45,401 nt of DNA. It comes from Chitinophagaceae bacterium (GTDB taxonomy: Bacteria; Bacteroidota; Bacteroidia; Chitinophagales; Chitinophagaceae). Positions 1-45,401 of this stretch are shown piece after piece; within the stretch, counting starts at the first letter, position 1; every line of letters starts with the position of its first letter. The notes under the pieces were generated by a model. The model searched no databases and had not been told where the DNA came from. It saw only the letters and a program-made list of their open reading frames with translations. The translations under genes and the position numbers were made by a program. The DNA is taken from contig JANWIJ010000016.1 in assembly GCA_025449935.1 (NCBI GenBank), positions 1 through 45,401 on the forward strand. Direction: 5' to 3'.

Positions 1-546
1 AGTGGGCATGGCAGCCGTTCTTTTATAACCCGGGAAACCGTGAATGCCTAAACCGGCCGTGTGACTTAATAAATTATAAGTGCTGATCTTTTTGTTTTTC
101 GACAAACTATCATAGGGAAACTTCCAGCCCCTGAGATAATTATTTATATCGGCTTCGGGATCCAGTCTGCCCATTTCTGCCAACTGCAAAATTCCTAGGC
201 TATTCAGGCTTTTGCTGATAGAGGCGGCCTGGAAACGGGTGGAAGTGGTTACTTTTCTTTGTTCTGATTCATCAGCCCAACCATATCCTTTTGCCCATTC
301 AATTTTATAGTTCCGGATTACCGCAATACTCAATCCTTTGACCCGGTGTTCCTTCATCCTGTCATCAATATTCCACTTTGGAGCCGTATCACCGTAAATC
401 ACGCGGGGCGCCAGGGAGTTCTCTACTTTTTTGATCCTTTCTGCTGTTATTTTCTCCGGAGATTGGGAGAAAACAGCCAGCGGGATCAAAAGAAATAGGA
501 GCGGAGCTGAATTCCGGGCTGAAATAAGACCAATGATTTTTAGCAT
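1..546 (-). CDS. Serine hydrolase, beta-lactamase/penicillin-binding family (N-terminal part, runs off the window)
   Basis: The first 182 residues are present; the C-terminus lies beyond base 1. Residues 1-27 form a signal peptide (hydrophobic LLFLLIPLAVFS, cleavage near FSQ), so the enzyme should act in the periplasm or outer envelope. The SxxK nucleophile motif is S109-I-S-K112, preceded by FQAA. An LLSHTAG motif at about 159-165 is typical of the class C beta-lactamase / D-aminopeptidase / EstB esterase fold. The later K-T-G box is not in the window, so substrate cannot be judged: it could be an esterase, a peptidase or a beta-lactamase-like protein. The ATG at 544-546 is the only start that gives a signal peptide. 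Confidence 0.85.
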   Translation of the reverse strand, partial: MLKIIGLISARNSAPLLFLLIPLAVFSQSPEKITAERIKKVENSLAPRVIYGDTAPKWNIDDRMKEHRVKGLSIAVIRNYKIEWAKGYGWADESEQRKVTTSTRFQAASISKSLNSLGILQLAEMGRLDPEADINNYLRGWKFPYDSLSKNKKISTYNLLSHTAGLGIHGFPGYKRTAAMPT

Positions 547-780
547 AGTTAAATGTAAGATTTCAGACCGGTAAAAAGGTCAACCGGAAAAAAAATCATG
601 AAGCACTACTTATTCTTCCTTCGGGAAAATAGTTGATTAATTAAATCCTTGTGCCGGGTGCCAGCTTGATTGAATTGTCTCACCATCCTGGCAAAAGGGG
701 AGAACCGTTTAATTTTTCGTCTTTATCCGTTTTAATAGGTTAAATTGTAGGTGGCCTTTTCATCAATTAAATTCATTATC

Positions 781-1053
781 ATGAAAGATCTGTTTACCCG
801 CACTTACAGGGGGCACCAGTTTGAATTCAAAAGAGTGCTTTCTTCCAGTTTTGATCCCTGGTATCATATTTCAGTTCAGCTTAATAACGTGGATATTAAG
901 TACAGGATGCATAATAACAACAAAGATGGAACCTGGAAAATAACAGTGGCGCGGCTGCCACATCTTTTATATTCACTGGAGGGGGAATTTAACGAGCTGA
1001 TACAGCTGAATGAAAAACCGGAACATTCCGGTGGGCGTTTAGGTGTATCTTAA
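781..1053 (+). CDS. Hypothetical protein, about 90 aa
   Basis: A small soluble protein with no signal peptide or membrane segment and no family I recognise. It mixes aromatic and charged residues (FEFKRVL, WYHISVQL, GTWKITVARLP), a pattern compatible with a small beta-rich fold. I prefer the ATG at 781 (MKDLFTRTY) over the in-frame ATG at 751. The ten extra residues upstream (MAFSSIKFII) read like translated intergenic sequence, and M-K starts are usual here. It stands alone between a divergent serine hydrolase and a small membrane protein. Confidence 0.55.
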   Translation: MKDLFTRTYRGHQFEFKRVLSSSFDPWYHISVQLNNVDIKYRMHNNNKDGTWKITVARLPHLLYSLEGEFNELIQLNEKPEHSGGRLGVS

Positions 1054-1149
1054 CCAGGGTGGCGGTAGAATGAAACACCGGTTATTCAATTATTTGTGAT
1101 CGGCGGGGTGATCGGTTAAAACTGTATTTTAGTACATCAATTAGCCATC

Positions 1150-1500
1150 ATGACACCTGCTGCCCGCACAGTCTTTTATTTCAGTTTTTACCTCTATGCA
1201 GTTGGCCTGACGCTGCTTTTCATTCCGAATATTTTCCTGGATGTATTGCAATTGCCCGGGACCAATGAAGCATGGATCCGCCTGGTCGGTGTGCTTGCTA
1301 TTTGTATCGGTTTCTATTATCACCGTACAGCTTTGCAGAATAACATTTCTTTTATTAAACTGACTGTTCCTACCCGGGTTTTTGTATTTATTAGTTTTTG
1401 TACACTTGTCCTTTTAAAATTTGCACCCCCGGTGCTGGCGGGCATCGGTGCCATTGACCTGTTTGGCGCCATCTGGACCTACACATCAATCCGGAAATAG
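1150..1500 (+). CDS. Small integral membrane protein with four predicted helices
   Basis: The 116-residue protein is almost entirely hydrophobic. Membrane segments can be read at about 8-30, 40-57, 70-92 and 94-112. Short loops contain the few charged residues (NEAWIRLVG, PTRVF), and the C-terminus ends in IRK. It resembles small four-helix membrane proteins of unknown function that are common in Bacteroidota. I cannot name a family. It is followed by the convergent Na/Pi cotransporter gene 80 bases away. Confidence 0.65.
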   Translation: MTPAARTVFYFSFYLYAVGLTLLFIPNIFLDVLQLPGTNEAWIRLVGVLAICIGFYYHRTALQNNISFIKLTVPTRVFVFISFCTLVLLKFAPPVLAGIGAIDLFGAIWTYTSIRK

Positions 1501-1579
1501 GCCCATATTTCTTCAAGGAAGCTCATTACCTCCAATAATATTGGGAGGAGTCCGCACATAAAAAATTAAGTTAAGCCAA

Positions 1580-3247
1580 TTACCGGATAAACCCGGGTAG
1601 CTCATCGAACCGGGCCGATTCCTGTTCTGTTAAAACAAGATCCTTCACGGCAAAAACGATTGACTTTTCACAGGTGTATATCTCACGGTTAAAATTAATG
1701 ATGGTGGAGAACTCTATTTCGTCCAGGGTCTCCTGGAGATCTTCCCGCCGGAGTTCGGTAAGCATGGACCGGTAACTTTCCTGTATGGACCTGTAAACGG
1801 CCGTCATTTTTTCAAAATTTCCCGGCGATGGCCTTGTATTTACGAGGGCAATTATTTTTTCAAAAAAATCAGCTATTCTTTCGCCGGTATGCAGGTAGTA
1901 ATTATACTTCTGGTCTTTTGATGACTTACTGAGTTGCTCAATATCCGGCCAGGCATCCTTTATGTTTTTTGCTGCGTACATGGTATTTCGGCTGGCGTCA
2001 ATAAGCTGGTGGAGGCGGTCGGTGGTTTCTTTATCAGTTACATTTCGCTGGAGACTGGCTGCATAATTATAAATACCGCCATGCAGGTGTTTAATGTATT
2101 CATATTTTTCCATGATTTTTTTAGATGCGAAATCACGGCCCAGGGCAACCTGCTGAAGTGTGTTTGTCTTTTTATTGAAGGCTTCCAGCGTAAAAGCGAT
2201 TGTATGATGAAGCAGGGAAGCAGCTTCCTTCTCTAACGCCACCATGGCCGGATCGGTATCGGTGGCTTTGACTTTATGAATGAAGATGGTTTCATTCTCA
2301 TTCCCCGAAAAACATTTTTCCAGGAAACGGGCAAAAGGGCCAAGCAACGGATAGAACAGTATGATGCCGGCTATATTGAGCAGGGTTTGAAAAAATACAA
2401 GGGCGATCAGGTTGTCTTTGATCCCGATTATATCCGTAATAAGCCTGTTGACCGGAGCCAGCACGATGAAGAGCACAAGCACATTAGTAATATTGAACAA
2501 TATATTCCCAAGCGCCACTCTTTTTTTAAGGGCAGAACCTTTTGCGGATGCAAGCGCCAGTTTGAGCGTAGTGCCTATCTCCGCTCCCAATACAACGGCT
2601 GTTGCTGCATACAAACTGATCGCATTGACATACAAAGCACTCAGCACAATAACAACGGTTGCTGAACTGGACTGCACCAGGGCGGTAATCAGTAACCCTA
2701 TCAGGAGGAATACAATCGCGGGTTGTTCATTCAGCTGTCCCAGGTCTATTTCTCTGATCAGGTCCTGCATACCGGTCTTAATAAAGTTCAACCCGACAAA
2801 AAGAAATGCAAAACCAAATAATAACCTGCTCCATTGATGCAGGCGGCCTTCCTTGTTGCTCATCAGCATCACGAACCCGGCGACGGCGGTGATGGGATAG
2901 GCGATTACTTCGATGTTGAAATTGAAGCCGAGCGTTGCCACCACCCAGTTGCTTATCGTGGTTCCAAGGTTGGCACCAAACATGACAGCCAGGGCACTTT
3001 CCATTTGTATTACACCGGCGCCCACAAATGCAAGTACCATTAAATTGACAACGGAGCTGCTTTGCAATACGGCGGTAACAAGCGCGCCACCGCCAATCGC
3101 TTTGATTTTATTCGAAGTTTGTTTCTTCAGGAATAACTTAAAGGACCTCCCCGCCAGGAACCTGACGCCTTCTTCCAGGAAATTGGCCCCCAGCAGGAAA
3201 ATGACGATCCCGGTCAGCATTTTCCATATATCGTACGACAGGCTCAT
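1580..3247 (-). CDS. Na/Pi cotransporter family protein with C-terminal PhoU-like domain
   Basis: This is an inner-membrane protein expected to move phosphate with sodium. The N-terminal half (about 1-310) carries the two inverted Na/Pi repeats, each marked by the family QSSS signature: TAVLQSSSVVN near residue 60 and ALVQSSSATVV near 190. Several hydrophobic helices and a GANLGTT/GAEIGTT pair accompany them. Residues about 330-540 are hydrophilic and helical, as expected of a PhoU-like regulatory domain. The length of 555 aa is normal for this YjbB/NptA-like fusion. The gene lies 43 bases downstream of the namZ-like gene on the same strand, with a short hairpin between them. Confidence 0.93.
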   Translation of the reverse strand: MSLSYDIWKMLTGIVIFLLGANFLEEGVRFLAGRSFKLFLKKQTSNKIKAIGGGALVTAVLQSSSVVNLMVLAFVGAGVIQMESALAVMFGANLGTTISNWVVATLGFNFNIEVIAYPITAVAGFVMLMSNKEGRLHQWSRLLFGFAFLFVGLNFIKTGMQDLIREIDLGQLNEQPAIVFLLIGLLITALVQSSSATVVIVLSALYVNAISLYAATAVVLGAEIGTTLKLALASAKGSALKKRVALGNILFNITNVLVLFIVLAPVNRLITDIIGIKDNLIALVFFQTLLNIAGIILFYPLLGPFARFLEKCFSGNENETIFIHKVKATDTDPAMVALEKEAASLLHHTIAFTLEAFNKKTNTLQQVALGRDFASKKIMEKYEYIKHLHGGIYNYAASLQRNVTDKETTDRLHQLIDASRNTMYAAKNIKDAWPDIEQLSKSSKDQKYNYYLHTGERIADFFEKIIALVNTRPSPGNFEKMTAVYRSIQESYRSMLTELRREDLQETLDEIEFSTIINFNREIYTCEKSIVFAVKDLVLTEQESARFDELPGFIR

Positions 3248-3283
3248 CTTCCCGCTAAGTTCCGGATGTTGGGATGAAATAAA

Positions 3284-3299
3284 AAACCCGTTACGGGTA
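3284..3299 (-). terminator. Short terminator-like hairpin at the namZ stop codon
   Basis: On the minus strand ACCCG-TAA-CGGGT is followed by a run of T. The three-base loop is the TAA stop codon of the muramidase gene. The stem is only 5 bp, so strength is doubtful. It may attenuate rather than end transcription into the Na/Pi gene. Confidence 0.45.
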
Positions 3300-4505
3300 A
3301 AGCAAGTAATTCTTTCGCATCAGCTTATATTGTCCCAGCCCGGGTTCCCAGCTGTCGCGAATTTCTTTTTCTGTTTTTCCATCAATGATCTGTTGCCTGA
3401 ACAAACCCGACCCGATTAGTTTTTCAATCGTACCCATTTGGTTACTCAGTTTGGAATCAAAAAACTTTTCCTTGTAAGGATGCGCTTTGTAAAGCTCCAT
3501 AATCCATTGCAGGTTGATCTGTTTGCTTTTTCTCAAAAGCTCAACATCATAATTACGAAGATCAAGTCCATAGCAGGGCTGGTTCATAAACAGCGGTGTT
3601 TCAGCCATGCCGTTGATGCCGGTGGGAGTAAAAGAAAAATCAAATTTCCCTTTTAGTTCGGGGCTGCCTAATACCGTAAACGGGAAGTAAGTTCCCCTTC
3701 CGTGGTTGAGGTAGGTTCCTTCAAACATACAGGTAGAAGGATACAGCATGATGGACTGTTGTGTGTTCAGGTTAGGGGAGGGCTTTACGGGCAACAGGTA
3801 AGGCATATCATGGTGATAATCCGCAACCGGGATTATTTTGATATTGCATTTTACCTGGTTGGTCAACCATCCTTCACCATTGGCCATTTGTGCAAACTCC
3901 CCAACGGTGAGACCATGTGACATGGGAATAGGAAACATGCCTATACCGGACTTGTATTTCATGTCCAGCACCGGGCCATCTACCAGGTAGCCATTGGGAT
4001 TGGGCCGGTCAAGGATAAGGAGTTCTTTCCCGTTTTCATAACAGGCTTCCATGAGCCTTGCCAATGCATTGATGTTGGTATAAAAACGGCAACCCACATC
4101 CTGCAGGTCATAGATCATGATGTCGACATCGGCAAGGTCTTCCTTGCTGGGTTTATTTTTTTTACCGTACAGGGAAATGACCGGAATACCTGTGGCGGGA
4201 TCTGTTTCATCCGCGACTTTAGTGCCGGCGCTGGCGTTGCCACGAAAGCCATGCTCGGGTCCAAACACTTTTACAATATTCACGCCCAGTGTTTTTAAAC
4301 TGTCCACAAGGTGTGTTTTACCAATAATAGTAGTGAGATTGGCCAGCAGGGCCACTCTTTTTTCTTTCAGGTAAGGCAGGTATTTTTCTGTTTGTTCAGC
4401 TCCCGTCCTGATTTCTTTCTTCCCGGCGGCAGGGGTGGATGAATAATGGTTTGCCGAACAAAAGCTGAGAACAGATGCAAGAAGAATGAATGGGAGGAAT
4501 TTCAT
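3291..4505 (-). CDS. namZ: DUF1343 / NamZ-type exo-beta-N-acetylmuramidase
   Basis: The protein (404 aa) begins with a signal peptide (about 1-20) and then matches the DUF1343 family throughout. It has a Rossmann-like N-terminal half with RVALLANLT, VFGPEHGFRG near residue 85 and YDLQDVGCRFYT near 135. The LDRPNPNG motif and the PSPNL segment follow. The family founder, NamZ of Bacillus subtilis, removes terminal N-acetylmuramic acid from peptidoglycan fragments (GH171), and this protein probably does the same in the periplasm during wall recycling. The start at 4505 is the only one that yields a signal sequence. Assignment to the family is firm; the exact substrate is inferred. Confidence 0.88.
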   Translation of the reverse strand: MKFLPFILLASVLSFCSANHYSSTPAAGKKEIRTGAEQTEKYLPYLKEKRVALLANLTTIIGKTHLVDSLKTLGVNIVKVFGPEHGFRGNASAGTKVADETDPATGIPVISLYGKKNKPSKEDLADVDIMIYDLQDVGCRFYTNINALARLMEACYENGKELLILDRPNPNGYLVDGPVLDMKYKSGIGMFPIPMSHGLTVGEFAQMANGEGWLTNQVKCNIKIIPVADYHHDMPYLLPVKPSPNLNTQQSIMLYPSTCMFEGTYLNHGRGTYFPFTVLGSPELKGKFDFSFTPTGINGMAETPLFMNQPCYGLDLRNYDVELLRKSKQINLQWIMELYKAHPYKEKFFDSKLSNQMGTIEKLIGSGLFRQQIIDGKTEKEIRDSWEPGLGQYKLMRKNYLLYP

Positions 4506-4580
4506 GTGGTCAATTTATTAAGCTGATAAATATACGGGATAATCTTGCAGAACTTTGCCGGTACCCCAGGTACCAGGCAC

Positions 4581-4611
4581 AAAAAACCGGCTATATGGAA
4601 GCCGGTTTTTT
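4581..4611 (-). terminator. Strong bidirectional rho-independent terminator
   Basis: A 12-bp perfect stem (AAAAAACCGGCT / AGCCGGTTTTTT) closes a 7-base loop, and A and T runs are built into the stem. It works on paper in both directions. It lies just after the stop of the DUF4397 gene (minus strand) and upstream of the namZ-like gene, so it separates the two. Confidence 0.85.
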
Positions 4612-4631
4612 GATAAACTTATTTCTGTATG

Positions 4632-5390
4632 TTAATTCATTGGACCGGCAGCCGCTTTACCTGCCCGGCCGGCCGTATCACCGATCGCTCCATTCTGGAT
4701 ATATTTTACCTGTAAGGCGCTGTCACCGCTTGCTCCTGGCTTGCCGATAAGCAGGACAGTATATATCTTCTGCTGCTCAAGCGTGATGGTCCTGCTGGCG
4801 TTAATGTTTCCGCCATTTGTAACATGAATGGTCACCGTGCCGGGATCGATCGCAACGAACCCTGACACCGATTTGAAGGCTGCATTGTCATTTACCGCAG
4901 TAGTGCCATTGACTGACATCGTTACGGTTGGAACAGATGCATCCGGGATCGCATTGATATACCTGACAAATGCCTTGCCTGCACCCGAAAGGCTGTCGAG
5001 ATTGTCATTGACAATAACCTGTTCGTAACTGGTATCAGTACCTACAAGGAACAGTGAATAATACTTTGAAGCCTCAAAATCATATTGGCTAATAGCCAGT
5101 TCAGCACCTGAATAACTATAGGTTTCCACTGATCTTGAACCCGGGTAAATCGCCAGGTAAGTGCCGGTATAATTATTAAATCCCAGCGGGTTCGGGGTCA
5201 GGTTATTTCCGGAAATAGCAAAACCTACTGATGAAGCATCCGGTGCCAGGTTAAAAGCCATCAGGCCGGCAACTGGAGGATTGGTATTATCGTCATCTGA
5301 CTTCATACACGATGCAAACAATAATCCTGCGGATAAAATTCCCATGATTGGCCACATGTTCATACGGACTGCCGAAAAAAAATTTTTCAT
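4632..5390 (-). CDS. DUF4397 domain lipoprotein
   Basis: This is a 252-residue exported protein. The hydrophobic N-terminus ends in LLFASC (C28), a lipobox, so it is probably a lipoprotein. The DUF4397 signature is clear: GLMAFNLAPDASSVGFAISG near residue 42 and FVRYINAIPDASVPTVTMSVNG near 142. The two beta-rich repeats each contain an N/P-DA-S core. The domain's molecular role is unknown. Upstream, AGGAG lies 7 bases before the ATG, a clearer Shine-Dalgarno than for most genes in this window, which supports the chosen start. A strong terminator follows the stop. Confidence 0.88.
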   Translation of the reverse strand: MKNFFSAVRMNMWPIMGILSAGLLFASCMKSDDDNTNPPVAGLMAFNLAPDASSVGFAISGNNLTPNPLGFNNYTGTYLAIYPGSRSVETYSYSGAELAISQYDFEASKYYSLFLVGTDTSYEQVIVNDNLDSLSGAGKAFVRYINAIPDASVPTVTMSVNGTTAVNDNAAFKSVSGFVAIDPGTVTIHVTNGGNINASRTITLEQQKIYTVLLIGKPGASGDSALQVKYIQNGAIGDTAGRAGKAAAGPMN

Positions 5391-5646
5391 AGACTCTCCT
5401 TGTTTTTAAGTTAAAATAAATGGATTTCTCGAAGAAGCAGGGGAGTACCCAACGTGAAAAAATAGTGCCAATGCAACGTGGTGAAGGAAGAGAAGAAAAA
5501 TGTTAAGCTCTCATTAACATGATAGGGAAACTTGTAATATTTGATGGATGAAACGGGTGGAAGGCAAAAACTTTTCTACTGGCCGGGGGATGTCACCGGG
5601 CCTTGGTCACCGGTGTCCTTAAATAGTTGAATGGGGTAGGCGTTGC

Positions 5647-6252
5647 TCAGTTATCTTCTACCCATTCAATTTTTACTTTCCGCCGCATGAGTTCTTTAAG
5701 CGGTTTGCCGCTTTCGTCATATTCTTTGACCCCAATAAAGAACAGGTAGAGGGGAGTTGTCATTTCTTTGAGCTTGATTATTTTACCCGTCGCCACATCG
5801 TTTAACTGTTTAATGACTTTGGTGCATACATGTTGTTTATCCGTGAAGCTGACGATTTTACGGTTAAAAGGATGCCACTTTGCACTGTCACTGTAAAACC
5901 AGTAGGACCATCCCGTTTCGCTGATATTTAATTCACGGTTGGTGTTGAATATGTCATCTTCTCTCAGCTCTAATAATTTGAGGTAGGGGAAATCATAAAT
6001 GGTGCTGGTATCTGTAAACCGGTAAATAGAATCCTGGATGCTGGCAAAAACATAAACACCCTGCACATGATCCAGTAATATTTGGCACTTAAACGACTTT
6101 TTCTCCAGTTTTAAATTTGTCTCAAAATTGCTCAATGGAATGGGTTGATCCTGGATAATCCGGATCACCACTTTCTGCTGCTGGGAAAAACAAAAGACAG
6201 GTAACAAAACAAGCAGCGAAAAGCTTTTTCTCAAAAAATTAGTATGCTTCAT
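5647..6252 (-). CDS. Hypothetical secreted protein, 201 aa
   Basis: Residues 1-24 are a signal peptide (SLLVLLPVFCFSQ, cleavage after FS). The mature part has no motif I recognise. It reads as mostly beta strands (KVVIRIIQDQPIPL, GVYVFASIQDSIYRF) with an acidic middle and ends VKIEWVEDN. It may be an unassigned carboxypeptidase-regulatory-like or immunoglobulin-like fold, but that is a guess. It is monocistronic: a terminator lies upstream behind the neighbouring gene, and an 11-bp inverted repeat lies in the region ahead of its start. Confidence 0.65.
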   Translation of the reverse strand: MKHTNFLRKSFSLLVLLPVFCFSQQQKVVIRIIQDQPIPLSNFETNLKLEKKSFKCQILLDHVQGVYVFASIQDSIYRFTDTSTIYDFPYLKLLELREDDIFNTNRELNISETGWSYWFYSDSAKWHPFNRKIVSFTDKQHVCTKVIKQLNDVATGKIIKLKEMTTPLYLFFIGVKEYDESGKPLKELMRRKVKIEWVEDN

Positions 6253-6341
6253 AATTTATGCCCTTATAGTCAAATTTAATCTTTTTGAACCTGAAAGAAG
6301 ATAATTACACGGGAACAGTTGCAAACCCCGGCTCTTTTGTT

Positions 6342-6399
6342 GTCCCGGGGCCGCTATCCCCGTTTTGCAGGCCTGAACTGATTCAAAAGGCCCCGGGAC
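6342..6399. repeat. 11-bp perfect inverted repeat, spacer 36 nt
   Basis: GTCCCGGGGCC at 6342-6352 is exactly complementary to GGCCCCGGGAC at 6389-6399. The spacer contains a smaller palindrome (CAGGCCTG) and a TTTTG/CAAAA pair. It lies in the leader side of the minus-strand gene starting at 6252. No T-run follows on either strand, so it is not a normal terminator. Confidence 0.6.
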
Positions 6400-6409
6400 G
6401 GAGAAGCAT

Positions 6410-6436
6410 AAAAAACGGCAGCTTAAAAAAGCTGCC
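6410..6436 (-). terminator. Rho-independent terminator after the 183-aa secreted protein gene
   Basis: Perfect 8-bp stem GGCAGCTT / AAGCTGCC with a four-base loop at 6417-6436, followed on the minus strand by G and a run of six T. It lies about 40 bases past the stop of the gene at 6479-7030. Confidence 0.85.
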
Positions 6437-6478
6437 ATTCATTTTATGAACCGTCCTCCGAAAAAATGTTTGTAGGCA

Positions 6479-7030
6479 CTATTGCCGCACCTTGGTTTTT
6501 TGGGTGCCTATTTCTGTCTTGACTTCATTGTCTTTCCACTTGATCTTATCCCACTCCTGTTTATATTTCGCATCATCACCTTTCTCGCTTTTATATTTGC
6601 TGTTCCAATCTTTAATTTTCATTTTCCCCTGTTCCCATTTTACCTTACGGCCATATTTATCCTTCATTTTAAGTTCCTTGCCGTCCCATTTAACCTTATC
6701 CTCGTTAAACGTCCATTTCCCTGCATCATCTTTCCATATCAGGTTATTAACAATGATACCGGTTACACCATGCACCGTATCCGGTACCATGGTATCATCT
6801 GTATACCTGATAATGTAATAGTCAACCGGCATGTTATTCACCCTGTTTAATGTTCTCCAGCTGAGCGTATCATAATATACATCAACGGTTTCACCTGTAT
6901 ACAGGTCCACAAATGTGTATTTTTTATCCGTACTGAGTTTTTCGCTTTCATTTTGTGCCATTCCCTGGCAGGAAAAGATCATGAGCAGGAAAAGGGTAAA
7001 TAAATTAAATTTTGTTTTCCGGGTTTTCAT
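6479..7030 (-). CDS. Hypothetical secreted protein with Trp/Lys-rich repeats
   Basis: The signal peptide covers about residues 1-25 (LFTLFLLMIFSCQGMAQ). The mature protein starts with a folded-looking part (YTFVDLYTGETVDVYYD, DYYIIRYTDDTM). From residue 100 on it becomes a run of short strands rich in Trp, Lys and Asp (KWTFNEDKVKWDGKELKM, KVKWEQGKMKIKDW, WDKIKWKDNEVK). This alternation suggests a repetitive beta-hairpin surface, perhaps a binding or adhesive protein, but no family is recognised. It has its own terminator, so it is probably a single-gene unit. Confidence 0.65.
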   Translation of the reverse strand: MKTRKTKFNLFTLFLLMIFSCQGMAQNESEKLSTDKKYTFVDLYTGETVDVYYDTLSWRTLNRVNNMPVDYYIIRYTDDTMVPDTVHGVTGIIVNNLIWKDDAGKWTFNEDKVKWDGKELKMKDKYGRKVKWEQGKMKIKDWNSKYKSEKGDDAKYKQEWDKIKWKDNEVKTEIGTQKTKVRQ

Positions 7031-7204
7031 AACTGCTTATTTAGTGAAGAATTAAAAACTGGGTAAAAAAACACATATATTATGCCATGCCGCCCGGGCT
7101 TAGAAATTTATTCCTGACAATATTATCTTTATGATTTTTCCGGCTAATCCGCTTTCTCTGGCATGCATTTTTCCCCTTTAGATGAATAAATAAATCGTTA
7201 GCCT

Positions 7205-7495
7205 ATGAGCAAGTCAGTCAAAACACCCTCCAAACAAGGGATAGCAAAAACTGGGGAGAAGATTCCTCAAAAATCCCGCACTGGGCGCAAAACCCCCAAG
7301 CAGATTGTAGATAAACATATCAAGGATAAAAATGATGTGATTACAGAAGAGGATTTCAAAAACGTACAACTTGACCTGGGGGTCAATTCTGAGACTACCC
7401 ATGAACCACTTGACCTTCCTGACAATTCGGAGCGTCCGAAAGATGAGGGGAAGGATCATAATAAAGTGACCCCCTGGGATGTGATCAGCGAATGA
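7205..7495 (+). CDS. Small hydrophilic hypothetical protein, 96 aa
   Basis: This protein is very charged and largely disordered in appearance. The first 35 residues are Lys/Arg/Ser/Thr-rich (SKSVKTPSKQG, KSRTGRKTPKQ), the middle is amphipathic (KHIKDKNDVITEEDFKNVQLDL), and the C-terminal third is acidic. There is no signal peptide. The basic tail could bind nucleic acid, but nothing proves it. It is followed 50 bases on by a good terminator in the same direction, which supports it being a transcribed gene. Confidence 0.6.
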   Translation: MSKSVKTPSKQGIAKTGEKIPQKSRTGRKTPKQIVDKHIKDKNDVITEEDFKNVQLDLGVNSETTHEPLDLPDNSERPKDEGKDHNKVTPWDVISE

Positions 7496-7547
7496 GGACC
7501 AGTTTCCCGAATTTTAGCATGCACAAAATGGCTTTAGGATGAGAGCG

Positions 7548-7568
7548 AACCGGCGTGACCGGTTTTTT
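7548..7568 (+). terminator. Rho-independent terminator
   Basis: AACCGG-CGTGA-CCGGTT followed by four more T. It lies downstream of the 96-aa protein gene on the + strand. Confidence 0.8.
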
Positions 7569-7700
7569 CATTGGCATCTCCCACGGAAGACATTTTTGAC
7601 AAGTTAATTTCAGCACTGTCTTTTCCTGCATATGCAGGACCTAAGTAACGGGATTTTTTGTATTATACACGGAAGTCCTTGAAGGGGCCGTGGAAAATAG

Positions 7701-7907
7701 CTAATGGGACTGGCCGGGCTGGTTGGTTTGAAGGAGCGGATTGACGACCAGGAATTCCGGCGGATCGGGAAATTGACCGATCAGCTCCTTGTACTTCATC
7801 TTTAGCTTCCGTTTAAAACTGCCCACGTAGCCGGGCTTTGCAATTTTTTCAAGATCGAGCGGAATGGATTCAATCAGGTCATTTCCGATATACATCATTA
7901 ATTTCAT
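7701..7907 (-). CDS. Small conserved-looking hypothetical protein, 68 aa
   Basis: I take the ATG at 7905-7907 (MKLMMYIGNDLIES). The longer in-frame version from 7961 adds a Phe-rich stretch that looks like translated leader. The protein has two short strands (LMMYIGNDLIESIPLD), a basic helix (GSFKRKLKMKYKELIGQF) and a Pro-rich tail. No signal or membrane segment is seen and no function is recognised. It stands alone, convergent to the preceding gene. Confidence 0.55.
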   Translation of the reverse strand: MKLMMYIGNDLIESIPLDLEKIAKPGYVGSFKRKLKMKYKELIGQFPDPPEFLVVNPLLQTNQPGQSH

Positions 7908-8096
7908 AGTGGCGGGGTATACTGTAAAAAAAAACCATTTTTTGCCGGTGTGCAATACCAAGAAGTACTCTTTTTTTCAAAGTAGTTTTTCGCGGTAATG
8001 CCGTAAATCCTTGGAACAGGTAACTACGCGGGTGGGTTGTGGCAAAAAAACCTGTAATGAATTTTGGCCGGGAAGGCTTCTTACAAAATGAATTTG

Positions 8097-8104
8097 TACT
8101 TTTG
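8097..8104 (+). promoter_or_regulatory. Possible Bacteroidota -7 element (TACTTTTG)
   Basis: It matches the TAnnTTTG consensus 4 bases before the ATG at 8109. A TTTG at 8063-8066 is too far upstream to be a canonical -33 box. If real, the transcript would have almost no leader. Confidence 0.3.
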
Positions 8105-8108
8105 AAAC

Positions 8109-8618
8109 ATGAAAAAATTAATATCAGTTTCCCTGTTTTTCTTCCTGCTCTTCACCGTGAAATCTTTTTCCCAGACTGCCGGTGAAAAGAAAGGCTGGAG
8201 TAAAGAAGACCGGCTGGAATTCATTACTTCCTGTATCGGCACAGCAAAATCCGGGATGAGCGAGGATTCGGCCCGTCATTATTGCCTTTGTATGCTTGAC
8301 AGGGTACAGGCAAAGTATTCAACGGCCGAAGAGGCAGGTAAATTAACGGCCGAAGAGCTGGCAAGCCCCGCCTGGAAAAAGATAATCCAGGATTGTCTCA
8401 CCGGCCAGTGGAACAGCACCGAGCGGTCCGAGTTTATCACCAGTTGTATAGACGCTGCCAAAGCAGGTATCGGGGAAGAAAGAGCAAAAGCCTATTGCGA
8501 ATGCATGTTGTATAAAGTGGAGAAAAGATACCCGAAGGCTGCGGACGCTGCCAGGCTTACTGGTGAAGAACTCGCGAAGCCTGAATGGAAAAAAGCTTTA
8601 CAGGATTGTTTGCAGTAA
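8109..8618 (+). CDS. Secreted protein made of two 71-residue cysteine repeats
   Basis: The signal peptide is residues 1-21 (LFFFLLFTVKSFSQ). The mature protein is a tandem duplication. Repeat 1 spans about 30-97 and repeat 2 about 101-168. Each contains the order EFITSCI, a YC-x-CM core, a KY/RY-x-A helix, L-T-x-EEL, W-KK, and QDCL. The cysteines are 42, 59, 61, 96 and 113, 130, 132, 167, so every cysteine is shifted by exactly 71. Eight cysteines in an exported protein suggest two disulphide pairs per module; a metal or haem site is possible but there is no CxxCH. The function is unknown. A terminator follows the stop by about 50 bases. Confidence 0.8.
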   Translation: MKKLISVSLFFFLLFTVKSFSQTAGEKKGWSKEDRLEFITSCIGTAKSGMSEDSARHYCLCMLDRVQAKYSTAEEAGKLTAEELASPAWKKIIQDCLTGQWNSTERSEFITSCIDAAKAGIGEERAKAYCECMLYKVEKRYPKAADAARLTGEELAKPEWKKALQDCLQ

Positions 8619-8667
8619 TAATTTACTTGCTTAAAACTTTCCTGGTTTTTAAAATCAGCTAACTTCA

Positions 8668-8697
8668 GGAGGCCTTTACCCCGGCCTCCATTTTTTT
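8668..8697 (+). terminator. Rho-independent terminator
   Basis: GGAGGCC / GGCCTCC 7-bp stem, 8-base loop, then A and seven T. It ends transcription of the two-repeat cysteine protein gene. Confidence 0.85.
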
Positions 8698-8720
8698 ATT
8701 CATTTCTTAAACTGATTATC

Positions 8721-9083
8721 ATGAAAAAACAGTTCCTGTTTATCCTGTTATTGTTTGTGTATTCCCGGGGATTTTCTCAGACAGATACCACGAGGATTGA
8801 ACAATACTGTACGGTAGTATCCACGCCGCGCCTGCTTAGTTCAAAAGTTACTATCGATATTGATTACGGGGAGAAAAGAAGTATCTGGAAAGATAACCGG
8901 CTGAAAGATGAGGACGGGAAACTTAAAAAGTTTAATTCAGTGATTGATGCGCTGAATTTTATGGGTAACAACGGCTGGCAACTGGTGAATGCTTTCCCGG
9001 TTAGCACCGCCAACAATACCTATACCTATCATTATGTATTCAGGAAACTTTTTTCAAAGGCTGAAACCATGGAAATAAATTAA
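8721..9083 (+). CDS. Hypothetical secreted protein, 120 aa (DUF4177-like tail)
   Basis: The signal peptide is about residues 1-19 (FLFILLLFVYSRGFSQ). The mature part ends with VIDALNFMGNNGWQLVNAFPV followed by a YTYHYVFRK strand. The pattern hydrophobic-x-x-x-G-x-x-GW-(Q/E)-LV recalls DUF4177-type small domains, in which a helix is followed by the GWELV strand. That resemblance is by eye only. No partner gene is evident, and the next gene starts 109 bases downstream. Confidence 0.65.
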   Translation: MKKQFLFILLLFVYSRGFSQTDTTRIEQYCTVVSTPRLLSSKVTIDIDYGEKRSIWKDNRLKDEDGKLKKFNSVIDALNFMGNNGWQLVNAFPVSTANNTYTYHYVFRKLFSKAETMEIN

Positions 9084-9192
9084 GATGACTTAGCCCGTGC
9101 CTGCCGGTGAAGGGCATTGATTAAGATTGGCACGGATTTTAAGTCTTGCTTCTGTTGTTTCCCTGAAGAAAAATAACCACCCTATCACCTGC

Positions 9193-10203
9193 ATGGATTC
9201 TCTGACACATATAGCCCTTGGCGCCTGCATGGGCGATGCTTTTGCGGGTAAACAGTTAGGTAAGAGAGCCATGTTCCTTGGCGCCGTGGCCCAAAGTGTT
9301 CCTGATATTGATTTTTTTGCAGCTTTCTGGACAAGCACCTCCGAAAACCTGCTGGCTCACCGCGGATTTACGCATTCCATTCTTTTTGTCCTGTTGATTT
9401 CGCCGCTCCTTGCCTGGCTGGCAGAACGGCTGCACCGCCCTCATGATATAACATATAAAAAATGGTTGCAGTTCTTTGGTGTGCAGGCGCTGATACATCT
9501 CCTGCTGGACGGGATGAATGTATACGGAGTGGGTTGGTTTGAACCCTTCAGTCATGCCCGGGTAAGTTATAACTGGATTTTTGTTGCCGACCCGTTTTAT
9601 TCGGTCTGGCTGGGGATTGCATTTGTGGTTTTGCTGATCCTGCGTAAAAATCATCCAAAAAGAAAGTGGTGGATCATGTTTGGTGTAGGGTTGAGCAGCA
9701 TTTATCTTTTATACTGCGGCCTGAATAAACTGAAAATAGACCGCGAAGTGCGCCAGATTTTTGCCGGCCAGCATATTTCATACACTAATTATTTCACCAC
9801 GCCTACCCCCATGAACAGCTGGCTGTGGTTTGTGGTCGCTGCCAATGATACCGGGTATAATATTGGCTACCGTTCCGTATTCGACAAGGAAAAAAAGATC
9901 GATTTTTATTTTGTTCCGCGCAATGATTCGTTGTTCAGCGCGATCAAAGACCGGGAAGACCTGCGGAGGCTGGTTCGTTTTTCCAAAGGGTATTATTCGA
10001 TCCAGCGATGGAATGATACGCTGGTCTTTAATGACCTCCGTTTCGGGCAGATGATAGGCTGGAAGGACTCCTCGGCCCGCTTTGCCTTTTATTATTACCT
10101 GGAACATGGAGGAGAAAATAAATTGTTAGTGCAGCGGGGAAGGTTTCAAAACTGGGATGCGGACGCCTTTAGCAAGTTGTTACAACGGATCAGGGGCCGC
10201 TAA
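9193..10203 (+). CDS. YdjM/DUF457-like membrane-bound metal-dependent hydrolase
   Basis: The N-terminus MDSLTHIALGACMG and the following motifs identify the LexA-binding YdjM / DUF457 family: H6, the PDID pair (D38, D40), AHRGFTHS (H56, H61) and HLLLDGMNVYG near residue 105. These His and Asp residues form the presumed metal site. Hydrophobic helices at about 62-78, 95-110, 135-155 and 160-180 place it in the inner membrane. The C-terminal 140 residues are hydrophilic. Its substrate is unknown. The ATG at 9193 fits the family start; the longer reading from 9127 has no support. Confidence 0.82.
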   Translation: MDSLTHIALGACMGDAFAGKQLGKRAMFLGAVAQSVPDIDFFAAFWTSTSENLLAHRGFTHSILFVLLISPLLAWLAERLHRPHDITYKKWLQFFGVQALIHLLLDGMNVYGVGWFEPFSHARVSYNWIFVADPFYSVWLGIAFVVLLILRKNHPKRKWWIMFGVGLSSIYLLYCGLNKLKIDREVRQIFAGQHISYTNYFTTPTPMNSWLWFVVAANDTGYNIGYRSVFDKEKKIDFYFVPRNDSLFSAIKDREDLRRLVRFSKGYYSIQRWNDTLVFNDLRFGQMIGWKDSSARFAFYYYLEHGGENKLLVQRGRFQNWDADAFSKLLQRIRGR

Positions 10204-10216
10204 AAACTGATGCCTG

Positions 10217-11455
10217 CTATTCCTGCCTGAAATAAAAAGTGAAGAGGTTGAGCACATTGTTGATGATCCCGTAACAGATCCGTTGCCATAATCTTCTGAA
10301 AAAATGTGCAGAGGTGGTATAGTTTTCCCGCGTGATCTTTTTACAATCGTTCAGCATAGTATTCCTGAGGTCTTTTTCTACCATCGCGGCAAAGGGTTTA
10401 TTCCTGACCTCCATATTAAGTTCCAGGCTGGCGTACGCGCTGATATTATTCAGGTTGTAAGAACCTACGGTAACCCACCGGTTATCGTAGACGGCCACTT
10501 TGGCATGGAGCACGGTTTTCTGGAACTCATAGATTTCAATATTGTTTTTCAGTAACCAGTCATACAGGTAACGCTCGGCATGTTTTGCCATCATGATGTC
10601 TGAAGGGCCAGCCAGTATAACTTTTATTTTTACACCCCGGCGGGCGGCCCGGCTTAACTGGTTCCTGAAAAAACGACCAGGAAGAAAATAACTGCACATG
10701 ATAATGATTTCTTCCTGCGCATGAAGGAACATATACAGGTAGCTTTTCCATATTTCACTTTTTCTTTTTACCCAGTCATTTTGCCGGATCCGGACAGCTT
10801 GCTGTTCCTGTTCAGGGATCGTTCTGCAAAAATCATCAATACTATGGGGCGGTATTTTGTCAACCCTTATTTTACTGCCCCACATCTGCCGGCAAATACG
10901 GTGCAGCACGAAAGACGCTTCCCCTTCACAGTACAAAGCCATGTCCATCCAGGCCGGCACATCCTGCATGTCATTATACCGGTCCGATACATTGATACCT
11001 GCTACGAGCGAATACAACCCATCTGCGACAACCACTTTGTGATGCAAACGGCGGCCAAAATAAAAATGCATGCTTTTAAAGAGGGGGTCGAACCACCTGA
11101 AGTTGACACCCGCGTTTTTAAGGTCACTGGTAAAAGCTTTGCGCAGGCCCTGCGATGCATACCCGTCAACATGCAGATAAACAAGAACTCCCCGGGCAGC
11201 TGCCGCTTTCAGCGCTTCACTCACTGTCTTTCCCGTTTCATCTGCAGAAAAAATGTAAAACTGCAGGTGAATACAGTAACGGGCTTCATGAATCAGTTTT
11301 AAGAGAAGTGCGAAAAACTCATGCCCACCTTTCACCAGTCTTACCCGGTTTTGCCGGGTGTAATCAATTGGCGGAGGCTTTTTATTCAGCTGCATGGTGT
11401 GCAAATTTTTCCAGTCGGCTTTATTTAGGGACAATAATCCAACAGGTTGAACCAC
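10217..11455 (-). CDS. Phospholipase D / cardiolipin synthase family protein
   Basis: There are two HKD motifs with the family spacing. H138-x-K140-x4-D145 is followed by GINVSDRY, and H317-x-K319-x4-D324 is followed by GSYNLNNISAYASLELN. This is the two-domain arrangement of cardiolipin synthase ClsB/YbhO-type enzymes, which transfer a phosphatidyl group to make cardiolipin. The N-terminal membrane helices of ClsA are absent, so it is a soluble or peripheral form. A nuclease or other phosphodiesterase activity cannot be excluded. The start could also be the in-frame ATG at 11395. It is convergent with the YdjM-like gene, 13 bases apart. Confidence 0.85.
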   Translation of the reverse strand: MVQPVGLLSLNKADWKNLHTMQLNKKPPPIDYTRQNRVRLVKGGHEFFALLLKLIHEARYCIHLQFYIFSADETGKTVSEALKAAAARGVLVYLHVDGYASQGLRKAFTSDLKNAGVNFRWFDPLFKSMHFYFGRRLHHKVVVADGLYSLVAGINVSDRYNDMQDVPAWMDMALYCEGEASFVLHRICRQMWGSKIRVDKIPPHSIDDFCRTIPEQEQQAVRIRQNDWVKRKSEIWKSYLYMFLHAQEEIIIMCSYFLPGRFFRNQLSRAARRGVKIKVILAGPSDIMMAKHAERYLYDWLLKNNIEIYEFQKTVLHAKVAVYDNRWVTVGSYNLNNISAYASLELNMEVRNKPFAAMVEKDLRNTMLNDCKKITRENYTTSAHFFRRLWQRICYGIINNVLNLFTFYFRQE

Positions 11456-11580
11456 CCTATTGGAAAAAGGGTTACGGGGTCAAGGTATATAATTTGGAGG
11501 ACTAAAAATTACCGGGTAGCATACAGGCTGTTCCTGAAGGAAACGAATCCATCAGCGCGGGATTATGAACCGGGGGTTGG

Positions 11581-11820
11581 TTACAACCCGTAATATTTTT
11601 CGATCGCTTGTCCTACAAGTTTAACCAGCTCAGCTGGACGTTCTTCATTGATCACCCATTTACAACCTTCAAGCGACAGGAAACCAAAGGAGGCCTTGTT
11701 AAGTACCACATGGAAGGAAGTAGGCATGCCTGGATGGTTCAACTCCCCCGAAGGATTTACCCACCCGGAATAGGTTTTATCATCCAGTTGAAATGAGATA
11801 TCAAAGATATTCTTCTCCAT
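11581..11820 (-). CDS. Small hypothetical protein downstream of ligD, 79 aa
   Basis: The sequence is compact with no signal peptide. The N-terminal half is strands (FDISFQLDDKTYSGWVNPSG) and the C-terminus is a helix (ELVKLVGQAIEKYYGL). It begins only 6 bases after the ligD stop on the same strand, so it is almost certainly co-transcribed with ligD. That may link it to DNA repair, but no domain is recognised. It is too short and acidic to be a Ku protein. Confidence 0.65.
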   Translation of the reverse strand: MEKNIFDISFQLDDKTYSGWVNPSGELNHPGMPTSFHVVLNKASFGFLSLEGCKWVINEERPAELVKLVGQAIEKYYGL

Positions 11821-11826
11821 AGCCGG

Positions 11827-14457
11827 TCATATTTTATTCAATATTTTAGCGAGGTCAATCCCCTTACCAAGTACGGGCTTAAAAATATCTCCTTCACTTT
11901 TTATCCGGTCCATCGTATTTTCTATGGTGAAATCTTTCATGGAAAGCCCCTTTTTTACTTCCTCCCAGTGCATGGGCATTGAAACGGTGGCCCCGGGTTT
12001 GGGGCGGAGGGAATAAGGAGCTGCCAGGGTTGCTTTTGGCCGGTTTTGCAGGTAATCAATATACAATTTTTTTTTCCGGTTCTTTACCAACCGTTCAATG
12101 CTGGTGAATTCGGGTAGTATATTATGGACCTGGGTGGCAATAACCTTTCCCAACAACTGGCTCTGGTCATAAGTATATTTTGCTCCAAGCGGTATATAAA
12201 TATGAATACCCGTGGAGCCTGACGTTTTGGGGTAGCCGGTTATTCCCAAATTGTCCAGTACTTCTTTGGTTACCTGCGCTGTTTTTATCACTACATCAAA
12301 ACTTTGTTTTTCCGAAGGATCCAGGTCAATCAGGCACCAGTCCGGGTAATCTTCCTTGTGGATGGTGCTGTTCCAGGGGTTCATTTCAATAGCTCCTGAA
12401 TTGGCCATGTATAAAATACTGGCTTCATCCTCGGGTACCAGGAAATTCTTGTCTTCGCCTTCCGCGGTTCGGTAAGGCTCCATTTTAATCCAATCCGGGG
12501 CTGTATGGGTAATATCTTTCTGGTAAAAACTTTTACCGTTGATGCCATTGGGAAAGCGGTTCAGCGATTGCGGCCGGTCTTTTAAATACGGGAGCAGGTA
12601 AGGGGCTACGCGGAAATAATAGTTCAGCATATCACGCTTGGTATATTTTTCCCGCGGCCAGTAAATTTTGCTGAGGTTGGTAAATTTTATTTCGTGGCCA
12701 TTAATTTTTCTTACCTGGGTTTCATCGGTTGGATTCAGCAATGTTTTACGCTCCTTGCCGCTAACCGGTTTGGCATACTTCGTGACGATGGCTTTCGGGT
12801 TCTTTAGAATTTTTTTGGTTTCCATGGCTGTTTCTTTTTTAACGTCCCTGGCTTTTTTATCTTCCCGCATCCCTTCGAAAGAAGGATGCCGCATCACCCC
12901 GTCATCGGTGATTTCCGTATAGCTAACTTCGCAGACCAGTTGAGGTTTTAGCCAGGTCACTTTGGCTTTTGGCGGGTTGTGCCTGAAACGGGAGGGCTTA
13001 TTCACATCGGGTGTTTCAGAAAAAGGAATTTTGCCGGTGGATAATTTTTTCATTTTAACCATCAGTTCCTGTTGCATTTTTTGATCAAAACCGGTACCTA
13101 TTTTCCCCAAATATTCCAGTTTTCCTTTGTCGTATACTCCCACCAGTAATGAACTGAATGTTTTGGCTGAACCTTCGTTTTGGGTAAAGCCTCCGATAAT
13201 CACTTCGTGCCGTTTGTTTGCTTTGATTTTTAACCAATCCCCCGACCTGTTATTTTCCGTGTAAGGGCTATCGGCTTTTTTGGCCATGATTCCCTCCATA
13301 CCCATTTTAGCTGCTGCCGCCAGGAATTGTGTAGCAGATGTTTCAAAATTTTCGCTCAGTCGTATAATCCCTTCTCCCGGCAAATTTTCTTTCAGGATTT
13401 CCCTACGGGCAGTTAAAGGCAGCTCTTTTAAATCATACCCATCCAGCCATAGAATATCGAATACATAGTAGACCAGTTCCCCGACGGCTTCGCTTCGCCA
13501 GTTTTGCAGTGATCCAAAATGCGCAATGCCATTATCTTTCAACACGGCTACTTCGCCATCCACGACTGCGTTGATTTTCCATTTCTTAACGGCATCATAT
13601 ACCGGGTAAAATTTTTCGTTGAAGGATTTATTATTTCTTGACAGCAGGTTCACCTTGCCTTTATTGACGAATGCAACAGTCCGGTAGCCGTCCCATTTTA
13701 TTTCGTAGATCCACCCTGGTTCGTCAAAAGGCTTATCTACCAGGGTTGCCAGCATGGGTTTGACGGACCCCGGAAAGGGTGCTTTCCGGCCTGGTTTTTT
13801 AGGTGACTTTTTTTTTACGGGTTTCTTTTTTTCGTCAGGCGTGCCCGGGCCTGTGCTTTTGTGACCATAGATATTACTGCTGGTCTTTGTTACTTTTTCA
13901 AGCGTCAATCCTGAAACCACCGATTTATCTTTCCGGGTGATATCAGTTTCTTTTGCATATTGATCCCGGTGTTTGATCAATAACCAGGCATTGTCCTCTT
14001 TGCCTTTCAGCCGGACCAGCGCAAATTCACCTTTCAGTTTAGTGCCGTGCATCCGGAACTTTAATGAACCTGTTTTCAGTTGTTTCAATAATTTTTTCTC
14101 CTGCTCTTTCTTGTTGCCCGTTTCCAGGGTTTCGTAGGTACCTTCGTCCCATACAATTACGGTCCCTGCTCCATAGTTCCCTTTGGGAATAATGCCTTCA
14201 AAGGTTCTGTAGTCATAAGGATGGTCTTCGACCATCATCGCTAATCTCTTGTCAGCCGGATTCAGCGAAGGACCTTTCGGAACGGCCCAACTTTTAAGAA
14301 CCCCGTCCATTTCCAGGCGGAAATCATAGTGCAGCCGGGAAGCAGCATGTTTCTGGATAACAAAACGCAAAGCCGGGCCAGAAGCTTTTCCACCGGTTGG
14401 TTCAGGGGTTTTGTCAAATGCTCTTTTCTTCCTGTAGAGGGATAGTCCCATATCCAT
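11827..14457 (-). CDS. ligD: DNA ligase D (phosphoesterase-ligase-polymerase)
   Basis: This is a complete 876-residue LigD with the domain order seen in Pseudomonas. The 3'-phosphoesterase is at about 28-160, with H37, H43, D45, R47, H79 and Y83 at the positions of the metal-site residues. The ATP-dependent ligase is at about 230-530, with the AMP-accepting lysine K254 in EIKWDGYR and VVDGEVAVL near 298. The archaeo-eukaryotic-primase-like polymerase is at about 585-870, with the metal aspartates D711 and D713 in LIDLDPSE. A Lys-rich linker (205-228) joins the first two. It repairs double-strand breaks with Ku by non-homologous end joining. No Ku gene is in the window. A 79-aa gene follows by 6 bases. 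Confidence 0.97.
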   Translation of the reverse strand: MDMGLSLYRKKRAFDKTPEPTGGKASGPALRFVIQKHAASRLHYDFRLEMDGVLKSWAVPKGPSLNPADKRLAMMVEDHPYDYRTFEGIIPKGNYGAGTVIVWDEGTYETLETGNKKEQEKKLLKQLKTGSLKFRMHGTKLKGEFALVRLKGKEDNAWLLIKHRDQYAKETDITRKDKSVVSGLTLEKVTKTSSNIYGHKSTGPGTPDEKKKPVKKKSPKKPGRKAPFPGSVKPMLATLVDKPFDEPGWIYEIKWDGYRTVAFVNKGKVNLLSRNNKSFNEKFYPVYDAVKKWKINAVVDGEVAVLKDNGIAHFGSLQNWRSEAVGELVYYVFDILWLDGYDLKELPLTARREILKENLPGEGIIRLSENFETSATQFLAAAAKMGMEGIMAKKADSPYTENNRSGDWLKIKANKRHEVIIGGFTQNEGSAKTFSSLLVGVYDKGKLEYLGKIGTGFDQKMQQELMVKMKKLSTGKIPFSETPDVNKPSRFRHNPPKAKVTWLKPQLVCEVSYTEITDDGVMRHPSFEGMREDKKARDVKKETAMETKKILKNPKAIVTKYAKPVSGKERKTLLNPTDETQVRKINGHEIKFTNLSKIYWPREKYTKRDMLNYYFRVAPYLLPYLKDRPQSLNRFPNGINGKSFYQKDITHTAPDWIKMEPYRTAEGEDKNFLVPEDEASILYMANSGAIEMNPWNSTIHKEDYPDWCLIDLDPSEKQSFDVVIKTAQVTKEVLDNLGITGYPKTSGSTGIHIYIPLGAKYTYDQSQLLGKVIATQVHNILPEFTSIERLVKNRKKKLYIDYLQNRPKATLAAPYSLRPKPGATVSMPMHWEEVKKGLSMKDFTIENTMDRIKSEGDIFKPVLGKGIDLAKILNKI

Positions 14458-14687
14458 AATTACGAAATACTATACCAATTTGACTGGCGCATTTTTTTAA
14501 CCCATTATCCTGGTTCCCCCCTGGCATCATCAGGGAAGTTCAAAAGAGTTCCGGTCTTGCCGGACCTGCTTTATTTACCTTGATAATTACCTGAATAAAA
14601 AAGTTCAGGGAAAAAATTACACACTCTGGTGACCATTACCTGCGGCCTCCTTGACTTGCAGTAAAAGATAAAGGATAATTGGAAGGG

Positions 14688-14933
14688 TTAGTCTTGTATC
14701 TGGATATGCATTTGTGCCAGGTACGGATCGAGGTGAATTATGTCGTCAAAAGCGGTAAAACCTATAATAACACTGAACTGAATACTATATTGAACCTCAA
14801 TGTAAAAACCATCTACCTGGAAAAGGGAATAAAGACTGTCATTGTCAATCCTGGATGCCACTTCTACTGCCCTGGACCAAAATACCAGTTCCTGGTCAGT
14901 TTCACTCAGATTTTTATATTGCCTGAAAGTCAT
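14688..14933 (-). CDS. Small hypothetical protein, 81 aa
   Basis: I choose the minus frame because it has a plausible soluble-protein make-up. A helical start (TFRQYKNLSETDQELVFWSRAVEVASR) leads to a YSLFQVDGFYIEVQY strand and a hydrophobic hairpin. From memory, similar short proteins with an x-LFQLDGFYVEV-like core recur in Chitinophagaceae, but I could not check. The overlapping + frame (14679-14972) is rich in Cys and Asn and looks like a shadow. The function is unknown. The 231 bases between it and ligD hold only a weak hairpin near 14551-14565. Confidence 0.55.
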   Translation of the reverse strand: MTFRQYKNLSETDQELVFWSRAVEVASRIDNDSLYSLFQVDGFYIEVQYSIQFSVIIGFTAFDDIIHLDPYLAQMHIQIQD

Positions 14934-15104
14934 AGTCAGGGAAAAACAAATTGCGTGCTAAGTCACTGTTGATGGCATAGCATTTGAATTTTATTATGTA
15001 ACGCCCTTAATGGTTATTGGCGGGTAACGCCGCATGCTGTAGATACCTGATCCCTTAAAAGAAAAAAGCCTTGCAAATTTGCAAAGCTTTTTAAGTGCCC
15101 GGGA

Positions 15105-15124
15105 CCTGCCTACCGTCAGGCAGG
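15105..15124. repeat. 20-nt palindromic insert, copy 1
   Basis: CCTGCCTACCGTCAGGCAGG. It interrupts the T-stem of the tRNA-Leu remnant between A and T. Its reverse complement differs from copy 2 at a single base, so the two lie in opposite orientations. A 7-bp stem can form. Confidence 0.85.
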
Positions 15125-15160
15125 TCGGAATCGAACCGATACATCCTTGCGGACGGCAGA

Positions 15161-15180
15161 CCTGCCTGACGGCAGGCAGG
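15161..15180. repeat. 20-nt palindromic insert, copy 2
   Basis: CCTGCCTGACGGCAGGCAGG. This is an 8-bp perfect stem with an ACGG loop; flanking A and T extend the stem by one pair. It interrupts the tRNA remnant at the anticodon loop/stem border. The intact tRNA copy has no insert here. Confidence 0.88.
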
Positions 15181-15246
15181 TTTTGAGTGCTGCCTTTTAT
15201 CAGCGATTATTCTTAACTTTTTCAGGAATTCTTTTCCTGCACCTGA

Positions 15247-15459
15247 TTACAGATATTTTTCCCTTTCCCGGGCTTCATGCCTGGTCGGAAAAGTTTCTAT
15301 TACAATAATCGTGAATGGCCTATAGGGTTTTGTCGTTCTGTTAAACCCGGAGTTATGTTGTAACATCCTGCGTTGGATTTGATGCGTTAAACCTACGTAA
15401 ATGTAATTCCTCGATAAGCTTGATATGACGTAAACATAAAACGGACCGATGCCAGGCAT
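15247..15459 (-). CDS. GIY-YIG nuclease (UPF0213/URI type), cut short by an in-frame stop
   Basis: The 70 residues from MPGIGPFYVYVI hold the GIY-YIG core: FYVYVISS for the GIY strand, NYIYVGLT for the YIG strand with the following Gln/Arg helix (QIQRRMLQHNSG), then TTKPYRPF and the EAREREKYL helix carrying the metal-binding Glu. Such single-domain nucleases are normally 80-100 residues. Here the frame stops at TAA (15247-15249). Reading on in the same frame gives SGAGKEFLKKLR, exactly the usual C-terminus, so one Lys codon appears to have become a stop. The gene lies between two copies of the tRNA-Leu 3' half. The ATG at 15459 matches the family start better than the one at 15540. Confidence 0.8.
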   Translation of the reverse strand: MPGIGPFYVYVISSLSRNYIYVGLTHQIQRRMLQHNSGFNRTTKPYRPFTIIVIETFPTRHEAREREKYL

Positions 15460-15518
15460 TACACTAAAATAAACAGAGGCGCTAAAAGCAGTAAGTGGAA
15501 AAAACAGGTAAAAAAAGA

Positions 15519-15548
15519 AAAAAGCTTTGCAAATTTGCAAAGCTTTTT
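15519..15548 (-). terminator. Terminator of the tRNA-Leu gene
   Basis: A 30-base perfect palindrome (AAAAAGCTTTGC ... GCAAAGCTTTTT) starts 4 bases past the tRNA 3' end. It ends in T on the minus strand. A nearly identical hairpin with one mismatch is present in the second copy near 15060-15092. Confidence 0.88.
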
Positions 15549-15551
15549 AAG

Positions 15552-15635
15552 TGCCCGGGATCGGAATCGAACCGATACATCCTTGCGGACGGCAGATTTT
15601 GAGTCTGCTGCGTCTACCAATTCCGCCACCCGGGC
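15552..15635 (-). tRNA. tRNA-Leu(CAA)
   Basis: This is a complete cloverleaf of 84 nt. The acceptor GCCCGGG pairs with CCCGGGC, with discriminator A. The D arm contains TTGGTAGACGC. The anticodon stem GCAGA/TCTGC closes the loop CTCAAAA, giving anticodon CAA (reads UUG). A long class II variable arm (CGTCCGCAAGGATGT region) and the T arm ATCGG-TTCGATT-CCGAT follow. CCA is not encoded. It lies 20 bases downstream of hscB on the same strand. Its 3' half is repeated 456 bases further on. Confidence 0.96.
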
Positions 15636-15655
15636 GATTGAATTGGGCTGCAATA

Positions 15656-16162
15656 TTAAGCCATTCCGGCTAATTGCTGCGAGATGCGATCCAGATATTT
15701 TTTCTTGTAATAATATTCTTTTACCTGCAGCAATTCTTTTTCGGTAGTAATACCTTCTTTATAATGCTCCACAATCTCCCGAACAGGTTCATATATTTCT
15801 TTTTGAAGATGACTGATGGCAGGTTGCAGGATACCAAGGGTATTCTCATCTGCCTCCATTAATTGTTCATTTATTTCCAGCACCTCCATTAGGAAAGCCG
15901 GAGGTAATTCATATTTCTCTTCTTCCTCCAGCAGTCCCTTTTCTTTGAGGACATACCGGGTGGTCTCGTCCTGGTTTTGAAAGGTTTTCCAGGCTTTATT
16001 TAACAGGGATGATTTTTCCAGGGCTTCAGCCTTCGATGCTGTTGTATCGTTTACGAAGTAATCCGGGTGATATTTTTTGCTGAGCGCAAAGAATTTCCCG
16101 GACAAAGCCGCGGCATCCACTTTCAATTGTACGGGTATTTCAAATAATTCGAAGTAAGTCAT
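15656..16162 (-). CDS. hscB: Fe-S cluster assembly co-chaperone HscB
   Basis: This is a 168-residue J-domain protein. The N-terminal domain (about 1-75) has the HPD tripeptide at H32-P33-D34 in KKYHPDYF, which stimulates the ATPase of an Hsp70 (HscA/DnaK). SLLNKAWKTFQ and TRYVLKEKGLL near 52-77 are typical of HscB rather than DnaJ. The C-terminal helical bundle (about 85-165), with LPPAFLMEVLEINEQLMEA, binds the scaffold IscU. It acts in the cytoplasm in transfer of [2Fe-2S] clusters. No isc partner is adjacent. The gene precedes tRNA-Leu on the same strand. Confidence 0.93.
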   Translation of the reverse strand: MTYFELFEIPVQLKVDAAALSGKFFALSKKYHPDYFVNDTTASKAEALEKSSLLNKAWKTFQNQDETTRYVLKEKGLLEEEEKYELPPAFLMEVLEINEQLMEADENTLGILQPAISHLQKEIYEPVREIVEHYKEGITTEKELLQVKEYYYKKKYLDRISQQLAGMA

Positions 16163-16256
16163 TGCAGTTTAAAGAGTTTGAGCCGGGTTTCTATAAAAAT
16201 ATCCTTAGTTTAGGTTACAAAACCGGACTAATCATTTACAAATTTAGGTATAAAGC

Positions 16257-16862
16257 ATGGAGGTAAACAGGAATCTCCCGGATACAGAGCTGGTGTCCAA
16301 CCTGCGGTCAGGACAACGGATGGATGAAAGCATTAAAGCTATCTACCGAAGCTATTTCGATAGTCTTGGCTGGTATGTAATGAATAACAGCGGAAGCCGG
16401 CAGGATGCGGAAGATGTTTTCCAGGAAGTCGTGGTGAGTTTTATTGACCTGGTGCAGAAAAATAAATTCAGGGGAGAATCTACCGTAAAGACATTCCTGT
16501 TTTCACTCAACCGCCATACCTGGCTGAACGAACTGAAACGAAGGGGAAGGGCCATGGCGAGGGAAGAAAAATATGAAAGGGGCCAGGAAAGAGTGGAATT
16601 GGACACCAGTCACCTCATCGCTGATCGCGAAGGAAAAGCTGAAGTGGCCAGGCTGGTGGGAGAACTTGGCGAAACATGCAGGAAGATCTTATTACTTTTT
16701 TATTATGAGAACCTTTCGATGAAAGAAATTCTGGAAAGAATGCATTACGAAACAGAACAGGTTGTGAGAAATAAAAAATACAAATGCCTGAAGCAACTGG
16801 AAGAACGGCTAAACGGAAACCCGGCATTAAAACAAACATTAAAAAATCTTTTGCATGGATAA
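16257..16862 (+). CDS. ECF-like sigma-70 family RNA polymerase sigma factor
   Basis: The 201-residue protein has region 2 at about 25-100 (AIYRSYFDSLGWYVMNNSGSRQ, DAEDVFQEVVVSFIDLV, TFLFSLNRHTWLNELKRR). Region 4 is at about 135-190 (GETCRKILLLFYYENLSMKEILERM, then the helix-turn-helix VVRNKKYKCLKQLEERL). It lacks regions 1 and 3, as in ECF sigma factors. Its last 8 bases overlap the start of the next gene, a membrane protein likely to be its anti-sigma factor, so the two should be translationally coupled. The trigger is unknown. It is divergent from hscB. Confidence 0.9.
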   Translation: MEVNRNLPDTELVSNLRSGQRMDESIKAIYRSYFDSLGWYVMNNSGSRQDAEDVFQEVVVSFIDLVQKNKFRGESTVKTFLFSLNRHTWLNELKRRGRAMAREEKYERGQERVELDTSHLIADREGKAEVARLVGELGETCRKILLLFYYENLSMKEILERMHYETEQVVRNKKYKCLKQLEERLNGNPALKQTLKNLLHG

Positions 16863-17622
16863 TTCTACACCGGGGATGTCTGAAAAACTTGTTGAATACC
16901 TTGACGGCGGGTTGAGTGGGGGGGATAAACAGGAGCTGGAAAAGCAGCTGGCTGCTGATGCCGTTTTACAACAGGAGTATCAAAACCTTTTAGCGACCCG
17001 TGCTGCAATAAAATATCATGGATTACAGCAGCAGGTGGCGGGCATTCACCGGCAAGTGATGCAAAAAGCGTTATCACCCGTTAAGCCAATAGCATCTTTA
17101 AAGCGAAAGGTCAAATACAGCATTGCGATCGCTGCCAGCATCCTGTTACTGGCCGGTACTTACCTTGTATATAATTTTTATACCTTATCGCCGGATAAAA
17201 TTTTTGATTCAAACTACCGGGCATATGAATTAAGTACTCCCCGGGATAATAACCAACCAGAAACCCCGGTCGAGAAAGCCTATAGAGAAAGGGATTATGC
17301 AGCCTTGATCCGGTCTCACGATGCAGGAAAAGACAAAACGCCGGGGGGAGAATTCCTTTGTGGAATGGCGGCACTTGAATTAAAGGCTAACGACAAGGCT
17401 ATCAGCTATTTTAATAAGGTGATCAGTGCTAATTTAAAGGCATCGCCAAAGGTCCTGAATGATGAGGCTGAGTATTATCTTTCACTCGCCTATATCAGGA
17501 ACGAGGATTATGATTATGCCCTGGAGCTTTTACGGAAAATAAAAGAGGATCCCGGTCATACTTACCGGGAAAAAGTCACGAATAAACTTATCCGCCAGGT
17601 CAGGATGCTGAAATGGCGTTAA
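16855..17622 (+). CDS. Membrane-anchored TPR protein, probable anti-sigma factor
   Basis: The 255 residues divide into three parts. A cytoplasmic N-terminal part (1-80) has the zinc-less anti-sigma-like pattern EKLVEYLDGGLSGGDKQELEKQLAADAVLQQEYQ. One membrane helix spans about 88-107 (YSIAIAASILLLAGTYLVYNFY). The periplasmic part (about 135-255) contains TPR-like helices (FLCGMAALELKANDKAISYFNKVI, AEYYLSLAYIRNEDYDYALELLRKI). The 8-base overlap with the sigma gene and this topology suggest it holds the sigma factor at the membrane and senses something outside through the TPR part. That function is inferred. A strong terminator follows. Confidence 0.82.
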   Translation: MDNSTPGMSEKLVEYLDGGLSGGDKQELEKQLAADAVLQQEYQNLLATRAAIKYHGLQQQVAGIHRQVMQKALSPVKPIASLKRKVKYSIAIAASILLLAGTYLVYNFYTLSPDKIFDSNYRAYELSTPRDNNQPETPVEKAYRERDYAALIRSHDAGKDKTPGGEFLCGMAALELKANDKAISYFNKVISANLKASPKVLNDEAEYYLSLAYIRNEDYDYALELLRKIKEDPGHTYREKVTNKLIRQVRMLKWR

Positions 17623-17643
17623 TGAAACACTCCTGTAATAAAC

Positions 17644-17668
17644 TCCCGGTCTTACCGGGATTTTTTTT
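17644..17668 (+). terminator. Rho-independent terminator after the sigma/anti-sigma pair
   Basis: TCCCGGT-CTT-ACCGGGA (7-bp stem) followed by eight T. It separates the pair from the DUF4382 gene. Confidence 0.87.
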
Positions 17669-17726
17669 GCCGGTTACATTTTCACACCCGGGATTGACAT
17701 ATCCAATAACAATAAATTCACAGTAT

Positions 17727-18560
17727 ATGAAAAACACTTCCCTTGCTTCAGGTATCGTCATCATAACAATGGCTGCCGTGTACTGCTCCTGCCAGAAAGA
17801 TTTATCGGGTGACAGCAATACGGATCCAAATAAGCCCCACGCGGTAACCATTTATCTTACTGATCATCAAACCCCGGTTTTTGACAGTGTGTTCATAGAC
17901 CTCCAGCGACTGGAAGTCAAACTGGAAGATGATACATTACCAAACGATGGTTGGGTCGATCTCAGCATCCGTGCGGGGGTATATAATATTCTTCGTTTCC
18001 GGAATGGTCTTGATACCCTCTTTGCAACGGGCATGTTGCCAAATGCCAGGATCAGGAAGATCCGCCTGACACTCGGAACTCAAAATAGTGTGATGAAAGA
18101 CGGGCAGCGTTTCCCGCTGGCCCTGCACAGTAATGACCGGGAAGTGACCGTCGATATTACAGCCGGTCAATTCGAGATCAATTCCGCGGGACAGGTGTTA
18201 TTCTGGATTGATTTTGATGCCGGCCGCTCCATCCAGGTGGATAACAGCGGTTCAGGTAATAATAACGGCTACCGCCTGAGATCACATATCAAAATATTTT
18301 CACACAGTCATTCCGGGAGCATAGAGGGCCGGGTGCTTCCCCGGCAGGCCGACGCACTGGTGATGGCTATTAACGGAACGGATACCACCATGGCTATACC
18401 AGAGGATGACGATGGAGAATTCAAGATCGTCGGACTAAATGAAGGTGTGTACAGGCTTTTTGTTGATGGACAGAATAACTATAATGACACAACGATCAAT
18501 AATATATTGGTTAGAAAAAGTGAAGACACCCATGTCCCCGTAATCACCCTTCATCAATAA
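17727..18560 (+). CDS. DUF4382 domain lipoprotein
   Basis: The start at 17727 (MKNTSLASGIVIITMAAVYCSC) gives a lipoprotein signal; the longer frame from 17613 runs across the terminator and is unlikely. The 277-residue protein has a DUF4382 domain at about 35-190 (VTIYLTDHQTPVFDSVFIDLQRLEVKL, VYNILRFRNG, LPNARIRKIRLTLG). A C-terminal carboxypeptidase-regulatory-like beta domain follows (SGSIEGRVLPRQADALVMAING, GLNEGVYRLFVDG). It is probably a surface or periplasmic lipoprotein of unknown role. The preceding terminator makes it a separate unit from the sigma pair. Confidence 0.87.
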   Translation: MKNTSLASGIVIITMAAVYCSCQKDLSGDSNTDPNKPHAVTIYLTDHQTPVFDSVFIDLQRLEVKLEDDTLPNDGWVDLSIRAGVYNILRFRNGLDTLFATGMLPNARIRKIRLTLGTQNSVMKDGQRFPLALHSNDREVTVDITAGQFEINSAGQVLFWIDFDAGRSIQVDNSGSGNNNGYRLRSHIKIFSHSHSGSIEGRVLPRQADALVMAINGTDTTMAIPEDDDGEFKIVGLNEGVYRLFVDGQNNYNDTTINNILVRKSEDTHVPVITLHQ

Positions 18561-18602
18561 TGAATTGATCACCTATGGAGAATGGAACTGTTGGTTGGTT
18601 GA

Positions 18603-18638
18603 AAAGGCCTGGCGGCATAAATGTCAGGCCTTTCTTTT
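18603..18638 (+). terminator. Bidirectional terminator between convergent genes
   Basis: AAAGGCCTG / CAGGCCTTT 9-bp stem with a 13-base loop, followed by CTTTT. The stop codon of the convergent CHAT gene overlaps the loop/stem. It serves the DUF4382 gene on + and probably the CHAT gene on -. Confidence 0.8.
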
Positions 18639-21416
18639 AATAAGAAAATATCCCAGGAGTATGGCCACTACGCCAATAGCAACCCATCGCCATTTATTTC
18701 CCAGGTGATCTGCCTTGTAGTTACCAATGAATATAAGATTGCTCCAGTAATCCGGAGTTTTGAAACGGGCATCAATCTCCTTGCTGTTCAAAAGATCCAG
18801 CTTTGCATGCTGCAGGGCCCTGTCTTTGCTGAAACCTTCCTCCAGGTATTCGTGTATACGGCGGGTCATAAATGCCGTGGTTTTGTCTTCTGCCTTCCAG
18901 AGAGAGGTAATGATATTGGGGCATCCTGCATAGGCAAAAGCCCTTGATAAACTCATCAATCCTTCACCCTTTATCAATTGTCCTGTTCCCGTTTCACAGG
19001 CGCTGAGGATCACTAATTGGGTTGAGTCCAGTTTCAGGTTATAAATTTCGCCCGCGTATAATTTATAATCGCGGTAGCCGGGATAAAATGCAATAAAGGA
19101 AAGAGCGGGGTCCAGGTTATTTACGCTGGCATGTGTGGCGAGGTGAAGGATTGCCTGGCTGTTTGCCGTGCGGAGAAAATTATTTTTTGTCGCAGCAGAA
19201 TCCATAAATATTTTTCCGGCTAAACCGCTGATCTCGGCACCGGAGGCAGGAAGACTGCTCAGCAATTTTCCGGCTGTATCGGTAAAACTGGTGGAGGCAA
19301 AAGGAGCAAAGGCCAGTGTAGAGGAGGCAGGAGATTCATTCTTATCCTCTTCAAGCAACACGGCTGAATATTGATACTGGACCGAAAATTTTTCAACGAG
19401 GTATTTTTTGTTTTCATCCTGGAGTGCTTCAAAAGGAAGGTAATTCAATTCATCGTCGGGTATTATAATAAGTCTTTTGATATGGGTAAGCTTTGAATAG
19501 ATGGGAGAGATCATTGTTTCGTACAGTTTCATCGCCGATACCACCCCGTTATAACGTAAACCCGGGGATGTGTGCTGTAATGCGGTCCTGAGAGACCCGA
19601 TCTCTGCAAAGAAATCATCATTGACCGGGCTTTTATGATAATCAAACTGGCTGGCAGTTATAAGCAGGGTCAGCAGTTCTGTTCCTGACAGGTGAAAAGA
19701 GAGGAGGGCGGTCGTGTTGTCCAGTTTTTTCTGCATTTCATTGACCGGCGGAATGATTTCAATAGATTTCTTTTCCAGCCAGGCGGGGTCATTATGAATG
19801 GTTTCGCGGACTTTACCCAGTTCGATTTCCTTGTCGGTGATAGCCGTATTGATGTTAACCAGCCGGACACTATCAGTGATGCCGGATGCTTTTAAGGAAA
19901 GCCGGGTGATAGCCTGTTTAAGTGATGATTCACGGGTTAGCGATTCATTCCCGTTACCCAACTTTTTTTTCCATTCGTTTTCCATGACATTGAGTGAAAG
20001 AATCGAAGCTTTGTTTCGCTGGTCAAAGAACCATGCTTCTTCCAGGTAATTCTTTTTGCGGGTAAGGTCATATAAGCGGAGGCAGATATCTATGGGATTG
20101 CTGTGAACGGTGTATTTTATTTTTCCCAGGAAGAGGCGGGCTTCATCTGAGTCATAAGTTTGCTCTACATATTCTGCCAGCCGGAAGGCAGATTTGTAAG
20201 CATCGAGGGATGATACCAGTATTTTGACATCCTTTTCCTGCTGGTATAATTTTTCCAGCACATCCGCTTTAGCAATAAGTGTATTAAACAGGTTGATATA
20301 GGAGAATATGCCACTGTATTGGCGGGGGTTGTTAAAAATATCAGGATCTGTAAACCTGGTATCAAACTGGATTATTGCGTGCTGGTACTTGCCGGCTGCT
20401 TCCAGGTACAGCCGTTCACGGGCCAGCTGGTCTGCCTGGTACCTGAGTATAAGGCCATAGGTGATATTCTTTCTATGCCCGTTCCATTTCAGGTTTTCAG
20501 CAAAGGCTTTATGAAAATATCGTTCAGAAGAATCAGGTTTCCCCAGTTCGGAATAAGCCACACCCAAATTGTAATAGAGTTCCGTATTCTTCTTATTATC
20601 TCCATAGTTGACCTGTCCCAGGTAGTCAACGGCCTGGTAGTAGTTTTCTTCTTTCAGGCTGATGATCCCAAGATTGTGGTAGACCTCATTATTAAAGTAG
20701 GGCAGAACACTCCCGTAAACAGATTTTGCCGCCGTGTATTCTTCGAGCTTAACATGAATAGAAGCGATATTGTTCCTGTAATTCGCCAGTAATGAATTAT
20801 CCGGGTTGTTGCCAGCCGATAAAACTGCAATGGCTTTTTCAAAATAATTCCTTGCCTTGTTATAATTACCCGTTTCGTAGTACATAACTCCCAGGCGGTT
20901 AAACAACCTTTCTGATCCTTCCAGGGAGTTGGTGTCTTTTATTGCTTCTGCTTTTTTGTAGAAATACATGGCAGAATCAAACATATCCCGGTTGTAGTAT
21001 ATGCCACCCATATAGACCAGGTGGATGAATAAAAAAGAATCCGGAATTTCCGGAAGCTTTTGTTTTAATGCTATGGCTGCCAGGTAATCTTTCCTGGCCT
21101 GTTCCTGGTCATTCAGGTAAAAAGAAATAAAACCGGTTCTCAGCCGTGTAAAAAAAGCAAGCGAATCGTAACCTGCTTCTTCTGCGGGGGAAAGCAGGTG
21201 AATAAAAGAGGCCTGCGACTGTTTATATATCTCATCTGCCTTTTCCTGTTGCGCTTCATTGTCGCCGGCATTGCCGGAGAGTTGTTCAGCTTGCCGGAAT
21301 ATTTTTTCAGCAGCCAGGAATTCTTTCAAGAGGGCAGGACGGCTGTGTGTCTCGGTTTGGGAAAAACAAAAAACCAGCAGGCTGGTCAATAATATAGACA
21401 GCAAAAATTTATACAT
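18624..21416 (-). CDS. CHAT-domain (caspase-like) protein with TPR array and C-terminal membrane anchor
   Basis: From the ATG at 21416 (930 aa) a signal peptide (YKFLLSILLTSLLVFCFSQ) is followed by at least seven TPR-like units over about 60-420, e.g. NRLGVMYYETGNYNKARNYFEKAI and YYNLGVAYSELGKPDSSERYFHKAF. A linker leads to the CHAT domain at about 620-900. The catalytic dyad is visible: His762 in HLATHAS and Cys807 in ILSACETGTG, followed by GEGLMSLSRAFAYAGCPNIITSLW. A membrane helix at about 908-926 ends in IKRKA, so the bulk should be periplasmic. CHAT proteins are clan CD cysteine proteases. A small lipoprotein gene lies immediately upstream. An in-frame ATG 21 bases further upstream is possible. 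Confidence 0.93.
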   Translation of the reverse strand: MYKFLLSILLTSLLVFCFSQTETHSRPALLKEFLAAEKIFRQAEQLSGNAGDNEAQQEKADEIYKQSQASFIHLLSPAEEAGYDSLAFFTRLRTGFISFYLNDQEQARKDYLAAIALKQKLPEIPDSFLFIHLVYMGGIYYNRDMFDSAMYFYKKAEAIKDTNSLEGSERLFNRLGVMYYETGNYNKARNYFEKAIAVLSAGNNPDNSLLANYRNNIASIHVKLEEYTAAKSVYGSVLPYFNNEVYHNLGIISLKEENYYQAVDYLGQVNYGDNKKNTELYYNLGVAYSELGKPDSSERYFHKAFAENLKWNGHRKNITYGLILRYQADQLARERLYLEAAGKYQHAIIQFDTRFTDPDIFNNPRQYSGIFSYINLFNTLIAKADVLEKLYQQEKDVKILVSSLDAYKSAFRLAEYVEQTYDSDEARLFLGKIKYTVHSNPIDICLRLYDLTRKKNYLEEAWFFDQRNKASILSLNVMENEWKKKLGNGNESLTRESSLKQAITRLSLKASGITDSVRLVNINTAITDKEIELGKVRETIHNDPAWLEKKSIEIIPPVNEMQKKLDNTTALLSFHLSGTELLTLLITASQFDYHKSPVNDDFFAEIGSLRTALQHTSPGLRYNGVVSAMKLYETMISPIYSKLTHIKRLIIIPDDELNYLPFEALQDENKKYLVEKFSVQYQYSAVLLEEDKNESPASSTLAFAPFASTSFTDTAGKLLSSLPASGAEISGLAGKIFMDSAATKNNFLRTANSQAILHLATHASVNNLDPALSFIAFYPGYRDYKLYAGEIYNLKLDSTQLVILSACETGTGQLIKGEGLMSLSRAFAYAGCPNIITSLWKAEDKTTAFMTRRIHEYLEEGFSKDRALQHAKLDLLNSKEIDARFKTPDYWSNLIFIGNYKADHLGNKWRWVAIGVVAILLGYFLIKRKA

Positions 21417-21455
21417 GATAAGCCGGGGGCTTATCAAATTTAGGAACTGTGCTAT

Positions 21456-22262
21456 TTAATTAGCAATAATAATAATGCAGGGTGGCCGGGGTCTTGCTTC
21501 CTTTTGATTTCTTTCAGTGATGCCGGGAGTGGGGCTGGTGCCATTGCGGAGAAAAACGCCCAACTCTTCCCGGTCCTGCAAGGTTTGAAGCAGATCGGGC
21601 GGGACGTCGGACATTGTTTCATAATAATACAAACGGACCCTTAAGGTATTTTTTGATTTTCCACTGGCATCATTCAGCCGGTAATCGATGTCAAAATCCC
21701 TGCGGACATCGTTTTGGGGGGTGGAGCCAAAAACACCATTCCGGACAGTCTGTGCCAGGTTGATCTGCCCGTTATTGGTCTTTACATCACAACCACCCGT
21801 GTTAGCCGTGTGGCCTTCATCGAAAGCAGAGCCGGTTAATGGAAGTATTCTTGCCGGGTGCGCATTATAAACCGGCATGGCAACCGAATCACCGGCAGAC
21901 AGGCGGTAGTAATGATCGGTAAAAGTGATCCCTGATAAGACCACTTTCGAGGTGGTAACGGTTCCATCACCAGCGGTATGGGTGATGCGGTACCGGAGCC
22001 CCGTTTCACTTTTAGATATATTAATGGCTCCTGTCGTCTCATCTATTTCAATGCCATCAGGGAATCCGGAGTAGATACCCGGTCTTTGGGTAACTGGCTT
22101 TACAATATAATCGCCCGCTGAGGGCCGCAGGTATAAAATAGAATCGCCATAATCCAGGTCATAAGGCCCTGCCGGGGTCATCGCAGGCTTGTTACAGGAA
22201 AACAGGATTATCGCAACGGCCAGGAGGGTGAGGACGGCACTTCCGGTTGTTTTCTTATTCAT
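21456..22262 (-). CDS. Hypothetical lipoprotein, 268 aa, upstream of the CHAT gene
   Basis: The start at 22262 (MNKKTTGSAVLTLLAVAIILFSC) gives a lipobox cysteine at 23; the extended frame to 22403 adds unlikely sequence. The mature part shows repeated beta-strand segments reminiscent of cadherin/Ig-like extracellular modules: ILYLRPSAGDYIVKPV, GFPDGIEIDETTGAINIS (an IEIDETTG-type turn common in such repeats) and RYRITHTAGDGTVTTSKVVLSGI. The C-terminus is odd: a Pro/Arg stretch, then CIIIIAN. It is co-oriented with, and about 40 bases ahead of, the CHAT gene, so they are likely one operon and might work together at the cell surface. Confidence 0.75.
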   Translation of the reverse strand: MNKKTTGSAVLTLLAVAIILFSCNKPAMTPAGPYDLDYGDSILYLRPSAGDYIVKPVTQRPGIYSGFPDGIEIDETTGAINISKSETGLRYRITHTAGDGTVTTSKVVLSGITFTDHYYRLSAGDSVAMPVYNAHPARILPLTGSAFDEGHTANTGGCDVKTNNGQINLAQTVRNGVFGSTPQNDVRRDFDIDYRLNDASGKSKNTLRVRLYYYETMSDVPPDLLQTLQDREELGVFLRNGTSPTPGITERNQKEARPRPPCIIIIAN

Positions 22263-22432
22263 GAGAGCCTTTTTTGTGTGTAAATGGTAAACGTAAAAAT
22301 GTAACCTTGCGTTTGTTTTTCTATTGGATTTCAAAAATAAATCTTCCGCCCCTTCCGGTGGCTGATCTAAATCAGGTTTGCACCGCATTATTATAAACGG
22401 CAACTTTGCCGGCTAACGGGATAAAAATCACT

Positions 22433-23644
22433 ATGACAAGGATCGGACTTATTAAGGAGGGTAAAACCCCGGGGGATAACCGGGTGGCGCTTACCCCATC
22501 GCAATGCAAATGGATACAAAAGAATGCGCCCGACGTAAAAATCATTGTTCAGTCGTCCACGGCCAGGTGTTTTTCTGACAGGGAGTATTTGGCCGCGGGA
22601 GCAGAGATCAAAGAAGATGTCAGTGAATGCGATATCCTGCTTGGGATAAAAGAGGTTCCAGTTGACCAGCTGGTGCCGGGAAAAACATATTTGTTTTTTT
22701 CCCATACCAAAAAGAACCAACCTCATAATCAAAAGTTGCTGAAGGCGGTCCTGGATAAAAAAATCAGGCTGGTAGATTTTGAGTGTCTTGAACATGAAGA
22801 TGGTCAGCGGATCATTGGGTTTGGATTTTTTGCCGGGGTAGTTGGCGCTCATAACGGGATGATGGCCTACGGAAACAGGACAGGACTTTTTACATTAGAC
22901 AGGGTGTATAAACAGCGTAGTTTCAGAGAATTGATTCATAATTATTTTGGAATTAAACTCCCAAATGTAAAGATTGCCGTAACCGGGTCGGGCAGGGTGG
23001 CGCACGGCATCCTGGAGATCATGAACCTGATGGGAATTCATGAAGTGGAACCGGATGATTACCTGGCCCGCCGCTTTTCATATCCTGTGTACACACAATT
23101 AAAAGGGGGAGAGTTATACCAGCATAAAGAAAAAGGAAATTACAGCCGCGTTGAGTTTCACGAAGAGCCCCAAAAATACCAGTGCAAATTTTTGCCCTAC
23201 GCCGCGCAAACGGATATTCTCATGAATGGTGTTTACTGGGATAAAAATGTTCCCCGCCTCTTTGAGAAGGAAGATGTAAAGGCGGAGAATTTTATTATTA
23301 AAACCATCGCAGATATTACTGATGATGTTAATGGCTCCGTTCCCATTAACCTGGGTGACCAGACCAATGAGGACCCGGTGTACGGAGTAGACAGGGAGAC
23401 GCTTCAGAAAACAGCACCGTATTTAAGGAACTCTATTGATCTCATGGCTGTGGGTAATTTGCCCAATGAATTACCACGTGATGCATCCCGGTATTTTGGT
23501 GAGCAGCTGATCAAGTATGTTTTGGATGACCTGGTAAAGGGAGGCTCTGAAATAATACAAAGGGCCACGATTGCCGAAGCAGGCCGGCTCACAAAACAGT
23601 ATGAATATCTCCAGGATTATGCTGCGGGCAGGTCAGAGGTTTAA
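22433..23644 (+). CDS. NAD(P)-dependent dehydrogenase of the alanine dehydrogenase / PNT / saccharopine dehydrogenase superfamily
   Basis: The 403 residues begin with the AlaDH/PNT N-terminal domain (IGLIKEGKTPGDNRVALTPSQC, GAEIKEDVSECDILLGIKEVP, YLFFSHTKKNQPHN). A Rossmann domain follows with the glycine-rich VAVTGSGRVAHG-like motif, read here as KIAVTGSGRVAHGILEIM near residue 185. A long insertion (about 215-290) carries FLPYAAQTDILMNGVYW. The insertion and the HTKK segment resemble fungal-type saccharopine dehydrogenase (lysine-forming) more than alanine dehydrogenase, so substrate is uncertain. ATG 22433 fits the family. It overlaps trmN6 tail-to-tail by 12 bases. Confidence 0.82.
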   Translation: MTRIGLIKEGKTPGDNRVALTPSQCKWIQKNAPDVKIIVQSSTARCFSDREYLAAGAEIKEDVSECDILLGIKEVPVDQLVPGKTYLFFSHTKKNQPHNQKLLKAVLDKKIRLVDFECLEHEDGQRIIGFGFFAGVVGAHNGMMAYGNRTGLFTLDRVYKQRSFRELIHNYFGIKLPNVKIAVTGSGRVAHGILEIMNLMGIHEVEPDDYLARRFSYPVYTQLKGGELYQHKEKGNYSRVEFHEEPQKYQCKFLPYAAQTDILMNGVYWDKNVPRLFEKEDVKAENFIIKTIADITDDVNGSVPINLGDQTNEDPVYGVDRETLQKTAPYLRNSIDLMAVGNLPNELPRDASRYFGEQLIKYVLDDLVKGGSEIIQRATIAEAGRLTKQYEYLQDYAAGRSEV

Positions 23645-24364
23645 ATAATAATCTTTCAACTGGGCTACAAACTCCGGTGTATACTGCTGTTTATCATCCC
23701 AAATAGAAATTTCATCAAGCGCTGTATCCGGTTGTTTTTCAGCGCCTAAATTACCTTTCAATATGATGCGGAAATAGTCATGTTTGACCGATTGCCGGAC
23801 AAAGACCAGTTCAAGTATTGCAAGGTCCTTCTTGAGTAAAAGTTCCTTTAACCCGTCGTGTCTTTTATAAGGAAGCAGGAGATAAAATAATCCTTCAGCC
23901 GACAAATTTTCTTTTATAACCGTGAGCAGTTCCGATAACAGCAGCCGCTCGCTGTGATGCGCTATGTTTTTCTTTTCATCTGGTCCTTTCAATTCATTTT
24001 CATAAAAGGGAGGGTTGCTGATGATGACATCATATTTATGCGGGAACTGAATGGTTTTTACATCTTCATTAATCACCCGTATACGGCTGGCCCAGGGAGA
24101 TAACCGGGTGTTTTCATTAGCCTGTTCAAAAGCATCAGGGTCGATTTCCACCATATCTATTTCTGCATTGGTTTGCTGGGCCATCATAAAAGATAATAAG
24201 CCAGTACCGGCTCCCGCATCAAGAACCCTTAATTCTCCCCGTGTTGCTGCCGCGGTATTACTGGCTGCCCATGCCCCGAATAAGCAGGCATCCGTGGTGA
24301 CTTTCATTGCACAGAGATCCTGGTGAACGGTGAATTGCCTGAATTTAAAGTACGAGTTGGCCAT
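23633..24364 (-). CDS. trmN6: tRNA1(Val) adenine-37 N6-methyltransferase
   Basis: This is a class I SAM-dependent methyltransferase of 243 aa. It starts with the typical TrmN6/YfiC N-terminus FKFRQFTVHQDLCAMKVTTDACLFGAW, followed by motif I VLDAGAGTGLLSFMMAQ near 47 and an acidic motif II (IDMVEIDPDAFEQA). The catalytic NPPF motif (SNPPFYENELKGPDE near 118) is the signature of N6-adenine methylation. It should methylate A37 of tRNA. It is followed on the same strand, upstream side, by tsaD (10 bases away), another tRNA position-37 modifier, so the two probably form an operon. Confidence 0.93.
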   Translation of the reverse strand: MANSYFKFRQFTVHQDLCAMKVTTDACLFGAWAASNTAAATRGELRVLDAGAGTGLLSFMMAQQTNAEIDMVEIDPDAFEQANENTRLSPWASRIRVINEDVKTIQFPHKYDVIISNPPFYENELKGPDEKKNIAHHSERLLLSELLTVIKENLSAEGLFYLLLPYKRHDGLKELLLKKDLAILELVFVRQSVKHDYFRIILKGNLGAEKQPDTALDEISIWDDKQQYTPEFVAQLKDYYLNL

Positions 24365-24373
24365 ATCGTTACA

Positions 24374-25417
24374 TTACCATTCTGCCCTTGCCGTTGAACT
24401 GACTGAAAGGTCAGCGAATTGTTCCGACAGGTATTTGTAATAACCGGTTATTGCAATCATGCCGGCATTGTCGGTACAATATTTCAATTCGGGAACAAAT
24501 GTGTTCCAGTTGTATTTCTTCCCCTTTTCGTCAAATCCTTTTCTCAGCCCGCTGTTGGCAGACACACCTCCCGCCAGGCAGATATCGGTAATGCCGGTGG
24601 CTAATGCTGCTTTTTTTAATTTATTCAGGAGGATCGTTACAATACGCTGCTGGATTGAAGCACAGATATCCGGGAGGTTTTCTGAAATAAATTTTTGTTT
24701 TTCTTCCTCCGTCGCGCCAAATTCTTCCTTATATAAATTGCTCTTCCCTGCATTTTGTAAAAAGTAAAGGATGGATGTTTTCACCCCGCTGAAGCTGAAG
24801 TTCAATCCAGGTATCTGCGGTTCAGGAAATTTATACCGGTTCGGATCACCTTCCCTGGCATATTTATCGATCAGTGGGCCACCGGGATAGGGAAGACCCA
24901 GCAATTTGGCTGATTTATCAAATGCTTCACCCGCGGCATCATCAATAGTTTCGCCGATCACCTTCATTTGCGTGGGCGACTCACACACTACTATTTGTGT
25001 ATGCCCGCCACTAACCGTGAGACATAAGAAAGGAAAACTGGGTTTGGGATCGTCAATCAGGTTGGCCAGCACATGGGCCTGCATATGATGCACGGCGATC
25101 AATGGTTTGTTTAGGGCGAGTGACAGCGATTTAGCAAACTGCCCGCCCACCAGCAATGACCCGATCAGTCCCGGTGACTGGGTAAAGGCAATTGCATCAA
25201 TATCTTTCATGATGATACCGGCATCCCTTACCGCGGCATCAACCACCGGGACAATATGCTGCATGTGTGCCCTTGAGGCGAGTTCGGGTACAACGCCGCC
25301 ATATTTTTCATGAACAGTTTGATTAGCGATGTAATTAGAGAGAATTTTTCCATCCACGCAAACAGACGAGGATGTTTCATCACAACTCGATTCAATCGCA
25401 AGGATGGTCACTGGCAT
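24374..25417 (-). CDS. tsaD: tRNA N6-adenosine threonylcarbamoyltransferase TsaD
   Basis: This enzyme installs the threonylcarbamoyl group on A37 of ANN-decoding tRNAs (t6A) with TsaB/TsaE/TsaC. From ATG 25417 (347 aa) it shows the ASKHA-fold phosphate loop ILAIESSCDETS at 5-16 and the family block GGVVPELASRAHMQ. The metal ligands are H111 and H115 (HHMQAHV). TVSGGHTQIV, LDFSFSGVKT-like LNFSFSGVKTS, LAGGVSANS and the late YCTDNAGMIA follow. The length is normal. The upstream in-frame ATG at 25447 adds ten residues not expected in the family. Its neighbour trmN6 acts on the same tRNA position. Confidence 0.97.
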   Translation of the reverse strand: MPVTILAIESSCDETSSSVCVDGKILSNYIANQTVHEKYGGVVPELASRAHMQHIVPVVDAAVRDAGIIMKDIDAIAFTQSPGLIGSLLVGGQFAKSLSLALNKPLIAVHHMQAHVLANLIDDPKPSFPFLCLTVSGGHTQIVVCESPTQMKVIGETIDDAAGEAFDKSAKLLGLPYPGGPLIDKYAREGDPNRYKFPEPQIPGLNFSFSGVKTSILYFLQNAGKSNLYKEEFGATEEEKQKFISENLPDICASIQQRIVTILLNKLKKAALATGITDICLAGGVSANSGLRKGFDEKGKKYNWNTFVPELKYCTDNAGMIAITGYYKYLSEQFADLSVSSTARAEW

Positions 25418-25574
25418 GAACGGGAAAGATTTTTTCAAAGGTAGCAAAGGCTGACTATTTCAATTTTTTCATCCACCGCACAAGCGAACCCCGTCCGGTG
25501 ACTTTTATAATTCATGCCTGCACAACGGTTAGCTGTTAATAGAGTGTTGGGAGGAAACACTTCAGAAAAAAATC

Positions 25575-26825
25575 TTATTTGCTTCGTATCGCTTCTACCG
25601 GGTCCATATTTGCTGCCTGTAATGCGGGGATAAAACCGGCCACGATGCCCACAATGATGCAGATGCCGATAGCGAGGAGCATATAACCTGTGGAAATAAA
25701 AACGGGGAAGCTCAGGGCCAGTGTCAGTATCTGGGTTAAAATAAAGACCAGCGTTAACCCGATCATTCCACCAATGATGCAAAGGAAGGCGGACTCCAGC
25801 AAAAACTCGGTAAGTATCACTCTTTTTTTAGCGCCAATCGCTTTTTTTAAACCGATCTGGCTGGTTCTTTCCCTGACAGACACAAACATAATATTGGCCA
25901 CGCCAAACATGCCCACGATCAATGATAAAGCAGCGATCGCCCAGCCGCCGATATTTAAACCGGAGAAAGCCGAACTGATCGCATCGCTGAAATCATTCAC
26001 ATCATTCAATGCAAAATCCTCTTCCTTGGTAGGGCTGAGTTTGTGAAGCGCCCGCATGGTACCTGTAAGATCATCTTTGAGTGCTTTGCTGCTGAGGTTG
26101 TCCTGTCCCTGCACCATGATCACCGGATCCGACCTGAATTCATTCATGATGTTCCGGGCATATTTGTAGGGCAGCACAATGCTCTGGTCAAAATCCCAGC
26201 CACCGATCATTTGTTTTCCCTGCTTTTTGATCACACCCACTACCAGGGCCGTTCTGCCCCGCGCCGTCACTTCTTTACCGGCGGCCACTTCCGCTGATCC
26301 AAATAATTTTTCCGCCACATCATTGCCAATCACGATGGCATTCACACCCCGCTCAAATTCCGCGTCTGACATATAGCGGCCATAACGCACTTCGACCGGT
26401 TGTATGTCGTTAAAATCTTCAGTAACTCCATATAGTTTCACATTGGAAAGAATATTGCCCGCATACTCAACATTATCCTGTGTATTGATGGCGAATGCTA
26501 CAAACTTTGAACTGCCGGTTCTTTCCCGGATATGTTTTATCTCGTTGTATTTTGGAGAAGGGCGGTTCACATATTTCCACCAGGGATAGTCGGGACCGCC
26601 ACTGTAATCCCATTTGTCCACGTAAATGGTATTGGTGCCCAGCGATTTTACTTCATTCTGGATATTCTGTTCCAGGCTATTCACCGTTGCCAATACCCCG
26701 ATGATGCAGAAGATACCGATGGTGATACCAAACAGCGAAAGGAAAGTGCGCAGTTTATTCTTCCACAATTCCTGCAGGGCCATTTTAAAACTGCTGGTAA
26801 CTATTTCAATGTAGCGGCGGAACAT
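25575..26825 (-). CDS. ABC transporter permease, MacB/FtsX type
   Basis: The 416 residues follow the MacB layout. A cytoplasmic start (FKMALQELWKNKLRTFLSLFGITIGIFCIIGV) holds TM1 at about 25-47, then a periplasmic MacB-PCD domain at about 50-275 (GVTEDFNDIQPVEVRYGRYMSDAEFERGVNAIVIG). FtsX transmembrane helices lie at about 290-315, 345-372 and 383-405. LRERTSQIGLKKAIGAKKR-like VRERTSQIGLKKAIG marks the coupling region, and the C-terminus is AANMDPVEAIRSK. It would export a lipoprotein, peptide or drug with a separate ATPase, which is not encoded nearby. It is monocistronic as far as can be seen. Confidence 0.93.
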   Translation of the reverse strand: MFRRYIEIVTSSFKMALQELWKNKLRTFLSLFGITIGIFCIIGVLATVNSLEQNIQNEVKSLGTNTIYVDKWDYSGGPDYPWWKYVNRPSPKYNEIKHIRERTGSSKFVAFAINTQDNVEYAGNILSNVKLYGVTEDFNDIQPVEVRYGRYMSDAEFERGVNAIVIGNDVAEKLFGSAEVAAGKEVTARGRTALVVGVIKKQGKQMIGGWDFDQSIVLPYKYARNIMNEFRSDPVIMVQGQDNLSSKALKDDLTGTMRALHKLSPTKEEDFALNDVNDFSDAISSAFSGLNIGGWAIAALSLIVGMFGVANIMFVSVRERTSQIGLKKAIGAKKRVILTEFLLESAFLCIIGGMIGLTLVFILTQILTLALSFPVFISTGYMLLAIGICIIVGIVAGFIPALQAANMDPVEAIRSK

Positions 26826-26968
26826 TCAACAAAATTACCGGAAGGCTGGTTAGTGCTGAAAGATTTTATTTGGATGGAAGCCGCAGACTCCGATTTTTTG
26901 AGTTATTAAACTTAAGCAGGAAAAATCACTGACCGGCCGCCCAGGCGTCCAGCTATTTTTCTAAACCT

Positions 26969-26976
26969 TATTTTTG
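26969..26976 (+). promoter_or_regulatory. Possible -7 element (TATTTTTG) close to a start codon
   Basis: It matches TAnnTTTG and ends 4 bases before the ATG of the antiporter gene. No convincing -33 TTTG box is seen. If used, the mRNA would be nearly leaderless. Confidence 0.3.
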
Positions 26977-26980
26977 ATGC

Positions 26981-28579
26981 ATGGAGAATGTCAGTATTAT
27001 TTTATTGCTGCTGTTCGGGATCACATTCCTGGGCATACTCAGCAAAAAGTACAGTTTCCCTTTCCCGATCGTACTCGTATTATCAGGGGTGGCTATCAGC
27101 CTCGTCCCTGGTCTGCCGGTTATCCAGCTTGACCCGGAAATTGCTTTTATTATTTTCCTGCCACCGCTTTTATACGCGGCCGCATGGAATACCAGCTGGC
27201 ATAACTTTAAAGCTTCAATCCGTCCCATCATGCGGGCTGCTGTGGGGTTGGTTCTTTTTACGATGACCCTTGTTGCCGTGGCTGCCCATTTATTGATCCC
27301 TGGCCTCGACTGGCCATTGTGTTTCCTGATCGGGGCCATCGTTTCGCCCCCGGACGCGGTTGCCGCAACTTCGCTCACGGGCGGACTGGGTTTGCATCCA
27401 AAACTGATAACTATATTAGAAGGGGAGAGCCTGGTGAATGATGCCAGCGGGCTGGTAGCTTATAAATATGCATTAACAGCCATCACGGCCGGCAACTTTG
27501 TATTATGGAAAGCGGGTTTGAATTTTCTCCTGGTCGCCGCTGCAGGTATCGCAATCGGCCTGGCCATCGGTTACCTGCTTTACCTCATTCATAAAAAATT
27601 TGTATGCGACCCGGTCATAGAAGTTACACTCACTTTTCTCACCCCGTTTGCTTCCTATTTATTGGCTGAAAAGTTTCATTTTTCCGGCGTGCTCGCTGTG
27701 GTTACGACTGGTTTGTATCTTTCTTTTCGTTCCAGCCAGATATTCAGTCATGAAAGCAGGATTATGGCTTATGCGGTTTGGGAAGTAGTAATCTTTATTT
27801 TAAACAGCCTGGTGTTTATTTTACTGGGATTACAGTTGCGGAGTGTCGTGCAGGGAATCAACGATTACCCGGCGGGTGAACTGGCATTATATGGCATCGT
27901 TATCAGCCTGGTGGTGATCCTGGTCCGGTTCCTCTGGATATTACCTGCTGCCGTTTTACCTGTCTTTATCAGCCGGCGAATGATGAAAAAAGAACAGTTC
28001 GATCCGCGAAACATGGTGGTGTTTGGATGGGCCGGTATGCGTGGCGTGGTATCTATGGCGGCCGCACTGGCGCTGCCGCTTACCTTATTGAATGGTACAG
28101 CTTTTCCTTACAGGAACCTCGTGATCTTCCTGGCCTTCTGTGTTATTCTATCCACCCTGGTATTGCTGGGATTCACCTTGCCCTGGATCATCAGGAAATT
28201 AAAACTCCCGAAATATTCCATAGCAGCGGAAGAGTATGAGGTGAGGAATTACGTGGTGACGGAAACAATCACCCATATCGAAGAAAATCTTTCCCTGCAA
28301 CACGATACCCTGCTCAATAATATTAAAAGTAAATACGAAGTAAAATACAATCGCCTGCAAAAGACCGAACTCCCGGCCAATTATTTTGGCGGGGGAAAAA
28401 CACTGACGGCAAATGTTTTTAACGAATACACCCAATTGCAGATTGACCTGATCGGGGTGGAAAGGCAAACCGTTGAACGGCTGCACCGTGAAGGAAAAAC
28501 AAGCGAAGAAATCTTACGGAAGATCGAAAAAGAACTGGACCTGGAAGAAACCCGGCTGAAACTGGACATGTATCAATAA
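26981..28579 (+). CDS. CPA1-family Na+/H+ antiporter
   Basis: This inner-membrane cation/proton exchanger is 532 aa. About 12 hydrophobic helices fill residues 1-415, starting SIILLLLFGITFLGILSKKY. The functional motifs of CPA1 are present: IVSPPDAVAATSL near 122-132 (the PDA motif of the unwound helix), LEGESLVNDASGLVAYK near 147-163 (the transport Asp in VNDASG) and GWAGMRGVVSMAAALALP near 350. The C-terminal 115 residues are cytoplasmic and charged, with helical KLPKYSIAAEEYEVRNYV and EEILRKIEKELDLEETRLKL. It probably helps pH and sodium homeostasis. It is convergent with the esterase gene. Confidence 0.93.
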   Translation: MENVSIILLLLFGITFLGILSKKYSFPFPIVLVLSGVAISLVPGLPVIQLDPEIAFIIFLPPLLYAAAWNTSWHNFKASIRPIMRAAVGLVLFTMTLVAVAAHLLIPGLDWPLCFLIGAIVSPPDAVAATSLTGGLGLHPKLITILEGESLVNDASGLVAYKYALTAITAGNFVLWKAGLNFLLVAAAGIAIGLAIGYLLYLIHKKFVCDPVIEVTLTFLTPFASYLLAEKFHFSGVLAVVTTGLYLSFRSSQIFSHESRIMAYAVWEVVIFILNSLVFILLGLQLRSVVQGINDYPAGELALYGIVISLVVILVRFLWILPAAVLPVFISRRMMKKEQFDPRNMVVFGWAGMRGVVSMAAALALPLTLLNGTAFPYRNLVIFLAFCVILSTLVLLGFTLPWIIRKLKLPKYSIAAEEYEVRNYVVTETITHIEENLSLQHDTLLNNIKSKYEVKYNRLQKTELPANYFGGGKTLTANVFNEYTQLQIDLIGVERQTVERLHREGKTSEEILRKIEKELDLEETRLKLDMYQ

Positions 28580-28595
28580 GCTCCCCTTCCCTCAG

Positions 28596-29522
28596 TCATT
28601 TTAAATATTGTTTAAACCATTTATCAACTTCCTCCATATCCGGGGAAGGTGTATGACTTTCTTTCCGGCGCAGGACCAGCCTGGTAGCAATACCGGCTGC
28701 TTTCAGTTTCTGGTACATTGCTGGTCCCTGCCGCGCGGGGATCAGGGGATCATCATCGGAATAATAGATCAGAAATGGGGCATCATCACTGCTAACATAT
28801 GTAACCGGTGATGCCTGTGCATACCGCCCGGATAAAACAAATTCACCGTCTTTTTTTTCAGGCAGTTCTTTCAAATAATTAATGAGCACCTGGGCGATGA
28901 AATCTCTTGCCATGGATGAATCTTCCCGGCGGTTAAAATCAGACAGGTCAAATGGAGTGGCCAATGCCACAACAGCCTGCACTTTTGAACTCACGCTGTC
29001 AATACCTGTTTCAGGTTTGGCAACCAGTGTATCAGTAACCCCCAGCAATGCCGACAGGTAGGCACCGGAAGAATGACCCATCACGCCAATATGGTTGGGA
29101 TCTATCTTAAAATTTTTAGCATGGTACCTTATAAAACGAACGGCCCGCTGGCAATCATAAAAAATTTCCGGGAAACCAAAGGAAGGTGCAAAGCGGTGAT
29201 TGATGATGAACAGGGTGTAGCCTTTTTGCACAAGTGCCTGCGCCCATTTCCCGCTGTAAGCCGTATCCGACGTATAATCCTCTTTTAAGGAAGGCTGGTT
29301 ATAAACCTGCTGGTATGCATAACCCCAGGCGGATCCGTTGATATAAAGGATGGCCCGGTGATTGGATTTTTCCGGCTGGTACACATCCATTAGCAGGGCC
29401 ATACCCGAGATCATACCATACACCAGGTTTTCCTGTTTGGTTACATGCCTGGTTTGACCAACTGCCATGCAATTTTGAAGTAAAAGGAGTGTTGGTAATA
29501 ACAGGCGAAGCTTTTGTTTCAT
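28596..29522 (-). CDS. Secreted alpha/beta hydrolase (esterase/lipase family)
   Basis: The signal peptide is about residues 1-23 (LLLPTLLLLQNCMAVGQ). The oxyanion-side segment RAILYINGSAWGYAY replaces the HGGG box of related esterases. The nucleophile Ser151 lies in GHSSGAY. The acid lies in IYYSDDDPLIPARQG and the His in ESHTPSPD near the C-terminus. The VDVYQP-like MDVYQPEK start and overall layout match BD-FAE-type esterases, often carbohydrate esterases, in the periplasm. The substrate is not known. It follows the methyltransferase gene by 11 bases on the same strand, suggesting one transcript. Confidence 0.88.
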   Translation of the reverse strand: MKQKLRLLLPTLLLLQNCMAVGQTRHVTKQENLVYGMISGMALLMDVYQPEKSNHRAILYINGSAWGYAYQQVYNQPSLKEDYTSDTAYSGKWAQALVQKGYTLFIINHRFAPSFGFPEIFYDCQRAVRFIRYHAKNFKIDPNHIGVMGHSSGAYLSALLGVTDTLVAKPETGIDSVSSKVQAVVALATPFDLSDFNRREDSSMARDFIAQVLINYLKELPEKKDGEFVLSGRYAQASPVTYVSSDDAPFLIYYSDDDPLIPARQGPAMYQKLKAAGIATRLVLRRKESHTPSPDMEEVDKWFKQYLK

Positions 29523-29533
29523 GTTCCAATGTT

Positions 29534-30181
29534 TTAGTCTTCCGTGTTTTTGTTTTTCACCCAGGTATAAGCCCGTTTGCTGGGATATTCCTGCGGATAA
29601 GGTTCCCTTTCCATAGAATCGATGATGTCAAAACCTGTTGCAGTCAATAGTTCATTGATCCTTTTGGGTTCAAAAAAATAGAAATCAATATTCACGGGAT
29701 GCTCCAGGAATTCATCCCGGTGAAGCATAGTATCACCAATATGAAAGGAGAAAAGAAAATGGGCATCGTCTTTTAATACCCGTTTGATCTCCGAAAAAGC
29801 AATCCCCAGCTGTGACTCATTAAAATGAACGATGGAATAAAAGGCGATCGCTGCGCCAAATGTATTACGCGGGTATTGAAGCCGAAGCATATCCGCTGTC
29901 TCAAATTGAAGCTGCGGGTTGAGGGACTTTGCAACTTTTACCATTTCAGGTGAAAGATCAGTGCCGAGAAGTTCTTTCCATCCGCAGTCAGCTAAATATT
30001 TCGTGGTTTGCCCGGGACCACAACCCAGGTCGATACATTTTCCCCGGTTCAGGTTTTCAGCCGTGAAGGCGTTTAGTAAGAGCTGGTCAAAATGTTTATG
30101 ACCAAGTTCGTGGATGAACTTATCAGCATAATTTTTGGCCGTCCGGTCATAGCAGTCTATAATATTTTTTTGCGGTTGCAT
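29534..30181 (-). CDS. Class I SAM-dependent methyltransferase
   Basis: The 215-residue protein has motif I CIDLGCGPGQTTKYLAD near 48-64, the acidic loop LLGTDLSPEMVKVAKS near 72-87, and motif post-II FGAAIAFYSIVHFNESQ. These are marks of the Methyltransf_11/25 type. No substrate-binding region tells the target; small molecules are most likely. It starts YDRTAKNYADKFIHELGHKHFDQLLLNAF, the usual lid helix. It is co-oriented with the esterase (11-base gap) and with the cysteine-synthase-like gene behind it. Confidence 0.88.
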   Translation of the reverse strand: MQPQKNIIDCYDRTAKNYADKFIHELGHKHFDQLLLNAFTAENLNRGKCIDLGCGPGQTTKYLADCGWKELLGTDLSPEMVKVAKSLNPQLQFETADMLRLQYPRNTFGAAIAFYSIVHFNESQLGIAFSEIKRVLKDDAHFLFSFHIGDTMLHRDEFLEHPVNIDFYFFEPKRINELLTATGFDIIDSMEREPYPQEYPSKRAYTWVKNKNTED

Positions 30182-30253
30182 CCACTTAAATATACAGCAG
30201 TCCCTCCGTCATTTCAAAAACCTGGCCGGGCTTTTCTATTTGTAAATGTTGGG

Positions 30254-31168
30254 CTATTGTTTATACAGGTCCCCGTTCAGGTATTTTAACCCGGAATCAC
30301 AAATGATCGTCACGATCTTTTTTCCCGGCCCGATGATCCTTGCCCGTTGCATCGCTGCCCATACATTGGCTCCGCTTGTTGTGCCTCCGAATATTCCTTC
30401 AGTCCTGGCCAGTTTTCTTGCGGTGGCATAAGCATCTTCGTCCGACACGGCGATAATTTCATCGGCCAGGTCAAGCCGGCAGATCGAAGGCACAAACCCG
30501 GTCCCGATGCCTTCCAGGCGATGTGTTCCTGATATATCTCCGCCGGATAGCGAACGTACCTGCAGCGGCTCAACGGGAATGCAGCGGATGCCCGGGATTT
30601 CTTTTTTAAATATTTCGGAACTGCCGGAGAAACAACCGCCCGTACCTACCCCCATGATAAATTCATCAATGTTTTTTCCCAGCACCGCCAGGACCTCGCG
30701 GGCCATAGTGTGATAGGCATTTCGGTTGTCAATATTATTGAACTGGTCGGTCCAGAAAGTATTGGGGTTGGCGCTTAATTCTTTTGCCCTTCTTACCATC
30801 GTGTCGATCAGCTTTGCTGTAATTTTCCGGTTCTTACTTGGAAATATTTCCAGCGAAGCACCAAATGCCCGCATGGTCTGCAGTTTTTCTTCGGCAAATG
30901 CGTCGGAGGAAACAAAATGTGCCTGGTAACCTTTGGTCGCACATACCATGGCGAGGGAACTGCCTGTACTGCCACCGGTATAGTCCACCACTGTACCCCC
31001 GGCCTTCAGTTGTCCTCTTTGTTCAGCGCCTTCAATCATGGAAAGAGCCATCCGGTCTTTCATACTCCCGGTCGGGTTGGCGCCTTCATATTTCACATAG
31101 ATATCCGCTGCGCCGGGTTCGGCCAGCCGTTCTAATTTCAGTAAGGGGGTGTTACCAATTGCTTTCAT
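30254..31168 (-). CDS. Cysteine synthase family PLP-dependent enzyme
   Basis: From ATG 31168 (304 aa) the protein begins MKAIGNTPLLKLERL, the family signature. The PLP lysine is K37 in NPTGSMKDRMA. The substrate loop is TGGSTGSSLAMV near 67-78 (CysK has TSGNTG). GTGGCFSGSSEIFK near 172 binds the phosphate. The changed loop means activity may not be O-acetylserine sulfhydrylase; cystathionine beta-synthase-like or other beta-replacement reactions are open. The in-frame extension to 31234 is not expected. It probably heads an operon with the methyltransferase and esterase. Confidence 0.88.
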   Translation of the reverse strand: MKAIGNTPLLKLERLAEPGAADIYVKYEGANPTGSMKDRMALSMIEGAEQRGQLKAGGTVVDYTGGSTGSSLAMVCATKGYQAHFVSSDAFAEEKLQTMRAFGASLEIFPSKNRKITAKLIDTMVRRAKELSANPNTFWTDQFNNIDNRNAYHTMAREVLAVLGKNIDEFIMGVGTGGCFSGSSEIFKKEIPGIRCIPVEPLQVRSLSGGDISGTHRLEGIGTGFVPSICRLDLADEIIAVSDEDAYATARKLARTEGIFGGTTSGANVWAAMQRARIIGPGKKIVTIICDSGLKYLNGDLYKQ

Positions 31169-31299
31169 GAAATGAAGGTATGAATGATTTTTCCCCGGAT
31201 GATTTCGATAAAGCCAGGAGTGGCTACGGTGCAATGAAAATTCCAGTCTTAATAAGTTTCATCATTTCAGCCTTCCTGGATTATCCGTGTGAGTGATAC

Positions 31300-31710
31300 T
31301 CATGCACTTCCTTTCAAAACAGGTTTGTATGAGCCGGCGAACAGCAGGTAAGTGATAAATAGTATCAACATCACCGAATCAACAATGACTGCCGTCCCGG
31401 CCCACAGCCCAAAATAGGATTGGCCCGAAGTAAGTACCAGCAGGATGAATATGATCTTGCTTATCCCAGCAATGACCAGGACGAATCGTCTTACCGTAAT
31501 GTTGAAAGCCCCGTAGATCAGCATGAGGCCTACCAGCCCGATCAAAGCCCCCCAGTTACGAACAATAATATCTGCCACGGCGCCATCCATCGTTTCCCCG
31601 AAATTAGATTTGAGGGATGACTGCGGAGAGAATAATGCGAGGAACATGGTACAGGTCAGCAGCCCGCAAACGAGCATGACCCATTTAAAATTGGATAAGA
31701 AAAAACGCAT
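31300..31710 (-). CDS. Four-helix membrane protein of unknown function
   Basis: Helices are at about 8-28, 50-68, 72-95 and 100-125 in a 136-residue protein. The polar stretch between helices 1 and 2 (SPQSSLKSNFGETMDGAVADIIVRNWG) would lie outside the membrane. The C-terminus is SYKPVLKGSA. It resembles small membrane proteins of the DUF4345/DoxX-like size class but no motif decides. It stands alone between the PLP enzyme and the SRPBCC gene. Confidence 0.65.
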   Translation of the reverse strand: MRFFLSNFKWVMLVCGLLTCTMFLALFSPQSSLKSNFGETMDGAVADIIVRNWGALIGLVGLMLIYGAFNITVRRFVLVIAGISKIIFILLVLTSGQSYFGLWAGTAVIVDSVMLILFITYLLFAGSYKPVLKGSA

Positions 31711-31858
31711 GGCTGTCAGTTTGGTTCAGAAAAATAGTAGCCATATGAAATTATAAAAAATATTAATGTATTCGGTTAGATATTCTGAAATGTCAGAAAA
31801 ATAGCATGGTTGTTATAACCAGGCAAAACCGTGACAGGGAGAGATGCCGGTAAAAAAG

Positions 31859-32353
31859 TTATTTCGCCAGTAATTCGTCGAGGTTGGTATGTGCCGCGGC
31901 AAAACCTTCCCTGAAACCCATTTCAATAATTTTTTCCATGTCTTCCAATGAAGGGAAAGTAATCACTATTTCAACTTTTGTTCCTTTGCCGGATTCGGTG
32001 AATACGCCTGACCAGTGCATGCGGGGAAAACTGTTATCGATATTTCCATTTTCATCACAGAAGGCATCCAGCCCAGTATAAGATTTATTGGGAACAATAG
32101 TTTCATAATCCGCCCGGCAATAGTGGCGGGAACCATCGGGGCCTTCCATATAATACATCCAGCGGCCACCTTCACGGAAATCCATACTTTTTGTTTGGGC
32201 TTTCCAGGGTTTGGGTGCCCACCACTGGTCCAGCAATTGAGCTTCGGTCCAGGCTCTCCATACCTGCTTCAGCGTTGCTGCAAATTCCCGGGTTACTTTG
32301 ATTTTTTTGTTGCTCTTGTCGGTCGTGTATATCGTTTCGTTGGTTACCAGCAT
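31859..32353 (-). CDS. SRPBCC (AHSA1-type) domain protein
   Basis: This soluble protein of 164 aa carries the START/Bet v1-like fold of the AHSA1 family. IKVTREFAATLKQVWRAWTEAQLLDQWWAPK gives the first strand and helices, DFREGGRWMYYMEGPDG the central strands, and the long C-terminal helix is DMEKIIEMGFREGFAAAHTNLDELL. Such proteins bind hydrophobic ligands or act as co-chaperone-like modules, and are often seen with ArsR regulators; none is adjacent. The ligand is unknown. Confidence 0.88.
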   Translation of the reverse strand: MLVTNETIYTTDKSNKKIKVTREFAATLKQVWRAWTEAQLLDQWWAPKPWKAQTKSMDFREGGRWMYYMEGPDGSRHYCRADYETIVPNKSYTGLDAFCDENGNIDNSFPRMHWSGVFTESGKGTKVEIVITFPSLEDMEKIIEMGFREGFAAAHTNLDELLAK

Positions 32354-32490
32354 GATTCTTTAGGTTTTTATTCGCAACTGTTTGGTTGCAAATATACGGG
32401 CACCTGGTTAGTTTTTCAAAATATTTCTTTGTTGTTGGTCATCCCGGCGCCAGGAGGGACCTGCAGGAAATTTATACCCGGGAAACCTGG

Positions 32491-33021
32491 TTATTGACCT
32501 TTTACCTGTGTTACATCCATTAAGACCGGGGTATGATGGTGACCAGTGTGTGCGCCGAATAATGTGCCAGTGAGCTGCACGGCACTGCCGAGGTAACGAC
32601 CCATATCTATTGTGTTTTCATCATAAAGCAACTGGATCTTCGATACATTATACTTTGATTCTTTGGAGTCATCATCCGGTTGGACGGGGCCAATCACATT
32701 GATGGGTTTATCCGGCACCAGCAGGTATCGTTCTTCCTTCGCATCGGTTTTTGGATTTTCACCAAAACCGGGAGCGCCGTAAAATGTTTCTTTGCTGATC
32801 TTCCCGCTGATCACAACGGATTTATCGTAGGCATAATCGGTCTTGTTGACAACCCGTGTTGCTGAGACCCCGGCATCGTCGGGAGCGGAGCTGGCGACCG
32901 TATCACTGGTGCTAATGGTTGTGTCGGTTTCAGTTGTTTCTTTATCGGTCTTACTGTTATTACAACCAGCAGCCAGGAATAAGGATCCGGCCATACAAAA
33001 GTTTAGAAATGATCTTTTCAT
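32491..33021 (-). CDS. DUF4431-like lipoprotein
   Basis: The signal ends in LAAGC (C19 lipobox), followed by a Thr/Ser/Asp-rich linker (KETTETDTTISTSDTV, residues about 25-50). The folded part (70-176) resembles DUF4431: VVISGKISKETFYGAPGFGENPK, then RYLLVPDKPINVIG, and the ending GSAVQLTGTLFGAHTGHHHTPVLMDV. That ending, with its clustered His (AHTGHHHT), could bind metal. The fold is likely OB-like. The function is unknown and the family assignment is by eye. The next gene upstream is divergent, 248 bases away; that gap shows no clear element. Confidence 0.75.
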   Translation of the reverse strand: MKRSFLNFCMAGSLFLAAGCNNSKTDKETTETDTTISTSDTVASSAPDDAGVSATRVVNKTDYAYDKSVVISGKISKETFYGAPGFGENPKTDAKEERYLLVPDKPINVIGPVQPDDDSKESKYNVSKIQLLYDENTIDMGRYLGSAVQLTGTLFGAHTGHHHTPVLMDVTQVKGQ

Positions 33022-33269
33022 ATTGGTGGTTTAAGGGGTGATAACTCTTTGCACTAAATATACTGTCCCTCCTGAATAACACTTCTACTCAAAATGATGT
33101 ATTTCCACGGTTGGATATTAAGGGTGGGTGATACCAGTCAGTCATTTTTGTTCTCCGGAAAGCCACCGCTTTTCCATTTGGGGATGAAGTTAACTTTATG
33201 ATTTTAATAAACGGCACTTTTGGGAGACTTGGCTAATTTTATCGCTCGTTAATTTGTATCTGACTTTTT

Positions 33270-33692
33270 ATGCGGTTTATACTGTTCATACTGTTGCCTT
33301 TTTTTAGTGCCGCTGTACTTCGCCAGGAGCAGGGACAGGAACCAGCTGAAATAAAAATAGTTCATGAATTATTCCGCCTTCGGAATGAACATAAAGCTGA
33401 TTCCGCCGAGCAATACTTTGCCGACACGGTTAAAGTCTATATGAAATATTTAAGGAACGTACCAAGGAAGGTGATCACCCGGAGCGACAAAAGTTTCTGG
33501 AAAGCTCATCCTAAAAACAAGTTTGAAATGACGGCCCCGGTGCAGCTTACCACCCGGGGCGGAATTACGACCGCCATCATTACCGGCAAAGAATACCTGG
33601 ATGGGGCGGCTTTCAAGTATGAAAGGATTGAAATCAAATTTGACCGGGCTAAAAAAATAAATTCCTTCCGGGGATTTACACTTAACCAATAG
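33270..33692 (+). CDS. Hypothetical secreted protein, possible NTF2-like fold
   Basis: The 140 residues start with a signal peptide (FILFILLPFFSAAVL). The mature part has the helix-then-strand order of NTF2/SnoaL-like proteins: IVHELFRLRNEHKADSAEQYFADTVKVYM, then SFWKAHPKNKFEMTAPVQLTTRGGITTAIITGKEYLDG and a final KYERIEIKFDRAKKINSFRGF strand pair. This is a weak resemblance. It is a single gene about 100 bases ahead of prfC in the same direction. Confidence 0.62.
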   Translation: MRFILFILLPFFSAAVLRQEQGQEPAEIKIVHELFRLRNEHKADSAEQYFADTVKVYMKYLRNVPRKVITRSDKSFWKAHPKNKFEMTAPVQLTTRGGITTAIITGKEYLDGAAFKYERIEIKFDRAKKINSFRGFTLNQ

Positions 33693-33774
33693 AGTTCAAA
33701 AATCTTTTCCCATTCCATTTTCTGCGATGTTGTCTTATGAGCCCTTCAGCAACTCACGGTGCGCATACAATCCT

Positions 33775-33782
33775 TACCTTTG
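33775..33782 (+). promoter_or_regulatory. Possible -7 element (TACCTTTG) for prfC
   Basis: TAnnTTTG match 13 bases before the prfC start. No good -33 element is seen at the expected distance. Confidence 0.3.
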
Positions 33783-33795
33783 CCGCCTTTAAGCA

Positions 33796-35400
33796 GTGTC
33801 CATGGACAATACTATGAAATATCACAACGAAATAGCAAGACGGAAGACATTCGCCATCATCTCTCACCCGGATGCAGGAAAAACGACACTGACGGAAAAA
33901 TTCCTGCTCTTTGGAGGGGCCATCCAGGTCGCCGGCGCGGTGAAAAGTAATAAGATTAAGAAACATGCCACCTCCGACTTTATGGAGATCGAACGGCAAC
34001 GGGGCATCTCCGTGGCCACGTCGGTCATGAGTTTTGAATACAATAAGGTACTCATCAACCTGCTGGATACACCCGGTCACAAGGATTTCGCCGAAGATAC
34101 CTACCGTACCCTCACGGCGGTGGATAGTGTGATCCTGGTGATTGACAGTGTGAACGGGGTGGAGGCGCAGACCAAAAGGCTCATGGAAGTCTGCCGAATG
34201 CGGGATACCCCTGTGATCGTTTTTATCAACAAAATGGACCGTGACGGCAAGAACCGTTTCGACCTCCTGGAAGAAATAGAAAAAGAATTATCCATCAGTC
34301 TTCACCCGATGACATGGCCGATCAACAGCGGTAAAGAGTTCAAGGGCGTTTACAACCTGCATGATAAAAACTTATTACTGTTCACGGCAGGTACCAAAGC
34401 TGCTGATGAAAACGTAGTGAAAGTCGCCGACCTGGAAGATATCGTGCTGAATGAGAAACTGGGAGAGAAGGATGCCGACCAGCTGCGGGAAGATGTGGAG
34501 CTGGTGGATGGCGTGCATGGTGAACTGAAGTTGAACGATTATTTAAACGGCAGCGTGGCGCCTGTTTTCTTTGGGAGTGCCATCAACAATTTCGGTGTAA
34601 AAGAAATGCTGGATACATTTATCCGCATTGCACCCACGCCCCGCAGCCGCGAGACCACCGTTCGCCCGGTTAATGTGGAGGAAGATAAAATGAGCGGTTT
34701 TGTTTTTAAGATCCATGCTAACCTGGATCCCAAGCACCGGGACCGGATTGCTTTTTTCCGGGTTTGCTCGGGTAAATTTGAACGCAACAAATATTTTCAT
34801 CATGTCCGTCTCGACAAAGATGTGCGTTTCAGCAATCCTTACTCTTTTATGGCCCGCGATAAGAGCATTATCGAAGATGCTTATGCCGGTGATGTGGTGG
34901 GTTTGTTTGATACGGGCAATTTCAAGATCGGGGATACCTTAACTGAAGGCGAAAATTTTTTCTTTACGGGTATTCCTTCTTTCTCCCCGGAGATATTCAA
35001 GGAAGTAGTAAACAAGGACCCGATGAAGACCAAGCAGCTGGAAAAAGGCTTGCTCCAGTTAACCGATGAAGGCGTGGCACAGCTGTTCACCCAGTTTGGC
35101 GGGAATAAAAAGATCATCGGCTGCGTGGGAGAACTGCAATTTGAAGTGATCCAGTACCGGCTGCTTCACGAATACGGTGCTTCCGTGGTATTTAATAACC
35201 TGCCATTTTATAAAGCCTGCTGGCTGACCAGTAAGGACGATAAGAAATTACTCGAATTTTCCAGGTTTAAACAAGCCAACATTGCAGAAGATAAAGATGG
35301 ACATATGGTCTACCTGGCGCAGAGCGAATGGTTTTTGAATACGGAGCGGACGAATAATCCAGAAATTGAGTTTCATTTTACCAGCGAAATACATAAGTAA
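33796..35400 (+). CDS. prfC: Peptide chain release factor 3
   Basis: RF3 is the translational GTPase that removes RF1/RF2 from the ribosome after termination. The G domain shows G1 HPDAGKTT at 24-31, G2 [10 protein letters not shown]3 DTPGHKDF near 95 and G4 NKMD near 149. Domain II (about 285-390) includes [11 protein letters not shown] and [23 protein letters not shown]. The RF3-specific C-terminal domain ends near 530 with [12 protein letters not shown]. The length of 534 aa is normal. Start codons at 33796, 33802 and 33814 are all in frame and cannot be separated; the last ([10 protein letters not shown]) is close to the family start. A heptamer repeat follows the stop directly. Confidence 0.96.
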
Positions 35401-35449
35401 GTTGCAAGTTTAAAGTTTAAGGTTTAAGGTTTAAGGTTGAAAGTTGTAG
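35401..35449. repeat. Seven tandem GTTTAAG-type heptamers
   Basis: Units are GTTGCAA, GTTTAAA, GTTTAAG (three times), GTTGAAA and GTTGTAG, without a break. They start at the base after the prfC stop codon. The middle units are identical and the outer ones are degenerate, as in an ageing tandem array. Confidence 0.88.
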
Positions 35450-35519
35450 GAGCCGGATTGAGTAATTTTATGCTCCTGGTCAAAACCTATATCTTACAAG
35501 CTAATACACTGAACTTCTA

Positions 35520-36029
35520 ATGGGACTCATTTTCGAAACAGCCAGGCTGACTGTCCGCCAGTATACGGAGGCCGATAAGGATAATTTTTTCCTTTTAAGC
35601 GGCAACGAAGACGTGATGCGTTATATACGGCCGGTGAATACAAAGGAAGAAAGTGATAAGTTTTTGCTGGAGAATATTGCCAGCTATCGAACCAATCCTC
35701 ACCGTGGACGCTGGGCAGTGGAAGAAAAAGATTCAGACCGCTTTGTCGGGTCCTTTGCGATCATACCGGTTCCTTCACAACCAGAAAAAATACAGCTGGG
35801 TTATTCTTTGTTGCCGGCGAACTGGGGAATGGGCTACGCATCCGAACTGACCCGGGCCGGGCTGCAATATTTTTTTGCGACCGATACATTACCAGAAATT
35901 TATGGGATCACTGAAACGCCCAACCTGGCTTCCCAAAAAGTATTACTCAAGGCGGGTTTTCAACTCGAAAACAGCATGATGGAAGAAGAAAAAGAGCTGT
36001 TACTTTTTATTGCCAGGAAGCAATCATAA
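35520..36029 (+). CDS. GNAT family N-acetyltransferase (RimJ/RimL type)
   Basis: This 169-residue acetyl-CoA-dependent acyltransferase has the Acetyltransf_3 start FETARLTVRQYTEADKDNFFLLSGNEDVMRYI. Strand 4 is RFVGSFAIIPV. The acetyl-CoA loop region is LGYSLLPANWGMGYASELTRAGLQYFF (Q/R-x-x-G-x-G/A variant WGMGYA). The end is LASQKVLLKAGFQLENSM. The substrate may be a protein N-terminus or an amino compound; it is not predictable. Its last 6 bases overlap the end of purB, tail to tail. Confidence 0.9.
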   Translation: MGLIFETARLTVRQYTEADKDNFFLLSGNEDVMRYIRPVNTKEESDKFLLENIASYRTNPHRGRWAVEEKDSDRFVGSFAIIPVPSQPEKIQLGYSLLPANWGMGYASELTRAGLQYFFATDTLPEIYGITETPNLASQKVLLKAGFQLENSMMEEEKELLLFIARKQS

Positions 36030-37373
36030 TTTTTCAAAAGCGCTGATACCCGTGTAATTATGCGGAGTTATTTTTCGCAGTTCTTTTTTGATTGATTCGG
36101 TAATTTTTAGTCCATCTATAAAACTGTGTATTGCTTTTTTGTCGATCTGCCGTTTACCCCTTGTCAGGTCCTTCAACGCCTCATAGGGATTCGGAAATTT
36201 TTCTCTCCTTAATACAGTCTGGATGGCTTCCGCCACCACAACCCAGTTATTTTCAAGGTCTTCGTAAATCTTCTCGTCATTCACGATCAGTTTACTCAAT
36301 CCTTTTTCAATGGAACGGAAAGCGATCAGGGTGTGGGCAAAGGGAACGCCGATATTGCGGAGCACGGTTGAATCTGTAAGGTCTCTTTGTAACCTTGATA
36401 CCGGGAGTTTGGAAGAAAGATGCTCAAAGAGAGCATTCGCCAGGCCCAGGTTGCCTTCCGCATTTTCAAAATCGATCGGGTTTACTTTATGCGGCATGGC
36501 GGAAGATCCTATTTCACCTTTTTTTGTTTTTTGTCTGAAATATTCCAGCGATACATAACTCCAAAGATCCCGGCAAAGATCAACGAGGATATTATTGATC
36601 CGCTTCATGCAATCAAAATGGGCGGAGAGGTTATCATAGTGTTCGATCTGCGTCGTGAACTGCTGCCGGTTGAGTCCTATCTTTTGTAAAAATTCGTTGG
36701 CAAACTTTTTCCAGTCCGTTTTGGGAAATGCGATATGATGCGCATTGAAATTCCCGGTTGCCCCGCCAAATTTTCCACTAAAGGGAATACCGATGAATTG
36801 CTCGATCTGGTTTTCTATTCTTTCCACGAAGACCATGATCTCCTTACCGAGTTTTGTCGGGCTGGCAGGTTGCCCGTGTGTATGTGCCAGCAGGGGAATG
36901 TCTTTCCATTCAACGGCCAGCAGTTTCAGTTCTGTATTCAGGTTCAGCAATCCGGGTAAATATTCATACTCGATCGCGTGTTTCCAGGAAAGAGGTACGG
37001 CGGTATTGTTAATGTCCTGCGAGGTAAGCCCGAAATGCACCCATTCCTTTATTTCTTTAACCCCGGATTTTTCAAGTTCATTTTTCAGGAAATATTCAAC
37101 AGCTTTTACATCGTGGTTAGTTGTGTACTCGATTTGCTTTATTTCCTGCGCATCTTCGGGGCCAAAATCCTCTGACAGTTTTTGCAGGTGCTTTATCGCT
37201 TTATTAGTGAGCTTGAAAAATTTCTTTTGTTCCAGGAAGAGCAGGTATTCAATTTCCACCTGCACCCTGTATTTAATCAATGCATATTCAGAAAAATATT
37301 CATCCAGGTGTTGTACCTGCTTGCGATAGCGGCCATCCACTGGCGAAATAGCAGTAAGGGAAGTCAGTTCCAT
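36024..37373 (-). CDS. purB: Adenylosuccinate lyase
   Basis: This enzyme splits SAICAR and adenylosuccinate in purine synthesis (steps 8 and 12). The 449-residue protein starts ELTSLTAISPVDGRYRKQV, typical of the long E. coli-like PurB. It shows the catalytic-His segment LAHTHGQPASPTKLGKE near 160 and the fumarase/aspartase signature GSSAMPHKVNPIDFEN near 290, which holds the mobile serine loop. The start at 37373 gives the canonical N-terminus. It is divergent from mqnA with a short shared promoter region of about 80 bases. Confidence 0.96.
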   Translation of the reverse strand: MELTSLTAISPVDGRYRKQVQHLDEYFSEYALIKYRVQVEIEYLLFLEQKKFFKLTNKAIKHLQKLSEDFGPEDAQEIKQIEYTTNHDVKAVEYFLKNELEKSGVKEIKEWVHFGLTSQDINNTAVPLSWKHAIEYEYLPGLLNLNTELKLLAVEWKDIPLLAHTHGQPASPTKLGKEIMVFVERIENQIEQFIGIPFSGKFGGATGNFNAHHIAFPKTDWKKFANEFLQKIGLNRQQFTTQIEHYDNLSAHFDCMKRINNILVDLCRDLWSYVSLEYFRQKTKKGEIGSSAMPHKVNPIDFENAEGNLGLANALFEHLSSKLPVSRLQRDLTDSTVLRNIGVPFAHTLIAFRSIEKGLSKLIVNDEKIYEDLENNWVVVAEAIQTVLRREKFPNPYEALKDLTRGKRQIDKKAIHSFIDGLKITESIKKELRKITPHNYTGISAFEKL

Positions 37374-37415
37374 AATTTTGAAGATGCTGTTTCGGTATTA
37401 TCAGGGCGTACAGCC

Positions 37416-37434
37416 TATTTTTGCAGCAAAGATA
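37416..37434. promoter_or_regulatory. Back-to-back -7 elements for mqnA (+) and purB (-)
   Basis: TATTTTTG (37416-37423) reads toward mqnA and TATCTTTG (37434-37427 on the minus strand) toward purB. They are separated by three bases. For the + element a TTTC at 37390-37393 lies 22 bases upstream, near the expected -33 distance; no -33 box is clear for the - element. Confidence 0.5.
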
Positions 37435-37453
37435 AAGAACACAAACTGTTGCA

Positions 37454-38230
37454 ATGGAAGATAAAAACACCCCTCTGGGGGTTGGGGGTAAGAAAATCCG
37501 GGTCGGTATCGTGAATTACCTGAATACAGAGCCACTTCTTTATGGGCTGTTACGATCACCGGTTAAAGAGAAAATTGACCTGGTAGCTGCATATCCCTCC
37601 AGGTTGTCCGACATGCTGATCAATGATGAGATTGATATTGGATTGATCCCTGTAGCCACCATCCCCGAACTTCCATCTTATCATGTTTTGGGAGATTACT
37701 GCATTGGAACCGAAGGTGAAATTGCGTCGGTGGCGCTGTTCAGCGAAGTGCCGATGGCGGAGATAAAGAAAGTATACCTTGATTACCAGAGCCGCAGTTC
37801 GGTAGCCCTGCTCAAATACCTGATGCGGGAAAGCTGGGATATCAACCCCGAGATCATCATTGCCAAAAACGAGAGTTACCGCGATGAAATAAAAGGAACC
37901 ACGGCAGGCCTCGTCATCGGGGACAGGGCTTTTGAGCAACGAAAAATATCGACATTCATCTACGATCTCGGCTCCGAATGGCGCTCCATTACCGGGCTTC
38001 CATTTGTTTTTGCCGCCTGGATCAGTACGCGGGAAATACCAGGGGATTTTATCCGGGAATTTAATGCCGCCAACGCTGCAGGCTTGAGCCATATTGATGA
38101 AATTGTAGCCGCCAGGCCTTTTACCCTTTATGATTTGAAAAAATATTACACGATGCACCTTAGTTATGTGCTTGATGAAAGGAAGAAAAAGGGAATGGCC
38201 TATTTTTTACAGGTCATCACGGAAAAATGA
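37454..38230 (+). CDS. mqnA: Chorismate dehydratase MqnA (futalosine pathway of menaquinone synthesis)
   Basis: MqnA converts chorismate to 3-(1-carboxyvinyloxy)benzoate, the first step of the futalosine route to menaquinone. The 258-residue protein has the periplasmic-binding-protein-like fold with the family start IRVGIVNYLNTEPLLYGL. LPSRLSDMLINDEIDIGLIPVATIPEL is close to the family pattern (YPSRLSDML here), and CIGTEGEIASVALFS, YLDYQSRSSVALLKYLM and VIGDRAFEQ follow. The first 14 residues (EDKNTPLGVGGKK) are not typical and come from a G-rich repeat-like stretch. Related genes mqnB-D are not in the window. Confidence 0.9.
   Translation: MEDKNTPLGVGGKKIRVGIVNYLNTEPLLYGLLRSPVKEKIDLVAAYPSRLSDMLINDEIDIGLIPVATIPELPSYHVLGDYCIGTEGEIASVALFSEVPMAEIKKVYLDYQSRSSVALLKYLMRESWDINPEIIIAKNESYRDEIKGTTAGLVIGDRAFEQRKISTFIYDLGSEWRSITGLPFVFAAWISTREIPGDFIREFNAANAAGLSHIDEIVAARPFTLYDLKKYYTMHLSYVLDERKKKGMAYFLQVITEK
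37470..37488. repeat. G/C-block repeat-like stretch at the mqnA N-terminus
   Basis: CCCCTCTGGGGGTTGGGGG. It is self-complementary in part (CCCC...GGGG) and encodes PLGVGG just after the start codon. It resembles short C/G-block repeats I recall in Bacteroidota intergenic DNA, though not verified. Confidence 0.4.
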
Positions 38231-38287
38231 TTACGGGAAGGGCAGAACCGGGCCGGTTTTTTCCGCCCCGGGGGAGGCTAAATAATC

Positions 38288-38295
38288 TAAATTTG
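38288..38295 (+). promoter_or_regulatory. Probable -7 element (TAAATTTG) of the polysaccharide operon
   Basis: It matches TAnnTTTG and lies 27 bases ahead of the rfbF start, a reasonable leader length. A T-run at 38257-38262 is the only -33 candidate. This is the only promoter-like site I see before the long run of overlapping genes. Confidence 0.4.
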
Positions 38296-38321
38296 CGCCT
38301 TAGTATCAATAATTCAGCAGC

Positions 38322-39098
38322 ATGAAAGTAGTCATATTCGCCGGGGGTCTTGGTACCCGTATATCCGAAGAAACAGATGCCCGCCCCAAACCCATGGTGG
38401 AGATAGGGGGCAAACCGATTCTCTGGCATATTATGAAAATATACAGCCAGTACGGGTTTAATGATTTTATTATCTGCCTGGGTTATAAAGGATATATTAT
38501 TAAGGAATACTTCATGCATTATTTTTTGCACAATTCCGATATCACGATTGAGTTGGGCAATAACAAGGTGGAGATTCACGGCACCAATACCGAATCGTTT
38601 AAAGTAACACTTATAGAAACAGGACTGAACACCAAAACAGCCGGAAGATTAAAACTGGTGAAAAAGTATGTCGGCAATGAAGATTTTATGCTGACCTACG
38701 GGGATGGGGTTTGTGATTTGAATATGAAAACTCTTCTCCAGTTTCACAAACAGCATAACAAGATCGCGACGGTTACTGCCGTCCAGATGGATGCCCGGTT
38801 TGGAGGAATGGACCTTGGCAATAACGGTCAGGTTATTTCCTTCAAAGAAAAAGCAAAGGATGAGAGTAAATGGATCAATGGCGGTTTCTTTATCTTAAAG
38901 CCTGAAGTATTTAATTACCTGGAGGGGGATATGCAGGACATGATGTGGGAAGATGAACCACTCGAACGACTTTCCCTGGATGGTCAGCTGGTGGCTTACC
39001 AGCATAAAGGATTCTGGAAATGCATGGATGCACTGCGCGATAAACTTGAATTAGAATCTTTGTGGCAAACTAACCAGGCAAAATGGAAGATCTGGTGA
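38322..39098 (+). CDS. rfbF: Glucose-1-phosphate cytidylyltransferase
   Basis: It makes CDP-glucose from glucose-1-phosphate and CTP. The length (258 aa) matches the family. The nucleotidyltransferase signature GGLGTRISEETDARPKPMVEIG is at about 8-29, where RfbF carries the TRISEET variant instead of TRL. GKPILWHIMKIYSQYG, YGDGVCDLNMKTLLQFH near 130 (metal-binding Asp) and WINGGFFILKPEVFNYL near 187 follow. It is the first gene of the sugar operon. Its TGA overlaps the ATG of rfbG in a TGATG. Confidence 0.96.
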   Translation: MKVVIFAGGLGTRISEETDARPKPMVEIGGKPILWHIMKIYSQYGFNDFIICLGYKGYIIKEYFMHYFLHNSDITIELGNNKVEIHGTNTESFKVTLIETGLNTKTAGRLKLVKKYVGNEDFMLTYGDGVCDLNMKTLLQFHKQHNKIATVTAVQMDARFGGMDLGNNGQVISFKEKAKDESKWINGGFFILKPEVFNYLEGDMQDMMWEDEPLERLSLDGQLVAYQHKGFWKCMDALRDKLELESLWQTNQAKWKIW

Positions 39099-40168
39099 TG
39101 CAGCAGCAATTACTTTCATACTATAAAGGAAAAAAAGTCTTTGTAACCGGCCATACCGGTTTTAAAGGGGCATGGCTTATGGCCTGTTTGCACCTGGCAG
39201 GTGCCAGGGTTAAAGGGTATGCATTGCCCCCTGAATACCAGGATGGTTTGTATGATGTATTAAAGCCACTGAATATCGCCGAATCTGTGATGGGGGACAT
39301 ACGGAACAAGGAAAGGCTGGCAAAAGAGATCAACTCGTTTCAACCCGACTTTATTTTTCACCTGGCCGCGCAGCCACTCGTCAGGAGATCTTACGAAATA
39401 CCTGCCGAAACCTTTGAAGTGAATGTAGTAGGAACCGCCAATATCCTTGAAGTGGTTAATAAACTTCCGTCCAGGTGCACGGTGATCGTTGTCACCACCG
39501 ATAAAGTATATGAAAACCGGGAAGTGGATATTTTATACAGGGAGGATGATGTGTTGGGCGGGTATGATCCTTATTCGGCAAGCAAAGCCTGTACTGAAAT
39601 CCTGGTAAGTTCTTTCCGGAACTCATTTTTTAATACCGGCAGGTATAACCATCATCTAAAAGCCGTTACGAGTGCAAGAGCGGGCAATGTGATCGGGGGT
39701 GGTGACAGGAATAAGGACCGGATTATACCGGACATTATCCGATCCTTACAAGCTCAGCAAAATATTGAAGTGCGTAATCCCAATGCGGTAAGACCCTGGC
39801 AGCATGTACTCGAACCATTATCGGGTTACCTGGAATTAGGCAGGCGGCTTGATACCGACCCGGTGAAATATTCGAGGGCTTATAATTTTGGACCTTTACC
39901 CGGTGACCATTTAGCGGTGCGTGAACTTGTTGACCAGGCCATTGCCGCCTGGGGCTCCGGTAAGTGGACAGACGTTTCTGACCAATCCCAGCCACATGAA
40001 GCAGGTTTATTAAAACTGGATATTAGCCGGGCGCGGCAGGAATTGAACTGGGTGCCGAAATTATCGGCTAAAGAAGCCATTGAATGGACCATCGGGTGGT
40101 TTAAGGTTCCAAAAGAGGGGCTTGCGGATTTTACATTCAGGCAAATCAACAACTATTTTGCTTTATGA
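39098..40168 (+). CDS. rfbG: CDP-glucose 4,6-dehydratase
   Basis: This NAD-dependent SDR converts CDP-glucose to CDP-4-keto-6-deoxyglucose. The N-terminus has VFVTGHTGFKGAWLMACL (GxxGxxG), then FIFHLAAQPLVRRSYEIP. The catalytic region is TTDKVYENRE and the YxxxK pair is in YDPYSASKACTE. DRIIPDIIRSL and VRPWQHVLEPLSGYL finish the family pattern. I choose the ATG at 39098 (356 aa), which overlaps the rfbF stop by one base and suggests coupled translation. An ATG at 39083 in the same frame is an alternative. Confidence 0.95.
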   Translation: MQQQLLSYYKGKKVFVTGHTGFKGAWLMACLHLAGARVKGYALPPEYQDGLYDVLKPLNIAESVMGDIRNKERLAKEINSFQPDFIFHLAAQPLVRRSYEIPAETFEVNVVGTANILEVVNKLPSRCTVIVVTTDKVYENREVDILYREDDVLGGYDPYSASKACTEILVSSFRNSFFNTGRYNHHLKAVTSARAGNVIGGGDRNKDRIIPDIIRSLQAQQNIEVRNPNAVRPWQHVLEPLSGYLELGRRLDTDPVKYSRAYNFGPLPGDHLAVRELVDQAIAAWGSGKWTDVSDQSQPHEAGLLKLDISRARQELNWVPKLSAKEAIEWTIGWFKVPKEGLADFTFRQINNYFAL

Positions 40169-40710
40169 TTTTCACAACGACGAAACTGGCAGGTAGTTAT
40201 ATCATCGGGCTGGAACCTTTTACAGATGAGCGGGGATGGTTTGCCCGGTATTATTGTAAGGATGAGTTTAAACAAATAGGTCATACGGCCGAATGGGTAC
40301 AGATGAACCATTCTGTAACCCGGGAAAAAGGAAGCCTAAGAGGAATGCATTTCCAGCTGCACCCGCATAAGGAAATCAAAATGGTAAGATGTATCGCGGG
40401 AATAGTGTTTGATGTTATTGTTGATCTCCGAAAAGGTTCAGAGACTTTCCTGCAATGGTTTGCTGCAGAGATTTCGGCAGAAAATAAAAAGATGATGTAC
40501 ATACCGGCGGGATTTGCCCACGGTTTCCAGTGTTTGTCTGACGATTGTGAATTACTGTATCACCACTCTGAATATTACAGGCCGGGAGCCGAATCCGGGA
40601 TCCGGTTTAATGACCCAATGATCTCCATCGCGTGGCCCCTCCCGGTTTCAGTGTTGTCTGAAAGAGATAATAACCATCCATATCTTGACGAAAATTTTAA
40701 AGGAACCTGA
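40165..40710 (+). CDS. dTDP-4-dehydrorhamnose 3,5-epimerase family protein
   Basis: This is an RmlC-like cupin of 181 aa. It starts TTKLAGSYIIGLEPFTDERGWFARYYC and contains SLRGMHFQLHPHKEIKMVRCIAG, whose His is the catalytic base. DVIVDLRKGSETFLQW carries the partner Asp, and PAGFAHGFQCLSDDCELLYHHSEYY carries the Tyr region. Placed after rfbF/rfbG, its substrate is more likely a CDP-4-keto-6-deoxyhexose than the dTDP sugar of RmlC. It would set the stereochemistry at C3 and/or C5. It overlaps rfbG by four bases (ATGA). Confidence 0.9.
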   Translation: MIFTTTKLAGSYIIGLEPFTDERGWFARYYCKDEFKQIGHTAEWVQMNHSVTREKGSLRGMHFQLHPHKEIKMVRCIAGIVFDVIVDLRKGSETFLQWFAAEISAENKKMMYIPAGFAHGFQCLSDDCELLYHHSEYYRPGAESGIRFNDPMISIAWPLPVSVLSERDNNHPYLDENFKGT

Positions 40711-40713
40711 TTT

Positions 40714-41943
40714 ATGCAATGCCGTTTTTGTAATACTGAACTCGAGCATATATTTATTGACCTGGTGAATTCCCCGGCCTCCAATTCATTTCTTAGCCCG
40801 GAGCAATTGAATGAGCCGGAAGTTTTCTACCCGCTGAAAGTGTATACCTGCCACCAGTGTTTTTTGGTGCAGGTGGATGAGTGTAAAAAATCAGACGCGA
40901 TATTCAACAGCGACTATGCTTATTTCTCTTCCTATTCGTCCAGCTGGCTGCAGCACGCAAAAAAATACACCGGTATGATGATTGAACGTTTTGGGTTCAA
41001 TGAACAGTCGCAGGTGATCGAGATAGCTTCCAACGATGGTTACCTGTTGCAGTATTTCAAAGAAAAAAATATCCCGGTCATGGGTATTGAACCAACAGCC
41101 AATACGGCCGAGGTGGCGATAGGAAAGGGTATCAAAACCATCGTTGAATTTTTTGGAACTGAACTGGCAGACAGGTTATCAGGTCACTGGGAAGTTAAAG
41201 CCGACCTGCTCCTGGGTAATAATGTACTGGCGCATGTTCCGGATATTGTTGATTTTGTCGCAGGCATGAAGATCATCCTGGCTGACACCGGTGTTATCAC
41301 CATGGAGTTTCCTCACCTGGTACAGCTGATTGACAATAACCAGTTCGATACCATCTACCACGAACATTTTTCGTACCTGTCTTTTACAACCGTTAAAAAG
41401 ATATTTGAATCGCAGGATCTTGTACTATTCGATGTCGACGAGATTTCCACGCATGGAGGTTCTCTCCGGATTTATGCAAAACATAAAGATGATTTGTCAA
41501 AGGAAGTATCGGCCAGTGTTGAAATCTTATTGAAAAAGGAACAGGCAAAGGGAATTTCCGACCTGCGCTATTATGAAAATTTCCAGCAAAAAGCATTGGA
41601 GGTCAAACTTGATCTTATTTCTTTTTTAACGGCACAGAAAAAGGAGGGGAAAAGAGTGGCGGCATACGGGGCAGCTGCCAAGGGAAATACATTGCTCAAT
41701 TACTGCGGGATAAAAAATGACCTGGTGGAATACGTGGTGGATGCCAACCCGCACAAACAGGATAAATATTTGCCGGCCAGCCATATCCCGGTTGTCCGGG
41801 AAGAGACCCTGAAAACCGGCAAGCCTGACTATGTCATCATTCTGCCGTGGAACCTGAAAGATGAAGTGATGGGGCAGCTGGCTTATATCCGGGATTGGGG
41901 TGGTCGTTTTGTAGTGCCGGTTCCCAAATTAGAATTGATATAA
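40714..41943 (+). CDS. Nucleotide-sugar C-methyltransferase (TylC3/TcaB9 type)
   Basis: The 409-residue protein has three parts. The N-terminal zinc finger uses C3, C6 and the CHQC pair near 47-50. A class I SAM domain shows VIEIASNDGYLLQYFKE near 93 and MGIEPTANTAEVA. A C-terminal Rossmann-like domain starts near 300 (RVAAYGAAAKGNTLLNYCG). The YHEHFSYLS segment near 210 corresponds to the Y-H-E-H active-site motif of TcaB9, which methylates C3 of a 4-keto sugar. It therefore probably adds a methyl branch to the CDP-4-keto-6-deoxy sugar made upstream. It follows the epimerase by three bases. Confidence 0.9.
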   Translation: MQCRFCNTELEHIFIDLVNSPASNSFLSPEQLNEPEVFYPLKVYTCHQCFLVQVDECKKSDAIFNSDYAYFSSYSSSWLQHAKKYTGMMIERFGFNEQSQVIEIASNDGYLLQYFKEKNIPVMGIEPTANTAEVAIGKGIKTIVEFFGTELADRLSGHWEVKADLLLGNNVLAHVPDIVDFVAGMKIILADTGVITMEFPHLVQLIDNNQFDTIYHEHFSYLSFTTVKKIFESQDLVLFDVDEISTHGGSLRIYAKHKDDLSKEVSASVEILLKKEQAKGISDLRYYENFQQKALEVKLDLISFLTAQKKEGKRVAAYGAAAKGNTLLNYCGIKNDLVEYVVDANPHKQDKYLPASHIPVVREETLKTGKPDYVIILPWNLKDEVMGQLAYIRDWGGRFVVPVPKLELI

Positions 41944-41950
41944 TCTTTGT

Positions 41951-42808
41951 ATGAAGAAAGTTTTGGTTACGGGTGCCACCGGGTTTATTGGCAATTATGT
42001 GATACAGGAGCTGTTGAAATACAATTGCCTGGTAATTGCTTCCTCTGCCGGCAGAACCAATGCTGAAAACGCTGCCTGGTCTGACAAGGTCAGCTATCTT
42101 CCATTTGATCTTGGCGATTTCAATAATACCGTTAATTATTTTGATTTTTTTCAGCAGCCCGACCTGTTGATTCACCTGGCCTGGGAAGGACTCCCCAATT
42201 ACAAATCATCTTTTCATGTTGAAACAAATCTTCCCCGGCATTTTGCGTTCCTGCGGAATCTTGTTCAACATGGACTCAGGGACTTGGCTGTTACCGGAAC
42301 CTGTTTCGAATACGGGATGCAGGAAGGATGTTTAAATGAAGAAATGCCGGCAAACCCGGCAAACCCATATGGCATTGCTAAAGACAGCCTTCGAAAAAAA
42401 TTGGAGCAATTGCAGAAGCAACAACCTTTCGCATTCAAATGGGTCAGGTTGTTTTACATGTATGGGAAAGGCCAAAACCCGAATTCCTTACTTTCGCAGC
42501 TGGATAAAGCACTGGCAGATAAAGCGGGGAACTTCGATATGAGCGGGGGAGAGCAAGTGAGGGATTTTCTACCAGTCGAAAAAGTTGCAGCCTGGATAGT
42601 GAAACTAGCTTTGCAGGATAAAGTACAGGGAATTATCAACTGCTGCAGTGGAGAACCGTTGACGGTGAAACAATTTGTTGAAAATTATTTAAGAACCATC
42701 AACCAGCATATTGTCCTGAATTTAGGCGTCTATCCGTACCCGGATTATGAGCCGATGCGATTCTGGGGAGACAACCGTAAACTTAAAAAGATTATAAATA
42801 ATGAGTGA
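41951..42808 (+). CDS. NAD(P)-dependent SDR, probable nucleotide-sugar 4-ketoreductase
   Basis: The 285-residue extended SDR has the Rossmann start KKVLVTGATGFIGNYVIQEL (GxxGxxG). LLIHLAWEGLPNY is the LxHLA region. TGTCFEYGMQEG carries the catalytic Thr/Ser and the YxxxK pair is NPYGIAKDSLRKKL. The C-terminal half (FKWVRLFYMYGKGQNPNSLL) is of the RmlD/Gal4-epimerase type. Given its place after a C-methyltransferase, it probably reduces the 4-keto group to finish the branched sugar. It overlaps the next gene by 8 bases. Confidence 0.88.
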   Translation: MKKVLVTGATGFIGNYVIQELLKYNCLVIASSAGRTNAENAAWSDKVSYLPFDLGDFNNTVNYFDFFQQPDLLIHLAWEGLPNYKSSFHVETNLPRHFAFLRNLVQHGLRDLAVTGTCFEYGMQEGCLNEEMPANPANPYGIAKDSLRKKLEQLQKQQPFAFKWVRLFYMYGKGQNPNSLLSQLDKALADKAGNFDMSGGEQVRDFLPVEKVAAWIVKLALQDKVQGIINCCSGEPLTVKQFVENYLRTINQHIVLNLGVYPYPDYEPMRFWGDNRKLKKIINNE

Positions 42809-43538
42809 CTTAGTACAAGCATTTGTCCGGGAGCGGAAAGAAAGGATAGCGGGCAATCAACACAATGAAAAACTGCAGGAGGCTGCCCGCAACTTTAATA
42901 CAGCATCAAACAGCGCGCAATATTCATACAACTTTTCCTGGATGGGCCGGCCCATTATACAATACCCGCAGGACATGATCGCCATGCAGGAATTGATCTG
43001 GCAGCTAAAACCCGACCTGGTCATCGAAACCGGCATAGCACACGGGGGGTCGCTGATTTATTATGCTTCCCTTCTTGAACTGATCGGGAAAGGGGAAGTG
43101 TTGGGGATCGATATTGATATACGCGAGCATAACCGGAAAGAAATTGAAAAGCACCCGATGTTTAAAAGGATAAAGATGCTTCAGGGTTCATCCATCAGTG
43201 CTGAAACTGCTGCTCAAGTGAAAAAGCATGCGGCGGGAAAAGAATCCATACTGGTTTGCCTGGATTCCAATCATACACATGAGCACGTATTGCAGGAGCT
43301 GGAATTGTATTCCCCTCTTGTTTCAAAGGGCTCATATATCGTGGTATTCGATACGATTGTTGAAGATTTGCCGGAGGGTTATTTTTCACAAAAAAGGCCC
43401 TGGGGGATTTCCAATAATCCCCGGACGGCGGTGCAGGAATTCCTGAAAAAGAATGATGCTTTTGAAATTGACCACTCGATCGATAATAAATTGCTGATAA
43501 GTGTTGCCCCGGAAGGATATTTAAAAAGGGTCAAATAA
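42801..43538 (+). CDS. CmcI/RhmO-like SAM-dependent O-methyltransferase
   Basis: This 245-residue protein belongs to the family named after cephalosporin hydroxylase CmcI and the rhamnosyl O-methyltransferases. It shows NFSWMGRPIIQYPQDMIAMQELIW, LVIETGIAHGGSLIYYASLLEL near 74 (SAM motif I), VLGIDIDIREHNR and VCLDSNHTHEHVLQEL near 153 (metal-binding DSNHTHEHV). FDTIVEDLP and RPWGISNNPRTAVQEFL end the pattern. In a polysaccharide operon it most likely O-methylates a sugar residue. It overlaps the SDR gene by 8 bases; the next gene is 7 bases on. Confidence 0.9.
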   Translation: MSDLVQAFVRERKERIAGNQHNEKLQEAARNFNTASNSAQYSYNFSWMGRPIIQYPQDMIAMQELIWQLKPDLVIETGIAHGGSLIYYASLLELIGKGEVLGIDIDIREHNRKEIEKHPMFKRIKMLQGSSISAETAAQVKKHAAGKESILVCLDSNHTHEHVLQELELYSPLVSKGSYIVVFDTIVEDLPEGYFSQKRPWGISNNPRTAVQEFLKKNDAFEIDHSIDNKLLISVAPEGYLKRVK

Positions 43539-43545
43539 ACCGTTT

Positions 43546-44565
43546 ATGCAAAACAAGCCTTTTGCAAGCTTTTGTTTTTCTACCTATAAAAGACCTGCTT
43601 ACCTGAGATCGACCCTGGAGAGTATTTTACTTCAGCGGTTCGGGGACTTTGAAGTGATTGTTTCCGATAATGATGAAGAGCAAAGCGGCAGGGAGGTAGT
43701 CGCTTCTTTTAACGACACAAGGCTGAAGTATTTTGCCAATGAAACCAACCTGGGGATGAAGAAAAGCTTCAACAGGAGCCTGGAGCGGTCATCCGGTATT
43801 TATATTGTGATGATCGCGGATGATGACCCTGTTTACCCGGAGATGCTGCTGACCTTGCATGATCTTCAGAAAGAGTATCCCGGGTATGGTATGTACATGG
43901 GCGGGTGCGACTGGTATTGCGTGAGCCATGAAGTAGGCAGGCTTTATAATTTCCACGTAGGCACCAATTCCTGCCTGTCTGATAGTCATGATGTGGGGTT
44001 TAAGCAAGCCTACTCTCCCGATGATTTTTTAGAGCACCTTTTTGGGTTTGAGATATTCCCGCATTATTTGTGGTCTACGGCGATTGTTCAAAGAGATATT
44101 TTAATAAAAGCAGGTGGCGTTCCGGAGTATGGCACCCCTTTTTTGGGTGACTATGCTTATATGTCGGTGATTGGCTCGTATTCAGGTTGTGTGACGATTA
44201 ACAGGGCGTTGGGTTGCCAGACCCTGCACAATGAAAACTTCGGGCGGAACCAGAATGAGCAATTGGTAGTAGCTGCCAAAAATTTCCCGGCCTATATTGA
44301 AGAAAAAGCTTCTCATTTAAAAGAATGGCCCGCCATAAAAACTAAAATGCTCCGGTTTACGGCGCTATGGCTGGTTTCGCATATGAGTTTCCTGCATCAT
44401 TATTATAAGAAAACCGGTAAACAGGATCCCAGCCTGGGAGACGCTGAGAAATCTGTATTCCGGATGGACTATGTCCGCCCATACCGGCTCAAATACTTTC
44501 TCAAAAAAAATTTTCCCCGGATTCATGATTACGGGGTGAAAATCAAGAAAAGTTTCTCCCGATAG
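43546..44565 (+). CDS. Family 2 glycosyltransferase
   Basis: A GT-A enzyme of 339 aa. The N-terminal FASFCFSTYKRPAYLRSTLESILLQ carries the nucleotide-binding start. EVIVSDNDEEQSG and YFANETNLGMKKSFNRSLERSSGIYIVMIADDD follow, whose DDD near residue 90 is the DXD metal motif. GVPEYGTPFLGDYAYMSVIG near 190-210 is the acceptor/catalytic region (ED/GD variant). It lacks membrane helices, so it acts on the cytoplasmic side on a lipid-linked sugar. Donor and acceptor are unknown. Its stop overlaps the next start in TAGTG. Confidence 0.9.
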   Translation: MQNKPFASFCFSTYKRPAYLRSTLESILLQRFGDFEVIVSDNDEEQSGREVVASFNDTRLKYFANETNLGMKKSFNRSLERSSGIYIVMIADDDPVYPEMLLTLHDLQKEYPGYGMYMGGCDWYCVSHEVGRLYNFHVGTNSCLSDSHDVGFKQAYSPDDFLEHLFGFEIFPHYLWSTAIVQRDILIKAGGVPEYGTPFLGDYAYMSVIGSYSGCVTINRALGCQTLHNENFGRNQNEQLVVAAKNFPAYIEEKASHLKEWPAIKTKMLRFTALWLVSHMSFLHHYYKKTGKQDPSLGDAEKSVFRMDYVRPYRLKYFLKKNFPRIHDYGVKIKKSFSR

Positions 44566-45401
44566 TGCCGAAGTTCAGCATCATACTACCAGTTCGCAAC
44601 GGCGGCCAGTATGTCAAAGCCTGTATTGATAGCATACTCAACCAGGCCTTTCCCGGTTTTGAATTGCTGGTATTGGATAATTGCAGCACTGATGGCACAC
44701 TCGAATGGATTCGTTCGCTAACGGACCCGCGGGTTAAGATTTATCCTTCCGCTCAGCCATTAAGCATTGAAGAAAACTGGGGGAGGATCACCGGCATTCC
44801 GAAAAGCGAGTTTATTACCCTGATCGGTCATGACGACCTATTGAATAAAAATTATCTTTCTGTGATGGTGGAACTGATTTCAAAACACCCGGCCGCGGGT
44901 CTGTACCAGACACATTTCTCCTATATTGATGCAACCGGCAGGGTGATCCGGGAAGCTAAGCGGGTCCCCGGGACGGAAAAGCCGGAATCATTTCTCGAAA
45001 ATTTCCTGGTGAGAAGAATCGATGTGATGGGAACTGGTTTCATGATGCGCTCCGCGGATTATGACAGGCTGGGAGGGATGCCTCCATACCCGAATTTACT
45101 TTTCGCTGATTTTGAACTTTGGATCCGCCTCAGTAAACTGGGTTACAAAGCCACTTCCCCTGACAATTGCTTTTCTTTCCGCCTGCACCAAAGCACCACC
45201 AGCATTTCTCCTGATACCAAGTTTCAGCAATCATTCGAAAAATTCATTCTTTTTTTAAATAGCCTGAAAACAGAAGATGACAAGTATGAAAAAGTGATCC
45301 GGCAACATGCGGGAGGTTTTTTACTGTATTATTGCCAGGGTCTTTCGCACCGGCTTTTAAGAACACCTAAAAATAAAAGAGGTGAATTGTCGGTAAAAAA
45401 T
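44565..45401 (+). CDS. Family 2 glycosyltransferase, GTG start, runs off the window
   Basis: An open frame of 279 codons reaches the window end. The GTG at 44565 shares its first base with the previous stop codon and gives the perfect GT2 start PKFSIILPVRNGGQYVKACIDSIL. LLVLDNCSTDGTLEWIR and SEFITLIGHDDLLNKNYL follow (HDD as the DXD motif). LFADFELWIRLSKLGYK near 180 is the catalytic-base region, and SFRLHQSTTS comes after it. No ATG in frame lies early enough to keep the first strand, so GTG is the likely start. It should add another sugar to the same polymer as the preceding enzyme. Confidence 0.9.
   Translation, partial: MPKFSIILPVRNGGQYVKACIDSILNQAFPGFELLVLDNCSTDGTLEWIRSLTDPRVKIYPSAQPLSIEENWGRITGIPKSEFITLIGHDDLLNKNYLSVMVELISKHPAAGLYQTHFSYIDATGRVIREAKRVPGTEKPESFLENFLVRRIDVMGTGFMMRSADYDRLGGMPPYPNLLFADFELWIRLSKLGYKATSPDNCFSFRLHQSTTSISPDTKFQQSFEKFILFLNSLKTEDDKYEKVIRQHAGGFLLYYCQGLSHRLLRTPKNKRGELSVKN

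Follow-up and report, generated by a model that had tools for sequence, protein, structure and literature searches.

A truncated GIY-YIG nuclease gene between two tRNA-Leu copies is probably a decayed member of a family of minimal homing-type elements in tRNA genes

Introduction

The window analysed here, a 45,401-nucleotide stretch of a Chitinophagaceae bacterium genome (assembly GCA_025449935.1, contig JANWIJ010000016.1), contains a tRNA-Leu(CAA) gene whose 3' half and terminator recur on the far side of a small GIY-YIG nuclease gene. This arrangement raises the question of whether the nuclease gene belongs to a mobile element that splits and rebuilds a tRNA gene or whether the locus arose by plain tandem duplication. 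Integrative elements with tyrosine recombinases enter tRNA genes and restore one half of the gene, and group I introns with GIY-YIG homing genes also occur in tRNA genes. The units described below resemble the former in tRNA-gene insertion and the restored half but span only a few hundred base pairs and can displace the 5' half. With the latter they share a tRNA target and a GIY-YIG enzyme, but the tRNA gene is rebuilt by duplication rather than by splicing. Comparison of the locus with its relatives leads us to propose that the window unit is probably the decayed form of a minimal homing-type selfish element belonging to a large family, in which the typical unit is a lone GIY-YIG gene of ~80-100 codons lodged in a tRNA gene.

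Results

Anatomy of the window unit

We searched the window sequence for tRNA genes with ARAGORN and for repeats, inverted repeats, and Pfam and Rfam families. ARAGORN detected a single tRNA gene, tRNA-Leu(CAA) (Table 1), which is followed in the 3' direction by a terminator, the GIY-YIG ORF, a damaged tRNA 3' half, and a second terminator. Confirming the original prediction that the 3' half of tRNA-Leu and its terminator are repeated in the same orientation around the nuclease gene, we found direct repeats of 48 nt (15057-15104 and 15513-15560; 98% identity) and 36 nt (15125-15160 and 15561-15596; 100% identity). Chance is not an issue as the source of 84 nt of near-identical repeat with a common terminator. 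The GIY-YIG ORF was also verified as the only recognisable gene between the tRNA copies, and the unit contains neither an integrase gene nor a HUH tyrosine transposase. The tRNA homology of the second copy extends to ~15193, on the 5' side of the anticodon stem. The predicted border at the anticodon thus holds for the window but not as a universal junction, as many displaced copies elsewhere reach near the tRNA 5' end.

Table 1. Features of the window unit and its upstream landmark
Feature	Coordinates	Strand	Basis
Intact tRNA-Leu(CAA)	15551..15635	-	ARAGORN; Rfam tRNA, 58.8 bits
Terminator-like palindrome 3' of tRNA, copy 1	15519..15548	-	Sequence and repeat analysis
GIY-YIG nuclease ORF, 70 codons, early TAA	15247..15459	-	Pfam PF01541, E 1.8e-15; translation; nearest homologues mostly in tRNA-Leu units
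Displaced damaged tRNA-Leu 3' half, anticodon stem to 3' end	15095..15193	-	Repeat and tRNA alignment
20-bp palindrome in anticodon loop of damaged copy	15161..15180		Same place in L076, L078, L082, L109
Second 20-bp palindrome, near T-arm/acceptor border of damaged copy	15105..15124		Pattern match
Terminator palindrome, copy 2	15063..15092	-	Direct repeat and inverted repeat
Presumed hscB-like gene (from its appearance), landmark upstream of tRNA, outside unit	15656..16162	-	tRNA-Leu(CAA) at 28 of 30 such loci

Two 20-bp palindromes, absent from the original prediction, lie inside the damaged tRNA copy and account for its greater length compared with the intact gene. Both are of the type CCTGCC..GGCAGG, and each sits exactly between A and T of the tRNA sequence. 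Allowing up to two mismatches, we observed four matches to the pattern in the window (two sites, both strands) against a mean of 0.01 in dinucleotide shuffles of the whole window. The palindromes were rejected as a general feature of the window, with matches at these two sites only.

The nuclease ORF likely begins with the ATG at 15459 and ends with a TAA at 15247-15249, ahead of the last dozen or so residues of full-length homologues, and four aligned Leu-type homologues extend at least 12 residues further. The nuclease is therefore truncated, and the unit is a remnant; intact homologues exist in other genomes, for example Leu-type ones in Flavobacterium orientale and Algoriphagus limi. At the same locus, L109 and L153 have a second unit running off the contig and terminators of nearly identical sequence after the intact and damaged tRNAs. 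The window unit is probably the decayed remnant of a two-unit array like that in L109, and loss of the second nuclease gene from such an array would explain the doubled terminator. Downstream of the unit, an 876-codon ORF on the minus strand (11827-14457) presumably encodes a multidomain DNA ligase D, judging by the look of its translation.

Homologous units adjoin tRNA genes

The genome to which the window belongs (3.5 Mb, 118 contigs) yielded eight GIY-YIG matches, five of which lie immediately 3' of same-strand tRNA genes (Leu, Phe, Val, Pro, and Gly). The other three comprise a short fragment and two long proteins, with open frames of 605 and 497 aa. The Leu, Phe, and Gly units each have a damaged tRNA copy after the nuclease, and one begins in the Val unit before being cut by the contig end; a search of the Pro unit found none. 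An Rfam scan of six loci from this genome returned tRNA alone and no self-splicing intron.

We then extended the analysis with two profiles, A1 from five proteins and A2 from four Leu-associated proteins. A1 had matches in 98 of the 149 order genomes searched and in 140 of the 195 family genomes, and A2 matched 191 of 296 genomes of the phylum Bacteroidota, often several times per genome and in arrays. The surveyed loci were the best-scoring of the matches listed plus 49 stretches chosen down those lists, not a random sample, and gave 244 distinct units in 214 loci (domain score of at least 55, duplicates removed). A same-strand tRNA called by ARAGORN lay within 150 bp of 190 of these units (counted upstream in 128 and downstream in 62; none in 54), with a median distance of 38.5 bp. 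In these counts, "intact" means called by ARAGORN, because ARAGORN also calls some hairpin-damaged copies. Among the 54 units without such a tRNA, 49 have a same-strand tRNA fragment within 260 bp and 30 are in loci with two or more domains. Five of the 244 (two in L040 and one each in L092, L286, and L289) lacked both a tRNA in the 150-bp range and a fragment in the 260-bp range, and neither was seen near L014 and L016, homologues below the score limit. Before duplicate removal, none of 263 domains had a tRNA within 150 bp solely on the opposite strand, and all 17 control loci with GIY-YIG in open frames longer than 400 aa were without a tRNA.

The original prediction also proposed a test of whether homologues lie just 3' of a tRNA or rRNA gene with a partial copy of that gene beyond them. 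Protein-sequence searches gave 185 units with sufficient flank, and in 166 of them a damaged copy of the adjacent tRNA lies beyond the nuclease and scores above both shuffles and reverse complement; in the other 19, including L004 of the window's genome, the far-side copy did not rise above shuffles. The same arrangement occurs at ~13 tRNA identities, and two to five nuclease domains were seen at 29 of 227 loci. The tight association with tRNA genes and the growth into arrays might suggest a module serving the host, with the nuclease and spare tRNA pieces contributing to tRNA supply, tRNA repair, or anti-phage defence, for which the available text on SegB offers a precedent in tRNA amplification that serves phage T6 (PMC13096335). 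We consider this very unlikely, given that most extra tRNA copies are broken or hairpin-bearing and so unlikely to supply tRNA, that the units are patchily present, and that nucleases such as that of the window have decayed.

ARAGORN reported tRNA-Stop(TTA) at L123 (1099-1172 and 2081-2155) and L150 (1087-1174). We rejected these as ochre suppressors, as they are copies of tRNA-Lys and tRNA-Leu in which an inserted palindromic hairpin forms the anticodon arm; such calls in these genomes can therefore be artefacts. Ile(TAT) and unassigned (???) tRNAs beside units were likewise judged to be damaged copies, from their hairpins and places on the nuclease tree rather than by individual alignment.

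Empty and occupied sites show clean insertion

Units occurred in two layouts. In type I, an intact tRNA is followed by (usually) a terminator, the nuclease, and a damaged 3' part (the window, L002, L009, L051, and L053). Type II units start with a damaged 5' part, have the nuclease ATG close behind it, and end with the intact tRNA (L038, L043, L054, L060, and L073). Both types occur within the Leu clade. The prediction that the displaced half is the 3' half is thus right for the window and for type I but not for type II, which displaces the 5' half.

To look for empty sites, we searched 117 family genomes with the hscB-like protein; 57 gave a match, and the 30 best loci were analysed. Among the 28 of these containing tRNA-Leu(CAA), the nuclease was present in five, including the window, and none was found in 23, so that relatives carry this locus both with and without the unit, as had been anticipated. 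Two comparisons of close species, each with one empty and one occupied site, also bore out the prediction. At tRNA-Leu(CAG), G120 is occupied by a type I unit and G132 is empty, with both flanks ~92% identical; bases 91-1154 and 1483-2595 of L145 match one continuous stretch of G132 and overlap by the last 18 tRNA bases. The displaced piece in G120 carries the base seen at this tRNA in G132, G152, L299, L315, and L319, and the rebuilt tRNA carries another base that also occurs in G156. This difference of a single base is suggestive of a rebuilt half borne by the element. For type II, G152 is occupied at tRNA-Leu(CAA), where G120 and G132 have a single tRNA, and the upstream sequence of the tRNA is kept ahead of the displaced 5' part. 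Empty and occupied relatives therefore show clean insertion, which displaces the 3' half in type I and the 5' half in type II. In close relatives, the Asp locus L046 was rearranged or at contig ends.

These findings bear on plain tandem duplication, which had been put forward as the simpler alternative and in which unequal exchange would have duplicated a tRNA gene lying next to a resident GIY-YIG gene, followed by decay of the extra tRNA. The window copy does repeat the terminator, arrays are common, and unequal exchange probably acts within them. However, the terminators after intact and displaced copies differ in L002, L009, and L053, 23 loci are without a nuclease at the same place, type II units exist, units occur in several phyla, and ~13 tRNA identities are served by largely target-specific nucleases. 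On the differing terminators, empty sites, and type II units, we rejected tandem duplication as a general explanation and regard it as extremely improbable.

Duplication of the tRNA without the nuclease, which the original prediction counted against an element, does occur, in the upstream copies of L138 and L152 and in a derivative in L100. These copies either accompany units or take their place, and we read them as nuclease loss. L100 has a damaged 5' tRNA copy at ~1440-1510 with apparently just the start and end of the nuclease gene left, and L152 has a damaged 5' tRNA copy without a nuclease just after the hscB-like gene. Both copies read as internally deleted, possibly non-autonomous units.

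Nuclease lineages are largely specific for tRNA identity

We built a nuclease tree from 133 domains and 72 columns, in which many forks are unresolved. With 21 rows uncounted (Ile(TAT), ???, Stop(TTA), and rows without a tRNA), tRNA identity required 26 changes on the tree against a shuffled mean of 77.2, and none of 200 shuffles was as low. On an earlier tree (132 rows, all labels), isotype required 30 changes and genus 91. The weakest group was Lys (4 changes in 5 rows), and Lys units together with some Arg and Leu units are scattered over the tree, indicating that targets do change. Among the surveyed domains, the window protein is closest to those of Leu units.

Scanning genome contigs with A2 by protein sequence only gave 429 loci, of which the best 80, including some that had supplied query proteins, were taken. 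In 73 of these 80, a tRNA-Leu lies within 500 bp; the other seven have no tRNA within 900 bp, and none has just a different tRNA. The 80 loci span Bacteroidota, Balneolota, Ignavibacteriota, Chlorobiota, Omnitrophota, and several Patescibacteria, with the proviso that most are metagenome bins in which single taxon assignments may be wrong. We infer that the neighbouring tRNA gene is the cut target of the nuclease.

The nearest solved relatives are the stand-alone UPF0213 proteins (PDB 1ywl, E 2.8e-7; 1zg2, E 3.5e-6), which likewise consist of a bare domain of ~100 aa. Unlike the units here, a relative carried by an Azospirillum plasmid is flanked by sufB and sufC, and ARAGORN detected no tRNA in 1.4 kb there. 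One Leu-type protein had no match in 50,697 phage records. Viral contigs yielded 12 relatives, none with a tRNA at its locus: one, at a contig end, is 57% identical, and the others share 31-43% identity. Weak matches to one Phe-type protein occurred in 11 plasmid records.

Displaced tRNA copies carry clade-specific hairpins

In most units, the displaced copy is broken by a hairpin and an intact tRNA is left beside it. A palindrome anchored to tRNA sequence in the damaged copy was detected in 83 of 119 units with enough flank and not, by this test, in 36. GC-rich palindromes with arms of at least 7 were present in 90 of 199 displaced regions versus 3 of 517 control stretches located at a distance of 0.7-1.24 kb. 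Tests of 72 Leu units detected a tRNA copy in 63 and a palindrome in or near it in 60, and the Leu palindrome occurs in Leu units of Bacteroidota, Ignavibacteriota, Omnitrophota, and Patescibacteria.

The place of the hairpin is fixed by lineage. Val units of the main clade lose the whole anticodon arm, ~nt 29-45 (after nt 28 to before nt 46), and Phe (9/26) and several Pro (9/27) units lose the whole D arm. The insertion lies in the anticodon loop in type I Leu(CAA) units and after nt 22 in most type II Arg(TCT) units. Seven distinct 19-nt Val hairpins, a set chosen as palindromes, show stem covariation, with 4 of 8 pairs changed on both sides. On 81 tree rows, palindrome class required 8 changes (minimum, 5) against 41.2 when shuffled, with none of 200 shuffles as low, and isotype required 19 changes on the same rows. 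Palindrome class thus tracks nuclease clade more tightly than tRNA identity does. Within isotypes that have several palindrome classes (Arg, Asp, Leu, Lys, Met, and Pro), the class mostly goes with the nuclease clade; the exceptions are L067 in the Pro clade and L122 beside Arg units.

Dispersed copies of the Leu palindrome

Exact copies of the Leu palindrome, CCTGCCTGCCGGCAGGCAGG, were found in 14 of the 149 genomes of the order sample and in 24 of the 296 of the phylum sample, and a reversed control pattern gave 0. All 14 order genomes are among the 98 matched by A1 (P 0.002), and all 24 phylum genomes are among the 191 matched by A2 (P 1.6e-5), both P values being optimistic because of relatedness among the genomes and shared members of the two samples. 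Counting by eye among the matches listed, we found 3 of the 52 listed CCTGCCTGCCGGCAGGCAGG sites of the order sample less than 1 kb from a nuclease match, and the four richest order genomes have 5 to 12 exact copies.

Outside the window, its genome contains 13 CCTGCC palindrome sites in 11 stretches (L131-L141). At 12 of these sites we detected neither a tRNA copy (best E 0.017 or worse) nor a nuclease. An ORF of at least 90 codons over the palindrome is absent in six of the 11 stretches, and a mechanical one is present in five. The remaining site, L138 (contig C58, ~1026), has its palindrome in the D-loop of a 5' tRNA-Leu piece (E 0.001) upstream of an intact tRNA-Leu(GAG) without a nuclease, and is a second remnant, devoid of the nuclease gene, in this genome. 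In G031 (C2, 1200428-1232722), eight exact CCTGCC palindromes lie within ~32 kb, denser than elsewhere.

Discussion

The proposal of a tiny tRNA-gene unit without an integrase is supported by the anatomy of the units, the empty sites, and the homologue survey; the DNA cut, where it falls, and its repair by copying are the inferred steps. For a family with target-specific lineages, clade-specific palindromes, arrays, and members in several phyla, we propose the following model. The nuclease would recognise one tRNA gene and cut it within the D, anticodon, or T arm, depending on the lineage, at the place where the hairpin now sits. The break would be repaired by copying the occupied locus, so that the recipient would gain the nuclease gene, a replacement tRNA half, a terminator, and the hairpin. 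One complete tRNA gene would be rebuilt, and the old half would be displaced beyond the nuclease together with the lineage-specific hairpin, which may mark or protect the cut site. In type I, the rebuilt tRNA would then lie upstream of the nuclease and the old 3' part downstream of it. A type II unit would instead begin with the old 5' part, which would keep its own upstream sequence in front of it, followed by the nuclease and then the rebuilt tRNA.

Homing in this simple form faces difficulties. The rebuilt tRNA should be a target too, and the model does not explain how the host escapes cutting of itself. Homing also gives no reason for the replacement of entire tRNA arms with hairpins or for the presence of a distinct hairpin in every nuclease clade; these two features favour a direct role for the hairpin, which could mark the displaced copy as immune or could itself be the DNA that moves.

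If the hairpin is the piece moved, the mechanism could be mobilisation of the hairpin instead of classical homing: the nuclease of each clade would recognise its own hairpin, exchange it for a tRNA arm (probably as single-stranded DNA), and scatter it, with the tRNA unit as the autonomous form. The tracking of palindrome class with nuclease clade even within the six isotypes named above, the exact replacement of whole arms (Val 28/46, Phe 9/26, and Pro 9/27), and the confinement of the exact Leu palindrome to profile-positive genomes (24 of 24 in the phylum, 14 of 14 in the order) are consistent with this. Against it, dispersed copies are few even in the richest genomes, L067 and L122 depart from their clade class, the unit encodes no joining enzyme, and another enzyme could spread the palindromes; moreover, the genomes are not independent, the samples share members, and a single palindrome was tested across genomes. 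We regard this mechanism as unlikely.

A broader conjecture, which we offer tentatively as a plausible but not the expected outcome, is that these units constitute a two-part mobile system composed of a bare GIY-YIG nuclease and a cognate hairpin, with one hairpin and one tRNA arm per clade. The arm would be swapped for the hairpin as the tRNA gene is duplicated and rebuilt, and the hairpin would be scattered as a non-autonomous 20-bp mini-element, making the system a GIY-YIG counterpart of RAYT/REP in Bacteroidota, Ignavibacteriota, and Patescibacteria. RAYT enzymes are thought, in the available accounts, to spread REP sequences. As far as those accounts go, the REP/RAYT (TnpAREP) system is alike in pairing a nuclease family with its own small palindromes that are also dispersed, but the units here have a GIY-YIG rather than a HUH tyrosine enzyme, and their palindromes are of low copy and at fixed places in tRNA arms. 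There is a substantial chance that the paired hairpin makes the units a new kind of element, beyond a variant of homing elements.

For the homing-type reading that we favour, the closest parallel is SegB of phages T4 and T6, a free-standing GIY-YIG homing endonuclease whose gene is next to tRNA genes, as in our units. According to the available part of the report, SegB nuclease activity in T6 drives tandem arrays of tRNA and segB, which are a precedent for the unit arrays described here, and SegB homologues are frequently associated with phage tRNAs, with Bacteroidota phages among the hosts (PMC13096335). SegB differs in being phage-borne, and that part of the report contains no mention of a tRNA gene that is split and rebuilt, of lineages specific for a target, or of clade-specific hairpins. 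The portion available of a 2006 phylogenomics paper on the GIY-YIG superfamily does not mention tRNA-gene neighbourhoods (PMC1564403), and our search of full-text literature, with most subscription journals and all preprints outside its scope, found no description of tRNA-bound GIY-YIG units. This kind of element is apparently widespread, very small, and undescribed.

If our reading is correct, the units, at ~300-450 bp from array periods, would be among the smallest autonomous mobile elements known to us. They would also account for many of the small GIY-YIG genes next to tRNA genes, as well as for anomalous tRNA predictions like the apparent ochre suppressors in L123 and L150. A further question raised is how a nuclease that seemingly targets an essential tRNA gene spares its host. 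The link between nuclease clade and hairpin provides a natural set of paired specificities for the study of DNA choice by small GIY-YIG enzymes.

The genomes used for the occupied-site comparisons contained one further kind of repeat. G120, G132, and G152 have many repeats of 60-75 bp that match the flank of L145 (~1565-1640), lie on both strands, and contain CCCTGAGCTTGTCGAAGGG; these appear to be another dispersed palindromic repeat family.
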